This document shows positions 1-64,000 of a DNA stretch of 64,000 bases, piece after piece. Under the pieces are notes generated by a model. It worked only from the letters and a program-made list of their open reading frames with translations, was not told where the DNA came from and searched no databases. This DNA comes from Ferruginibacter sp. (GTDB lineage Bacteria > Bacteroidota > Bacteroidia > Chitinophagales > Chitinophagaceae). The DNA is taken from assembly GCA_014379625.1 (NCBI GenBank), contig JACMLJ010000033.1, forward strand, positions 62,001 through 126,000. The letters are read 5' to 3'. Positions within the stretch are counted from its first letter, which is position 1, and each line of letters opens with the position of its first letter. Made by a program: the position numbers and the translations under genes.

Positions 1-211
1 ATAACTCAATGTCGTTTAAGGTTGAATTACCCTGAAAGTGGATAATATAGCCGCGGATAACAACCCCGTCAGGGTTGAACAAATGAAAACAGACGGCGAA
101 ATAAATTCAACCCCAAAGGGTTGCTATCTGGTTTCTTTATTCTTCCGCCGGTGAAACCGGCGGCTATTCAAATTAAAGCCCTTCAGGCTTAACAAAACGA
201 CATTGATTTAT
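1..211. repeat. Modular intergenic repeat element: terminal inverted repeats (ATAACTCAATGTCGTTT 1-17 / AAACGACATTGATTTAT 195-211) enclosing four short hairpins
   Basis: Terminal IR matches 16/17. Internal palindromes: CAACCC-cgtca-GGGTTG (61-77), CAACCC-caaa-GGGTTG (108-123), CCGCCGGT-gaa-ACCGGCGG (145-163), AAGCC-cttca-GGCTT (176-190). Confidence 0.6.
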
Positions 212-254
212 AACTCTTAAATTTCAGGCGTTTGTTTAAATGTAATCATAAAAA

Positions 255-1325
255 TTATTTTTTCTTTTTACACTTCAGCAAACTTTGGCTCAGTCCGATA
301 TTATCCACCTGCTCTGCAATAACAAAACCGGCCCTTTTGATACAGGCTAAAAAAGTTTCAGCGCTGTACATCTGGCTGTTGCCATTAGCCAGCGCGGTAA
401 AATACAGCGAAGTCTGCTGTAAACAAAAAGCTGCGATCTCAAAACGTTGCTTATCCCAGAATGGCTCTAAAATAATGACCACCCCGTCATCATCCAATGC
501 ATCATAACATCTTTTTAAAATTGAAACAATCTCCTCCTCAGAAAAACAATCCAAAAACTGGCTCATCCAAATGGCATCAAATCCTGTTGGAAATTTAACC
601 GCTTCATCTAATATATTTACCGGTAAAAAAGAAATTCTTTGGGTTAGTCCGAGTTCTTCAATTTTTGATTTTGCCACATTTAACTGCCCCGGCAGATCCA
701 TGATTGTTATTTCAATATCAGTTGAATATTTTGCAGATGCAATGGCCCATTTACCTGTGTTACCGCCGATATCCAGCAATTTTTTCACGCCATTTTTATA
801 CACTTGTGGTAATACCAAAGGAAAGGCGTCATCAGAAAAAAAATGATCAAAAGCAAACCAGCTTTTCTGCACATGTTCGGGTAACTGCGACAAGCCCTCA
901 TAAATCGTTTTCCATTCGCCAAATTCTTTCAGGCCTTCGGGTTTACCATTTTCAATACTTTTATCCAACGCAAAAAGTCCCTTGTAACATACATCATGCA
1001 CAAAGTCCATATTGGTTTTGGTGAGCGGGTCATGCAAAATAAAATAACCGGTTTTTGATAAGGTATACTTATGATCGTTTACCAATACCAATCCCATGCT
1101 TAAGCCGGATTCCAATAATACCCTTACCCCATAGAGAGGCAATTTTACTTTTCCGGTTATTTCTGCCAGTAATAAACCGGTATGACCGTTATCTTCAATA
1201 ACCGACAAAATACCGGAGTTCCTGAGTACCCTTGCCGCCTGGAAGATTACCGGCCCGAATGAGATCCATTGAGCAACCTCCTTTGCCTCAAATGCCGTCT
1301 TAGTATCCTTTCTAAAAAAATTCAT
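255..1325 (-). CDS. SAM-dependent (O-)methyltransferase, small-molecule methyltransferase type
   Basis: LLDIGGNTGKWAIA SAM-binding motif; two-domain architecture; last gene of the biosynthetic operon. Confidence 0.75.
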   Translation of the reverse strand: MNFFRKDTKTAFEAKEVAQWISFGPVIFQAARVLRNSGILSVIEDNGHTGLLLAEITGKVKLPLYGVRVLLESGLSMGLVLVNDHKYTLSKTGYFILHDPLTKTNMDFVHDVCYKGLFALDKSIENGKPEGLKEFGEWKTIYEGLSQLPEHVQKSWFAFDHFFSDDAFPLVLPQVYKNGVKKLLDIGGNTGKWAIASAKYSTDIEITIMDLPGQLNVAKSKIEELGLTQRISFLPVNILDEAVKFPTGFDAIWMSQFLDCFSEEEIVSILKRCYDALDDDGVVIILEPFWDKQRFEIAAFCLQQTSLYFTALANGNSQMYSAETFLACIKRAGFVIAEQVDNIGLSQSLLKCKKKK

Positions 1326-1357
1326 GAAAATTGAAATGGTTTATTATTTTTTTTAAA

Positions 1358-2491
1358 TTATGCTCTGTTAAAGATGACGGCCGCATTACAGCCACCAAAA
1401 CCGGAACCTGTTTTCAAACAGTTTTTTAAGGAAGCCGTTTGTAAAGACCTGGAAACATTTAAAACTTTTGTAACACCCTGCTGACTAAAACCCATACTGG
1501 GTAAAATAAGGTTATGTTGTAATGAATGAATGGCTACCACCGATTCAATAATACCGGCTGCCCCCAGTGTATGTCCGTAGTAACCTTTTAAACTATTAAC
1601 CGGCACTTCCTGCAAGCCTGCCAGCGAAATAGCCAGGGCTTCCATCTCATCATTATAAACAGTGGCGGTGCCATGGGCTGAAATAAGGCCGATATCATTT
1701 TTACTAATAGCCGCGTCCTGCATGGCTTTCATTATAGCCTGGCAGAGTTCTTCACCAGTACGGGATGGGCCCGAAATATGATTCGCATCATTGCTTACCG
1801 CGCCACCGGTAACAGTTATTCCCTGCGAAAAATCTTTGTTGGAAGAAAGTATAACTGTACCGGCGCCTTCGCCCAGGTTGATCCCGTCTCTCGCTGCATC
1901 AAAAGGCTTGCAGGGTGAGGAACTGATAGCCTGGAATGACTGAAAACCCGAAAGCACAAATTTTGAAACCAGGTCTGCACCCACCACAACAGCATGATCA
2001 TACTGGCCGGATTGTATTAGCCGCCTGCCAGTTATAATGGCCAGCAAACCTGAAATACAGGCATTGGAAACCACTACGGGTGTATTGGTACAATGAAAAT
2101 ATGCAGCTACCAAATTAGCTGAAGTATGCAGGGCTACCCTGTTTTTTAATTGGGGAGTAATAGTGGCATTTTCAACTAAGCTGATATTTCCCTTGGTAGA
2201 GGAAATGATCAATATGGTTTTTTTATCCCTGATGTCGATTTTGCTATTTTCCAATGCACTGCTGACGGAGGCAATCAGCAGTTGTTCAAATTTTGTATAG
2301 GAGGAATTCTTTTCCGCCAACCGTTCGTGGGTATCACTCAACAGGGATGCATAAAAAGGAATGTCCGAAAGAGCCGGTGCATGCTGTTGTTGTATGCCGG
2401 TCAGTCCTTTTGTAAGACCCGTGAAATTTTCAGCAGAACTAACACCCAGCGGTGAGATAATATTATCAGCAACAATAAAAACGTCTTTCAT
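1358..2491 (-). CDS. beta-ketoacyl-ACP synthase family protein
   Basis: Ketosynthase motifs NACISG (Cys), SAHGTATVYND (His), YYGHTLGAAG (His). Confidence 0.85.
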   Translation of the reverse strand: MKDVFIVADNIISPLGVSSAENFTGLTKGLTGIQQQHAPALSDIPFYASLLSDTHERLAEKNSSYTKFEQLLIASVSSALENSKIDIRDKKTILIISSTKGNISLVENATITPQLKNRVALHTSANLVAAYFHCTNTPVVVSNACISGLLAIITGRRLIQSGQYDHAVVVGADLVSKFVLSGFQSFQAISSSPCKPFDAARDGINLGEGAGTVILSSNKDFSQGITVTGGAVSNDANHISGPSRTGEELCQAIMKAMQDAAISKNDIGLISAHGTATVYNDEMEALAISLAGLQEVPVNSLKGYYGHTLGAAGIIESVVAIHSLQHNLILPSMGFSQQGVTKVLNVSRSLQTASLKNCLKTGSGFGGCNAAVIFNRA

Positions 2492-2500
2492 TTTTTTAAA

Positions 2501-2926
2501 TTAAATCAACGCCTGTTGTTGTTTCCACTGTTCAAAAAACGGGGGATTGTTCAATTGAAGAACGGATCCGGCTTTATCTAAAAAAACCTGTACCGAAGAA
2601 CCGACCGCAACCAGTTCTCCTGTTTCGGCATTGAATAACCGGTAATTAAATTTTATTTTGGCAGCTTCGCAGGGAACATAAAGCGTTTCTACGATTACGC
2701 TATCCCCAAAACGCAATGATTTTTTATAATCACATTGAATACTTACGATCGGCGTTACAAAACCCTGCCTGTACACTTCAAGATACCCCAAACCATGATC
2801 CTTGCCAAATGCTTCCCGGCCATCTTCAAAATAGCGTACATAATGCCCATGCCAGACTATACCCAATGGATCAGCCTCATTAAACCGTACTAATACGGTT
2901 ATCCGGTTACTCAATTCTTTTTGCAT
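2501..2926 (-). CDS. acyl-CoA/ACP thioesterase, 4-hydroxybenzoyl-CoA thioesterase-like hotdog fold
   Basis: VRFNEADPLGIVWHGHYVRYFEDGREAF motif. Confidence 0.8.
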   Translation of the reverse strand: MQKELSNRITVLVRFNEADPLGIVWHGHYVRYFEDGREAFGKDHGLGYLEVYRQGFVTPIVSIQCDYKKSLRFGDSVIVETLYVPCEAAKIKFNYRLFNAETGELVAVGSSVQVFLDKAGSVLQLNNPPFFEQWKQQQALI

Positions 2927-2998
2927 AAGATTTTATGCCTGATATTATGATATTTAATTGAATGCAGGCATCCAAAATCAGGAATCAGACATCCGGAT

Positions 2999-3646
2999 TT
3001 AACTTCCGTATTTAGCCTTCCACTCTTTGTATTTTTTCTTATCGATGTCTTCTATCACATCCTTAATGGAGCCTGCCCAATAGTTGCGAAATCCAAAACC
3101 CATGGCTTTGCCTTCCAAACGCTCCGTCATCAATACCTTCTTAGCACCCATATCTATCAACGTAACCCAAATGCCTGCCCCTTTTTTTGCCTTGCTCATA
3201 CCATCCACTACAAATAAGAGCCCCACTCCTTTCTTACCACCGAAATCGAAACCCTTTACCAATTTACTGATATCCTCTTCTTTTAAACGGTCGTAGTCTG
3301 TTGAACTGGTTGATTTAATGGCTTCCGCATTTATTTTCGCATTCCTTTTTGCCACCGGGGCCAGGTCGTGGTCGATATTGCTTTTGTGAAAAGCTCCTGC
3401 AAGGTCATACTTTTTGGGCTCGTTCACAATTAAATCATTAATTGCGGGAAAAGACCGGTCACGTATATCCGACGCAGTTTCCGTAGCATCGATCAGGCGC
3501 GCCAGCGTAAAATCTACCCCCAGGTAAAAAACACCGGTTTCAGAAGAATTAAAAACATCTTTTAAACTTTGTGCTGCAAGCTGTTGCGTTGTACTGAAAA
3601 AAAATAAAAACGCAATAAGCAGGTTCAATTTGTTCATTCGTTTCAT
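2999..3646 (-). CDS. secreted/periplasmic hypothetical protein within the biosynthetic operon
   Basis: N-terminal signal peptide-like MNKLNLLIAFLFFFSTTQQLAAQ; co-directional with the operon. Confidence 0.6.
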   Translation of the reverse strand: MKRMNKLNLLIAFLFFFSTTQQLAAQSLKDVFNSSETGVFYLGVDFTLARLIDATETASDIRDRSFPAINDLIVNEPKKYDLAGAFHKSNIDHDLAPVAKRNAKINAEAIKSTSSTDYDRLKEEDISKLVKGFDFGGKKGVGLLFVVDGMSKAKKGAGIWVTLIDMGAKKVLMTERLEGKAMGFGFRNYWAGSIKDVIEDIDKKKYKEWKAKYGS

Positions 3647-3654
3647 AATAGAAT

Positions 3655-4080
3655 TTATTTTGTTTGAGTAATAAAAATTTTCATTTCACATGTTGCCAGC
3701 AATACCCCGTTACAGCTAACCTTTCCGTTAATCAGCATTACATCAAAGATTTGATTTTCTATGGTAATTTCGGTTTCCAGTTCATCATTCACCCATGGCA
3801 GGCGATGTATGACCAGGTCCTTCACCGCCCCGATATACCCAAGTTGCACCGGCTTGTTTTGGAGCCCTGCTAGGTACCCTGCCCTTGCAGCGGCGGTCTG
3901 TGCTATATTTTCCACCAGGCCAGGCTCGCAAAACTTTTTGTTTTCAACAAAAATATTATCTTCTTTTATTAAAAAAACGGTTCGGGTAATTTTTTCATCA
4001 TACCAGGTTAACTGATCAATCATTACAAAGGGTGGCCTTTGAGGTATCAGGGATTCAATGCTATTTACCGGATCAATCAT
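3655..4080 (-). CDS. 3-hydroxyacyl-ACP dehydratase-like hotdog protein (FabZ/ApeP-like)
   Basis: IPQRPPFVMID and EPGLVENIAQTAAARAGYL motifs. Confidence 0.7.
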   Translation of the reverse strand: MIDPVNSIESLIPQRPPFVMIDQLTWYDEKITRTVFLIKEDNIFVENKKFCEPGLVENIAQTAAARAGYLAGLQNKPVQLGYIGAVKDLVIHRLPWVNDELETEITIENQIFDVMLINGKVSCNGVLLATCEMKIFITQTK

Positions 4081-4139
4081 TCATTCTGGCATTTCAAATT
4101 TTCAACGGGGTTGTTAACTTTCTTAAAAGCCGGCATCCT

Positions 4140-5021
4140 TCACAAGTTCCAAAAATCATAATAATTAAACCATTGTTCGGGGTATTGTTTTACTTTGATA
4201 TCCATTTCCCTGGCAAAATCATTCAACATTTGCTGCATCACCTTTTCTTTAGGCAAGTCGCCATAGTCTTTTATCTCACTTGCAAAAAAATGATAATGCA
4301 ATTTACTTTCCTTTACCGCAAAAACAAATGAAACGGGTACTTTAAATTTTGCGGCCAATAAAAAAGGCCCCATCGGGAACCTGGCTTTGCCACCGCACAA
4401 TTCACCCGTGAGTGTTTTGTTGCCTTCTATAAACCGGTCGGCATGCATACAAACCAATTCATTATTCTTAAAAGCCTCATTGATCGCGTAAATATGTGAA
4501 AGATCGTTTTTAATTACTATCACGCTCACGGCAGGTTTACCGGTTACGGAATCAAGGTATTCTTTTATTTGCTGGTACTCGCCGTCAAAAATTACAATAT
4601 TAATCCTTGTGTCAATTCGTTTTAATAAATGCCCGGCAATATCCCAGTTACCGATATGCGCACTTAGCAATATCCCGCCCCTCTGCAAACCCGCTATTTC
4701 CCGGAGCTTATCTTCGCCGTCAAAATTGAAAGTGAAATTATTTTTTATGCCCGACATTACCACCACTTTATCAATGATACTCTGTCCTAACTGGAAATAG
4801 TTTTTGTAGAGACAGCCAATTGATTTTAAAATATCGTATCCAATGCGGTAATGATAAAAGGTGTATAAATGCCGGGAAGTTTTATAAGAAAATAAAAAAA
4901 AATACAGTACTACAAACCGCAAAATAAAATAAGCAGGCAATACCCCGAAATTTCTTAATATCCATACAAAAATGCGGTATCCCGATTTGTTGCCCCTGGA
5001 TTTACCCTGCCATGATGACAT
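4140..5021 (-). CDS. LpxL/HtrB-like lysophospholipid acyltransferase
   Basis: LLSAHIGNWDIAGHLL and MHADRF motifs, ending with EQWFNYYDFW. Confidence 0.75.
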   Translation of the reverse strand: MSSWQGKSRGNKSGYRIFVWILRNFGVLPAYFILRFVVLYFFLFSYKTSRHLYTFYHYRIGYDILKSIGCLYKNYFQLGQSIIDKVVVMSGIKNNFTFNFDGEDKLREIAGLQRGGILLSAHIGNWDIAGHLLKRIDTRINIVIFDGEYQQIKEYLDSVTGKPAVSVIVIKNDLSHIYAINEAFKNNELVCMHADRFIEGNKTLTGELCGGKARFPMGPFLLAAKFKVPVSFVFAVKESKLHYHFFASEIKDYGDLPKEKVMQQMLNDFAREMDIKVKQYPEQWFNYYDFWNL

Positions 5022-5278
5022 TAAACAAGTTCTTTTGAATTAACTCTTGATATCACATAATCACAAAAATCCTGGTAGGTAATGATCCCTGTAAAATCTT
5101 CCGGTTTTACTTTAAATTTAAAGTTACTTTCGATGACCACCACCAGGTCGATGTAATCGAGACTATCTAATCCCAGCGTTAGTTTTAAGTTTGCATCAGG
5201 CGTTATTTTATCCTCATCCACTTCAAATTCCTCCATCATGAATTGCCGGATTTTCTCAATAATTTGATCGTTGTTCAT
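5021..5278 (-). CDS. acyl carrier protein
   Basis: 85 aa; phosphopantetheine motif LGLDSLDYIDLVV. Confidence 0.9.
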   Translation of the reverse strand: MNNDQIIEKIRQFMMEEFEVDEDKITPDANLKLTLGLDSLDYIDLVVVIESNFKFKVKPEDFTGIITYQDFCDYVISRVNSKELV

Positions 5279-5288
5279 AAGCGATTAT

Positions 5289-6509
5289 TTAGTCGGGTTT
5301 TTTAATAATAAGCGAAGAGTTAGTTCCTCCAAAACCAAAGGAGTTGGACAAAAATACAATTATATCTTTTTCAACAGTTGTTTTTACGATATTCAATTTG
5401 GCGGATTCTTCGTCGGGATTTTCAAAATTTATATTGGGTGCCACAAAGCCGTTTTTCATCATCAGCATCGAGTAAATCACCTCGCTTGCACCGGCCATCC
5501 AGCACTCGTGACCCGTCATTGATTTGGTGGAACTTACCAACGGTGAACCGGTGCCAAAAACTTCGTGGATCGCTCTTGCTTCGCTTAAATCACCGGCCGG
5601 CGTTGAAGTAGCATGTGCATTAATATAATCTATTGCCGATGCCTGCATGCCTGCATCTGCTAAAGCCATTTTCAGCGATCGTACCGGGCCATCAACTGTG
5701 GGATTAGAAATATGTCCGCCATTGGATGAAAACCCATACCCAACTACTTCCCCTAAAATGGTTGCACCCCTTTTTAATGCGGATTCAAGGCTTTCAAGGA
5801 TAACAGTTGCTCCTCCTCCGCTCGGAACAAGCCCGTCGCGATCCCTGTCAAAAGGCCTCGAAGCTTTCTCCGGTTCTGCTTCCAAAATGGAAAAAGCGGA
5901 AAGTGCGTCAAACGACCCCATTGAGTATTTGTTAACCTCCTGTGCACCCCCGCACATAATACAATCCTGCAACCCCGATTTTATTAAATGGTATCCAAGC
6001 CCGATTGAATGCGAACCGCTTGCACAGGCAGCGCTGATGGTGAGGTTTATTCCGCGTAATTTAAAAATGGTGGCCAGGTTCATGGTCACGGTAGAATTCA
6101 TTGTCTGGAAAACAGAGCCAGATCCAACCAGCATGGTATCTTTTTTATCCCGGATAATATCATTCGTTTCTACAACCGATTTTGCGGAACTGTCATTACC
6201 GTACAATATACCTATTTCATGTTCATTGATATAATCCGGGCCAATACCAGCATTTTTTAAAGCCTCCATCGCCGAAACATAGGCGTATTCTCCCTGTTCG
6301 GGAAGCATGATACGGGCCCTCCTGTCTAGTAATCCTTTTAAGTCGGGCTTTTCCAGGAAGCCGGTTAAACCAGACCGGTAACCATATTCCTTTCGCTCCG
6401 GGTCAAGTATAATTCCTGACCTGCCATTAAACAGGGAATCGGTCACCTCCGCAAGATTTTTACCAATGCAGGAATATATTCCCATGCCAGTGATCACCAC
6501 TCTGTTCAT
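5289..6509 (-). CDS. beta-ketoacyl-ACP synthase II-like (KAS) protein
   Basis: Motifs SAACASGSHSIG, NAHATSTPAGD, STKSMTGHECWMAG, NSFGFGGTN. Confidence 0.9.
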   Translation of the reverse strand: MNRVVITGMGIYSCIGKNLAEVTDSLFNGRSGIILDPERKEYGYRSGLTGFLEKPDLKGLLDRRARIMLPEQGEYAYVSAMEALKNAGIGPDYINEHEIGILYGNDSSAKSVVETNDIIRDKKDTMLVGSGSVFQTMNSTVTMNLATIFKLRGINLTISAACASGSHSIGLGYHLIKSGLQDCIMCGGAQEVNKYSMGSFDALSAFSILEAEPEKASRPFDRDRDGLVPSGGGATVILESLESALKRGATILGEVVGYGFSSNGGHISNPTVDGPVRSLKMALADAGMQASAIDYINAHATSTPAGDLSEARAIHEVFGTGSPLVSSTKSMTGHECWMAGASEVIYSMLMMKNGFVAPNINFENPDEESAKLNIVKTTVEKDIIVFLSNSFGFGGTNSSLIIKKPD

Positions 6510-6641
6510 ATTTCAGCTTATGCCCGGGTTAATTGCTAAATGAATAAAAATTAAAAATATAAACCAATTAAAAATGCCGGTTATAAAAACGTATCAATTG
6601 TTATAAATAAAGTATGTATTGCTTTATACCTCATTTTTTAT

Positions 6642-6704
6642 CCGGTAATACACAATACAACGAATAAAGCGAAACAATTATTTGTCTTCGCTTGTGTATT
6701 CCGG
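6642..6704 (-). promoter_or_regulatory. Long imperfect hairpin in the 213-bp gap between FabG-like and KS genes of the operon
   Basis: Plus strand: CCGG-t-AATACAC-(13 nt)-AAGCGAAACAA-ttat-TTGT-c-TTCGCTT-GTGTATT-CCGG. Confidence 0.45.
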
Positions 6705-6722
6705 GAATAAAAGTATCTGGCA

Positions 6723-7451
6723 TCATGAATATAATCCTCCATTCACATTAATAACTTCGGCAGTAATGTAACCTGCTTCCGGCGAAACTAAAAACCCCAC
6801 TGCATGGGCTACTTCTTCGGGTAACCCAAATCGTTTTACGGGGATCATCGCCTTCAATTCATTTTCATCCAAACCTTCAGTCATATCCGTTTTAATAAAA
6901 CCCGGGGCTACCGCATTCACAGTTACCCCCCTTTTGGCGACTTCCTGCGCCAATGCCTTGGTAGCGCCAATAACACCAGCTTTGGCCGCCGAATAATTGG
7001 TTTGCCCTGGTAAACCCTTTAAACCTGACAGCGATACAACATTCACAATCCTTCCATATCTTTTTAGCAACATCCCGTTTAAAACAAGCCTTGTTACATA
7101 AAAAAAACCATCTAAGCTGGTCCTTATAACCGATTCCCACTGTTCGTCTTTCATCCACATCATCAGCCCATCGTCTTTTATGCCTGCATTGTTTACCAGC
7201 ACTTCAATGTACTTGTCCGTATTTTTTTCGATCCAGTTGCCTAACATAGCTTGCACCTGTTCTTTGCTGCCCACATCAAATTGCAGCGTTTCGCCATCCC
7301 CTCCTTTTTCTTTTATGGCTCCCAGTGTAGTATTGGCCTCGGTTTCATTAGTTTTATAATTTACAATCACATAGTAACCCATTGCGGCAATTTTATAACA
7401 GACAGACCTGCCGATCCCCCTTGATCCTCCTGTAACTAATGCACATTTCAT
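6723..7451 (-). CDS. fabG: 3-oxoacyl-ACP reductase (FabG-like SDR)
   Basis: TGGSRGIGRS Rossmann motif, NNAG, YSAAKAG catalytic motif, VAPGFIKTDMT. Confidence 0.9.
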   Translation of the reverse strand: MKCALVTGGSRGIGRSVCYKIAAMGYYVIVNYKTNETEANTTLGAIKEKGGDGETLQFDVGSKEQVQAMLGNWIEKNTDKYIEVLVNNAGIKDDGLMMWMKDEQWESVIRTSLDGFFYVTRLVLNGMLLKRYGRIVNVVSLSGLKGLPGQTNYSAAKAGVIGATKALAQEVAKRGVTVNAVAPGFIKTDMTEGLDENELKAMIPVKRFGLPEEVAHAVGFLVSPEAGYITAEVINVNGGLYS

Positions 7452-7487
7452 TTTGTAACTCCCTGTATGATTTAAAGATTTTTTGTA

Positions 7488-9083
7488 TTACAATCCATTC
7501 ACAAGACTGCTGCCGTTTGATGCAGCTATTACACCCGACCTGACAGAAATTACCGGATCAGATTGTTCGAAATAAGTTTTCACCCTTTCCAGGTCCTTGT
7601 ATTTGGGCAAGTCTTCAATGAATTTAGGAAATATTTTCCGGATAGCATTGTATACCTGTTTGGTATTGGGTGATAACCGGGCAACACAATCCAGGTAATC
7701 TATGGCCTGTAAAACCGTCATCATTTGTATAGCAAGCACTTCAAATGAATTATCAATTACCTTTTTGGTCATTAAGGCCGCGTTACAGCCCATGCTAACA
7801 ATATCCTGGTTGTCGTTATTATTGGGAATGCTGTGCACGTACATTGGAAACGAAAGCGTTTGATTTTCGGCTACGGTAGAGGTTGCGGTAAATTGCATCC
7901 CCTGCATTCCAAAATTGAACCCCAGCACGCCCAGGTTTACAAAGGGCGGAAATTTATGATTGAGCTTTTCATTTAAAAGATAATTGAGCTGCCTTTCCGA
8001 GAGCATGGACAATTTAGTGACGGCAATCTTTAATTTATCCATTTCCAAAGAAACATAGTCGCCATGAAAATTGCCGCCGTGAAAAATATTTTTATTCTGG
8101 TGGTCGATCACGGGGTTATCATTCACCGAATTTAATTCATCCACCACTACTTTTTCAGCCTGCGCGATGGTGTCGTAAATGGGACCAAGCACCTGTGTAA
8201 CACAGCGCAGTGAATAATATTCCTGCACTTTATCCTGGAAAACCTCCTGGTCAAGATTGTCGGGGTTATATAAATGTTCCGAACGGTCGCGGATCATTTT
8301 ACTACCGGTTAAAATCTCCCGGAGCATTTCCGCGATCTTATTCTGGCCTTTATGCTTTTTTACCACATTCAGTTCGTAGGAATAATGATCATCAAACGCC
8401 TCCACTATTTCGTTGATCATCGCCGACAACATCACCGACCATTCCAGTAATTTGCGGGCCTGGATAATATTCACCATTCCAATCCCGGTCATGGCAGAAG
8501 TGCCGTTTAAGATAGCCAGTCCTTCGCGGATATGAATGGTAAGTGGTTTTATGCCTAACCGGTTATAAATTTCCATAGAAGGATAAGTTTCACCTTCAAA
8601 TATCACTTCCCCTTCACCAATTAACACCAATGCAAGGTGGGCCAGTTGAATGAGGTCGCCGCTGGCGCCAACGCCGCCATGTTCATAAATGCAGGGAGAA
8701 ACATTTTTATTAATCAGTTCCGTCAATAGTTCAGCCACATCTGTATGTACACCGGAATAGGCCTGCATCAAACTGTTTAAGCGGGCGATCATTACCGCTT
8801 TTACCAATACAGGTGACAAGAGGTTTCCACCACCGGAACTATGGCTCCTGATCAGGTTATACTGAAGTTGCAAAAGATTTTCTTCACTTACTTTGTATTG
8901 GGCCATCGGACCAAAACCCGTATTGATGCCATAAATCAGTTTATTAGCCGAAAACTTTTTTAAAAACCTGTAATTTACAGCTACTTTTTCAACAGCGGCA
9001 ATATCCAAAGCAACCCCCTTCTCTTTAAATAAAATTTCAGAAAAATCATCTAAGGTAAGGGCGCTATCTCCAACATGTATCAT
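7488..9083 (-). CDS. aromatic amino acid ammonia-lyase (HAL/PAL/TAL family), probably tyrosine ammonia-lyase
   Basis: MIO-forming motif GGVGASGDLIQLAHLAL; RSHSSGGG; NDNPVID; NFHGDYVS; overall close resemblance to the recalled Flavobacterium johnsoniae TAL sequence. Confidence 0.9.
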   Translation of the reverse strand: MIHVGDSALTLDDFSEILFKEKGVALDIAAVEKVAVNYRFLKKFSANKLIYGINTGFGPMAQYKVSEENLLQLQYNLIRSHSSGGGNLLSPVLVKAVMIARLNSLMQAYSGVHTDVAELLTELINKNVSPCIYEHGGVGASGDLIQLAHLALVLIGEGEVIFEGETYPSMEIYNRLGIKPLTIHIREGLAILNGTSAMTGIGMVNIIQARKLLEWSVMLSAMINEIVEAFDDHYSYELNVVKKHKGQNKIAEMLREILTGSKMIRDRSEHLYNPDNLDQEVFQDKVQEYYSLRCVTQVLGPIYDTIAQAEKVVVDELNSVNDNPVIDHQNKNIFHGGNFHGDYVSLEMDKLKIAVTKLSMLSERQLNYLLNEKLNHKFPPFVNLGVLGFNFGMQGMQFTATSTVAENQTLSFPMYVHSIPNNNDNQDIVSMGCNAALMTKKVIDNSFEVLAIQMMTVLQAIDYLDCVARLSPNTKQVYNAIRKIFPKFIEDLPKYKDLERVKTYFEQSDPVISVRSGVIAASNGSSLVNGL

Positions 9084-9397
9084 GGGCCAATTTTATTTAT
9101 CAATCAAATTTTTTATTGCAAAAGCGGTAAAATTAGAATAAAGATTTCAGATTTTAATTTTTTGTACAAACCTGAACGGGAGATTTAAAAATTACCCTGT
9201 CTTGGTATAAAAGGTACAAATTTTTATTTTTTGCAATTTATTATTTTCCCTGTCCTGAAACATATAATATCTTAAAGCAATATACTGATTGAATATAGAT
9301 TTATTTTATTGATTTTGGCGTATTTATGAGCAATGATTTTCTTTTGTTGAGAAATTTAAAATAGTTTTACTTTATTATTTAATCAAAACACTACCAA

Positions 9398-9982
9398 ATG
9401 AAATTTCTAATTACCGGTGCATTGTTCTTTGCACTCCTTACCGCATCATTGATATCGGATGCACAAAAGCTTAAACTTACGGATGGCGACCTTTCGGCTT
9501 TAAAAACTGAAACATCCATCAATTTTGAATTTACTTACGACCATATGTCTGTTGGCAAATTTGATACAGAGCAGGAATACCTTGAAAAGAAAACAGCCGA
9601 ATACAATAAAAAAGAAGCAGGCCGGGGCGATAACTGGGCAAAGAGCTGGGTAAGCGACAGGCAATCACGTTTTGAACCAAAATTCATAGAATTATTTACC
9701 AAAGCGAGTGAAATGTCGGAGAGCAAGACCGCTAAATATACTATTATATTTAAAACCAAATCTACGGAGCCGGGCTATAACATCGTTATTTCACGTAAAA
9801 ATGCAAAGATAGATGCGGAAGCAGTAATTGTAGAGACTGCCAATAAAAAGAAAGTGATTGCCACCATTTCTGTAGATAATGCACTGGGAAGAACTTTTGG
9901 TGGGTATGATTATGATACAGGACAAAGAATTTCTGAAGCTTATGCCGATGCGGGAAAGGCGTTGGGCAAGTTTATCAAATAA
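9398..9982 (+). CDS. hypothetical secreted protein
   Basis: Signal peptide-like N-terminus MKFLITGALFFALLTASLISDAQ; complete ORF with 3' terminator hairpin. Confidence 0.65.
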   Translation: MKFLITGALFFALLTASLISDAQKLKLTDGDLSALKTETSINFEFTYDHMSVGKFDTEQEYLEKKTAEYNKKEAGRGDNWAKSWVSDRQSRFEPKFIELFTKASEMSESKTAKYTIIFKTKSTEPGYNIVISRKNAKIDAEAVIVETANKKKVIATISVDNALGRTFGGYDYDTGQRISEAYADAGKALGKFIK

Positions 9983-10009
9983 AGATCATACTGTTATTAA
10001 CATATTTTT

Positions 10010-10037
10010 AAAAAGCTATCCAATGGGTAGCTTTTTT
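10010..10037 (+). terminator. Rho-independent-type terminator
   Basis: AAAAGCTATCC-aat-GGGTAGCTTTTTTATTTT, 28 nt after the stop of 9398..9982. Confidence 0.7.
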
Positions 10038-10088
10038 ATTTTGACGCCCGGGTGTACTTGCACAGCACACCCTATGTACCGGTGCGGG

Positions 10089-10132
10089 CAATGTCATTTA
10101 AGGGTTTTAATTGCAGGAGTCAAACGACATTG
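10089..10132. repeat. Short relative of the 1-211 element (inverted CAATGTCATTT / AAACGACATTG, 22-bp interior)
   Basis: 10/11 IR match; same terminal sequence as the element at 1-211, without the hairpin cargo. Confidence 0.45.
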
Positions 10133-10216
10133 ATTCACTATTCACCACTGACCATTCACCATCGACTGCCCTATCGCCATCGGGTCACCAATTAAACCGT
10201 CACCGCCTGCATAACA

Positions 10217-10555
10217 CTATATGTATTTTTCAATATCCTTAAGAGAGATGGGTTTTTCTAAAAAACGGATAGAAGGGTCAAGTTTGTACCTGAAATCTTT
10301 TGCAAACTGGTAAGCGCTGATCAGGGTGATGTTCATGGCCGGATATTTTTTGTTAATCTCATCTGCCCGCTCCCAGCCCATACCATCAGGTAAATTATTA
10401 TCCATCATCAAAGCATCCGGCTTTATACTATTGATCTTATCCAAACCATCAGAAAGCGTATGTGCAATATGTACCTCGTAATTCCTCTTGGTAAGAAATT
10501 GCTTGATCAATAAACATAAATCAACTTCGTCATCTACGATCAGTACTCTTTTCAT
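10217..10555 (-). CDS. single-domain response regulator (CheY-like receiver)
   Basis: MKRVLIVDDEVDLC, MMDNNLPDG and EKPIS motifs; start taken as the internal Met at 10555 rather than the longer ORF at 10708. Confidence 0.85.
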   Translation of the reverse strand: MKRVLIVDDEVDLCLLIKQFLTKRNYEVHIAHTLSDGLDKINSIKPDALMMDNNLPDGMGWERADEINKKYPAMNITLISAYQFAKDFRYKLDPSIRFLEKPISLKDIEKYI

Positions 10556-10953
10556 TGTATAAAATAAATGGACAGCAGCCCGCAGGGTGTTAATTGTTTT
10601 AATAAAAAATGAAGATTTTTTCCGGTAAATTTGATAGGATCTAATTTTGTTACCTGGCGATTTCGAAGAATATCGTTGATTTTCGTTTTCAAAAATAAGG
10701 TTATTCATGCGTATGGGAACAAGTTTCCAACCAAAATCTTAATAAAATCCGGAAGGAGCAGGAAAGATATATTTACCGCCCGGGTATTCCCATTTATAAG
10801 CCGGAAGAATTTCGATAAAAATGTTGTGCTGCAATTGGAAGATGCCAGGGGTAAACTGTAACCGGGTAATTTTAAAATAGTTGATGTAATAAAATAAATG
10901 GTAGCAGATAATTCTTTGTTACCTTCAACCGAATGTAAAATTAATTTCATCAT

Positions 10954-11367
10954 ATGGCATTACTGGAAGCTCAACTGATAGTAAAGAAATCAACCCTACC
11001 CGGTTCGGGGAAAGGATTATTTACCAGGGTCTTTATTCCCAGGGGAACACGTATCATCGAATACAAAGGAAAGATCACCACCTGGAAAGACGTTGATCAC
11101 CAGGATGGCACCAACGGTTATATCTATTTTGTAACGAAAGATCATGTAATTGACGGACTACCTTTTAAAAAAGAGCTGGCACGCTATGTAAATGACGCCC
11201 GGGGTATAACCAGGGTAAAGGGGATCACCAATAATTGTTATTACATAGAAGAAGGGCTGAAAATTTTCATCGAATCTAAAAAAGACATCGCTGCGGGAGG
11301 TGAAATACTGGTAGACTATGGTAAAGAATACTGGGATGTTATGAAGCGGAATGCTAAGGAGTTTTAG
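10954..11367 (+). CDS. SET domain-containing protein-lysine methyltransferase-like protein
   Basis: GSGKGLFTRVFIPRGTRIIEYKG, YVNDARG and GGEILVDYGKEYW SET motifs. Confidence 0.8.
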   Translation: MALLEAQLIVKKSTLPGSGKGLFTRVFIPRGTRIIEYKGKITTWKDVDHQDGTNGYIYFVTKDHVIDGLPFKKELARYVNDARGITRVKGITNNCYYIEEGLKIFIESKKDIAAGGEILVDYGKEYWDVMKRNAKEF

Positions 11368-11396
11368 CAAATCCTTGCTATTGTACACTAATCATA

Positions 11397-13748
11397 TCAA
11401 TCAAGTTGTACACCAACCCTTAAAGCCCTCAGCCCGTATAAACCCTGCACTTCTTCCAGTTCCAGGTACTCAATATCATCTTTCAATGTTTGCTGATCCT
11501 GCAAATATTCTATGAATTTAATGTACTCCTCCACCTCTTTTTGATTGCTGTATACCAGCGCTATTTTACCGGGTTGGGTAAGCCTTTCACCGGTGGGTTG
11601 AATATGCACTTTATCAATCCGTTTTTTCATTATTTCGTACCGGATATTGTAAGAACCTTCCACATCAAACCTGCGCTCATCCCTGCGGAAACTAATATCT
11701 ATCGGGTTGCTGTGGATAAGAATAAGCTGTGTAGTCTGCAACTTTATCTTCATCTGGGGCAGCAGTTCATGCGTCATCCTGGTAATGGCTGCCATAGATG
11801 ATAACTGCCATAACCGGAGATTTTTTAAATAAAGCAGGTCAAATGGGTTATCCGGCGCAATGGACTGGCCTATATAAATATTATATTCAATGCCATCGGT
11901 CTTATATTTTTCAAAATAATTGGGATAAGATTTTTGTAAGCTGCGCCTTTCTTTCTCCATGTATTTGATCAGGCGGTTGTTAACCAGGTCCACTGATTCC
12001 TGGTATTCGTCCCTGTTATGATGAATAACGCCTTTAAATATCTCACTCTGTTCAAAATAAGTAAGTAAGATATTGCCCACCGAACTGTGATTTGTTTTAA
12101 AATGTTTAAGGAGGGGATTAACATCTTTTTCAAAAAAGTCATTGATCTTTAATTCATCTTCAGCCGTTAACACTTCGGTGATTGCAGCATGCCATTTGAT
12201 GCTCTTAAAGATCATTTCATCCAAAAGGGATATTTCTATATGCTGCCTGAGTTCCTTTAAAGTAAGCTGCAAAATTTCGAGCTGACGAAGATGATCTTTT
12301 TGTATGGCGGCATTGCGTTCTATGGATGAATTGCGAATATCAATAGCACCGTAGATGGGAAATACTTCCCGAAATACAACATTGTCCACATCCGCCTTTG
12401 CATCACCGGCTGATTTTTGAATATAGGCCCAGGCAACTTCATTAAATTTCCATTCCACCGATGGCTGTAAGGAGGTGAACTTTTCTTTAATGGTCCGCTC
12501 TATTTTATTTTCAAATACATCCATTGTATGCTGCAATACCTGGCTCAGCAGGTGTTTCGCGGGTTCCAGCCTCGAAATAAACGGCGTATTGATTACCCCT
12601 CCCCTTCTCGACCCAAGTTCTACAACCCCCAATAGTTTTCCATTATTATACAATGGCAGCACGAGGTAGCTTTTTATCCCTGATTGGTACAGCATTTTCA
12701 TTTCGGGCTTTTGACGAACCACTTCTTCGGTAATGGTGGTTAAAAGAACCGGTACGGGATCTTTTTCATATTCTTCAGCAATTTGGGTATATGCATTATT
12801 ATCCGAACCACAATCGCAGCCCAACTTCAGCAGGATGCTCCTGTCACTGATTTCATCATCAATAATAAAACGGTTATTTATTTTCAGGAAGGGTAATAAG
12901 CCAACTTCCAGGTCATTTTCCTGTAGCAGCGTTTTTAACGACCCTTTGATATAATCGAATACTTCATTTTCGTTCAGTTCATTAATTCCCAATACCGTAT
13001 TCTTTATTTGTTCGATGGATTGCTGCGCGGTTATATCAACAACATTAAGAATGGCGAAGCCTTCCAAGGAGAATAAATCGAGGGGAATTTGCTTATGTAA
13101 CTGGTTGACATCAACCACACCTCCCTGCAACTCGATTAAAGTCTGGTGATCGATGACCGGCAGGCTACCATTCAAATGTAACTTTATGAAGCGCCGGTCT
13201 ATTTTAACATTATAGTATTTCATCAGCCGGGTTTGTTCATCCCATAAAGGGTATATCATGGTGTGTTCAAATTCGTAGTGTATATCATAATAATATTCGA
13301 GAATAAAATTATAAAGAAAGTTTTCCTTCCGGTTTTTAAAATTCTCTTTTGAAAAACTTTTATGCAGTTCCTTTATAAATCCGGTTTTTTTGTCAACGAT
13401 CGTGTGGTACATTCCTTTTGAAAAATAGAACATCTCGAAAGTCATGGGAGGGGTGAGGGCGAATAAATTATTTTCTTCCTCATACACCAGGGGAAAAATC
13501 GTAGCGTCCACCAGGTGAAGCAGGTCATTGTATTCTCCCAGCATCACCAGGTCATCAATAGGCTGAAGCAGGATTGGGTGCTGTTCAAATTTCCGGATAA
13601 TGAACCGGTAAAATTTTGCCTTCATCCCATTGGATACAGACAGTTGCTTTTTCAAAAAATTTATGTAGGGAACAAAAGAAACAACACTTTTAACAGGGCT
13701 CATTAATTCCCGTGAAGGTTCGGCAGTTTTAAGTAAAGTTGATTGCAT
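11397..13748 (-). CDS. GAF domain-containing protein
   Basis: Central region with GIKSYLVLPLYNNGKLLGVVELGSR GAF-type motif; large conserved ORF. Confidence 0.7.
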   Translation of the reverse strand: MQSTLLKTAEPSRELMSPVKSVVSFVPYINFLKKQLSVSNGMKAKFYRFIIRKFEQHPILLQPIDDLVMLGEYNDLLHLVDATIFPLVYEEENNLFALTPPMTFEMFYFSKGMYHTIVDKKTGFIKELHKSFSKENFKNRKENFLYNFILEYYYDIHYEFEHTMIYPLWDEQTRLMKYYNVKIDRRFIKLHLNGSLPVIDHQTLIELQGGVVDVNQLHKQIPLDLFSLEGFAILNVVDITAQQSIEQIKNTVLGINELNENEVFDYIKGSLKTLLQENDLEVGLLPFLKINNRFIIDDEISDRSILLKLGCDCGSDNNAYTQIAEEYEKDPVPVLLTTITEEVVRQKPEMKMLYQSGIKSYLVLPLYNNGKLLGVVELGSRRGGVINTPFISRLEPAKHLLSQVLQHTMDVFENKIERTIKEKFTSLQPSVEWKFNEVAWAYIQKSAGDAKADVDNVVFREVFPIYGAIDIRNSSIERNAAIQKDHLRQLEILQLTLKELRQHIEISLLDEMIFKSIKWHAAITEVLTAEDELKINDFFEKDVNPLLKHFKTNHSSVGNILLTYFEQSEIFKGVIHHNRDEYQESVDLVNNRLIKYMEKERRSLQKSYPNYFEKYKTDGIEYNIYIGQSIAPDNPFDLLYLKNLRLWQLSSMAAITRMTHELLPQMKIKLQTTQLILIHSNPIDISFRRDERRFDVEGSYNIRYEIMKKRIDKVHIQPTGERLTQPGKIALVYSNQKEVEEYIKFIEYLQDQQTLKDDIEYLELEEVQGLYGLRALRVGVQLD

Positions 13749-14148
13749 AAGTCAAATTATTCGTTTACAAATAATACGTTCATTGCTAACCGTCTCATGA
13801 TGCTAAACCGGTATTGCAATACCCCGCTTAAAGGTTCATCAAATTTATCCGATGGTAACCCGGCTGTAAATTACTGTTTAAAATTACTTAATTTCGTTAT
13901 ATCCTCCCCTGGTATGAGACGATTAATATTTGGAGAGGGAGAAAAGGTTCATTAACAGGCTGGAAGGCAAATCTTAACACGCAAACCTTTTTATACTATC
14001 CATATTTGGTTAGCAAAAATGCCGGTGCCCATTAAGCTTTTAAAACAGGCAGACCGGACCGGGGGTTAAACAGCTTACTGACACTAAGATTTGACCTAAA
14101 AGGTTAGTTTGAGGTATCATCTAAAAAAATTGTTGCGAGGGTTGCTGG

Positions 14149-15306
14149 TCAACGGCCTGAAATATATTTATAAACACCTGCGTACTGACTACCTATGGCA
14201 TCATAATTATACAATGCTGTAGCTTTCGCTGAAATCGCGGAACGGTTATATACCCGATAAGTATCGATCATTTGCATCATCGCGCCGGCCAAAGCCGGTA
14301 TATCTTCGCTTTCCACCAAAATACCGTTTTCAGAACTGATCACTTCGGCAATCCCTCCTACACGACTGCTGATAACAGGCAGTCCGCAGCAAAGCGCCTC
14401 CAATACAACGCAGGGCAAATTCTCAAATCGACTGAACAATAACAGCGCCGACGATTGCTGCATACGCTTCGCCACTTCCGGATAAGAAACAGCAGCTTCC
14501 AATACAACTGTTTCGTGTATCTCATGCTGGTGTGTAACTGCAACTAGTGCTTCGTTCCTGTTCCCGATCATCTGTAATTCAAAATCATAACCCTTCTCTT
14601 TTACCATTTTACAGGCGGCTAAAATTCCCTCCGGGTTCTTTTGATAACCCAGGTATGAAGGATGAATAAACCGAAACTTTTCGGTGACAGCAGGCTGGTA
14701 AAAAAAGAAACCGGTGTTCACGGTATTGGGAATTACTTTATACGGAACAGCCACAAAATGCTGATTGACTGTTTTACCAAGAGCATCCGCAACTGGTAAA
14801 AACAGCGCTGCATTCTTCAGTATTTTTTTATTCAGTATTTTAAATAAAGGATTGGCATTGTAAATATTAGGGTGGCTTTGCGGGTAATAGCCGGTCCAGT
14901 GTTCCGTTACTATAAAAGGAATTTGGTATTTTTTTAGCAGCCAGCAGCCAAGCATACCCGCTTTCATAGCTACCTGTATATGCACTATGGCCGGAGGCCC
15001 GGTATCGGCCACGATCCGTTGATACATTTGCTTTTGAAGCGCAATATATTTTCTAAAAGAAAACAATTGTTCAAGAGGTCCACCCCATCCGGATCTTCCA
15101 TAATACACTTTATAAACGGTCAGGTTTTGTTCAACCGTTTTTTCAATTTGCACCGCATTGTTTTTTAATGCGCCATCTTTTATTACCAGCAGCAGCGTTA
15201 TGGCTGCAAATTTACTCACCGCTAAAGCATGTCGTTCAATAAAATCACCGTCCGATGCATCCATCCTGTTGGGGTACCAGCTTGCCAGCCATAAAACATT
15301 AACCAT
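14149..15306 (-). CDS. glycosyltransferase family 4-like protein
   Basis: LWLASWYPNRMDASDGDFIERHA, LLLFSRFENLPCVVLEALCCGLPVISSRVGGIAEVI; internal Met at 15306 preferred as start. Confidence 0.88.
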   Translation of the reverse strand: MVNVLWLASWYPNRMDASDGDFIERHALAVSKFAAITLLLVIKDGALKNNAVQIEKTVEQNLTVYKVYYGRSGWGGPLEQLFSFRKYIALQKQMYQRIVADTGPPAIVHIQVAMKAGMLGCWLLKKYQIPFIVTEHWTGYYPQSHPNIYNANPLFKILNKKILKNAALFLPVADALGKTVNQHFVAVPYKVIPNTVNTGFFFYQPAVTEKFRFIHPSYLGYQKNPEGILAACKMVKEKGYDFELQMIGNRNEALVAVTHQHEIHETVVLEAAVSYPEVAKRMQQSSALLLFSRFENLPCVVLEALCCGLPVISSRVGGIAEVISSENGILVESEDIPALAGAMMQMIDTYRVYNRSAISAKATALYNYDAIGSQYAGVYKYISGR

Positions 15307-16063
15307 GTTCGCCGCTTTTGATAATGGTAAACAATGCAATGATGCAATCCCCGTTAAAGGGATAGTGCTTGAGTACAAGGTTAATACGCTTTTTAGGATG
15401 GTAATACATACCAAAATGCAATTGATTTAATTCAAATCTTTTATCATCCATCAGGCGCCGCAGGGTATATGGAGAAAAATACCAATGGTGATGCGGATGA
15501 ATGGATTCGGTATTATTAAAACTGGCAGCCAAACTGTCCAATGCGGTATAATTGGGTACAGTAACCAATACGGTAGTGCCCGCGGGAAAACTTTTGTACA
15601 ATACCTCAATAGCGTTAGACGGTTCGGCCAGGTGTTCCAGTACTTCTGTGAGCAGGATCATATCGGGGTTAAACGCAATCACCTCGGCGGGATATTCAAT
15701 AGTGATATCACCATGAAACACCAATGGGTCATTTGTTATTGAGATATATTGCTGTACAGCTGTAGCTTCCAGGTCCATACCTGCCAGGTTTGGTGTTACC
15801 TGTTGCAACTGCAGGTGCAGTAAGGAGCCATCCGTTATCCTGGGCTCCGTAAAAGGATGATCCGTAAAGCCGATATGCAATACGCGCTTATCGCGGCAAT
15901 GATCCAGGATGAAATCTACCCGGTTAAACATTTTTGGCTCATTGGATGCAACGGGCTCCAGCCAAAAGGCCCCATCTCCTTTTAACCTGTATCGCAGGCT
16001 TCGTTTCAGAATCGACATGGAAAGCCATGTAGCCAGCCAGTTTATTGAGTTGATAATTTTCAA
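15299..16063 (-). CDS. class I SAM-dependent methyltransferase
   Basis: RVLHIGFTDHPF, DMILLTEVLEHLAEP motif. Confidence 0.75.
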   Translation of the reverse strand: MKIINSINWLATWLSMSILKRSLRYRLKGDGAFWLEPVASNEPKMFNRVDFILDHCRDKRVLHIGFTDHPFTEPRITDGSLLHLQLQQVTPNLAGMDLEATAVQQYISITNDPLVFHGDITIEYPAEVIAFNPDMILLTEVLEHLAEPSNAIEVLYKSFPAGTTVLVTVPNYTALDSLAASFNNTESIHPHHHWYFSPYTLRRLMDDKRFELNQLHFGMYYHPKKRINLVLKHYPFNGDCIIALFTIIKSGEHG

Positions 16064-16114
16064 ATCAGCTTTCCCCCCTTGGTTAATAAATTTTTATTCT
16101 TTATTTCCATAAAA

Positions 16115-17470
16115 TTACTTTCTTAACCTGCTTAATAACAATTTTATATCGGTTTTACCAGCGGCAAAAAAAACGTACGGGTTACAACCCATATGGTTTC
16201 TAAAAACACCTAACAAATATACCAAACATAAAAAATAAGCAATGCTGCTTACTGCGGCCGCTGCAAATATTCCACCCAACGGTACTAACAAAATATCCCC
16301 GCTTATTACTATCACCAATGCTATTGCCGATGCTATCATATTTTTGGTAAGCATTGCCCTGCCCGCCAGGTGAGCGGCAAGCACTGTTACCAGGCTTAAG
16401 CAATAGAATCCCGGCAGGTACAACAACATTGAAGGATACATACCGGTAAAGCCGCTACCAAACAGCCAGGGAAACAGCCAGTAACCGGTAATGATAACAG
16501 TGGAAGCAACAGGAATAAATACCAGGCCAATCAACCTGCACAGGAACTGCACTTTAAACAGGTAATCCCGGTCATCGGCACCTGAACTGAAAGGAAATAT
16601 CACCCCGGCCATCATGGAGGGCAGCAATACTAATAACTGTCCCATTTTTGAAACCTGCACATAATTACTCAGATCAATTTCACTGCAATACTTTTGAACA
16701 AAATAATAATCGATTCGAGTTACCAGGAAAAATAAGATATTGCTGATAAAAGCAATGGAAGAATACCGGAAAATATTCCTCGCCATTTGGGTATTAAAGG
16801 AAATCGTATTGATTGTAAACCCTGATTTAAAAAAGAAAAAAATCGACAACGCCAATGCCTGCAATAAAAATCCGGCAAAATATGCGATCCCGGCAAAATT
16901 AAAGTCCTGCAAAACGCCGCTTTGGCGGTTGTTGTTAATAAGGACTGGTAACCGCCAGGAAATTTTTTCCTGCAACAGGTTTGCCAATTTTTCCTGATCA
17001 CTACCATAATTACTAAATATCCATAATAAACTAACCAGTACTATTGAGTTAACCACACATACAATTACATTGATGGATATAAACCATTTTTTTGCATAAT
17101 ACAGCGCTGAAAAATAAATGATCACTAGGTTTGAAAGTACATACAACCACGAAATTTGCCGGTTCACACTAAAAATCATGAAATGCAGTAATACCCAGAC
17201 CACCACCGCCTGCATTACCAGCCAGGGTAATATTAGCAGGCTAATAGCCGGCACGCTATCTCTATGTTTGCTTCCATAAAAAGTAATACCAGCCTCCATA
17301 CTCCAACTGGTAACCAATGTAAAAAAAGACAATAAAGCAATGGTATAAAAAAAATCACCGCTTTCAGCAGCGCCAAGAATCCTTACCAGCAATAAATTGA
17401 TAAAAAACGCCAAAACCGTGTTCAGCGCTTTCCAGCCGATATTATGTTGCAGTGCTTTTGTAAATTGCAT
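16115..17470 (-). CDS. polysaccharide biosynthesis/flippase-like membrane protein (MOP superfamily)
   Basis: Many TM segments; N-terminal LQHNIGWKALNTVLAFFINLLLVRILGAAESGDFFYTIALLSF. Confidence 0.75.
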   Translation of the reverse strand: MQFTKALQHNIGWKALNTVLAFFINLLLVRILGAAESGDFFYTIALLSFFTLVTSWSMEAGITFYGSKHRDSVPAISLLILPWLVMQAVVVWVLLHFMIFSVNRQISWLYVLSNLVIIYFSALYYAKKWFISINVIVCVVNSIVLVSLLWIFSNYGSDQEKLANLLQEKISWRLPVLINNNRQSGVLQDFNFAGIAYFAGFLLQALALSIFFFFKSGFTINTISFNTQMARNIFRYSSIAFISNILFFLVTRIDYYFVQKYCSEIDLSNYVQVSKMGQLLVLLPSMMAGVIFPFSSGADDRDYLFKVQFLCRLIGLVFIPVASTVIITGYWLFPWLFGSGFTGMYPSMLLYLPGFYCLSLVTVLAAHLAGRAMLTKNMIASAIALVIVISGDILLVPLGGIFAAAAVSSIAYFLCLVYLLGVFRNHMGCNPYVFFAAGKTDIKLLLSRLRK

Positions 17471-17611
17471 AAAAGACAGCCTGAATGGGAGTTGCCAACC
17501 TTCTATAGTTTGTCATTTCTTTATCGATGACTGCCCAGGTTGGCGTCCTTAGCAATAGCGTATAACAAATATTGCTTAATTTACGATACCAATCAAAGAT
17601 AAAACCCTGCA

Positions 17612-18622
17612 ATGGCATTACTGCGAAAAATTAATACAAAAGCAAAAGCTGAAATAAATACCGGCTTCGGTACCAATACTTCCGATTACGGCGGGCGTTT
17701 TGTGAATAAAGACGGCAGGCCAAATATTGAAAAAAGAGGGGTTAGTTTTTTTAACAGGCTAAGCTGGTATCATACTTTGCTGCAAATACCACGCTGGAAA
17801 TTCTTATTGTTGTTGCTGTGCTTTTACATGCTGCTGAATTTAATTTTCGCCGGGATATATTATGCGATTGGTATCGAAAACCTGGCAGGCATCAGGGCAG
17901 GTAGCCGCCTGGAAGAATTTGGTGAAGCGTATTTTTTTAGTTCGCAAACTTTTACCACCGTGGGTTATGGCCGCATTAGCCCGCATGGTTTTGCCGCAAG
18001 TTCGGTAGCTGCGCTTGAAGCATTGGTAGGGCTGTTGAGTTTCGCAATAGCCACGGGTTTATTCTATGGACGGTTCAGTAAACCAAAAGCGTTTCTGCGT
18101 TTCAGTGAGAATGCGGTGCTGGCGCCTTTTAAAGATGGCCTTGCGCTGATGATGAGGGTTGCACCCTATAAAAACAATAACCTTTCGGAAGCGGAAGCAA
18201 AGCTTTCGGCGGGTCTCATGATGGAAGAAAACGGTAAGCTCACCAATAAATTTTTTCAAATGGAGCTGGAGTACAGCCGGGTAAATTCGCTGTCATTAAG
18301 CTGGACGATTGTTCACCCCATTAATGAAGACAGTCCCTTTTATAGTTTTTCAATGGAGGATTTCTCCAATACAAAGGGCGAAATATTGGTATATGTAAAA
18401 GCATTTGATGATATGTTTAGTAATACAGTGGTAGCCCGTACTTCCTACACCCTAAAAGAAGTGGTGGTTGGCGCTAAATTTATACCCATGTACCATAGGG
18501 ATGAGGAACATAAGAGTACAATCCTGGATCTGGAAAAGATCAACAGTTTTAACCCTGCAGATATTAGTTTTGCCTTCAAAGGGGATAGTGTGGCTAGTGG
18601 TCATGTTGCCAGCACACAGTAA
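17612..18622 (+). CDS. inward-rectifier K+ channel (KirBac-like)
   Basis: Selectivity filter TFTTVGYGRISPHG between two TM segments; cytoplasmic Kir domain (SLSWTIVHPINEDSPFY). Confidence 0.9.
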   Translation: MALLRKINTKAKAEINTGFGTNTSDYGGRFVNKDGRPNIEKRGVSFFNRLSWYHTLLQIPRWKFLLLLLCFYMLLNLIFAGIYYAIGIENLAGIRAGSRLEEFGEAYFFSSQTFTTVGYGRISPHGFAASSVAALEALVGLLSFAIATGLFYGRFSKPKAFLRFSENAVLAPFKDGLALMMRVAPYKNNNLSEAEAKLSAGLMMEENGKLTNKFFQMELEYSRVNSLSLSWTIVHPINEDSPFYSFSMEDFSNTKGEILVYVKAFDDMFSNTVVARTSYTLKEVVVGAKFIPMYHRDEEHKSTILDLEKINSFNPADISFAFKGDSVASGHVASTQ

Positions 18623-18698
18623 TTTTCCGGATTTCTTTTTGGATATCCCTGTAAGGCTTACAACTTCTTATTATAAATTCAGTATTTTATTTTTATAA

Positions 18699-19448
18699 AT
18701 GGATAAAAGTTTAAATAAATACATCAGCGAAACGGGTTTTTGTTCCCGGAGGGAAGCTGATAAATATATTGAGCAGGGAAGGGTAACCATTAACGAAAAG
18801 CCGGCTGTTAAAGGTAACCGGGTAATGCCGGGGGATGTGGTGGAAATTGACGGGGAGCCTGTTAAAAATAAAGACAAAGCGGTTTACCTTGTTTTTAATA
18901 AGCCCGTTGGGATCACTTGTACCACCGACCTGAAAGATAAACACAATATTATTTCTTTTATCAACTACAAAAGCAGGATATTCCCGGTGGGCAGGCTAGA
19001 TAAGCCATCCGAAGGCCTGATATTTTTGACCAATGATGGCGATATCGTCAATAAAATTTTACGCGCCGGCAATATGCACGAAAAGGAATATATTGTTACA
19101 ACAGACAAACCTCTGAATGCGGCATTTATTGATAAAATGAGTAACGGGATCCGTATACTGGATCAAATCACTAAAAAATGCTTTGTAAAACAGGAAGGAA
19201 AAAACCGTTTCAGGATCATTCTTACCCAGGGTTTAAACAGGCAGATCAGGAGGATGTGCCTGGCATTGGGTTATGCTGTTATTACCCTTAAGCGGGTAAG
19301 GATCATGAATATTACGCTGGCTGATTTACCGGTTGGTAAATGGCGTTATTTTACTTCAGGTGAGATAAAAACGATTGAAGAACTGGTGGCAGGTTCAAGT
19401 AAAACGGCGGAAGGCGCAAGTATTATTGAAATTGATGTGCAGGAATAG
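18699..19448 (+). CDS. rluF: 23S rRNA pseudouridine synthase, RluF-like (RsuA/RluB family)
   Basis: S4 domain (FCSRREADKYIEQGRVTIN), PVGRLDKPSEGLIFLTNDGD, GLNRQIRRMCLALGY. Confidence 0.9.
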   Translation: MDKSLNKYISETGFCSRREADKYIEQGRVTINEKPAVKGNRVMPGDVVEIDGEPVKNKDKAVYLVFNKPVGITCTTDLKDKHNIISFINYKSRIFPVGRLDKPSEGLIFLTNDGDIVNKILRAGNMHEKEYIVTTDKPLNAAFIDKMSNGIRILDQITKKCFVKQEGKNRFRIILTQGLNRQIRRMCLALGYAVITLKRVRIMNITLADLPVGKWRYFTSGEIKTIEELVAGSSKTAEGASIIEIDVQE

Positions 19449-19711
19449 TACCTGTCTGGCACCAAACTCTCACCCGGTGCATGTTAGCCTCACGATAGTT
19501 CTTCGCCCGGGAGGTTTCAAACACTTATATGCTCTCTGTTATTACTGCCTTTAAAGACTCTAAATATTCCCCGGCAAGCTAATGCCAAATGACCGAGTAC
19601 GACTATGGGGTACTTCTCAGGTATTTCCGCAACAGTATGTAGAAATTGAGCAATGCCTAAATATGATGTTCAGCAATCTCCTTTAGTTTTATCCATCAAG
19701 CTTCATAATTT

Positions 19712-21610
19712 TTAAGTGAATGATAATTTTGTAAGGGTGGTGAGCGATAGCGGGATGCTATAAGAAAAAGCAGTGCTTGTGCCAACCGTGGATTGAATGT
19801 GGAGTTCCCCTCCTATTTCCTGGATTCTTTGTTTGATATTTTTCATACCATTGCCCGAAAAGGAAGCTGTTGCATCAAAACCGCAACCGTCATCGGCAAT
19901 ATCAAATACAAGGATCCCGCTATTTAATGAGGCGGTAACAGTTATATTTTTTGCCTTGCTGTATTTAACCGCATTATGTACTATTTCCTTTGTGGTCAAT
20001 AAGATATTTCTTTTTTGTTCATTGGAAAGAATAACGTCGGAGTGGATTTCCGGAAATGATATTGTAAAATCAATATCCGAATATTCCAGTAATTTATTCA
20101 GTTGTTCCCGCAGGTAGGCAAGTAGCAGGTCAAGGGATTTATTCTCAGGGTTCAGGCTCCATACGATCTCACTCATATTGTTGATGAGTTTGCGACTTGT
20201 AGTGGCAATCGCTGCCAGGTCATTTACATAGGTTGGCTGGTTGTTTAGCCGCGCATGTTCACTCATGAGGGTGATTTGGGTAAGGCCTGCGCCGATATCA
20301 TCATGCATCTCGCGACTTATTCGCCTGCGTTCTTTAAATTCAGCCAAAAGTATCGATTTTTCGCGCTGTTGTTTCTGTTTCAACTGCTGCCGGTTGTACA
20401 GTAAAAAAGTCACAACACCGAACATAAAAACAATCCCGCCAATACCGCCAAACTGGTAATTTCTTTTCTGCAGTAATATTTTTTGGGTCGACAAATTCAG
20501 TTCATTGGTCAGTTGCTGTTCCTTTAACTGCGTGATCTCTTTTTCTTTTTTTGCGGTCTGGTATTTACTTTCCAGTTCGCCAATTTGCTGTAACCGTTCC
20601 GAATTGAAAAGGCTGTCGGTGTATGCTGAATATTTTTTATGCCATAGAAATGCTTCTTCATAATTCTTCATACCTGCATAATCTTCAGCAAGGCTGCCGG
20701 CGGCTTCCACAGCCACATTGATGGCTTTTATTTTAAGCGCGATATCCAGGCCGCGTGTATTGTATTCAATCGCCCTTGGGTATTCTTTCAGCATCGCATA
20801 CACGTTACCGATATTGGTCATGTTGGCTGCAATTAAAAACTGGTCGCCGGTACTTTCACCCACCAGGAGCGATTTTTTATAATAACTGATCGCCTTTGCG
20901 TAACTCCCCAGGTATTTATATACAATGCCAAGGTTGTTGTAAGTCATTGCCAGGCGTTGCTGGTCCTTTAGTTTCGTGTAAATCACGAGTGCCTTGTTAT
21001 ACTCCTTTATCGCTTCAGGGTATTTTTTCAGGTACTGTTCATAGATCACACCTTTATTGTTGGCACAATCGGCAATGATGGATGAATTATGGATGGACGA
21101 TCCGATTGCTTCCGATTTGCTGTAATTTTCCAGTGCTTTTTTATAGTCTTTTTGCTCTTCGTACAGCGCGCCAATATTGATCAATGCACGGGCCGAAGCA
21201 GCCATATTACCGGTTTCTTCAGATAGCGCCGCCGATTGGTGGTAGGATTGAAATGCATCAGCAATCTTGCCCGTTTGCCCATAAACATGCCCGATATAAT
21301 CATACAATATTACCTGCGAAGCCTTGTCATTGGCCCGTTTGGCGGTTGCCAGGCATTTTTCAAAAACGGGGAGCGAACTTTCATATTCCCCCTTTTTATA
21401 GAGTTCGGCGCCTGCAGCAATCATGGCACTGTCGGTTTGGGCAAACAAAGTAAGCATGCTATTCAATGCAAATAGCAAAGTCATCAAAAGAGGTCTCATG
21501 GCAAGCATATATTTAACTAATATTACAAGCTTTTTTTGAATTGCAGACAAAATAATACAATAGAAGACCTGGTTCGATTTATCCCGTATCATCAACTCAG
21601 GAGCTTTCAA
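19712..21610 (-). CDS. TPR-containing sensor histidine kinase (NarX/LytS-type HisKA_3)
   Basis: TPR repeats, TM segment, RRISREMHDDIGAGLTQITLMSEHA H-box, DDGCGFD and GNGMKNIKQR ATPase motifs. Confidence 0.88.
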   Translation of the reverse strand: MKAPELMIRDKSNQVFYCIILSAIQKKLVILVKYMLAMRPLLMTLLFALNSMLTLFAQTDSAMIAAGAELYKKGEYESSLPVFEKCLATAKRANDKASQVILYDYIGHVYGQTGKIADAFQSYHQSAALSEETGNMAASARALINIGALYEEQKDYKKALENYSKSEAIGSSIHNSSIIADCANNKGVIYEQYLKKYPEAIKEYNKALVIYTKLKDQQRLAMTYNNLGIVYKYLGSYAKAISYYKKSLLVGESTGDQFLIAANMTNIGNVYAMLKEYPRAIEYNTRGLDIALKIKAINVAVEAAGSLAEDYAGMKNYEEAFLWHKKYSAYTDSLFNSERLQQIGELESKYQTAKKEKEITQLKEQQLTNELNLSTQKILLQKRNYQFGGIGGIVFMFGVVTFLLYNRQQLKQKQQREKSILLAEFKERRRISREMHDDIGAGLTQITLMSEHARLNNQPTYVNDLAAIATTSRKLINNMSEIVWSLNPENKSLDLLLAYLREQLNKLLEYSDIDFTISFPEIHSDVILSNEQKRNILLTTKEIVHNAVKYSKAKNITVTASLNSGILVFDIADDGCGFDATASFSGNGMKNIKQRIQEIGGELHIQSTVGTSTAFSYSIPLSLTTLTKLSFT

Positions 21611-21894
21611 ATCTTTCTGCCGGGTATAATAGCGGGCAAAAATGTCATTTGGCCTGTTAAATGTATTTGCGTATTTTGCGCAAGCATGGTGCGGAAGAAA
21701 GAGCTTTTAAATATAAATACCGGCATTTTACCCTCATCCAAGTGTTGGTTGGTTGGCTCTTTAGCAACAAAATAAGAAAAAAATCGGCTGTTTAAAAATA
21801 TAGAATAGGGAGAATCCTTAAACAGTATATATCGTTCTGTTTAAACCGTCGGAATGGAAAAAAACTAATTAACTATTATCAACTATATATTTCT

Positions 21895-23190
21895 ATGTTG
21901 AAATATTTATACATTTATTTTTCTTTACTGGCTGTGCATCCCGGCGTCTTGTACTCCCAGGTAGCGCCTGCTCATATTGTAATTGTTGTTCTTGAAAATA
22001 AGTCCTTCAGCCAGGTAGCGGGCCACCCGTTGCTACCCTATATTACCAGCCTCCTCCAGGATCCTAAAACTGCTGTTTTTTCACAGTCTCATGGTTTAAC
22101 ACACCCGAGCCAACCCAATTACCTCCAATTATTTTCCGGCTCCGACCATGCCGTATACAATAACAATCTGCCTCCGGGTCTACCTTTTTCAACACCCAAT
22201 TTAGGTGCATCATTACTAAAAAAAGGATTTGGCTTTGCCGGCTATTCAGAAGACCTTCCTTACGCAGGCTATACTGGTGAATATGCAGGCGCCTATGCCC
22301 GGAAACACAGCCCCTGGGTTAACTGGCAGGGCAATGGCATTAACGGGATCCCTGATACGCAGAATAAACCATTTACCGATTTCCCTTCAAATTTTTCTAC
22401 CCTGCCAACGGTATCTTTTATTATTCCCAATCAAGACAATGACATGCACAATGGCACACTTGATACCGCGTTCATTAGATGTGATGCGTGGTTGCAGAAT
22501 AATTTAAATAACTATATTCAATGGTGCAAAAGCAATAACAGTGTTTTTATGCTCACTTTTGATGAAGACGATGGATTACAAAACAACCGGATATTGACTT
22601 TTATAACAGGTGAGCATATCATTGGGGGTGTTTACAACCAGGCGTTAAACCATTATAATGTATTAAGGACCATTGAAGAATTGTACAAGCTACCTTATGC
22701 CGGTATAAGCGCGGATTCTACTGCTATTCAATATATCTGGAATACGGTTGCTGTGTGCAAAGGGGCCGGAACTACCTTAAAATCAAAATTAACAGGGGCC
22801 GCCTATCAGTGGCAGGTAAATACCGGCAACGGTTTTATCGATATCAGCAATAGCAGTAATTATTCCGGCGCCAACACATCTGAACTTCAGTTGAGTAATG
22901 TTCCTTCGTCATGGTATGGGTACGAATACCGTTGTACGGTAAACGGATCTTACAGCAATCCGCAAAAGATAAAAATTACTGCTTACTGGACTGGTGCTTT
23001 GAGTACTGCATGGGAAAATCCCCTGAACTGGAGTTGCGGATCATTACCTGATGAAAATACAGATGTTATCATCCATACCAATCAATCCGTAATTTTAAAT
23101 TCGGCGGTTTCAGTCAGAAGTTTTACCATAAGTGCAGGTGCAAACTTTACGCAAAACAGCAACCAGCAACTCCTTATCACACATTACTAA
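21895..23190 (+). CDS. phosphoesterase family protein (acid phosphatase/phospholipase C-like), secreted
   Basis: HIVIVVLENKSFSQV, SQSHGLTHPSQPNYLQLFSGS, FMLTFDEDDG motifs; C-terminal Ig-like segment. Confidence 0.8.
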   Translation: MLKYLYIYFSLLAVHPGVLYSQVAPAHIVIVVLENKSFSQVAGHPLLPYITSLLQDPKTAVFSQSHGLTHPSQPNYLQLFSGSDHAVYNNNLPPGLPFSTPNLGASLLKKGFGFAGYSEDLPYAGYTGEYAGAYARKHSPWVNWQGNGINGIPDTQNKPFTDFPSNFSTLPTVSFIIPNQDNDMHNGTLDTAFIRCDAWLQNNLNNYIQWCKSNNSVFMLTFDEDDGLQNNRILTFITGEHIIGGVYNQALNHYNVLRTIEELYKLPYAGISADSTAIQYIWNTVAVCKGAGTTLKSKLTGAAYQWQVNTGNGFIDISNSSNYSGANTSELQLSNVPSSWYGYEYRCTVNGSYSNPQKIKITAYWTGALSTAWENPLNWSCGSLPDENTDVIIHTNQSVILNSAVSVRSFTISAGANFTQNSNQQLLITHY

Positions 23191-23268
23191 AATATTTTTA
23201 TCACACCTGCTTTCCTTCAAGCCATGGATTAATTTTTACTATATTCATAAAGCCGTGTGCCCTAAAAC

Positions 23269-23303
23269 AAAAAGCTTCTGTCCGATAAAGACAAAAGCTT
23301 TTT
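23269..23303. terminator. Bidirectional terminator hairpin between convergent genes
   Basis: AAAAAGCTTCTGTC-cgataaa-GACAAAAGCTTTTT. Confidence 0.7.
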
Positions 23304-23335
23304 ACACTGAATAATCAGGTACCGGTTGTTTATAT

Positions 23336-23881
23336 TTATTGCAAATCAGCAGCAACCGTAATCTTTGGTTCTTTTGAAATTTTACCCGCCGCAATCTGTG
23401 GACCGTCAACACCGTAATCTTCTAATTTTATGGAAAAATCTGCGTTGGCTGATAACGCTTTACCCGCAACAACAATTTTTCCCGTTGTTTTTACTGGTTT
23501 TGTAACACCATGTATGGTCAGGTCGCCCGCCACATCGGCATCATAAGTTCCATCTTTCTTAAAATCTATAGCAGCCAGGTTAGTAATGTTTCCTTTAAAA
23601 GTGGCGGTAGGGAATTTTTCAGAATCAAGCCATCTTGGGCCGTTAAAATGTTCCTGGATCCTTGGGTTTCCAAATGTAAAGTTTTTCATTACCACTTCAA
23701 ATGCAACGGAGCCTTTTTTTGGGTCTATCGCAACGATTACCGTTTTATTTTCCGCCTTGGGTAACTGGTCCAAACTGGTAGTAGCATCAAAATTAACAGT
23801 TCCGGATGTGGTTGTTTTCTTTTGGGCAAACATTGCACCCGTTGCTGCTACTAAAGCAATAACTAAAATTGATTTTTTCAT
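23336..23881 (-). CDS. YceI family protein
   Basis: VTKPVKTTGKIVV, KLEDYGVDGPQIAAGKI; signal peptide. Confidence 0.85.
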   Translation of the reverse strand: MKKSILVIALVAATGAMFAQKKTTTSGTVNFDATTSLDQLPKAENKTVIVAIDPKKGSVAFEVVMKNFTFGNPRIQEHFNGPRWLDSEKFPTATFKGNITNLAAIDFKKDGTYDADVAGDLTIHGVTKPVKTTGKIVVAGKALSANADFSIKLEDYGVDGPQIAAGKISKEPKITVAADLQ

Positions 23882-23901
23882 TTGTAGTTGTTTTTATATT
23901 T

Positions 23902-24366
23902 TTATTTGTTGAGCGCACACCTTTTAAAGGTAATGAATTCGGTTTCCAGTATCTGGCTGTAAGCGCCGCCGCTGCAAGAACCCTTGATGGAAACCAACTC
24001 ACCTTCCTTTATTTTTTTGGCCTCATACCGGTGTTGCGGCTGAAAGGCAAATATAACATATGAGCCGGAAGTTGTATCAGCCATTTTTATGTTGACTGTT
24101 GTATCAGCCCCTTCTACCTGGGTAACCAGACCATTTACTACCATAATTTTTTCCCCATATTTTCGATTGGATAACGAATCATTTTTCTCAAATTCATGAA
24201 TGAGGTCCAGTGCATTCACGGTGTAATCAGGCTTGATTTCATTTGTATCTGAAAACTTTTCATTAAATATATACCAGATTGCACCTGCACCTGCTATAGA
24301 AAGAATTATAATCCCAAACAATATTTTTTTAAGCCAGGGATTCATTCTTTTCTTTGCTGCATCCAT
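23902..24366 (-). CDS. OB-fold tRNA_anti-like family protein
   Basis: N-terminal TM, GEKIMVVNGLVTQVEGADTTVNI, EGELVSIKGSCSGG. Confidence 0.6.
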   Translation of the reverse strand: MDAAKKRMNPWLKKILFGIIILSIAGAGAIWYIFNEKFSDTNEIKPDYTVNALDLIHEFEKNDSLSNRKYGEKIMVVNGLVTQVEGADTTVNIKMADTTSGSYVIFAFQPQHRYEAKKIKEGELVSIKGSCSGGAYSQILETEFITFKRCALNK

Positions 24367-24653
24367 ATTTCATACAATTTCTTAACCGGACAAAAATAAT
24401 ACTTTATGTCAAATATGCACTTTTTAAACATTCAGTTTAACAAGTTAGATTGTTTAAAGACACCTTTCCTGTTAAAAATAATTGAAGAGCATTTAACGTT
24501 AAATTAATTGTGGGCGGCATTTTAAATGCTATCCGGCTGGAATCTCTCTCGTTAAAATTTATCGGGTAAATAATTTTTGACCAACAAAATAATACCTTTA
24601 ATGCGAATCCATACCATTGCAGAAAGAAACAGGTAACGCCATAAAAGATAGTT

Positions 24654-25745
24654 ATGATCATTTTAATACTGGTAATTTTGCTTACCCTGCTTTTGATTGC
24701 ATTTATGCAGCAACCGAAATTTGGAAAAACTCCTGCTGGCGACAGACTGGAACGTATAAAAAAATCGCCCAATTTTAAGGCTGGTAAATTTCAAAACATA
24801 CACCTTACTCCCGATCTGACAGAAGGTGTAAGTTATTATGCCGTCCTGAATGAATTTTTCTTTCACAAAAACAAACGCGGCAGGCCTGCGGTTAGTTTAC
24901 CATCAGAAAAAACAAACCTGTTAACAATACAACCGGGGCAGGATATATTGGTATGGTTTGGTCATTCTTCTTATTTTATGCAAATTGACGGAAAGAAAAT
25001 TCTGGTGGATCCTGTATTGAGTGGTTCGGCCAGTCCCGTAAAATTTACTACCCGCAGTTTTAAAGGAGCGGACATTTATACAGCGGATGATATGCCGGAT
25101 ATCGATTATCTTTTTATTTCGCATGATCATTGGGACCATCTCGACTACCAGACAATTAAACAATTAAAACCAAGGATCAAAAAAGTTATTTGTGGTTTGG
25201 GAACGGGCCAGCATTTTGAACATTGGGGATTTAACAGTAACCAGGTGATGGAAAAAGACTGGGGCGATGAAGTAATGCTGGATGAAGGGTTTGAAGTAAA
25301 TATTACGACTGCAAGACATTTTTCTGGCAGGGGTCTTAAGCGGAACACTGCATTGTGGATTTCATTTGTATTAAAAACACCTTCACTGAAAATATTCATC
25401 GGAGGTGATAGCGCGTACGATACTCATTTCACAGCTATAGGCAATCAATACGGACCTTTTGACCTGGCAATATTGGAATGTGGACAGTATGATAAAAGCT
25501 GGAAATATATCCACATGATGCCGGAAGAAATTATACGGGCAGCACATGATCTCAAAGCAAAACAACTGATGCCTGTGCACTGGGGTAAATTTTTATTGGG
25601 CAATCATGCCTGGGATGATCCCATTATCCAGGTTGCGGGATTGAGTAAAATTAAAAACCAACCGTTGGTTACCCCCATGATTGGAGAAGCAGTAAACCTT
25701 AAAGATCTCAGCGGTTTTACAGCATGGTGGGAGAATATACCATAA
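24654..25745 (+). CDS. MBL-fold metallohydrolase (NAPE-PLD/UlaG-like)
   Basis: WFGHSSYFMQIDGKKILVDPVLS, FISHDHWDHLDYQT, GGDSAYDTHF, MPVHWGKF. Confidence 0.88.
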   Translation: MIILILVILLTLLLIAFMQQPKFGKTPAGDRLERIKKSPNFKAGKFQNIHLTPDLTEGVSYYAVLNEFFFHKNKRGRPAVSLPSEKTNLLTIQPGQDILVWFGHSSYFMQIDGKKILVDPVLSGSASPVKFTTRSFKGADIYTADDMPDIDYLFISHDHWDHLDYQTIKQLKPRIKKVICGLGTGQHFEHWGFNSNQVMEKDWGDEVMLDEGFEVNITTARHFSGRGLKRNTALWISFVLKTPSLKIFIGGDSAYDTHFTAIGNQYGPFDLAILECGQYDKSWKYIHMMPEEIIRAAHDLKAKQLMPVHWGKFLLGNHAWDDPIIQVAGLSKIKNQPLVTPMIGEAVNLKDLSGFTAWWENIP

Positions 25746-25767
25746 GCCAATACCCTGGCCTGTTATT

Positions 25768-26118
25768 TCAACCGGGTATAAAATCCTCCCGCAGGGGCGA
25801 AAACATATCTATCAGCACCCCGGCTTCTAAACAAAGTACTCCATGCGGTGCATCTGGTGGCACGTAAAAGGAACCTCCCGCAGCCAATACTTTTTTTTCT
25901 TCATTTATAGTTACTTCAAAAACTCCCTTTTCGATATAGCTGATCTGTGTATGATAATGTTGGTGGACTTTACCTGTTGCACCTTTTTCAAATATTACCT
26001 TTACCAGCATCAGACGATCATCATAAGCAATTATTTTTCTGCAAACGCCCTCCCCAAGATCTTCTGCAACCAGGTCGGCATCTTCTATGAATAGCTTTTT
26101 TGTCGTATCTTTTTTCAT
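25768..26118 (-). CDS. cupin domain-containing protein
   Basis: GKVHQHYHTQISYIEKGVFEVTI, FYVPPDAPHGV. Confidence 0.85.
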   Translation of the reverse strand: MKKDTTKKLFIEDADLVAEDLGEGVCRKIIAYDDRLMLVKVIFEKGATGKVHQHYHTQISYIEKGVFEVTINEEKKVLAAGGSFYVPPDAPHGVLCLEAGVLIDMFSPLREDFIPG

Positions 26119-26395
26119 GATACAAAGGTACAGCAGTAATGCCTGGTACCTGTTTTACCGCAAATAAAAAAAATAGCAGTTTGTAAGTTTTTGCATAATT
26201 ATTCAACTAATTATAAAATGATTAAAATGCAGTTTCATAAAAAAAATTTTCGGGTGCACCACCGCCCTTATGATGACTGGAAGCCTGCTCAAACATCCTA
26301 CCCTGGTTTATTTTAAGTTGGCAAAATGATGTGAGTATTATTGTAGATACAATGTATGAAAAAAGGAAATTGTTTATGCTATCAAACCATGCTCA

Positions 26396-26872
26396 ATGAG
26401 TGAAAAACAGTTTCTAACACTGATTGGTCAGCACCAGGGGATCATTCACAAAATATGCAGGCTTTACCGTGATTCTGATGAAGACCGGGAGGACCTTTTC
26501 CAGGAAATCATGTTCCAGCTTTGGCAGTCATTTCCCTCATTTGAAGGCAAAGCAAAAATTACTTCCTGGATGTACCGGGTAGCGCTGAATACCGCCCTGG
26601 CAAGTTTTCGTAAAAAGAAACCCGACATTGCCTACACCGAACACCTTCCCGATTATCCTGAAGAGGAGCCCAATGAGGAATCAGTAGTGCGACAGGAAAA
26701 ACTGCTGTCGGTGCTCAAAATGCTGGATGATACAGAAAAAGCCATTATCACCCTTTATTTAGAGGATTTGAGCTATGGCGAAATTGCAGCCATTACAGGT
26801 ATCAGTGAAAATTATGCTGGCGTAAAGCTCAACAGGATTAAAACAAAAATTCAACAATTATTAAACAAATAA
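26396..26872 (+). CDS. RNA polymerase sigma factor, sigma-70 family ECF
   Basis: DREDLFQEIMFQLWQSFPSFEGKAKITSWMYRVALNTAL; YLEDLSYGEIAAITGISENYAGVKLNRIK. Confidence 0.92.
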   Translation: MSEKQFLTLIGQHQGIIHKICRLYRDSDEDREDLFQEIMFQLWQSFPSFEGKAKITSWMYRVALNTALASFRKKKPDIAYTEHLPDYPEEEPNEESVVRQEKLLSVLKMLDDTEKAIITLYLEDLSYGEIAAITGISENYAGVKLNRIKTKIQQLLNK

Positions 26873-26875
26873 ATT

Positions 26876-27424
26876 ATGGAACCCAATCAACTTAAAACGG
26901 CCTGGAATGATATTGCAGGTGAAAATAAAAATGGGGAAGAATTAAAATTAATGATCAGGGAAAACAGGCATCCGGTACTAAAAGGGATCAGGCTGCAACT
27001 GATGATAGAAATAACCGCCTGGACCTTTTTCCTTTTTGTTTATTACGATATGTTTGATGGCGACCGCAGGCCATTTTACGTAAACCTGCTATTGGTGGTG
27101 GCTGTTTTACTGTTGCTCTTACATAGCATAATGGGGTATCTCTCCGCAAAATACCTTGTTAAAGGCAATACTTTACATGCATCCCTCCTCAACTATTTAG
27201 TAAAGATTAAACTATATGCAATGATATCCGTTAGCTCAAGGGTTATCACCATTATTTGTGTACTGATATTCTTTATGGCCACTATTACATTTACCCCCGC
27301 CAAATACCTATTATTAGCGGGCATCCTGCTGCTTATCCCCTTGCAGGTATTTTTATTATCACGGATATGGGGTAAGCGCATAAAAAAATTAACGGAGGCG
27401 CTCAATGGGTTACGTGAAAAATAA
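26876..27424 (+). CDS. membrane protein downstream of the ECF sigma factor (possible regulator)
   Basis: ORF starts 4 bp after the sigma gene; about 4 TM segments. Confidence 0.6.
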   Translation: MEPNQLKTAWNDIAGENKNGEELKLMIRENRHPVLKGIRLQLMIEITAWTFFLFVYYDMFDGDRRPFYVNLLLVVAVLLLLLHSIMGYLSAKYLVKGNTLHASLLNYLVKIKLYAMISVSSRVITIICVLIFFMATITFTPAKYLLLAGILLLIPLQVFLLSRIWGKRIKKLTEALNGLREK

Positions 27425-27567
27425 CGGCAATTGTTCAATCAATCAATATTTTTTCTACCTTCAAACTGGCATCAGCGGCTACTGAAAACTCAATCTAAAG
27501 TAAAGTAGTTGCAGGTTTAAACAGCGTACAAACGACGCTTTATAAATTACTAATCAACAATACTCCA

Positions 27568-28140
27568 ATGGCAAACGATTACCTGGAAAGTGTAAAAAAA
27601 CAATTCAGTTATTATAAAATGCTGGGCGAAAAAGCCATGGCGCAGTTACCGGAAGAAAAACTTTTCTGGCAATACAATACGGAGAGCAACAGCATCGCTG
27701 GCATTGTAAAACATCTTTGGGGAAATATGCTTTCCCGCTGGACGGATTTTTTAACCAGTGACGGGGAAAAGGAATGGCGAAACAGGGATGCCGAATTTGA
27801 CAATGACCTGCCAAACAAAGAAGTACTGATGGCGAAATGGAATGAAGGCTGGAAGTGTTTGTTTGATGCAATTGAATCCTTAACGACAGCGGATCTCGGG
27901 AAAGAAATTTTCATACGCAATATGGGTCAAACTGTTACGGAAGCCATCAACCGGCAATTGGCTCATTATCCTTATCATATTGGCCAGATTGTATTTATGG
28001 CGAAAATGGTTTGTGGTAACAACTGGAACTCCCTATCCATCCCAAAAGGAAATTCAAAAGAATACAACGAAGCCAAATTTGCAAAACCAAAACACACTGA
28101 ACATTTTACCGATGAATTTATAAAGGATAAAAATGAATAA
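27568..28140 (+). CDS. DinB/DUF1572-like family protein
   Basis: SNSIAGIVKHLWGNMLSRWTDFLTSDGEKEWRNRD, HYPYHIGQIVFMAKM. Confidence 0.8.
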   Translation: MANDYLESVKKQFSYYKMLGEKAMAQLPEEKLFWQYNTESNSIAGIVKHLWGNMLSRWTDFLTSDGEKEWRNRDAEFDNDLPNKEVLMAKWNEGWKCLFDAIESLTTADLGKEIFIRNMGQTVTEAINRQLAHYPYHIGQIVFMAKMVCGNNWNSLSIPKGNSKEYNEAKFAKPKHTEHFTDEFIKDKNE

Positions 28141-28278
28141 ACGCTAATGATCATTATTACATTATTAATTACCAGGTTATCTAATTTGAGTGGGTATAGT
28201 TTTGGATGAAGTACATATGGTTGCCACCTGTTAGAAACACTTATCCATTTAACAATTCAAAATTTTCCCAACCCTGCT

Positions 28279-28767
28279 TTGGCACAATATTTTCAATTGC
28301 TCCTCAAAACAAATATTTTGAAACATTTTATACTTTTTATCGCAGTTTATTCCTTTAGTGCCGCTAAAGCTCAAAAGATTGATAGCATTTATGTTAACCT
28401 GTATACAGACAGTTTAAAAAAAGGAACCTTTAATTATATCAATATCGATGGATTGTTATCCGATGGAAGGTATTTACCATTAGACAGTACCCATCTTATT
28501 TTCTCCGCTTCAGCAGGTTGGTTTAGCGGAAACTCCCTCTGGATAGATAACAATTTTAGCGACGATAAAGTAAGTGTAAAAGTGATCCTGAGAAAGGCCC
28601 CCGGCACATTTAAACAGTTTGACATTTACATTAAGAAAAAACCTGATAATGAAAAATTGAAGACAGCGGATGAAATTATCAATGAAATGAAAAACAATAC
28701 AAGATCAAAAAGAAAGGGAAATTTATCTTCCGGCAACGGAGTTATCACCAAAATATACCGGGCATAA
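28279..28767 (+). CDS. hypothetical secreted protein
   Basis: Complete ORF with signal-like N-terminus. Confidence 0.5.
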   Translation: MAQYFQLLLKTNILKHFILFIAVYSFSAAKAQKIDSIYVNLYTDSLKKGTFNYINIDGLLSDGRYLPLDSTHLIFSASAGWFSGNSLWIDNNFSDDKVSVKVILRKAPGTFKQFDIYIKKKPDNEKLKTADEIINEMKNNTRSKRKGNLSSGNGVITKIYRA

Positions 28768-28771
28768 AAAT

Positions 28772-28865
28772 GGCAAGTTACTTACATCGCACCGCTCAAC
28801 CATCTACCCTTGCTACCTTCCGGTCCTGGGGGAGTTCAACAGGAGCTGGCCGTATAAGACTTGCC
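28772..28865 (-). ncRNA. ffs: Small bacterial signal recognition particle RNA (4.5S-like)
   Basis: Minus strand: GGCAAGTC...CCCCCAGGACCGGAAGGTAGCAAGGGTA...AACTTGCC; canonical GGAA-capped SRP helix 8 core and closing stem GGCAAGT/ACTTGCC. Confidence 0.92.
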
Positions 28866-29125
28866 GCTGCAAATATAAGGAAGGGAATTTAAATCAATCA
28901 AAAAAAATATTTTTTTTGCCCTTGCCCGTAAAAAGGGAAATCAATAAATGATAGTTCAACATCGCTTACCAGCATTAATAAAATAAAAGGGTGCAACATA
29001 TCTCCAAAAATACTATTAACAACCTGGTTGTGCCTATTTACAAGAATGTTTTCAAACCTTTCTGCCCGGTATCCGGAGGGAAAAAATGAGCTTCCCGAAT
29101 AACTCCATTTGAGGCGCGGGGACGG

Positions 29126-30415
29126 CTAAAAACTAAACCCAGGCCTATCCGTCCTCGTATCCAACTTACCAATTCCTATCAACTGGTCCGCCTGGTCGGT
29201 AAATGATTTATAATACACCAAAATAGTATAGTTATTTTCTGTTTCCCAATAATTCCCTTCCAGTTCCAACTGCTGTTCCGGATTATTTTTATCCACCAGC
29301 ATGTACCCGTAACTGTAATAACCCTGTTTTAGAAACTGTGTTCCTTCATACATTCCCTTTTCAGGATTGAACTGCATTTTGGAGGTCTCATTTAATTTGT
29401 AATCGGTTAACTGGCCAAACAGGTAGAGATCTTTACCCTGGTATGGGGCCTGGGTGGGCGTTAGATAACTAAATTGGACAGTCGCGAAATCTCCCTGCCA
29501 GTAAGGATTAATGGATTCATAGGTAGTAACCTGGTATAGTCCGTTCAGATCCTGGTAATAAACATATTTCTGACCCGTACGGTCAATATCCGGCTTCACG
29601 AAAATTTTGGTGGCATTTTTCGAATAGTCTGCCTTTTCCACCCGCTCACTTTGCAACCGGAAACTTCTAAGGTCAAGCCATCGCCATTCTTTACCTCCTG
29701 CAAAAACAAAGTTGTTTTCACTGTTGTACTCTATTGCATTACCCCGGATAAATGTGGGAAATACATTACCCTGCGCATTGTCCCATCGATTATTTTGAAG
29801 TACGAGAACTTTCACCTGCTGATTGGCGTTGAATGCATTCAAACCATCAAGGTTAACGGTAAACTTTAAACGCTGGTGTGTTTTGAAGTACTGTGGCGTA
29901 AATGGCTGAATAAACTGTGCCAGGATGGAAGACTTTGGATCAAGCACCAGCATTGCTCTCGTAAATGCCAGTTTGGAGGTATCGCCATCTAAAAAAACTT
30001 TTACCAGGTAGTTTCCGCTTCGGGTTGGCAGTGAGTTAGTTTCGGGTAAAATTACCTGGTAATGGGTATAGCGCGTAAAAGCAATGGAAGAAAAGCGGTA
30101 ACTGCTGATACGCTGTTGGGTAAATCCTTTAATATAATCAAAGGGGCTTAACCTGACCGGCTTCCAGTTGTAATCACATAACTGGTAGGTGTAATAATAA
30201 CTTTTTACATTGGCATCCACGTCATCAAAATGAAGTTCCAAACGGTCGCCACTATTGAGTTTGTAAACAGGGAGGGCCTGTTGATCTCCATAAGCATTAA
30301 AGCGTACCGCTTTAATATTTGTTTTAAAAACGACCTCAGGGTTTTTTTGCGCCCGGAGAGAAAATATCAACAGCAATAAAACCGTAGTGAGGGGGAATGA
30401 TTTAAAAAGATGCAT
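29126..30415 (-). CDS. DUF5103 domain protein (type IX secretion plug protein-like)
   Basis: Signal peptide, VVFKTNIKAVRFNAYGDQQALPVYKLNSGDRLELHFDDVDANVKSYYYTYQLCDYNW. Confidence 0.75.
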   Translation of the reverse strand: MHLFKSFPLTTVLLLLIFSLRAQKNPEVVFKTNIKAVRFNAYGDQQALPVYKLNSGDRLELHFDDVDANVKSYYYTYQLCDYNWKPVRLSPFDYIKGFTQQRISSYRFSSIAFTRYTHYQVILPETNSLPTRSGNYLVKVFLDGDTSKLAFTRAMLVLDPKSSILAQFIQPFTPQYFKTHQRLKFTVNLDGLNAFNANQQVKVLVLQNNRWDNAQGNVFPTFIRGNAIEYNSENNFVFAGGKEWRWLDLRSFRLQSERVEKADYSKNATKIFVKPDIDRTGQKYVYYQDLNGLYQVTTYESINPYWQGDFATVQFSYLTPTQAPYQGKDLYLFGQLTDYKLNETSKMQFNPEKGMYEGTQFLKQGYYSYGYMLVDKNNPEQQLELEGNYWETENNYTILVYYKSFTDQADQLIGIGKLDTRTDRPGFSF

Positions 30416-30462
30416 GTAGTGGTGAAAATATTTACTTTTGAAAGATACTAAAATTATGCCGA

Positions 30463-31692
30463 TTGAATATTTCAGCCTTTATTGCTAACAGGATCGCCTT
30501 TAACCGTCAAAATACATTTTCGCGTTTTATCATACGCCTGGCCATTGGGGCCACTGCAGTAAGCGTAGCCGTAATGATCGTGGCCTTGAGTTTTGTAAAC
30601 GGCTTTCAGCAGGTGATCAGCAATAAAGTATTTAGTTTTTGGGGACATATCCGTGTTCAGCAGGATATCGAAAACAGGGTTAGTATCGCGGAAGAATACC
30701 CCATTATAAAAAACGATACGGTGGAAAGCATCATCCGGCAAATTCCACAGGTAAAATCTGTGGAACGTTATGCCACCAAATCGGTGATACTTACCTATGG
30801 AACAGATATTGAAAGTATACTGGTAAAGGGCATTGATTCGTCTTTCGACTATACAAGGCTCAGCCCATTTTTGCTGGAAGGCAAATGGGTTTCATTTATG
30901 GATAGCGGTTATAGTAAGGAAATTAATATTTCCGCCTATATCGCTAACCAGCTAAATGTAAAAGTGAATGATACGCTGCTCTCCTTTTTTATCCAGCAGG
31001 ATGGTTCCAAAAGACCCAGGAAATTAAAAATAGCGGGCATTTTTAAAACCTCCATTGATGAATACGACAAGCAGTTCGGAATATGTGATATTAACCTGAT
31101 CAGGCGGATGAATGACTGGCGGCCCGACCAGATTGGCGGCTATGAAATATTTTTAAATGATTACAGGCAAATAGACGCTGTAGCCCAACTTATAAAAAAT
31201 GAAACCCCCCAGGGATGGAACAGTAAAACCATTAAAGAAATATATCCCAATATATTTGACTGGCTGGGCCTGCAAAATGATATAAAATTGATATTGGTGG
31301 GCATTATGATGATAGTGGCCATTGTAAACCTTATCACCTGCCTGCTGATCATTGTGCTGGAAAGAACTAAAATGACCGGTATTTTAAAAGCCATCGGTGC
31401 CAGTGACTGGGATGTTCAGAAAATATTTTTGTATAACACGGCGCTCATTGCAATTACAGGTATCCTGTTAGGCACATTGCTGGGCCTGGGTATTTGCTGG
31501 GTGCAGGAAAGAACCGGTTTTATTAAGTTGGATGAAGAAGCTTACTATATGCGTGCCGCACATGCGCAGGTAATATGGTGGCAGGTATTGCTGGTGGATG
31601 TAGTTACGCTAAGCATTTGTTTTGCAACTTTAATAATCCCCACAATGTTGGTGAAGAAGATACAACCGGTGAAAGCTATCCAATTTCGTTAA
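30463..31692 (+). CDS. FtsX/LolE-like ABC transporter permease
   Basis: N-terminal [44 protein letters not shown]-terminal FtsX TMs with [20 protein letters not shown]. Confidence 0.88.
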
Positions 31693-31785
31693 TTCATCGG
31701 ATAAAATTATTTGCATCTAAAAAAATCATCGTAATTGATGTAAGTAACCCTACCATGCTTTTGAATATGATTTCCATTCACAGGG

Positions 31786-32568
31786 TCAGGCGCCCTCTCC
31801 TTCGGAGAGGGCGGGGGGTGAGGTTGAAGCAATCACATGCGATAAAATAATCCCCGTTGCAACTGCTGCATTCAGTGATTCCGCATGACCGAATTTTGGG
31901 ATGGTGATGCTCTCTTTTGCCAGTTGCATTATTTCCGGGCTTATCCCCCTTGCTTCATTTCCTATCAATATTATTCCTTCCTGTAATCCTTTTAATGAAG
32001 CGATGTTTTTTCCGGTCAGGGCCGCAGCATAAATAGGAAGGCTGCTGTTTTTTTTCAGCCATTCAACCAGGTTGGTGTACAACATATCTACCCTGGCAAT
32101 GCTGCCCATGGTGCTTTGCACAACTTTAGGATTATACCTGTCGGCACAGCTGTCCGAACAAATAATTGAAGATACGCCAAACCAGTCGGCTATGCGGATA
32201 ATGGTACCAAGGTTGCCAGGATCGCGGATATCGTCCAGCGCCAGTGTGATTTTTCCTTTCACATCTGGTGCACCCTGCTTTAGTTTCATAAAAACTGCTA
32301 CCACCTGGCTGGGTGTACTTAGTGCAGATATTTTTTCCAGTTCATAATCTTCAACCGGCTCCAAAGGCCCATTGAAATATTTTTTAATTTCCGGCTCATT
32401 TTCCCTGAGCCATGGTTCCTTTGCCAGGATATGAACGCATTCAATTTTTGTGGAATTTAATAACTCCATCACTACTTTACTACCTTCGGCAATAAAAACA
32501 TTTTCTATATCCCTGAATTTTTTGTGGTGTAAACTTTGGATATATTTGGTATATGTTTTGCTTAACAT
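31786..32568 (-). CDS. TrmH/SpoU family RNA methyltransferase
   Basis: LDDIRDPGNLGTIIRIADWFG, ILIGNEARGIS, PKFGHAESLNAAVATGIILSHV. Confidence 0.92.
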   Translation of the reverse strand: MLSKTYTKYIQSLHHKKFRDIENVFIAEGSKVVMELLNSTKIECVHILAKEPWLRENEPEIKKYFNGPLEPVEDYELEKISALSTPSQVVAVFMKLKQGAPDVKGKITLALDDIRDPGNLGTIIRIADWFGVSSIICSDSCADRYNPKVVQSTMGSIARVDMLYTNLVEWLKKNSSLPIYAAALTGKNIASLKGLQEGIILIGNEARGISPEIMQLAKESITIPKFGHAESLNAAVATGIILSHVIASTSPPALSEGEGA

Positions 32569-32597
32569 TGATTTCTTAATAATTTTATACGTTTAGT

Positions 32598-35105
32598 GTG
32601 CCTGATAAAACAACCTTGTGGAATTGTTTGAAAAATTTATTTTTCTGCTGCCTGTTACTGTCTTCGTGTACTATTCCCCGTAAGTATCAAAAGAATAAAC
32701 CTTTTCTCTTTAAAAATTCAATCGACATCAACGGAGGTAATTTTACCAAAGATCAGCGAAATTCATTAAAGCAGAAATTATATGGCCAGTTGGATGATAG
32801 TGCGAAAGTAACTACAAAGGATCTTCTTTTCCTGCTGCATTTTATAAACCGGCCACCGGCTTATGATAGCGGCTATTCGGACTTATCCGCGAAAAGTATG
32901 AAGGGCTCCATGCTGCACCTGGGTTATTATAACGCAAAGGTTAGCTTTACCGCAGATACTTCCACACCAAATGGCAGGCAGCAGCGTGTGGCAGTAAAAT
33001 ATACAGTAGCCGCAGGCAACCCAACATTAATCGATACCATCAGTTACCGGCTAAAACAAGCCGAGTTGCAGCAACTGGCCCTGGATACAAGACCAAAATC
33101 TTACCTGGTAAAAGGGAAGGCCGTAACCAGGGCTGATATACTTAGCGAGATCAGCCGGCTGGTAGAACTGTACAGGAATAATGGATACTATAAATTCACT
33201 TCAGATGACCTCAAGATGAGGGGCGATTCTGCCATCGCTGCTTTAACCAATATATCTGATGATCCGTTTGAAAACTTACAATTACTGGAAGAAGCCAACC
33301 AGCAGAGAGATAAGCCTACGGTTAAACTGGCTATGGTACTTAACCCTGTGTCGGATTCGCTGAGGTTAAAAAAATATTTTATTGACTCTATTATTATTTA
33401 TCCCGACTTTAGAGCCGCTGATGCTATCAACAGCGCTCCTTACACAGAAGATATCCGCGGAGGGTACGTCATCCGTTATCACAAAAAATTATTTCATAAT
33501 AGTTTGTTGTTACGGAACATGAATATTAGAAAGGGGGAAGTGTATAGCCAGGAGAACTATGCAAAAACGATCAGTAATTTTTCCAAATCAGGTGTATGGC
33601 AAAATACCAATATCCAGGTGGATGAAATAAAAGGTGGCAATGGTAAAATTAACATGATCGTTCAATTATTGCCCGCAAAAAAATACGGATTTGAGGCGAA
33701 TATTGAATCCAGTTATTCTGCAAACAGCAATACCAACAGCGCCAGTATCGCCAATGCAGGTAATCTACTGGGGGTGTCTACCAATGTTTCATTGCAAAAC
33801 AGGAATGTAGGAAAAAGCGGCACAAAAATGACCCATGCCTTACGTGCAGGTATGGAATTGAACCTGAACGCCCAACAGGGATCTGACCGGAAACTTAATT
33901 CAACGGAACTGAGTTATACAAATACCATTTCCTTCCCAAGACTATTAGGGCCCATAAAATTGTTTTATCCTAATAAAAAAAGGTTGCCGGCAAAACCAAT
34001 GCCCAACCTGGCAACACCCAGGTTACGCAGGGACAGCATAGCCAACTACCTCTCGCAGCAAACATTTATTAATGTAGTACCTGCCTATTCCAACCGCATC
34101 AATCTTTTTGATCAACTGTCAGCGAGTGTTGCTTTCGGCAATGAATTTACCAGGAACAAACACCCAAACAGAAAAAATCTTTTTAAATTTCTTAATATCG
34201 AATACTCATTCCTGTATAACCAATCGGACAGTTTTAAAAGAACCCTCGAATTAAATCCGTACCTGCGCTATTCATTCAACACTGCATTGGTAATCGGACT
34301 GATTAATTACGGCTATTCATCTACCTACATCAATCCAAAAAAATTAAACCATTTACGTTCCTTCAGATGGAATATAGAAGAATCGGGGCTTTTGCTGGGC
34401 CGCTTTGACCTGTTTAAAAAAGACCTCCGGCAATTTATCAAAACAGATATAGAATATACTTTTTTAGTGCAGAAAGCTAAGTCATCAAGGATATTCAGGG
34501 TATTTGCCGGAGTAGGTATACCTATTGGCAAAGGCGATTCTTCGCTGCCATTCTTCAAGCAATATTTCGCGGGCGGGGCAAACAGCATGAGGGGATGGCC
34601 CATAAGGGGTATTGGCCCCGGGGCAAAGGCGCTGGCCCCCTATAATTTACTCGCATTAAATGACCGTACAGGTGATGTGAGATTTGAAATGAATGGAGAA
34701 TACCGGTATGATATCGCCCAGATCATCCCCAATTCAATTGTATTAAAAGGCGCTTTATTTATTGATGCAGGTAATGTGTGGAACTTTAAAAATACAAGGA
34801 CCGATGGAGGCCCTGATAGCCTGCAATTTGATTTTAAAAAGCTATATCAACAACTGGGAGTAACCGCCGGTACAGGTTTCCGTTTTGATTTTAATTATTT
34901 TCTGATCCGTTTCGACCTTGGTTTCCGGTTTAAGCGGCCTGATATTGCCAGGAACAACGGATGGCAAATACCAAATATTACCTTTAATAATTTACTGAAA
35001 AAAGGAGAACAGGTAGAAATTGCCCCCGGCGTATTTGGAAACCGCAACCGCATCTGGCGTTACGAAAATTTTAATTTTACGATTGGATTGAGTTACCCTT
35101 TTTGA
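32598..35105 (+). CDS. BamA/TamA family outer membrane protein (POTRA plus surface antigen barrel)
   Basis: Lipoprotein-like N-terminus; POTRA-like region; FFKQYFAGGANSMRGWPIRGIGPG barrel motif; ends with aromatic F. Confidence 0.85.
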   Translation: MPDKTTLWNCLKNLFFCCLLLSSCTIPRKYQKNKPFLFKNSIDINGGNFTKDQRNSLKQKLYGQLDDSAKVTTKDLLFLLHFINRPPAYDSGYSDLSAKSMKGSMLHLGYYNAKVSFTADTSTPNGRQQRVAVKYTVAAGNPTLIDTISYRLKQAELQQLALDTRPKSYLVKGKAVTRADILSEISRLVELYRNNGYYKFTSDDLKMRGDSAIAALTNISDDPFENLQLLEEANQQRDKPTVKLAMVLNPVSDSLRLKKYFIDSIIIYPDFRAADAINSAPYTEDIRGGYVIRYHKKLFHNSLLLRNMNIRKGEVYSQENYAKTISNFSKSGVWQNTNIQVDEIKGGNGKINMIVQLLPAKKYGFEANIESSYSANSNTNSASIANAGNLLGVSTNVSLQNRNVGKSGTKMTHALRAGMELNLNAQQGSDRKLNSTELSYTNTISFPRLLGPIKLFYPNKKRLPAKPMPNLATPRLRRDSIANYLSQQTFINVVPAYSNRINLFDQLSASVAFGNEFTRNKHPNRKNLFKFLNIEYSFLYNQSDSFKRTLELNPYLRYSFNTALVIGLINYGYSSTYINPKKLNHLRSFRWNIEESGLLLGRFDLFKKDLRQFIKTDIEYTFLVQKAKSSRIFRVFAGVGIPIGKGDSSLPFFKQYFAGGANSMRGWPIRGIGPGAKALAPYNLLALNDRTGDVRFEMNGEYRYDIAQIIPNSIVLKGALFIDAGNVWNFKNTRTDGGPDSLQFDFKKLYQQLGVTAGTGFRFDFNYFLIRFDLGFRFKRPDIARNNGWQIPNITFNNLLKKGEQVEIAPGVFGNRNRIWRYENFNFTIGLSYPF

Positions 35106-35131
35106 TGCCTGCCTCCCGGGCGGCTTTTGAT

Positions 35132-35941
35132 TCAAACAGGGTCGCCGGATAACTCCCCTTCAGGGGCAGGGGTAATCCCCTCTTCAAATTGTTCCATCGT
35201 TAATGCATTGGAAGCTTCATACTCTCCTATCCTTGTCCGTCGCAAACTACTCAGGTACCCGCCACATCCCAACCCCGCACCAAAGTCATTGGCCAAACTT
35301 CGTATATACGTTCCAGTAGAGCAGACCACTTTAAAAGATATCACCGGTAGGGTTATGCCGGTAATTTCGAATTGATAAATGTTAATTTTCCTCGCTTCCG
35401 GCTGCACTGCTACTCCGCGTCTCGCCAGTTCATACAAGGCAACCCCGTCTTTTTTTATGGCGGAAAAGATTGGCGGAAATTGTTCAATAGTACCTTTAAA
35501 AGGGGCCGTTGCCGCATGTATCATTTCATCCGTTAAAAAAGAATAATCTTTTAGTTGAACGGGTTCGCTTTCCAAATCGAAGGTTGGCGTTACAGCCCCC
35601 AGGGTGATATGGCCGGTGTATTCCTTTTCCTGCGCCATATACTCATTTATTTTTTTTGTAAACTTGCCGGTACAAACAATGAGCAGGCCGGTCGCCAAAG
35701 GGTCAAGCGTACCTGCATGGCCAATCTTTTTTATCTGTAATATGCTACGCATCCGGCGCACCACGTCAAATGAGGTCCAGTGCAAGGGTTTATCTACCAG
35801 TATTACTTTACCTTCCAGGTAAGATAACTGGATTGCGGGATCTATGGGAACCCGCTCTTTACGCTGCTGCTTTACAGGAGCTTCACCAGCTTCAACTAAT
35901 TTATCGGTGTATCTTAACCGGTATGTTTCTTTTCGGGCCAC
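35132..35941 (-). CDS. truB: tRNA pseudouridine(55) synthase TruB
   Basis: [53 protein letters not shown]. Confidence 0.95.
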
Positions 35942-36102
35942 AGGGTTTATAGTTTAGCTTTGATGGCTCACAATTAAAGCGTATGCCATATTTAATTTGG
36001 TCTATCTGCTATATTCGCTTTACCTTTTTTACTTTATTTACCTTATTTACTTTTCCAGCTTTTAACAAGTCCTTCAAGCGCTGAACACCAAACCCAAAAC
36101 CC

Positions 36103-37530
36103 CTAGATCGCCTGCCTCGCTTTCAACTCCAGGTATTTATTAATGGCATTGATCGTAAGATTTTCCGGGGCGGTCAGTATAGAAAGTATCCCGTATTTCG
36201 ACAATTCTTTTACAATCAGTCTTTTTTCGTAAGCAAATTTTTCGGCAATCGCTTTAACATATACTTCCTCCAGGTTGGCCGCAGCCATATTTGACAATTG
36301 CTTCAATTCGGTATTTTCAAAAAACACTACCATCAGCAAATGATGCTTTGCAATTGAACGCAAAAAATTTAACTGCCGTTTTAATCCGGATAATGATTCA
36401 AAATTGGTGAACAATATTAGCAGGCTTCGTTGCTTTACCCGGTTACGCAACTGCATATACAGCATTTCGTAATCACTTTCCAAAAAAGAAGTTTCCTGGT
36501 TATATAAGAGTTGCATCATATTCCCCTGTTGCACAGGCTTGCGGTCGGCAGCCAGCATCGTTCCCATTTTATTATCAAAACTAATCAGGCCTACTTTATC
36601 CTGTTTTTGCAAACAAACTTTACTTAATACAAGGGTGCTGTTAATAGCGTAATCGAGCAGGCTTAAATTATTAAAAGGCATTTTCATTAAGCGGCCCTTA
36701 TCAATAATACAATATACCTGCTGACTTTTTTCATCCGTGTAATTGTTTATCATCAGCGATGCCTTGCGCGCAGTAGCTTTCCAGTTGATTGTCCGGATAT
36801 CATCACCGCTTACATATTCTTTGATTTGCTCAAACTCCATGCTCTGGCCGATCTTGCGCATCCGTTTATTACCGTGCTCGGATTGTATGGTTGTTTGCGA
36901 TAACAATTCATACTTACGTAACTGCATAAACGAAGGAAAAACAGGAATGGTAACCGTTGCTTCCACATCATGCCGTCTCATTGCCAGGCCCAGCCGCGAT
37001 TTTACATACAACAGGATATTCCCAAAATGATATTCGCCCCTTTGTACCGGGCGTAAACTATAGTCGATTGTCTTTTCCCCCCCTGCTTTAAACCGGTGCT
37101 TTAATATCCAGTCACGCTTTTGAAACTGTACCGGCAACTCATCAATTATTTCCATCTCCACTTCAAAACGCATGGTATTGGTTACCTGTAAACTCACTTT
37201 ATTTTCATCGCCATTACTAAAACGCTCTGCGGTAATTCTTTTAGCAATCGGTGGTTTGCTTAACAAAAAAAGAAATGTATAATCCATCACAAACAAAAAA
37301 ACCAGTAGGTACAATCCTGTTTTGGAAACTATAAATAAAGCGGGAATAAAAAAAGATACGATAAATAATACTATACAAACCCCCGTCAGCAGGTAAAAAA
37401 AGTTAGTTAAATAAAGCCCCCTCAATCCAGCAAAGGCGGGTGACCTGAATTTCCGAGGGGATACCGTGGGGCCTGTTAAATGTATATTGCTTTTATTATT
37501 CATAAAGTGATACCCGTAAATTACTGTCAA
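36103..37530 (-). CDS. DUF58 domain-containing protein
   Basis: MEFEQIKEYVSGDDIRTINWKATARKASLMINNYTDEKSQQVYCIID. Confidence 0.92.
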   Translation of the reverse strand: MTVIYGYHFMNNKSNIHLTGPTVSPRKFRSPAFAGLRGLYLTNFFYLLTGVCIVLFIVSFFIPALFIVSKTGLYLLVFLFVMDYTFLFLLSKPPIAKRITAERFSNGDENKVSLQVTNTMRFEVEMEIIDELPVQFQKRDWILKHRFKAGGEKTIDYSLRPVQRGEYHFGNILLYVKSRLGLAMRRHDVEATVTIPVFPSFMQLRKYELLSQTTIQSEHGNKRMRKIGQSMEFEQIKEYVSGDDIRTINWKATARKASLMINNYTDEKSQQVYCIIDKGRLMKMPFNNLSLLDYAINSTLVLSKVCLQKQDKVGLISFDNKMGTMLAADRKPVQQGNMMQLLYNQETSFLESDYEMLYMQLRNRVKQRSLLILFTNFESLSGLKRQLNFLRSIAKHHLLMVVFFENTELKQLSNMAAANLEEVYVKAIAEKFAYEKRLIVKELSKYGILSILTAPENLTINAINKYLELKARQAI

Positions 37531-37609
37531 ACTTATGTATCAATTAATAGAGATTTGTTCATCAGCGCCTTTCCTGTCTCTACCCTGGCTAACTGAAGGA
37601 AAGGCCTTT

Positions 37610-38587
37610 TTACCTCGGTACTTCAATGGCTTCCAAAATATGCTCAATCAGGTCATCCGCGGTTAAGCCCTCCATTTCCTTTTCGGGCGTAAGAATGATA
37701 CGGTGCCTTAACACTGGCGGAACCATTTCCTTAATATCCCCCGGAGTTACAAAATCGCGCCCCTTAATGGCTGCATTGGCTTTTGAAGCTCTCAATATAG
37801 CCAGTGAGGCCCTGGGGGAAGCCCCCAGGTATAAGGCAGGATTATTCCTGGTTTCAATAACAATTTTTGCGATATACTCTATCAGTCTTGGCTCAATAAT
37901 GACAGACTGTATGGTGGCCCTGAAATTATTAATATCCATGGGAGAAATTATTTTAACCACTTCGTACAGTAATTGCGCCTGTGTACGTCCATGTTGGTTA
38001 TTCAAAATTCCGATCTCCTCCTGCAGCGAGGGATATTGTACATCAATTTTAAAAATAAAACGATCTAATTGCGCTTCCGGAAGACGGTAAGTACCCTCCT
38101 GCTCTACCGGGTTTTGCGTGGCCAGGATAATAAAAGGGAGCCGCATTTCATGGGTAAACCCGTCGATGGTTACCTGCCGCTCTTCCATCACTTCAAACAG
38201 CGCTGCCTGGGTTTTTGCAGGCGCCCGGTTGATCTCATCAATCAAAACAATATTGCTGAAAACAGGCCCTGGTTTAAAATAGAAATCGCCCTCCTTGGGA
38301 TTAAAAACCGATGTGCCTACCACATCACTTGGCATAAGGTCGGGTGTAAACTGTATCCTTGAAAAATCCACATCAATCACTTTGGCGATTAACTTGGCGG
38401 TTAAGGTTTTTGCAACACCCGGCACGCCTTCAATCAAAATATGACCATCGCAAAGCAAACCGATCATTAAAAGATCCAGCATTTTATGCTGACCAACAAT
38501 TACTTTACCTATTTCACTTCGTATGCTTTCCATGCTTTGGTTAAGGGCAGACAGATCAATGCGTTGCTGAAAAATACTTTCTTCCAT
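37610..38587 (-). CDS. MoxR family AAA ATPase
   Basis: EGVPGVAKTLTAKLIA Walker A, IDEINRAPAKTQAALFEVMEERQVTIDG, ATQNPVEQEGTYRLPEAQLDRF. Confidence 0.95.
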   Translation of the reverse strand: MEESIFQQRIDLSALNQSMESIRSEIGKVIVGQHKMLDLLMIGLLCDGHILIEGVPGVAKTLTAKLIAKVIDVDFSRIQFTPDLMPSDVVGTSVFNPKEGDFYFKPGPVFSNIVLIDEINRAPAKTQAALFEVMEERQVTIDGFTHEMRLPFIILATQNPVEQEGTYRLPEAQLDRFIFKIDVQYPSLQEEIGILNNQHGRTQAQLLYEVVKIISPMDINNFRATIQSVIIEPRLIEYIAKIVIETRNNPALYLGASPRASLAILRASKANAAIKGRDFVTPGDIKEMVPPVLRHRIILTPEKEMEGLTADDLIEHILEAIEVPR

Positions 38588-39792
38588 TATATTTTATTTT
38601 TATAAAAATTTTCTATTTGCTGGTTCAGGGATAACAATTGCTGATCGCCTATTTCCATGGATTGCTGCACCATACCGATAGATTTAAATAATTTTTCCAT
38701 GCCTTCCCTCGTATTATTACTTTTACGGCTTAGGGTGTTAATAAACTCTTCATTGAGATGACTGGTATTTAAATAATATTGATTCCTGATATGCTCCATG
38801 AAATAAGTGATCAGTTTATCAGCAATATTACGGTTATCCTTTTGCTGCAAATATAAACGGCCGATGGTTTCTGCAAAAGCAGTGGTAGTATTGTTATTAG
38901 GAGGAATGGTTGCTACAATCCGCTGCCTGCGCTTACCTCCAAAATAAACATACAACCCAAACAGGATCAATAACAACCAGAAAGCCCAGGCCATGGGAGG
39001 GTATCGAAGTAAAACACCCAGGCTCGATTTGTTGCCTCCCTCGTATCCAGGATCATCTCTTTTTTTATAATAATCATCCCAATAGACCCGCTCCGGGATA
39101 GCAGGCGTAAATGAAAAAACATGTTGGAAATATTTGTAATTATCCTTTTGCAGCAAAAAATAATTACTCAGCGCCCGTGGTTCAATATGAAGATAAACAC
39201 GGCCATCCCCGTAAAAAATAACAATGAAATTGGCACCCATACTATTACTGCCCAATACCCTTGAATGGAGGCTATCCAATTTTGTAAAATGATTGTAAAA
39301 AGGAAAATAAAAATACTGGTAAACTGCAGGGTCGTTAAAAACCTGCCTTTGCAATTTCACGGATGTGTATTTCATTTCAGGAATCGGCCGCTCATAAAAT
39401 ACTTTTTTAACCTTGCAACCCAGGGTATCCAGCAAACGCTTATCAATATTATCGCTTGAAATGAAAAGACTGTTGCCAGCATAAACATAATCCAGTATCC
39501 CTGCCAGGTCGGCTTTTGTTAAATAGAGATTTTTACTTACACTGATGTACAATGAACCGGTATCGGCAATATCATCAAAGGTGTTTTCAAAATTGTGATT
39601 CACTTTGCGGATAGCATTATGAAAATACAATTGTTCCAGTTGATGGTGCAAAACAAAAGCACCGAAAGGGTTTTTATCCTTGTGAGAAAATGTTTCGATT
39701 AATGGGGGCAGTTTTACAAGATTTGACCCACAGGACTGGGAAAAAATGGTGATCAATATAATCCAGCTACTATAAATAAATGTTTTTTTCAA
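38587..39792 (-). CDS. DUF4350 domain-containing protein
   Basis: Position in MoxR locus, C-terminal TM; probable TTG start at 39792 (LKKTFIYSSWIILITIF), 4 nt after the upstream stop. Confidence 0.7.
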   Translation of the reverse strand: MKKTFIYSSWIILITIFSQSCGSNLVKLPPLIETFSHKDKNPFGAFVLHHQLEQLYFHNAIRKVNHNFENTFDDIADTGSLYISVSKNLYLTKADLAGILDYVYAGNSLFISSDNIDKRLLDTLGCKVKKVFYERPIPEMKYTSVKLQRQVFNDPAVYQYFYFPFYNHFTKLDSLHSRVLGSNSMGANFIVIFYGDGRVYLHIEPRALSNYFLLQKDNYKYFQHVFSFTPAIPERVYWDDYYKKRDDPGYEGGNKSSLGVLLRYPPMAWAFWLLLILFGLYVYFGGKRRQRIVATIPPNNNTTTAFAETIGRLYLQQKDNRNIADKLITYFMEHIRNQYYLNTSHLNEEFINTLSRKSNNTREGMEKLFKSIGMVQQSMEIGDQQLLSLNQQIENFYKNKI

Positions 39793-39796
39793 CTTT

Positions 39797-40597
39797 CTAC
39801 ACCTCGCTGTTAAACTGTTTAAATTTATTTTGAATGGCATTGAAAAGGTCTCCATCAATTTCAAATTCGCCATACCAGACATACTCATAATTGAAGGTTA
39901 ATGCAGCAAACGCATTTTTATACGTTTTGCCCGACAATTCGGCCAGGTATTGAAAATTAGTTTTGTACGCAGCAAATTGTATAGCGCCTTTTGCTACCAG
40001 TTTTTGCAAAGATTGCAGGTAATGATACCGGACCGCCATCCTGTAATTGTTTTCAATAACCGCCTGCGCTATCAGTTTTCCATAATCAGCGTTGGTTGAT
40101 AAATTCTCCCTTTCATTATGCAACTCAGCGACATTCGCCTTCGCATAGGAACGCTGAAAAAAACCTTCTGCAAAAAATAATTTGAACAAAATAAAAGCAG
40201 CGAATAGTCCCGCCAATATCCAAAAAAAGTATTTGGTAACAGGGGAAAACAGTATGCGTTCCAGCCATGATATCCCCTTTTTTGGAACCTCCTTTGTTTC
40301 CAGGCTTTGCTGGTATTTATTCAACAAAGAGTCCAGGTTTTTAGCATAGGCGAAATACTTAGAGCTTTTTAAAACCTTAATTGAATCCGGTTCAACATAC
40401 AGTTGGTTATTAAGGAGCGTGGTATCTGCTGTATAATCCCCGTAATTTTCATCCTGCTCTTGTTCTGCAGTCACTAATTCCACTGCCTTGGTTTCAAGAG
40501 AATCTTTATCCGGATACCTATCATTATCCTGCGCCCCGCAAAAAAAAGAACAAGATAGAATTACCGTTAACAATATGATGTATTTGCAGGAACTCAT
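39797..40597 (-). CDS. DUF4129-like membrane protein
   Basis: Signal peptide MSSCKYIILLTVILSCSFFCGAQ, single TM, conserved C-terminal YVWYGEFEID; ATG overlaps the upstream TGA. Confidence 0.7.
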   Translation of the reverse strand: MSSCKYIILLTVILSCSFFCGAQDNDRYPDKDSLETKAVELVTAEQEQDENYGDYTADTTLLNNQLYVEPDSIKVLKSSKYFAYAKNLDSLLNKYQQSLETKEVPKKGISWLERILFSPVTKYFFWILAGLFAAFILFKLFFAEGFFQRSYAKANVAELHNERENLSTNADYGKLIAQAVIENNYRMAVRYHYLQSLQKLVAKGAIQFAAYKTNFQYLAELSGKTYKNAFAALTFNYEYVWYGEFEIDGDLFNAIQNKFKQFNSEV

Positions 40598-41613
40598 TTT
40601 ACAGGAACGGGTATTTTCAGTATACCATTTTTTTGAATATGGATACCTTTTTTGTGCAGGCGAATAGGGTAAATTACAAAATACCATATTATGAAAGATA
40701 GAGAAAGGCCGAGAATTATGGCACTGCCCCATACCGGCAATCCGCCGTTATTTTGCTTATCAAAAGTATTACCCATCAGGTGGGTAACATAGCTTTCAAA
40801 AAAAGAAGCAATAATAAAAACCGGCACCAGTACGATCATAATTTTTAATGCGTCTTTAATACTATTTGCAAAGGATACTATTCTTGAATAAGTACCCGGA
40901 AAAAGAATACCCTGAGTAATAACGAGGCCTGCAGTGGCGGCAATAACCAGTGCCAGTATTTCTAAAGTACCATGCACCCAGATCACCAAAATTGATTGCA
41001 TACCCAGCCCCTTCGCAAAAAACATATATTGAAAACAACCCAGCATTAACCCATTCTGCCACATCGCGTAAATTGTACCCATGCCTACTAAAATTCCTCC
41101 CATCACCATCAACAACGACACAAATGTATTGTTCATGGCAATGCGCACAAACATAGTAAAGGGGTTTTCATTTTTATATACGCCAAAAGGGTCGCCTTTC
41201 GCGATATTCTCTTCGGTCATATCCACATAGCCATTGCCGAGTATCCCCCTGATAAACGATTCATCTTTAATGGAACTAAACACCCCGATGCTTACAAATA
41301 AAGAAAAAAGTAAAAAAGTGAATAATAATAACCGGTGGTATTTTTTAAACAGCAGGGGTAGTTCGTATCTCCAGAATGTGAACACCCTTGTGTACTTCTC
41401 TTTCTTATTTTTATAAATATCCAGGTAAATATTAGAGGCAATGCCATTAATCCAGCGGGTAACCTTGCTCCTGGGGTAAAAAGTTTTCGCATAAGAAAGA
41501 TCATCCACCAGGGTAATAAATCTTTCCGCTGTTTCATCGGGATCGCTGGTGGGGTTATGCTGATATTCATTCCACTTATCAACATTCTTTTTAATGAACA
41601 TTCCTTCACGCAT
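40594..41613 (-). CDS. stage II sporulation protein M (SpoIIM) family membrane protein
   Basis: Multi-TM; FVRIAMNNTFVSLLMVMGGILVGMGTIYAMWQNGLMLG, WVHGTLEILALVIAATAGL. Confidence 0.85.
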   Translation of the reverse strand: MREGMFIKKNVDKWNEYQHNPTSDPDETAERFITLVDDLSYAKTFYPRSKVTRWINGIASNIYLDIYKNKKEKYTRVFTFWRYELPLLFKKYHRLLLFTFLLFSLFVSIGVFSSIKDESFIRGILGNGYVDMTEENIAKGDPFGVYKNENPFTMFVRIAMNNTFVSLLMVMGGILVGMGTIYAMWQNGLMLGCFQYMFFAKGLGMQSILVIWVHGTLEILALVIAATAGLVITQGILFPGTYSRIVSFANSIKDALKIMIVLVPVFIIASFFESYVTHLMGNTFDKQNNGGLPVWGSAIILGLSLSFIIWYFVIYPIRLHKKGIHIQKNGILKIPVPVK

Positions 41614-41965
41614 TTGATAAAAGTAGCAAATTTCTTTGTTATACAATGAGATTGCCAATTTTGACGGGCCTGTTGCGAATAATGGATGCTTACGATTTTC
41701 GCATTTTTTTATACCGGCAGTTTTTACCGGGCCCATTGCCATTATCAGGGTTTCAATGAACCTTATCATTTATTGTTGCACGGGCAGATGTTTTTCATGG
41801 CAACATAGTTGTGTCACTCCCTTCTACCGTATACCATTGGGGATCTTTAATGTATTACCTTACACCTGCATGTAATGCCTGTAATCAGGCTTTTAAATTG
41901 GTGCTATTTAAAAATCAGCGCGGCTGACATTCAAAAGTATTAATTTTAAACATTTAATTTGTACC

Positions 41966-42742
41966 ATGTCCGGAATTCAAATAACCACCCCCTTTAATAT
42001 TGACATCGAATTTGAAATTGCCGCATTTCATAAACGCCTGCTGGCGTACTGTATCGATTTTATAATTCTGGTGCTTTACATGATGAGCATGCTGTACCTC
42101 CTGTTTGGCGGATTCAGGGTTGGTGAAGGGAGTTATGGATTTGTGTTGATCGTTTTAGTAATACCGATGCTTTCCTACTCAGTGCTGTCAGAATTGTGGA
42201 TGAACGGACAAACGATCGGAAAAAAAATATTTAAAATAAAAGTAGTAAGTCTCAATGGTGGCGAGCCTACCCTGGGCCAGTATGCGCTGAGATGGTTTAT
42301 GCGTTTTTATGAATGGGCCTTTATTATCTTTTTTTTATTTTGGGGGAACGGTATCTGGGGTATTTTATGGTTAATAATCGGCGGCATCACTTCTATAATC
42401 ATTATTTCCATATCGGCCAAAAGCCAGCGGCTTGGTGATATCGTAGCAGCAACAGTAGTGGTGGAAACCATGTCAAAATTAACGGTAGATGATACCATTT
42501 TCATGCATGTGGCACAAACGGATTATAAAGTAAAATTTCCTGAAGTGATGCGTTTAAGTGACCGGGATATTAATACAATCAAAAATGTCATCAACCAGGC
42601 TAAAAAAACAAATACGTACGACATGTGTAACCGTATTGCAGTAAAAGTGCAGGACGTATTAAAAGTGCCTACAGATATGTATGCTATTGATTTCCTGGAA
42701 AAAATAATGGAAGATTATAATTATCTCGCTACAAAAGAATAA
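41966..42742 (+). CDS. RDD family membrane protein
   Basis: FHKRLLAYCIDFIIL, MNGQTIGKKIFKIKVVSLNGGEPTLGQYALRWFMR, KSQRLGDIVAAT. Confidence 0.9.
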   Translation: MSGIQITTPFNIDIEFEIAAFHKRLLAYCIDFIILVLYMMSMLYLLFGGFRVGEGSYGFVLIVLVIPMLSYSVLSELWMNGQTIGKKIFKIKVVSLNGGEPTLGQYALRWFMRFYEWAFIIFFLFWGNGIWGILWLIIGGITSIIIISISAKSQRLGDIVAATVVVETMSKLTVDDTIFMHVAQTDYKVKFPEVMRLSDRDINTIKNVINQAKKTNTYDMCNRIAVKVQDVLKVPTDMYAIDFLEKIMEDYNYLATKE

Positions 42743-42748
42743 AACCGG

Positions 42749-43207
42749 TCAGCCCCCGCCAAAAGCAGCCGCGAGCATCATTCCGATAACACCCAGTACC
42801 GTAAATATTAAAGCGATGACTATAATAATTCCGGAAAAGCGAAAATAGATTTTTAAATGTTTAAATGCTGCTGTAAGATCAAACTGGTCATTGGCAAGCA
42901 GAGCCGAATGTATTTTTTTTGAAAACCGGAACAGGTGCATTGACATGAAAAATACTGTTCCGGCAATTGCGAGATAAATAATCGCCACAGTTCCACCCGC
43001 CAGTAAGCCTTCACCAGCGCTATTATAATTGCCTGTTAATTTTGCCAGCATCGACCCGGCAAATATTGCTGCCAGTGCAATTACGCCACTATATACAAAG
43101 CCAATTACACCCAAAAATTTACCCCAGGCAGCCGTTTCTTTCAGGTATATATTTATTGTACTATCAATAACCAAATCAGTTTCTATAAGATTCTGTTCGT
43201 TTTCCAT
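42749..43207 (-). CDS. DUF5362-like membrane protein
   Basis: WGKFLGVIGFVYSGVIALAAIFAG and further TM segments. Confidence 0.6.
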   Translation of the reverse strand: MENEQNLIETDLVIDSTINIYLKETAAWGKFLGVIGFVYSGVIALAAIFAGSMLAKLTGNYNSAGEGLLAGGTVAIIYLAIAGTVFFMSMHLFRFSKKIHSALLANDQFDLTAAFKHLKIYFRFSGIIIVIALIFTVLGVIGMMLAAAFGGG

Positions 43208-43309
43208 TAGTTGTTTTTATCATAGTAAACCAGGTCTGTCTTGATGAAATATAATAAGACTTAAATCAGGAAAATTATAGTAAATAAAAAAAAATACTTT
43301 CTTTTACCT

Positions 43310-43481
43310 GAACGTACGGGTAGAAATGATCCCTGCAAAACTTGAAGCTGAATATAATCCAGGGGTTTCCTGGTACAGTTTTTTTTCCCTGTTGGCTAGT
43401 ATCAAACCAATTATGCCACATATTAAACCGGCAATTCCGTCGCAGAATGGCCCTAACTATTGATACAATGCCTGATACCAA
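43310..43481 (-). pseudogene. Frameshifted, 5'-truncated tandem copy of the DUF4190 gene
   Basis: Minus strand reads LVSGIVSIVRA then, after a 1-nt shift, GIAGLICGIIGLILANREKKLYQETPGLYSASSFAGIIS; aligns with the adjacent intact gene (GIISIIGAFCYGVVGIICGIIGLVLANKDRKLYQEAPELYSQSSFG). Confidence 0.8.
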
Positions 43482-43484
43482 TAT

Positions 43485-43829
43485 CTACCTGCCTCGGTTA
43501 AATCCGGGCATATTAAAAGCGAAGACTAAAACTATTATTACGAAAACTATAATCAGGCAGGATATAATGATACCAATTATAGAACAGGTTCGTCCTGCAC
43601 TGGAGGTACCAAAACTTGATTGCGAATATAGTTCAGGGGCTTCCTGGTACAACTTTCTGTCTTTATTTGCTAATACCAGCCCGATTATACCACATATTAT
43701 ACCTACAACCCCATAACAAAAGGCCCCGATTATTGAAATAATGCCTAACACCAGGGCAGTTGTTGCATTGGGAAGATTTTGCTGAATATTTTGATTTTGC
43801 ACAGGGCTTAGAAAATCTTTTTGTTCCAT
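43485..43829 (-). CDS. DUF4190-like small membrane protein
   Basis: ALVLGIISIIGAFCYGVVGIICGIIGLVLANKDRKLY. Confidence 0.75.
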   Translation of the reverse strand: MEQKDFLSPVQNQNIQQNLPNATTALVLGIISIIGAFCYGVVGIICGIIGLVLANKDRKLYQEAPELYSQSSFGTSSAGRTCSIIGIIISCLIIVFVIIVLVFAFNMPGFNRGR

Positions 43830-43834
43830 AAGGG

Positions 43835-44140
43835 TTAGATTGAATGTTGGTAAATAATTTTATACATATAATTAATTAGTACAATTGAAGCGATAAATAT
43901 ATAACTATAAATGACAACAGAGTTACCTTTTTTAAATTTATAAATCAAATGCAGCGCGCAAAATATAAAGAAAAGCAATAAGGGCACGGTTGCCGGGTTT
44001 AGCCGGAAGCTCTCCGGGAAGTTCCCGTCAAGCAGTTCAATAAAACTTCTTTGTAATCCACAACCCGGACAATCAATATGTAAAAAATACTTTACCGGGC
44101 AGGGCAACTGGTGTGATTTCAGCCATTGTAATACATCCAT
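43835..44140 (-). CDS. DUF2752 domain-containing protein
   Basis: DCPGCGLQRSFIELLDG motif. Confidence 0.85.
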   Translation of the reverse strand: MDVLQWLKSHQLPCPVKYFLHIDCPGCGLQRSFIELLDGNFPESFRLNPATVPLLLFFIFCALHLIYKFKKGNSVVIYSYIFIASIVLINYMYKIIYQHSI

Positions 44141-44334
44141 AAATATGTCTGATTTTTCCTGATGGCTGGTGCCTGGTTTTTTAACTAAACCCTTTCAATT
44201 TAGAAATCATCTGCTGCTTTCAGGGCTATTCTCTACAAAATGACGACTCTCAAAATATTAATTACCATCCTGTACATCAATCAACAATTTAAAAATAATG
44301 CTCCCGCAGTAATATCAATCACATATCAGACATA

Positions 44335-45813
44335 TTAATATGCCCGTGCAAATAATACCCTTTGCGTGCTTGGGTTGCCGGTTAAAATACAGTTGCCCGC
44401 TTCCTGCACATTATCCAGTGGAATGCACCGTATGGTTGCTTTTGTAAGTTCCTTTATTTTATCTTCGGTTTCACCCGTACCATCCCAATGCGCTGAAATA
44501 AAGCCCGGTTTTTCGTCAAGTAGTTTTACAAAATCATCCCAATCATCGGCTTTAACAATACGTTCTTCCCTGAAAATTTTTGCTTTGTTATAAATAGCCC
44601 GTTGGATTTCATCCAGTAGTTCAATGATCCGGGCACTTAAGCCATCAACGGAGAAACTCATTTTTTCTTTCGTGTCCCTCCTGGCCACCTCCACTACATT
44701 TTTTTCCAGGTCCCTGGCACCAATGGCTATTCTAACCGGAACGCCTTTCATTTCATATTCTGCAAATTTCCATCCCGGCCGGTTATTGTCATTATCATCA
44801 TATTTAACTGAAATACCGGCGGCCTTCAATTGCTCCATCAAAAATTTTACCTTTTCATCAATCAGGTGTTTTTGTTCTTCTCCTTTAAATATCGGAACGA
44901 TCACTACCTGGATGGGCGCCAGTTTTGGAGGTAATACCAGGCCCTGGTCATCACTATGCGCCATCACCAATGCCCCAATTAGCCGGGTACTTACTCCCCA
45001 ACTGGTAGCCCATACATAGTCTAATTTATTTTCTCTATCAGAAAATTTCACATCAAAGGCTTTGGCAAAATTTTGCCCGAGAAAATGCGATGTTCCTGCC
45101 TGTAATGCTTTTCCATCCTGCATCAGCGCTTCTATGCAATAGGTATCCAGCGCCCCGGCAAAACGCTCATTGGCAGTTTTCACCCCTTTGATTACCGGCA
45201 TCGCCATATAGGATTCAGCAAAGTTTGCATACACATTCAGCATTTGAACCGTTTCATCAATAGCCTCCTGTTGGGTAGCATGAGCTGTATGACCCTCCTG
45301 CCATAAAAATTCCGTGGTACGCAAAAACAGGCGGGTACGCATTTCCCATCTTACCACATTGGCCCATTGATTGATCAGTAATGGAAGGTCGCGGTAAGAT
45401 TGTATCCATCCTTTATAAGTGCTCCAGATGATTGCCTCGCTGGTAGGACGAACAACCAGTTCCTCTTCCAGCTTTGCTTCGGGATCTACAATTAATTTTC
45501 CTTTATTGTCCGGATCGGCTTTTAAACGATAGTGCGTTACAATGGCACATTCTTTGGCGAACCCTTCGGCATTTTTTTCTTCCGCTTCAAACAGGCTCTT
45601 TGGAACAAATAGCGGAAAGTACGCATTTTGATGGCCGGTTTCCTTAAACATCCTATCCAATTGCTGCTGCATATTCTCCCAAAGCGCATAGCCATAAGGT
45701 TTAATAACCATGCACCCGCGTACAGCGCTGTAATCAGCAAGCCCGGCTTTTATAACCAGGTCATTATACCATTGCGAATAGTCTTCCTTCATGCTGGTGA
45801 TCTCTTTGCTCAT
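44335..45813 (-). CDS. proS: prolyl-tRNA synthetase
   Basis: [70 protein letters not shown]. Confidence 0.96.
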
Positions 45814-46099
45814 ACCCGAACCCCATCAGGGGCTATTTTTTTTTAATGAATAATTGGTTGAATGATTCTTACCGACAGAATGTGTTGATCAGACTATTGC
45901 GAAATTTTTATCAACAAAGTTTATCAACCATTGATAGTCAGCTGTATGCAAGATATATTTTTCAATTTGTTTTAGCATCACTTTAACATGAAAGGAATAA
46001 ACTTTGCAAACAGTGGCAAAGAATTTGACCTGATAATAATGTTGCCTTTACGGCGCAAAAGTAGTAACTTCATCCTATAATAATTTCAAACAAATTATC

Positions 46100-46873
46100 A
46101 TGAACACCAAACTTTTACTTCTCGCAATTTCTGTGACCGCTTTTAGCAGTTGCAGCACTCTTTATAAATCTGGTCAAACACCAGATGATGTTTATTTTTC
46201 ACCAGTTCGGCCTTATGAGGAGGAAAGCAAAAAAGAAGAACAAAAGAACGAAGTGAAAAATTATGATGGCTATAATATGGAGGACAGGGCCATTCGCCTT
46301 GGTATCAATGACCGTCGCTTTAGAAATTTTGATAATGATTACGGGTATAATTCCTATAATTTTAGCAATAATTATTATAATGACTACGGATTTAATAAAT
46401 ATAACTACGGGTACAATTCTTATAATTTTGGATTTAACAATGGATATTATTACAATCCGTACTTTGCTTATTACCCTGTTTTTGTTCCTGTTTATCTTAT
46501 TCCTTCCAAACCCAAAAACACTACGCCAAGGATGGGTAATTTAGGAGGGTATAATTCAGGTTATAACTCTAACACGAACACCACACCCACCAATACAAAA
46601 ACAGGTAACACAAGATCAGTAAGATCAAACAATAGTAATGGAAGCGCTGTTGGAAATGTTATCCGGCAAATTTTAGCACCCAGTAATACAGATAATAATA
46701 ACTATAATAATTCCCGTAGTACAAATAATAATTCTTCAGATAATTCTTCATCCAATAATAACCGCACCTATACGCCTTCAAGCAATAGCAGCAGCAATTC
46801 ATCATCTTCAGGAAGCAGCAGTTCATCCGGATCTGGTGGCGTAACAAGACAACCAAGAGGGGGTGGAAATTAA
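46100..46873 (+). CDS. low-complexity (N/Y/S-rich) lipoprotein
   Basis: Lipobox-like AFSSCSTLYKSGQ; YGYNSYNF repeats then Asn/Ser homopolymeric tail. Confidence 0.65.
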   Translation: MNTKLLLLAISVTAFSSCSTLYKSGQTPDDVYFSPVRPYEEESKKEEQKNEVKNYDGYNMEDRAIRLGINDRRFRNFDNDYGYNSYNFSNNYYNDYGFNKYNYGYNSYNFGFNNGYYYNPYFAYYPVFVPVYLIPSKPKNTTPRMGNLGGYNSGYNSNTNTTPTNTKTGNTRSVRSNNSNGSAVGNVIRQILAPSNTDNNNYNNSRSTNNNSSDNSSSNNNRTYTPSSNSSSNSSSSGSSSSSGSGGVTRQPRGGGN

Positions 46874-46946
46874 TTTATAGAAATCTTTATTAATTCGTTT
46901 GGTGATGAACGGTAGTTAACCGCTGTCGCCCTTAAATACTATTGTC

Positions 46947-48491
46947 ATGAAAAAATATATACTCCTGCCAGTTTTGCTGATAAGCACATTTATTTATGCT
47001 CAAATACCGGAAGATGCTTTACGCTATTCCTACTTTCCTCAAAACGGAACTGCACGAAATCTTGCCATTGGCGGGGCAATGGGTTCACTTGGAGGAGATA
47101 TTAACGCCATTTTTGTAAACCCCGCGGGATTGGGCAATTACAAGACCGGAGAGTTTGTGTTTACACCAGGTTTTTTTATGAATAATAATAAGAGCAATTT
47201 CCGGGAAACCCAGAATAAAAATAAAAAGAATAATATCGGGTTAGGACCAATTGGTTTTGTGTATGGATTTGCCAACCGGTACAATAACAAATCAAGCCAG
47301 GCAATCAGTTTAGCTCTCACACAGACCGCCAACTATAATAATAGCGTTCAATACAATGGTTTGAACAATTTTAGTTCTTACACTGAGCGATGGGCCGAAC
47401 AGGTAGCCAAAAGCAATCTGTCACTTGATGACGCTTTAAACAACCCGGTGTTTGCCTACGGGGCCGCACCGGCACTGGACACCTACCTGGTGGACACTTT
47501 CAGGATCAACGGAGCTGTACAGGTTAGGGGTTTACCGGAAGATATCCTGGATGCAGGTCAGGCGCTTCGCCAGCAAAACACCATCGACACCAAGGGTGCG
47601 CAATATGAACTGGCGTTGGGTTATGCCGTAAATAAAAATGATAAATTTCAATTTGGATTCAGTGTCGGAATTCCAATTATGAATTACACCAGCACTACAA
47701 CATTTAAAGAAAATGATACTTCATCTAATAATTTAAATGGATTTGATTCTTTTACCTACACAGATGATTATACTACCCGCGGAGCCGGGATCAATGCAAA
47801 ACTTGGATTGATCTTTAAGCCGACTGAGCATATTCGTTTAGGGCTCGCAGTACACACGCCCACCTATATGGTATCTTTAAAAGATAAAAGAACTTCATCC
47901 ATAGTCGCCAATACTGAAGATTACGGAGGCTCGCTCCAGGCTTCTTCGCTCAAGTTTACCAATGACCAGCCAGGTGAAAGCAAGTACAGCATGCTTACGC
48001 CATGGAAAGTAATGGTGAGCGGTAGCTACGTTTTCAGGGAAATTGAGAATGTAAGAAAACAAAAAGGATTTATCACCGCGGATATTGAATTTGTTAACCA
48101 TAAGAGTTCTAATTTTTATAGCGCTAATGAAACACCCACCGCTGACGAAAAATTATATTACAAATCGTTGAACAATGTTATAAAGGATCAATACAAAGGC
48201 AATTTTAATTTCCGTGTGGGAGGCGAACTGAAGTTCAATACCATTATGACCAGGTTAGGCTTTGCTTACTACACTAACCCGTACAAAGACACCGAAATAA
48301 AGGCCAGCAGGATGTTGTTAAGCGGTGGGCTGGGATATCGGCACAAAGGATTTTTTATTGACCTTACCTATGTTCATTCGATCAATAAAGACGTGAGTTT
48401 TCCGTACCGTTTAGAGGACAGGGCAAATACCTTTGCAACCATCAATGATCAGCGTGGAAACATTATTGCAAGTGTGGGATTTAAGTTTTAA
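46947..48491 (+). CDS. OmpP1/FadL-like (PorV-type) outer membrane protein
   Basis: Signal peptide; GTARNLAIGGAMGSLGGDINAIFVNPAGLGNYKTGEFVFTPGF; ends NIIASVGFKF. Confidence 0.8.
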   Translation: MKKYILLPVLLISTFIYAQIPEDALRYSYFPQNGTARNLAIGGAMGSLGGDINAIFVNPAGLGNYKTGEFVFTPGFFMNNNKSNFRETQNKNKKNNIGLGPIGFVYGFANRYNNKSSQAISLALTQTANYNNSVQYNGLNNFSSYTERWAEQVAKSNLSLDDALNNPVFAYGAAPALDTYLVDTFRINGAVQVRGLPEDILDAGQALRQQNTIDTKGAQYELALGYAVNKNDKFQFGFSVGIPIMNYTSTTTFKENDTSSNNLNGFDSFTYTDDYTTRGAGINAKLGLIFKPTEHIRLGLAVHTPTYMVSLKDKRTSSIVANTEDYGGSLQASSLKFTNDQPGESKYSMLTPWKVMVSGSYVFREIENVRKQKGFITADIEFVNHKSSNFYSANETPTADEKLYYKSLNNVIKDQYKGNFNFRVGGELKFNTIMTRLGFAYYTNPYKDTEIKASRMLLSGGLGYRHKGFFIDLTYVHSINKDVSFPYRLEDRANTFATINDQRGNIIASVGFKF

Positions 48492-48575
48492 TGGATCAAC
48501 GGATAAGGGATAAGGAATAATGGATAATTGACAAATATTTTAATTGTTATTGCCTTGTTTGTTGCCCCTTCTTTT
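48492..48575. repeat. Imperfect intergenic repeat, copy 1 (partner at 50310-50378)
   Basis: ggataatggataattgacaaatattttaattgttattgccttgtttgttgccc resembles the 50310 copy. Confidence 0.5.
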
Positions 48576-48642
48576 AAAATTGATACATTAAATCATGGAA
48601 CGGTTTACAGCGAATTTGTGAATGCCGGGAGTAAAGCAATAG

Positions 48643-49590
48643 TCAATTATCAAATAAAAAATTATTCATTAAACAATACATTACTGCGTCAATATCCGGC
48701 CTGCACCATTTTACTTCTTCCTCTTTTTTAAACCAGGTCATTTGTCGTTTGGCATAATGTCGTGTATTGTTTTTTATGGCTGCTGTTGCTTCAGCCAGGC
48801 TGGTTTCTTCTTTGAAGTAAGCAAATAATTCCTTGTAACCTACTGTTTGCAAGGCATTCAGGTGCTGGTAAGGCTCAAGATTCTTCACTTCATCCGGTAG
48901 GCCACCCTGTATCATCGAATCCACCCGGTTGTTGATCCGTTGATATAGTTCTTCTCTTGGTAATTCCAGTCCAATTTTAATGATTGTGAAATCCCTTGCT
49001 ACTTTTTTTTGGGTTTGAAATTCAGCAATTGATTTACCCGTAGATAGCTTTACTTCCAGCGCCCGCATCAGTCTTTGTGGATTCTGTACTTCGCTTGCTG
49101 AGAAATATACGGGATCGCATTTTTGTACTTCCCGCTGTAACCAATCCAATCCCCCTAATTTATAATCCAGGGTAATTTTTTCTCTTATCCCTGGTAAAAT
49201 AACGGGCACTTCATCCATACCGCTACAGAATGTTTTTATATACAATCCGGTACCACCCACCATAATCGCTATGTCGCCGGTTTCAAATATTTCCCGCAAT
49301 TTATCCAATGCATATTTTTCAAATATCCCCGCATTCACCGTTTCATGAACGGAATGAGAATTGATGAAATAATGATGAATGGATTGCAATTCTTCAGGGG
49401 AAGGTTTAGCTACACCGATATCCAGTTCTTTAAAACACTGACGGCTATCCGCAGAAATGATCCGGGTGGAAAAATGCTTCGCTAACGCAATAGCAACGGC
49501 TGTTTTACCAACTGCGGTTGGTCCCAAAATAATGATGCAGGTCTTTTTAATTGAAAATTTTTTAATGGATAGTTCCTTGTATTCAAACAA
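48643..49590 (-). CDS. miaA: tRNA dimethylallyltransferase MiaA
   Basis: ILGPTAVGKTAVAIALAKHF, ISADSRQCFKELDIGVAKP, GGTGLYIKTF. Confidence 0.95.
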   Translation of the reverse strand: MFEYKELSIKKFSIKKTCIIILGPTAVGKTAVAIALAKHFSTRIISADSRQCFKELDIGVAKPSPEELQSIHHYFINSHSVHETVNAGIFEKYALDKLREIFETGDIAIMVGGTGLYIKTFCSGMDEVPVILPGIREKITLDYKLGGLDWLQREVQKCDPVYFSASEVQNPQRLMRALEVKLSTGKSIAEFQTQKKVARDFTIIKIGLELPREELYQRINNRVDSMIQGGLPDEVKNLEPYQHLNALQTVGYKELFAYFKEETSLAEATAAIKNNTRHYAKRQMTWFKKEEEVKWCRPDIDAVMYCLMNNFLFDN

Positions 49591-49713
49591 AATTAAATAT
49601 TCACAACAGTAATGAATTAAACTATTTAATTTATCGTATAAAAAATCAGCAACCGGTACAAGCAGCCACCATTAAAGTGTTTATCGCATATCAATTAACC
49701 CTTTATTAATGCA

Positions 49714-50289
49714 CTAAAGTTCTTCGACAGTTTCATCGCCCGTTGTATCTTCTTCAGCTTCGGTGGCATTACCGTCTTCATCTTCTTCGCTAAATCCTTC
49801 CAAAATGGCAGCAGGATTTAGATCGTATTTTTCCTCTACTTCCGCCAGGCGGCTATCTACCAGTCCTTTTGTACCATATTGTGAAGGGGCGATGCCTTCC
49901 GTTCTGATGCAGGACGGATAAGTAATTTTTTTATTTTCATCCTTATCCACATTGATCAGTTCTACCATGAATGTCCAAAGCTTATTAAAATCGTAGACAT
50001 AAATAAACTTTTGATTGGGATCCTTGATTTCAGATCCCAGGGCAACATTTGCCATTATGAGGGGATCTACTTTATATATTTTTTCATCGTACTTTTCTAA
50101 AGAAATTTCCCTTCCTCTTAACCAACTATCATTACTGCGATAGAAAGTAGCTTTGTGCTTATTATCAAACTCATAGCTTTTTAAAATACAATGATGCAGA
50201 TCTGCGAAATTATGGGTATGCTTAATAACCACATCCCTGTAAATGCTTTCATCATCTTCCCAATAAACCCTGAAACGTAAAATTGCCAT
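49714..50289 (-). CDS. pRiA4b ORF-3-like (IS1096 passenger TnpR-like fold) protein with acidic C-terminal tail
   Basis: ILRFRVYWEDDESIYRDVVIKHTHNFADLHHCILKSYEFDNKHKATFY. Confidence 0.7.
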   Translation of the reverse strand: MAILRFRVYWEDDESIYRDVVIKHTHNFADLHHCILKSYEFDNKHKATFYRSNDSWLRGREISLEKYDEKIYKVDPLIMANVALGSEIKDPNQKFIYVYDFNKLWTFMVELINVDKDENKKITYPSCIRTEGIAPSQYGTKGLVDSRLAEVEEKYDLNPAAILEGFSEEDEDGNATEAEEDTTGDETVEEL

Positions 50290-50309
50290 GCTACGAAATT
50301 AGTGTTTAA

Positions 50310-50378
50310 TTGATAACGGATAATGGAATAATTGAAAATATTCAAATTGCTGTTGCCTTGGTTTTTGCCCTCTTGAAA
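50310..50378. repeat. Imperfect intergenic repeat, copy 2
   Basis: ggataatggaataattgaaaatattcaaattgctgttgccttggtttttgccc. Confidence 0.5.
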
Positions 50379-50586
50379 TAATAAATTAAATTACTATTGT
50401 CCTACCAAATACTTGAACCCCTTATCCGGCCTGTATGACCTCACCCCAACCTCTCTCCCCCTTCAACAAGCTCAGAATTCAGGGATAGAACCCTTAATGG
50501 TAAAAGCTTTTAGCAAATCTGACTAATTTTTAACGGATGACAGTGAAATTAAATCATTCAAATTTGGATACCGCTCAATATACTCA

Positions 50587-52005
50587 TTATTCCAGCCCCA
50601 GTTCAATCGCCTTTTTTTGCATGAACCCCATCGCGGCATCGTAATTGTTTGGAATGTGTCCATCTAATATTGCGTCCCTTATCGCATTTTTTAGTTCCCC
50701 TATGATTCGGCCCGGTGGCAGGTTAAATCTTTCCATTATCATTTCACCGGTAACCGGTGGCTGCCAGTTGCGCAACTGGTCACTTGCTTCTACTTCCAGG
50801 CAACGCTGCCGTACCATTTCAAAGTTTTCAAGGTAGCGCTTTACCTTTTGTTTGTTTTTAGAAGTGATATCCGCATTGCAGAGCGTCATCAACGCATCAA
50901 AGTCTTCTCCAGCATCAAACAATAATCTCCGGATAGCTGAATCGGTTATATTTTCTTTTGTAAGACCGATCGGGCGCAGATGCATTTCCACCATCTTACG
51001 GACAAATTTCATTTTTTCGTTTTGTGGCAATTTCAATTGCGCGAAAATTTTGGGCACCATCCTACCTCCCACTACTTCGTGGCCGTGAAAAGTCCAGCCG
51101 TGACCAGCTTCAAATTTTTTAGTAGCAGGTTTGGCTATATCATGCAATATGGCCGCCCAGCGTAACCAAATATCGTCCGTATGCTCACTTATATTGTCAA
51201 CTACCTGCAACGTATGATAGAAGTTATCCTTGTGCCCCTTCCCATCAATGTACTCGGCGCCGGCAAGGTCTATCATCTGGGGAAAAATAATTTTCAGCAA
51301 GCCGCTTTTATACAGCAGGTCAAATCCGATGGAAGGCTTTTTACAAAGTAAAATTTTGTTCAGCTCATCCGCAATGCGTTCCCCGCTTACAATCTTTATC
51401 CGGAAGGCATTTTCGCTGATAGCGGCAAAAGTTTTTTCTTCAATTGAATAATTCAACTGGGCCGCAAAACGTATGCCCCTCAACATTCGTAACGGATCAT
51501 CACTGAAGGTCAATTCAGGATCCAACGGTGTTTTAAGGATTTTATTTTCAATATCCGTGATACCATTAAATGGATCTACCAAAGCTCCATAATTTTCCTT
51601 GTTTAGGCTTATGGCGAGGGCATTAATGGTAAAGTCCCTTCTGTCCTGGTCATCTTCCAGTGTACCGGTTTCAACTATCGGTTTACGGCTATCGTAGGTA
51701 TAGCTTTCCTTCCTGGCACCTACAAATTCGATGTCGATACCGTCTACTTTTATTTGTGCGGTACCGAAATTCTTAAAGAAACTTACTGTTGGTTTTGGGT
51801 GGAATTGTATCGCTACTGCTTGCGCCAGCGCAATTCCATCACCCGTGCACACAATATCGATATCTTTTGTGGGCCTGCCAATAATCTTGTCACGAACAAA
51901 GCCACCAATCAAATAACATTGCACCTGGAGCGCTTCTGCTGACGCTGCAATTCTTTTAAAAATGATCAACTCTTTATCGGTGCAATGGATGTACATAGCC
52001 TGCAA
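50587..52005 (-). CDS. CCA tRNA nucleotidyltransferase with HD domain
   Basis: YLIGGFVRDKIIGRPTKDIDIVCTG, RRDFTINALAI, DPLRMLRGIRFAAQL, RWAAILHDIAKPATK. Confidence 0.93.
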   Translation of the reverse strand: MQAMYIHCTDKELIIFKRIAASAEALQVQCYLIGGFVRDKIIGRPTKDIDIVCTGDGIALAQAVAIQFHPKPTVSFFKNFGTAQIKVDGIDIEFVGARKESYTYDSRKPIVETGTLEDDQDRRDFTINALAISLNKENYGALVDPFNGITDIENKILKTPLDPELTFSDDPLRMLRGIRFAAQLNYSIEEKTFAAISENAFRIKIVSGERIADELNKILLCKKPSIGFDLLYKSGLLKIIFPQMIDLAGAEYIDGKGHKDNFYHTLQVVDNISEHTDDIWLRWAAILHDIAKPATKKFEAGHGWTFHGHEVVGGRMVPKIFAQLKLPQNEKMKFVRKMVEMHLRPIGLTKENITDSAIRRLLFDAGEDFDALMTLCNADITSKNKQKVKRYLENFEMVRQRCLEVEASDQLRNWQPPVTGEMIMERFNLPPGRIIGELKNAIRDAILDGHIPNNYDAAMGFMQKKAIELGLE

Positions 52006-52264
52006 AAATAAGCTGTAAGATTCATATCTCCGATGGGTGATTTTTTATGCCTGATCTTTTAAGGGCCTTCCGAATAACAGCGCGAAACTGTTTGGGTAAA
52101 TTTGTAATTCCTATAGTATAAGTATTTGCTGAAGCATCATTCTATATATAAAGCTCTCTTTAAAACCTGGCGTTTCGGCACCAATGTTGCCACTATACAC
52201 ATCCACGCAAAATAAACTGTATCAACCAGGTGTTTTGACATTTTGGCTTTATATTGAAAAAATT

Positions 52265-54664
52265 ATGAATAATAGCTTTTATTTCCAGGGTCCGGAAGAA
52301 GAAATGGAATTTATGCCGATCATTCCATTAAATGAAGATGATAACGAAGATGCAGATACACAGGCCATTCCAAACGAATTACCCCTTTTACCTTTACGCA
52401 ATACCGTTCTGTTCCCGGGGGTGGTATTACCTATTACTGTGGGCAGGGACAAGAGTATAAAAGCGGTCAGCGATGCTTATAAGGCTGACAAATTGATAGG
52501 CGTGATAGCGCAAAAAGACAGTACCGTTGAAGAGCCCACCGTAAGTGACCTGGAAGAAATTGGAACAGTGGCAAAAATAGCCAAACTCATCAAAATGCCC
52601 GATGGAGGGACCACTATTATTATCCAGGGGAAAAAGCGTTTTAAGATTGATGAAATTACAAGTGAAGACCCTTATTTTAAGGCAAAAATCCAGACATTAG
52701 AAGAGGAAGTATTGAAAAATGACAATGATTTTAACGCGATGGTGGGAGGTATTAAAGATCTTGCCGGGCAGATTGTACAAATTTCACCTAACCTGCCCAG
52801 TGAGGCCGCTATTATTTTAAAGAACATTGAAAACCCCGCATTCCTGATTCATTTTGTGAGCAGCAATTTAAACAGCGATATAAAAGACAAACAACGCCTG
52901 CTCGTGATCAATAATATCAAAGCGAGGGCAGAATTACTGATGAACCTGATGCAGACAGAACTGCAATACACCGAACTTAAAAACAAAGTAACCAATAAAA
53001 CCCGCGCCGAGCTGGATAAACAACAAAGGGAATATTTTCTGCAACAGCAGATGAAAGCCATTAAGGAAGAATTGGGAGGGGACAATGTTGCCGAAGTAAA
53101 GGAAATGCTGAAAAAGGCGGAAGGTAAAAAATGGCCCAAAGCCGCATTGGAAATGTTTCATAAAGGCGCAGAGAAGCTGGAAAGAATGCACCCCAGTACG
53201 CCGGATTATTCTATCGTGTACAATCACCTGGATCTTATGCTTGACCTGCCCTGGGAAGATTATACACCCGACTCTTATGACCTGAAAAAGGCGAAAAAAA
53301 TACTGGATCATGATCATTATGGCATGCACAAGGTGAAAGAACGCATACTTGAATACCTGGCAGTACTGAAATTAAAAGGTGATATGAAAAGCCCGATCCT
53401 TTGTTTTGTAGGCCCTCCGGGAATTGGCAAGACAAGCTTAGGTAAAAGCATTGCCCATGCAATTGCAAGAAAATATGTGCGAGTGAGCCTGGGCGGGCTG
53501 CATGATGAAAGTGAGATACGCGGTCATCGTAAAACTTATATCGGCGCTATGCCCGGCAGAATTATTCAATCCATCCGGAAAATAAAAAGCAGCAACCCCG
53601 TGATGATATTAGATGAAATTGATAAAGTTGGCAACGACCAGCGGGGTGACCCATCCTCGGCCCTGCTTGAAGTACTGGACCCGGAGCAAAACAATTCGTT
53701 CTACGATAATTATCTTGAACTGGAATATGACCTTAGCAAAGTGCTGTTTATCGCAACCGCGAATAACATTAATAATATACAACCCGCATTAAGAGACCGG
53801 CTGGAAATTATTGACCTTAGCGGTTATGCCGTAGAAGAAAAAATCGAGATCGCCCGTCAGCATTTGCTTCCCAAACAACAGGAAGCGCATGGCCTGAAAA
53901 ATGTAACAATCAAGGTTAGTGATAAGGTACTGGAAAAAATTATTGAAGATTATACAAGGGAAAGCGGAGTGAGAGATCTCGACAGGCAACTCGCATCAGT
54001 AATGCGTAACCTGGCCAAACAATTCGCTACCAAAGACAAATTAAAACCTACACTAACCCAGGTGGATGTTGAAAAAATTTTGGGCCGACCCAGGTTTAGC
54101 AATGAAATGTATAAGATAGCCAATATGGCGGGGGTAGCTGTTGGGCTTGCGTGGACTTACGTGGGTGGAGACATTCTATTTATAGAGATCAGCTTAAGTG
54201 ATGGCAAGGGTGAATTGAAAATGACCGGTAACCTGGGCAATGTGATGAAGGAAAGCGCCACCACAGCATATACCTGGCTGCAGGTAAATGCCAAAAAATT
54301 AGATATTGATCCCGAAATGTTCAATAAGAAAAATATCCACATCCATGTGCCGGAAGGTGCGGTACCTAAAGACGGCCCAAGTGCCGGCATTACCATGATG
54401 ACGGCATTGGCGAGTGCATTTACCGGCAGAAAAATTAAACCCTACTTAGCAATGACGGGAGAAATAACCCTTCGCGGGCAGGTTTTACCGGTAGGTGGTA
54501 TCAAGGAAAAAGTGCTTGCCGCCAAGCGGGCCGGGTTAAAAGAAATTATTATGTGCTGGCAAAATGAAAAGGATGTCATTGAAATTAATCCCCTGTTTAT
54601 AAAAGGAACTAAGTTTCATTATGTAAAAACAATGCAGCAGGTGATTGATATTGCGCTAACTTAA
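52265..54664 (+). CDS. lon: endopeptidase La (Lon protease)
   Basis: CFVGPPGIGKTSLGKSIA, DEIDKVGNDQRGDPSSALLEVLDPEQN, PEGAVPKDGPSAGITM catalytic Ser; start set at MNNSFYF. Confidence 0.97.
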   Translation: MNNSFYFQGPEEEMEFMPIIPLNEDDNEDADTQAIPNELPLLPLRNTVLFPGVVLPITVGRDKSIKAVSDAYKADKLIGVIAQKDSTVEEPTVSDLEEIGTVAKIAKLIKMPDGGTTIIIQGKKRFKIDEITSEDPYFKAKIQTLEEEVLKNDNDFNAMVGGIKDLAGQIVQISPNLPSEAAIILKNIENPAFLIHFVSSNLNSDIKDKQRLLVINNIKARAELLMNLMQTELQYTELKNKVTNKTRAELDKQQREYFLQQQMKAIKEELGGDNVAEVKEMLKKAEGKKWPKAALEMFHKGAEKLERMHPSTPDYSIVYNHLDLMLDLPWEDYTPDSYDLKKAKKILDHDHYGMHKVKERILEYLAVLKLKGDMKSPILCFVGPPGIGKTSLGKSIAHAIARKYVRVSLGGLHDESEIRGHRKTYIGAMPGRIIQSIRKIKSSNPVMILDEIDKVGNDQRGDPSSALLEVLDPEQNNSFYDNYLELEYDLSKVLFIATANNINNIQPALRDRLEIIDLSGYAVEEKIEIARQHLLPKQQEAHGLKNVTIKVSDKVLEKIIEDYTRESGVRDLDRQLASVMRNLAKQFATKDKLKPTLTQVDVEKILGRPRFSNEMYKIANMAGVAVGLAWTYVGGDILFIEISLSDGKGELKMTGNLGNVMKESATTAYTWLQVNAKKLDIDPEMFNKKNIHIHVPEGAVPKDGPSAGITMMTALASAFTGRKIKPYLAMTGEITLRGQVLPVGGIKEKVLAAKRAGLKEIIMCWQNEKDVIEINPLFIKGTKFHYVKTMQQVIDIALT

Positions 54665-54949
54665 GAGGGTAATGGTGAATGGGCAAAAGCGGCAATGTAT
54701 TTAGCTGTCAACCATTCATTATCAACAATCGCAAAGCGGATAAGGACTTGAGTCCTGCACTAATACTGATATTACCACCTGCGGCCGGTTTTGATTTGTA
54801 TTTCTTTATTTCAATTTCTATAATAATAACGCCCCTCTGGATTTTAAGACTGAATGGCTCAAATTATTGTAGAAAAACAAGGAAGTTAATATATCTCCAG
54901 AACACAGGAAGGTTGATAATATTCTTACTTAATGCCTTAAGGAGCCGTG

Positions 54950-55447
54950 TTACACCAACTGGTGCGTTTGCTTAATGATCCCCATCACAAATACACTCTG
55001 CACATGTCCCATGTTTTCAATCTGGCTCAGTTTGTTAACATGAAAATCGTAGTACGCGTTCATATCTTCTGAAACTACTTTCAGCATAAAATCAAATTCA
55101 CCCGAAATGCTGTAGCACTCGATCACTTCATTCAGTACCTGCATGGTTTCAATAAATTTTACACCTGCTGTTTTGCTATGCTCTTTCAGTGACACATAGC
55201 AGATCACCATCAGGCCCTTCTTTACCCTGGTATGATCGAGCAGGGTGGCATATTGCTTTATCACGCCATTGGCCTCCATACGCCTGATCCGTTCATGCAC
55301 CGGCGTAGTGCTCAGGTGAACCAGGTCACTGATCTCCTTTACCGTGATCCGCGCATTTTTTTGCAGTAGCTGAAGTATGGCAAGATCCTTATTGTCAAGG
55401 GTAGGTTGGTCAATAGTTGAAACCTCTTTTTGCGAAGCCTTATCCAT
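54950..55447 (-). CDS. Lrp/AsnC family transcriptional regulator
   Basis: LDNKDLAILQLLQKNARITVKEISDLVHLSTTPVHERIRRMEANGVI. Confidence 0.93.
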   Translation of the reverse strand: MDKASQKEVSTIDQPTLDNKDLAILQLLQKNARITVKEISDLVHLSTTPVHERIRRMEANGVIKQYATLLDHTRVKKGLMVICYVSLKEHSKTAGVKFIETMQVLNEVIECYSISGEFDFMLKVVSEDMNAYYDFHVNKLSQIENMGHVQSVFVMGIIKQTHQLV

Positions 55448-55516
55448 GGGTAAATGTTATTATGTGCTGTAAATTTAGCTTAATAATAGTTTTTATCCCA
55501 AATTTTTACAAATGAA

Positions 55517-55531
55517 TAGAATATTCTCCTA
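55517..55531. promoter_or_regulatory. Candidate Lrp-type operator in the Lrp/ahcY divergent intergenic region
   Basis: TAGAATATTCTCCTA, 13/15 to the E. coli Lrp consensus YAGHAWATTWTDCTR (recalled); contains perfect palindrome AGAATATTCT. Confidence 0.35.
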
Positions 55532-55537
55532 CAATTG

Positions 55538-55545
55538 TAATTTTG
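55538..55545 (+). promoter_or_regulatory. Candidate Bacteroidetes -7 promoter element (TAnnTTTG) upstream of ahcY
   Basis: TAATTTTG; no convincing -33 TTTG seen. Confidence 0.35.
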
Positions 55546-55569
55546 TTATTCAAAATAAAAAATAACATT

Positions 55570-56898
55570 ATGTCAACTATCACAGAACATTACATCGATT
55601 TCAGCCTCAAAAATAAAGTGGCTGACATGAGCCTTGCTGCCTGGGGCCGCAAAGAGATCCGTTTAGCTGAATCTGAAATGCCCGGTTTAATGGCATTAAG
55701 AGCGGAATACGGACCAAGCCAACCATTGAAGGGCGCCCGTATAGCAGGTTGTTTGCACATGACCATTCAAACCGCTGTATTAATTGAAACGCTGACAGCG
55801 CTTGGCGCCGAGGTTAAATGGAGCTCCTGCAATATATTTTCTACACAGGACCAGGCTGCCGCGGCAATTGCCGCTGCCGGTATTGGCGTTTTCGCCTGGA
55901 AGGGCCAAACCCAGGAAGAATCAGACTGGTGTATTGAACAAACTTTGTTCTTTGGCGGCGCCGACCGTCCTTTGAACATGATCCTGGATGATGGTGGTGA
56001 TTTAACTAATATGGTGCTGGATACTTATCCAGAACTGGTGGCCAATATTAAAGGTTTATCAGAAGAAACCACTACCGGTGTTCACCGCCTGTACGAAAGA
56101 ATGGAAAAAGGCACATTACCCCTTCCCGCCATCAATGTAAATGATTCTGTTACCAAATCTAAATTTGATAACAAGTATGGTTGTAAAGAAAGTTTAGTGG
56201 ATGCGATCCGTCGTGCCACTGATGTGATGATGGCCGGTAAAATCGCCGTTGTAGGAAGTTATGGTGATGTAGGCAAAGGTTCAGCCGCTTCATTGAAAGG
56301 CGCTGGTTGTCGTGTAATCGTTACCGAGATCGACCCTATCTGTGCTTTACAGGCAGCTATGGACGGCTTTGAGGTAAAGCCGATGATTGATGCAGTAAAA
56401 GAAGCGGATATCATTGTAACTGCATCAGGTTGCCGCGACCTGATCACAGAAAAACATTTCCGCCTGATGAAAGACAAAGCGATCGTTTGTAATATCGGCC
56501 ACTTTGATATCGAGATCGATATGGCATGGTTAAACGCTAATTACGGCGATACCAAAAACACCATCAAACCACAGGTAGACATGTATACCATCGAAGGTAA
56601 GGACGTGATCATCCTTGCCGAAGGCCGTTTGGTAAACCTTGGTTGTGGCACAGGTCACCCCTCCTTTGTGATGAGTGCATCGTTCACCAACCAAACCCTT
56701 GCCCAGATAGAGTTGTGGACTAACACAGAAAAATACGAAAACAAAGTGTATGTATTACCAAAATTGCTTGATGAAAAAGTAGCCCGTTTACATCTTGCCA
56801 AGATCGGCGTTGTGTTAGACGAGTTAACCACAGATCAGAGTGCATATTTGGGAATTTCAAAAGAAGGCCCGTTTAAGGTTGATCATTACCGTTATTAA
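55570..56898 (+). CDS. ahcY: adenosylhomocysteinase (S-adenosyl-L-homocysteine hydrolase)
   Basis: [35 protein letters not shown]-like region, [20 protein letters not shown], ends FKVDHYRY. Confidence 0.97.
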
Positions 56899-56923
56899 TA
56901 TACGCAGTGCATTTAAAATACAG

Positions 56924-56950
56924 CCCACTTCCCCGGAAGTGGGTTTTTTA
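56924..56950 (+). terminator. Rho-independent terminator downstream of ahcY
   Basis: CCCACTTC-cccg-GAAGTGGG-TTTTTT. Confidence 0.85.
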
Positions 56951-57135
56951 TTTAAGAACCGTCTTTTTACCAGCAACTCTTCCCATCAAAGTCTCCCAAC
57001 GGGCCTTAGTATGGCCGGGCACGTTGCGTGGTGAGGAAAAAATTATGCCTGAAATATTGCAGAAATATTATTAAAAGGTTTTGCCTTTCGCAAGTTAAAA
57101 TATATTGATTTCTACATGGTTAGATCCCGGTCCTA

Positions 57136-57648
57136 CTATTTTTTTGTCTTTTTTGTTTTACTTAACTTCGAACTCCACTCATCCGTAGTGGTTATACCGC
57201 CATCCACCCATATCCATTCAATTTTTTCATATACAAATCCCACTTCTTCCATCAATGGCATTTTAAGATTTTCGGTCACTTTATTATTCAGCATGATGCT
57301 CCGGATATCAGCGATCTTTGCATTGGTTAGCTTAACCGTATAGTGATTCAATTCCACCCCCGTAGAATTTTTGGCCACGAAACACTGTAATTCCCAACTG
57401 GTGATGTTTTCATTATTCACTAATGCTGCGTATAGCAGCGGTGATGATCGGTCTATCTCTTTGGTAACCACAAAAGGCCTGTGCACCCTTTTGCCCGTGG
57501 CCTGCCCGGTGGCTGGATCTCTTGGTGATTGTACTTCATGTTCAAATGCAATCACCATAATTTTTCCTTCCCTGCCTTTCTGAATTACACTTCCTTTGAT
57601 GTCTCCTTGCTTCTCCCCTTTTAACTGGAGGTATGAATTTAGCGCCAT
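57136..57648 (-). CDS. Hcp/TssD-like type VI secretion tube protein family member (orphan)
   Basis: MALNSYLQLKGEKQGDIKGSVIQKGREGKIMVIAFEHEVQSPRDPATGQATGKRVHRPFVVTKEIDRSSPLLYAALVNNENITSWELQ. Confidence 0.85.
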   Translation of the reverse strand: MALNSYLQLKGEKQGDIKGSVIQKGREGKIMVIAFEHEVQSPRDPATGQATGKRVHRPFVVTKEIDRSSPLLYAALVNNENITSWELQCFVAKNSTGVELNHYTVKLTNAKIADIRSIMLNNKVTENLKMPLMEEVGFVYEKIEWIWVDGGITTTDEWSSKLSKTKKTKK

Positions 57649-57906
57649 GATAATTTTTTTAGTGAAGAACAAAATAGCAAATGATTTTGAAGATAACAAA
57701 CTATTTCGCTGTGGGTGCGGTTATGAAAGAGCGTTCGTTGGACTGCCCCGGAACGTTTACCGCTATGGCCGGTTTCAAGGGGTGTTACCAGCGGCACATC
57801 ATCTGGTTACTCAGCAAATAAAAATGAAGCAGTGTGGTTTATTTACGGTTCTTAAAAATGAATTTTTATGATCCTCTATCTATACTTTATCTACAATTTA
57901 TCCTAA

Positions 57907-58545
57907 TCACATTCCTGCCAGTGTATCAAGGTTGATACTCCTCGCTACGGTCTTTAAAAACGCTTCATCATTATCGCCATTTGTTTCAATGGTAATCAAA
58001 AACCTGTCAGCCGCAACCACCGTTACTTCAGCACGTTTTTCAGTTTTATACACAGTTCCGTAAGCGGCCACATTTTTTATTCCAAGCTCCACTTTTTCCT
58101 GCTTCCTGGTATCGTCTTCAGAACTGAACGCCATGCCATATGCCATAGTAAGGCCCTGAAATGTTTGAAATGCACCATTGTAATCCATCAATTTTACAGA
58201 TATGCGTTTGTCGCCGCTCACATATTTTTGTTCTGTCTCCGACCAACTGCCCATGCCGGGCATGTTAACCTGGCTGCCTGATGCACCGCCATCTTTAGTA
58301 TAGCCACTGATGTTTGGGAGATATGCCTGCAGGTCTTTATAAGGCATTGCAAGCGTGTCACCTTTTGCTTTGCGTTCTTCCCATTTTGTGTTTTTGTTTT
58401 CATCCGGCTGTTGTATAACATCATCATTATTGTCCGTCTTGTTTTCTTCACTTTTTATACTTTCGGTTGAACCGGTCTTTTTGCCGTTGCAGGAACTGAA
58501 TGTAAATAAAACGATGAGGACGATAATGCTCAAAATTTCTTTCAT
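57907..58545 (-). CDS. hypothetical lipoprotein
   Basis: MKEILSIIVLIVLFTFSSCNGKK lipobox; start at internal Met. Confidence 0.65.
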   Translation of the reverse strand: MKEILSIIVLIVLFTFSSCNGKKTGSTESIKSEENKTDNNDDVIQQPDENKNTKWEERKAKGDTLAMPYKDLQAYLPNISGYTKDGGASGSQVNMPGMGSWSETEQKYVSGDKRISVKLMDYNGAFQTFQGLTMAYGMAFSSEDDTRKQEKVELGIKNVAAYGTVYKTEKRAEVTVVAADRFLITIETNGDNDEAFLKTVARSINLDTLAGM

Positions 58546-59262
58546 AATGTATTTTTTTTGGTTGAAGTAAAAAATTTGAAGTAAAATACAAAGGAAGATT
58601 GTAACAGGCAAGTGGCCATGGGTATTTGAACAGGATTTACCGGCTAGATTCAAACAGGTTATTTTGCGGCATATTGAAAACCCGTAACAGTACAAGATGT
58701 CGTTATAAAAAAGACATTAATCACCAGAATTAGTAATAAAAAAATAACATAAGGTCATTCACTGGTGATCCGCTGGTAATTGATAATGAGCGGTGTAGTG
58801 ATATCCATTTCAGCAGATCTTAATAGATCACACTACCAAGATTGTATTTACCTTTATTAGCTTCCACTCTTTCATTGGTGGTAAATACGGGTGTCGATTT
58901 TAAAGTGGGTGACTAAGGTAACAAAAAACTAAAAACATTTTTACTTTGATGGTCTGCCACTTTTCCATATAACTGATTCACACCCTAACTTCTTATAAAT
59001 TATAATTTTAAATTATGAATACTGTGCCAATAAACAAAGCATTACCGGTACTTTGGGTAACAATCCTTTAATAAAACTAAAGAAAATAGTACCTGTGATT
59101 CAGGAAGCAAATAGTTAAGCGTGGCTTATTTGATGAAACAAATAATGTCTGTGGGTACTCAACTGCTGTTTAGGATTAACAGACAGGATTTCTTCAGGAA
59201 AAAAAATCTTCCTAAATGCCCCAGTCATATCTTTCCTATATTGCCGAAAATAACTATCCGGT

Positions 59263-60051
59263 ATGCCGTTTTTAAAATCTTTTTCAATTAATTCGGAAAA
59301 ACAGGTTCCCTTCCCTTTTAATATCCCCGCGGTACAGTTTGCAAAAAACATAACCCTTAATAAAAAAGTAACCATTTTTGTCGGGGATAATGGGAGCGGC
59401 AAATCCACTTTGCTTGAAAGCATTGCCTACCAGTTGAACCTCCCTTTGATTGGCGGGGCGATAATGTCGCACCCGGGATTTGAAGCCGCAAGATTATTGC
59501 AGCCACAGCTTTCACTTGAATGGAACAGGCAAACCAATAAAGGTTTCTTTTTCAGGGCGGAAGATTTCAGCGATTTTATAAATTCCGTGGAAAAAGAACG
59601 AAATAAAATAGCAGGGGATCTGAGGGAATTAAAAGGAGTGGTTGATGACCGTATCATTGACGAGATGAGCGAAAGCATGAATTATAAACTCCGCCTGATG
59701 CGAAAAAATTACGGGGAAAACATGCAGGCTTTTTCTCATGGCGAAGCCTACCTTAAAATATTACAAACAAGAATTGCTGATAAAGGTATTTACCTGTTGG
59801 ATGAACCTGAAGCAGCACTTTCGCCAATAAAACAGTTATCGCTGATATCTTTTATCCTGGAAGTATTAAAAGATAAAAATTCACAATTTATTATCGCCAC
59901 TCATTCGCCGATACTAATGGGCATACCCGGTGCCAGCCTTTATGAAATACAGGAAACGGAAATGAAGCTGGTGAGTTATACAGAAACCGATCACTATCGT
60001 ATTACCAAAACCTTCCTCGATAACCCGGAACATTATTTAAGGTATTTGTAA
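59263..60051 (+). CDS. AAA/ABC-type ATPase (RecF/OLD-like, standalone)
   Basis: Walker A FVGDNGSGKSTLLESIAYQ, signature FSHGEAYLKIL, Walker B GIYLLDEPEAALSP, H-loop ATHSP. Confidence 0.9.
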   Translation: MPFLKSFSINSEKQVPFPFNIPAVQFAKNITLNKKVTIFVGDNGSGKSTLLESIAYQLNLPLIGGAIMSHPGFEAARLLQPQLSLEWNRQTNKGFFFRAEDFSDFINSVEKERNKIAGDLRELKGVVDDRIIDEMSESMNYKLRLMRKNYGENMQAFSHGEAYLKILQTRIADKGIYLLDEPEAALSPIKQLSLISFILEVLKDKNSQFIIATHSPILMGIPGASLYEIQETEMKLVSYTETDHYRITKTFLDNPEHYLRYL

Positions 60052-60197
60052 AAGTGTCTGCCCCCGTGCTATTTTAACGAAACATGCCTGCTCGCGCCGG
60101 CACAAAATGAAATCATCATAATTTTTTTAGACAAGGCAAAATGTAATTAAAACGGATAAGGAAAGCAGATTTCACCCGAAAGATTTTTTGATAAGAA

Positions 60198-60638
60198 TTA
60201 AGCCGACAAAGAAGTTGGCCCATCAATCATCCTCCATCCAGTTCCAACTTTTTGAAAATTCATCTGCATACTGCTTAAATTCTGAGTTCGCTGGTCAGCC
60301 GGGGAAAATACCTTTGTGTGTAAGCTTAATAAAAGATGATCTCTATCTTGTTCTGTTGTTTCAAATTGAAAAAAAATCGATTTGCCGGGTTTAGCAGTAT
60401 CCTGGTGTAAAAAATCTTCCGAAACTACCTGGACGGATTTATTTATTTTTTCGATGCTGATAGCGTTTTTAATATCCTCATCTACTAAATAGACAACCGG
60501 CTGGGTTAGCGCGAAAGGCAGATCAGGAAAAGTCAGCCTTTGACTAGTTCCGGGTAAAGACCCGTCATTCAACACCGCTCTAAGTACTTCTTCTTTGAGT
60601 TGGGTAAGGTCGTTGGCTGATATGGATGAGGCTGACAT
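60198..60638 (-). CDS. hypothetical protein
   Basis: Complete ORF, no recognised domain. Confidence 0.5.
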   Translation of the reverse strand: MSASSISANDLTQLKEEVLRAVLNDGSLPGTSQRLTFPDLPFALTQPVVYLVDEDIKNAISIEKINKSVQVVSEDFLHQDTAKPGKSIFFQFETTEQDRDHLLLSLHTKVFSPADQRTQNLSSMQMNFQKVGTGWRMIDGPTSLSA

Positions 60639-60910
60639 TTGACAGTCATTTAATGAGTGAGAGAAAATGAAAAAAGCATATAAATTTTTGACCAGTATTA
60701 AGATAAAATTTCAACAGGGCGATTTTTCAATTCTTCCCCGAATCCGTTTCAACATCAGGACTGTTACGCTTTGCAATCGCAACAGGTGATTAATGATTTT
60801 TTATAAAATTGCATAGGAAAATCAGCAAGCATACAAGTTCCAAAACAATTTAAGCTACAATCTACAGTAAATAAGCATGCCGCCCGGTTCATAAAGTTAG
60901 TTCTTTAATA

Positions 60911-60944
60911 AAAACCAGGGGTAAACAATTACCCCTGGCTTTTT
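60911..60944 (-). terminator. Rho-independent terminator downstream of the metalloprotease gene
   Basis: Perfect 10-bp stem CCAGGGGTAA/TTACCCCTGG with 4-nt loop; U-tract on both strands. Confidence 0.8.
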
Positions 60945-60982
60945 AAATACCGGCGTAACACTTCAAAAAAGCGCTACTCAGT

Positions 60983-62641
60983 TTATGAAGTTGGATACCA
61001 TTTATGCCATAACGCATTATTGGTACCTCTCACAAAAACATCAATTCGGCCATTACCCCATGATACAGCTGACGGATCAGAAGTAAGCACCCCGCCTAAT
61101 GATTCCCAGCCGGACCAGCCATTGCTATACCATTTATGCCACAGCGCATTATCCGTGCCTCTCACAAAAACATCCAACCTGCCGGAAGCCCAGGAACTGG
61201 AACCCGCACCGGATGTTAACACGCCTCCCAATGATTCCCAGCCAGACCAACCCCCGCTGTACCACTTATGCCATAAAGCATTATTTGTTCCCCTGACAAA
61301 AACATCAATTCTCCCTGGCCCCCATGATACTGCATCGGGGTCGGATGTTAGTACACCCCCTAATGATTCCCAGCCTGACCAGCCCCCGCTATACCATTTG
61401 TGCCACAATGCATTGTCAGTACCTCTTACAAAAACATCTAATCTTCCGGAGGCCCAGGAACAAACACCCGCTCCTGAAGTAAGCACGCCACCTAAGGATT
61501 CCCAGCCCGACCAGCCCCCGTTAAACCATTTATGCCACAAAGCGTTATTAGTGCCTCTAACAAATACGTCAATTCTGCCCGGGCCCCAGGATACTGCTAC
61601 AGGATCTGAAGTTAAAACACCACCCAACGATTCCCAGCCTGACCATCCACCACTATACCATTTATGCCACAAGGCATTATCAGTACCTCGTACAAATACA
61701 TCAAGCCTTCCGGAAGCCCAGGAACAAACACCGGGACCTGAAGTAAGTACGCCGCCTAAGGATTCCCAACCAGACCACCTTGATCTTGCACCATATATTG
61801 ACTGAATACCGGCTCTGTCATCGGCTTCAAGGTTTCTGTGTGCACCGCCATAATAGGCATACATCAGCGCCCCGGAAATAGTAGAATGGGCTAATCCCAA
61901 TGCATGTCCAAATTCATGGGCTGCAACAGTTACCAGGTCGATACCCGTGACCGGCAGGTTTACAGACCAGGTTTCCGCTTCGTCAAAATGAGCGTCCCCT
62001 GCCAGGTCGCCGCCATTGGGTGGAGGATAAAATGCGTGTGCAAGTACCCCGCCCGGGCCATCAAAATTACTTCCATCGCCGTGATTGCCGCTAACAAAAC
62101 GAATTTTTATATGGGGATTGCTCGCAAATGGTATTTCAGTAAAATTAAGCGGTGTTACGGCGCTCCATAAACCCAGGGCCTGCGCTATCGCAGTTCTTAC
62201 CTGTGCCTGTGTAAGGTCGCTTGAGAAATTTTGAAAACCATAAGTTAATGAGTTGGTAGTCCATTTATTTCCCTGTGCAACAAATTCGGCGGTATCCGGA
62301 AAACCACAACGTGGTTTGGTCATCAATGCCCGGGTAGCTTCGTCTAATTGCCCCGAGACAGTTAATCCATTAAATTCCTGAAACTTCCTTAACGCCTCAG
62401 CGGTATTTTGATCAAACTGGCCCTTTGTTTGGGGGGCAGCCGGCAGGGCTGTTGTCATGCCATCCCCTGCAAACTCATTGGTTTGCCCTTCAAAATAACC
62501 AAACATAGCGAGATAGCTCTGCAGGCGTTCCACGTCTTCGCCACCGGATCCTTCAGCTAAATTAGCAGTTTGGGGTACATAATCTTTTGAAGCAGTTTCA
62601 TTTTCCACTTCCTGAATAGTCATGGTTTTTTTCTTTTTCAT
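60983..62641 (-). CDS. matrixin-family metalloprotease: peptidoglycan-binding-like prodomain, cysteine switch, zinc catalytic domain, six PLL-like propeller repeats
   Basis: PRCGFPD cysteine switch; HEFGHALGLAH zinc motif followed by GALMY Met-turn; 6 x 44 aa WSGWESLGGVLTS...DVFVRGT(D/N)NALWHKW. Confidence 0.9.
   Translation of the reverse strand: MKKKKTMTIQEVENETASKDYVPQTANLAEGSGGEDVERLQSYLAMFGYFEGQTNEFAGDGMTTALPAAPQTKGQFDQNTAEALRKFQEFNGLTVSGQLDEATRALMTKPRCGFPDTAEFVAQGNKWTTNSLTYGFQNFSSDLTQAQVRTAIAQALGLWSAVTPLNFTEIPFASNPHIKIRFVSGNHGDGSNFDGPGGVLAHAFYPPPNGGDLAGDAHFDEAETWSVNLPVTGIDLVTVAAHEFGHALGLAHSTISGALMYAYYGGAHRNLEADDRAGIQSIYGARSRWSGWESLGGVLTSGPGVCSWASGRLDVFVRGTDNALWHKWYSGGWSGWESLGGVLTSDPVAVSWGPGRIDVFVRGTNNALWHKWFNGGWSGWESLGGVLTSGAGVCSWASGRLDVFVRGTDNALWHKWYSGGWSGWESLGGVLTSDPDAVSWGPGRIDVFVRGTNNALWHKWYSGGWSGWESLGGVLTSGAGSSSWASGRLDVFVRGTDNALWHKWYSNGWSGWESLGGVLTSDPSAVSWGNGRIDVFVRGTNNALWHKWYPTS
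60986..61777 (-). repeat. Six tandem 132-bp coding repeats (44 aa), alternating A/B types (264-bp super-repeat x3)
   Basis: A units: SGxGxxSWASGRLDVFVRGTDN; B units: SDPxAVSWGxGRIDVFVRGTNN. Confidence 0.95.
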
Positions 62642-62682
62642 TATTATAATTTTAGCGTAATGATTATATTGTTTTGATTTAT

Positions 62683-63126
62683 TTAACCTGCATAAGTGAG
62701 GTGAAGTTTCCATGAACCGGGTAGTTCAATTGATGTTACCTGTTCCTTTGCTGTAGCGTTAGCAGTTTCACCCACGTTCATATTACCGGCGGGCATTTCA
62801 CCATCCCCTGATAATTGTTGGGCTGTAAAGGAACCTGTACTTTCTGTCATATCTCCGGCAGGCATTTCACCACCGCCCGGTGACGGCTGGTCAGTAAAAT
62901 TACCAGCTATGGCGGTCATCTCTCCCTGTGGCATTTCTCCACCGCCGGATGGCATTTCATCGCTAAAATTATCGGTAGCAGCAGTCATACTACCCGGTGG
63001 CATTTCTCCACCGCCTGTGGACATTTCGTCACTAAAATTTCCGGTAGTTTCAATCATGTTTCCGGGTGGCATTTCTCCACCACCTGATGGCATTTCGTTT
63101 TCTGAATTAATCATGTAATTGATCAT
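62683..63126 (-). CDS. 23-aa repeat protein (GGGEMPxGxM repeats), upstream partner of the metalloprotease
   Basis: Four full and one partial 23-aa repeats, E(M)PSGGGEMPPGNMTETTGNFSD-like; unique C-terminus VTSIELPGSWKLHLTYAG. Confidence 0.75.
   Translation of the reverse strand: MINYMINSENEMPSGGGEMPPGNMIETTGNFSDEMSTGGGEMPPGSMTAATDNFSDEMPSGGGEMPQGEMTAIAGNFTDQPSPGGGEMPAGDMTESTGSFTAQQLSGDGEMPAGNMNVGETANATAKEQVTSIELPGSWKLHLTYAG
62821..63096 (-). repeat. Tandem 69-bp coding repeats
   Basis: Four consecutive 23-codon units plus a partial fifth downstream. Confidence 0.9.
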
Positions 63127-63283
63127 AGTTTCTAAGTTTGATTTAAATAGAATAAATAATTATTTACGTGGAAAGTTTAATTGCAAACAATCAAAGGAGT
63201 TTGAAAATGAAAATTAATTAATTATAATATGAAATGCAAGCGTTAATTTTTATTAATAATTTTTTAATTTAATCAGCACATGT

Positions 63284-63530
63284 CCGGGCATTGCCTCATT
63301 TTCAAATTTTCTCATTTTCAAATTTGAAATCCAGGCCCTTCTTTTAGTTTTTAGCGCTCCTGTTAATTTAGTGCCGGGGCAAAAAAACTGGCAACAAGTT
63401 CTCACTTTTTTGATGCAGTGTTTCACTCCGGCATTGAGTCATTTTCAAATTTTCTCATTTTCACATTTGAAATTCAAGCTCTTCCTTTAGTTCTAATCGC
63501 TCCGTTTAATTTAGTATTTTGCCAAAATTT
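63284..63530. repeat. Two ~100-bp direct repeats (63284-63382, 63428-63530) with AT-rich CATTTTCAAATTTTCTCATTTTC core
   Basis: ccggcattg..tcattttcaaattttctcattttca.atttgaaat.ca.gc.cttc.tttagtt...gctcc.tttaatttagt, present twice. Confidence 0.85.
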
Positions 63531-63706
63531 TGATTGCGAAAAGCAGCGTGGTACAGTGCTTTTATGGCTGATCTTTTTACACAAAGGGATTTATGGGAGT
63601 AAATTTTTTACGCTCAGAAAGGCAGGATGGTGCAGGACGATTTATAAAAAAGACAAGAATAAATTTATGTTGTCATTTCGATTATGCTACATTAAAAAAC
63701 TGCTGT

Positions 63707-64000
63707 ATGAAGCTAAACTTATTAATTTTAAGGAGAATGCTTTCGATCTCCTTTTTACTCCTCCTATGCTACCCTCCCAAATTAAAAGCACAAAATTCTC
63801 CCTTATCTGTTAGTGGGAAAGTAACAGATGAAAATGGTAAAGGTCTTAACAGTGTTACCATACAGGTAAAAGGTACCAGTAATGCTACCAGTACTTCCGA
63901 AGACGGCACTTTTAGAATTACCGGGCTTACGGGTAAGGAAAGGCTGGTAATGAGTTATGTGGGCTACCAAATCCAGGAAATACCAGTGAATAACAGGGCT
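63707..64000 (+). CDS. 5' end of a TonB-dependent receptor (SusC/RagA-like) or other CarboxypepD_reg-like domain protein; truncated by window edge
   Basis: MKLNLLILRRMLSISFLLLLCYPPKLKAQNSPLSVSGKVTDENGKGLNSVTIQVKGTSNATSTSEDGTFRITGLTGKERLVMSYVGYQIQEIPVNNRA; open to window end. Confidence 0.8.
   Translation, partial: MKLNLLILRRMLSISFLLLLCYPPKLKAQNSPLSVSGKVTDENGKGLNSVTIQVKGTSNATSTSEDGTFRITGLTGKERLVMSYVGYQIQEIPVNNRA

Follow-up and report, generated by a model that had tools for sequence, protein, structure and literature searches.

The window analysed here, a stretch of 64,000 nucleotides from a Ferruginibacter sp. genome, begins with a short, hairpin-rich segment inside a pigment operon, which raises the question of what this segment is and what brought it there. 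An initial annotation had proposed a MITE mobilised in trans or a REP-like array. Our answer is that positions 7–205 are very probably a non-autonomous MITE of the IS4 family (subgroup IS4), which would carry as a passenger a hairpin array like those flanking Y1 genes and would be mobilised in trans.

The 16/17 inverted repeat described in that annotation is present at 1–17 and 195–211, though the true ends lie further in. The outer 6 nt of each arm belong to a 10-bp target duplication (ATTTATAACT) that is partly palindromic, and therefore the whole element is 7–205, 199 bp long, a deleted member of a class whose units measure about 237 bp. All four hairpins predicted earlier were found. The features of the locus are as follows (in the numbering of locus L031, position 10001 is window position 1).

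1–6, no strand: right part of the left target duplication, whose full 10 bp (ATTTATAACT) start left of the window (L031:9997-10006)
7–20, no strand: left terminal inverted repeat, CAATGTCGTTTAAG, which lacks 4 bp of the consensus CAATGTCGTTTAGTTAAG
37–38, no strand: deletion scar, 32 bp absent relative to the eight other copies
61–77, no strand: hairpin C, CAACCCCGTCAGGGTTG
108–123, no strand: hairpin C', CAACCCCAAAGGGTTG
145–163, no strand: hairpin B', CCGCCGGTGAAACCGGCGG, preceded on the other strand by the foot GAATAG
176–190, no strand: hairpin A', AAGCCCTTCAGGCTT, whose last 3 nt are common to the right terminal repeat
188–205, no strand: right terminal inverted repeat CTTAACAAAACGACATTG
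206–215, no strand: right target duplication, ATTTATAACT, which equals the left one at 10/10 positions
255–1325, minus strand: methyltransferase-like operon gene of 356 aa, upstream of the insertion

The full unit has the layout A-B-C ... C'-B'-A', where each letter is a hairpin and GAATAGC precedes B. The 32-bp deletion at 37/38 took from the left arm the last part of hairpin A and the greater part of hairpin B; because a further 4 bp are missing at the left end, the window copy measures only 199 bp. The region folds strongly, both as DNA on the plus strand (z −8.6) and as RNA on the minus strand (z −6.2), with none of 200 dinucleotide shuffles folding as well in either case. As had been noted, there is no coding capacity: at 199–237 bp, with ends of 18 nt, the element is gene-less.

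The genome is a fragmented metagenome-assembled genome (MAG) of 5.65 Mb in 99 contigs, 94% complete. A search of it with bases 1–215 gave nine strong matches, the window and eight others at 86–94% identity, together with dozens more to the element ends alone. With nine copies the element is not single-copy, and its reading as mobile DNA stands. Aligned, the copies define a unit of about 237 bp with ends CAATGTCGTTTAGTTAAG and CTTAACTAAACGACATTG and a mean column identity of 93%; all nine are intergenic, lie beside unrelated genes in both orientations, and two lack a target duplication. Some otherwise near-identical copies differ by loops inverted between GAA and TTC (C' in two copies, B' in one), which suggests that the hairpins may form and flip in DNA.

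A pattern scan of the same genome for the end sequence retrieved many further copies of the ends, many of them as inverted pairs, and at least 33 short elements bracketed by CAATGTCGTTTAGTTAAG-type ends. These fall into five interior classes of about 237, 259, 183, 90 and 52 bp, with common ends and unrelated interiors; examples of the four other classes are L081:413-671 (259 bp), L049:296-478 (183 bp), L052:397-486 (90 bp) and L062:314-365 (52 bp). Over the 33 elements, left and right flanks agree with an identity of 0.755 at a length of 10, and of at most 0.34 at lengths of 7, 8, 9, 11, 12 and 13; nine of them, the window copy included, have a perfect 10-bp duplication. At length 10, flanks taken from different elements still reach 0.522, since the target is itself conserved. 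Indeed, 47 of the 66 10-mers at the flanks agree with AATGGTGAAT in at least 8 of their 10 bases, compared with 0.2% of random 10-mers. AATGGTGAAT is the unit of the intergenic heptamer arrays used as target; the pattern AATGGTSAATGGTSAAT matches the genome 87 times, its reversed control not once. The flank matches and the 87 arrays together indicate that the elements favour intergenic heptamer arrays, to which preference the window copy is one exception. Tandem arrays of AATGGTG/AATGGTC occur between genes, for instance, at G000:C72:161017-161054 and G000:C99:32725-32755.

Neither DDE_Tnp_1 nor a partner transposase was found in the element's own fragmented, 94% complete MAG, and the DDE_Tnp_1 search in 60 relatives returned mostly other transposases without CAATGTCGTTTAGTTAAG-type ends. 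The partner was traced in the relatives by following the ends to contig ends, these to a transposase C-terminus, and that to complete elements. Genome G123 has an element of 1451 bp whose two ends equal the MITE consensus, with a frame of 458 codons and no target duplication; G095 has one of 1431 bp, with near-identical ends and a direct repeat of 9 bp; and G119 has one of 1404 bp, also with near-identical ends, and a perfect 10-bp duplication (GGGTAGATTG). All three proteins match NCBIfam transpos_IS4_1 (NF033592) above its cut-off as well as Pfam DDE_Tnp_1, and the YREK spacing Y-2-R-3-E-6-K can be read in each. G071, of the same genus, has at least six contig ends at which DNA resembling AATGGTGAAT or ATTCACCATT leads into the identical end and then into the C-terminus of a transposase; the autonomous elements therefore share their target with the MITEs. 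Members of subgroup IS4 have ends of the form -AATR--------WTW----, direct repeats of 10–13 bp and lengths of 1400–1650 bp, and some show marked insertion specificity (De Palmenaer et al. 2008, PMC2266710); CAATGTCGTTTAGTTAAG fits this pattern at every fixed position. As judged from sequence, the ends, size, target duplication and YREK motif of the partner elements fit the IS4 family, subgroup IS4. The window element resembles that subgroup (PMC2266710) in its end pattern, 10-bp direct repeats and insertion specificity, and the autonomous elements of the relatives do so in their 1404–1451 bp and YREK motif; it differs in being gene-less and in an interior that does not match the insertion sequences. 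The search for a matching insertion sequence, which the initial annotation had recommended, was thus successful in relatives, where complete IS4-type elements exist, and not in the MAG itself.

The same ends extend well beyond this genus. An exact scan for the 18-nt end in species-representative genomes gave at least 117 stretches, mostly from Bacteroidota by record title, and the listed loci contain at least 55 end pairs, 36 of them with flanks that agree in at least 8 of 10 bases. One of them, in a Paludibacteraceae MAG from a distant order (L311:2928-3164, CANFFA010000300.1), agrees with the window class in its ends, length and hairpin architecture, and its right-hand 55 nt are 82% identical to that class. 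The other interiors among the matches listed are mutually unrelated and mostly palindromic: z lay below −3 in 27 of the 37 interiors tested (73%), compared with 2 of 111 control segments (2%), both of these from a single 391-bp locus in which control and element overlap. Palindromic interiors are not new by themselves, because the good folding of MITEs is already known (PMC3733652). BrickBuilt and MITE239 of Porphyromonas gingivalis are also short, gene-less and multi-copy, with ends common to insertion sequences, and several MITEs of that species share ends while their interiors differ (PMC4596501). Unlike the window element, with its IS4-type ends, fixed 10-bp duplication and hairpin array, the P. 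gingivalis MITEs have IS5-like ends, short irregular duplications and tandem repeats inside (PMC4596501).

The interior led to a second kind of enzyme. End-trimmed interiors were compared by Blast with 34 Y1 loci and, as controls, with 30 DDE loci, and matches appeared only among the Y1 loci: the window class matched L047 and L046, the 259-bp class matched L045 and L355, and the 183-bp class had one weak match, with none in the 30 DDE control loci. In L047, L045 and L355 the matches lie on both sides of the Y1 gene, and in L047 the arms around that gene, which is the closest in the genome and has an in-frame stop, align with the arms of the element over A, the linker and B. Taken singly these matches are weak, with E about 1e-4 in a small database; what carries the case is their symmetry, the independent matching of two classes and the clean controls. 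The Y1 proteins of L045, L046 and L047 match the IS200/IS605 model (NF033573); as partial proteins, two of them score below its cut-off. They carry the motif Y---Q--HH, as do 25 of the 26 Y1 loci read. This motif is the signature of TnpA-Y1 subclass 1.2, which is reported to be mostly confined to Cyanobacteria and Bacteroidetes and to lack, in general, terminal structures of the IS200 type (Quentin et al. 2018, PMC6006769). The likeness to this subclass (PMC6006769) thus resides in Y1 genes of the same genome that have array-like flanks; the differences are that the element itself has no such gene and that no DNA substrate is described for the subclass there.

Short hairpin arrays lie on both sides of subclass 1.2 genes at L045, L046 and L047 in this genome and at L355 in a relative, and are a possible substrate. 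As a general rule of the subclass, symmetric inverted flanks were not borne out, with only 3 of 25 loci above the 99th percentile of mismatched pairs; hairpins near subclass 1.2 genes number 1.2–1.4 per 300 nt compared with 0.18 in the window, a contrast confounded by coding content. Both the element and stand-alone arrays have GAATAG as foot, GAGTAG being confined to the array by the Y1 gene of L047. These stand-alone arrays, about 69% identical to the element's and without IS4-type ends, lie at G000:C63:177564-177750, G000:C58:73020-73143 and G000:C51:3236-3422, and share another conserved surround, AACTCCTGATCC...GGTAAGGAGTT. By its sequence, then, the element is a putative DDE-type shell that encloses a HuH-type hairpin array.

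In the mechanism that we propose, an IS4-type DDE transposase provided in trans would recognise the CAATGTCGTTTAGTTAAG ends and excise the element, which would reinsert through a 10-bp staggered cut, preferably into AATGGTGAAT heptamer arrays between genes. Most likely, IS4-type ends came to enclose an array of the kind that flanks Y1 genes, the gene itself missing, and the whole then dispersed as one unit; the window copy would have inserted between two genes of the pigment operon, and one of its arms lost 32 bp. We infer both the mobilisation in trans and this history of capture, including its order, that is, whether the ends closed around the array or the array came to lie between the ends. 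The earlier suggestion of a MITE mobilised in trans thus agrees with the nine copies, shared ends, 10-bp duplications, gene-less interior, element-free loci and IS4-type partners in relatives, the trans step being the one that we deduce.

The usual view of MITEs is that each is what deletion has left of a single parent insertion sequence. The element could accordingly be an internal deletion derivative of a single IS4-type insertion sequence, its interior a parental leftover with no link to HuH enzymes; such an origin, the textbook one for MITEs, would explain the ends and duplication held in common with IS4-type elements. We consider it improbable, as five unrelated interiors occur in one genome, no sequence is visibly shared with the insertion sequences inward of the first 18 nt, and the array matches the flanks of Y1 genes and the stand-alone array loci. 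Deletion was disfavoured as the origin for this interior without visible likeness to an insertion sequence.

The alternative of a REP/BIME-type array spread by a RAYT, with incidental inverted ends, draws on the intergenic hairpins in inverted pairs, on the foot of hairpin B, which is near GTAG in L047, and on a gene for a REP-associated tyrosine transposase in the genome itself (L048, NF047646 above cut-off). It is highly unlikely: the flanks of L048 are unlike the array, arrays flank the other Y1 subclass, REP spread does not give exact ends with 10-bp duplications across nine copies, and the same ends hold unrelated interiors. A RAYT was therefore rejected as mobiliser, the element having no GTAG foot, L048 no array flanks, and the target duplications contradicting it. 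The search for a RAYT gene, also recommended earlier, did find one in L048, but with flanks unlike the array. The window element does share with REP, BIME and REPIN sequences and their RAYTs (PMC3116915, PMC3733652) short intergenic hairpins, inverted pairs and a link to a tyrosine HuH nuclease gene; it differs from REP/BIME (PMC3116915, PMC3733652) by the other Y1 subclass, the lack of a strict GTAG foot, and DDE-type ends with a target duplication. The idea of a REP-like array holds, then, in that the interior resembles hairpin arrays beside Y1 (HuH) genes, and fails in that these belong to the IS200-like subclass 1.2, not to TnpA_REP/RAYT, and that the foot is GAATAG, not GTAG. Since three array loci without IS4-type ends exist, a REP-like mode may operate beside the main one.

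That the segment is an immobile structured RNA or terminator of the pigment operon, as its position between two genes of one operon and the strong folding of the transcribed strand (z −6.2) might suggest, is the least credible reading, given nine copies by unrelated genes in both orientations, no Rfam family, a junction without the element in relatives and a window copy that is a deleted version. Window 1–260 had no Rfam match at the gathering score. On the role in termination or mRNA stability that the initial annotation had considered, a terminator scan gave one weak site compared with 0.2 expected. Elsewhere in the window, a Bacteroidales small SRP RNA (RF04183, 88.4 bits) lies at 28767–28873 on the minus strand.

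The non-autonomous IS4-family MITE, as we read it, does not lie at the 3' end of the pigment operon, where it had been placed, but between two of its genes: an FAD-dependent oxidoreductase follows the methyltransferase on the same strand after 342 bp, the element sits within this gap, and ketosynthase-type genes come next. In four genomes of the same genus, with methyltransferases 74–77% identical, the oxidoreductase gene is directly adjacent and the element is absent, so that relatives have the locus without the element, in the form of the orthologous operon junction. A side effect of the element on the operon mRNA is possible.

As far as the literature searched shows, the identity of two of the interiors and the shared shell are new. 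Neither the exact end sequence CAATGTCGTTTAGTTAAG, nor the combination of IS4, MITE and target duplication, nor heptanucleotide target arrays were found in that literature. One set of IS4-type ends is associated with at least five unrelated palindrome-rich interiors in this one genome, and with many more across the phylum, at a defined target and with a fixed 10-bp duplication. The subclass 1.2 Y1 proteins, in turn, gain a candidate DNA substrate open to testing in vitro. Tentatively, and with more doubt than confidence, the ends of subgroup IS4 in Bacteroidota might be a general shell that has repeatedly enclosed and dispersed the hairpin arrays of other systems, including putative substrates of subclass 1.2 Y1 enzymes. 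If so, two unrelated transposition chemistries would act on one element, with a DDE enzyme working on its ends and a single-strand HuH enzyme on its hairpins, and some of the dispersed palindromic repeat DNA of the phylum would be cargo of IS4-ended shells.
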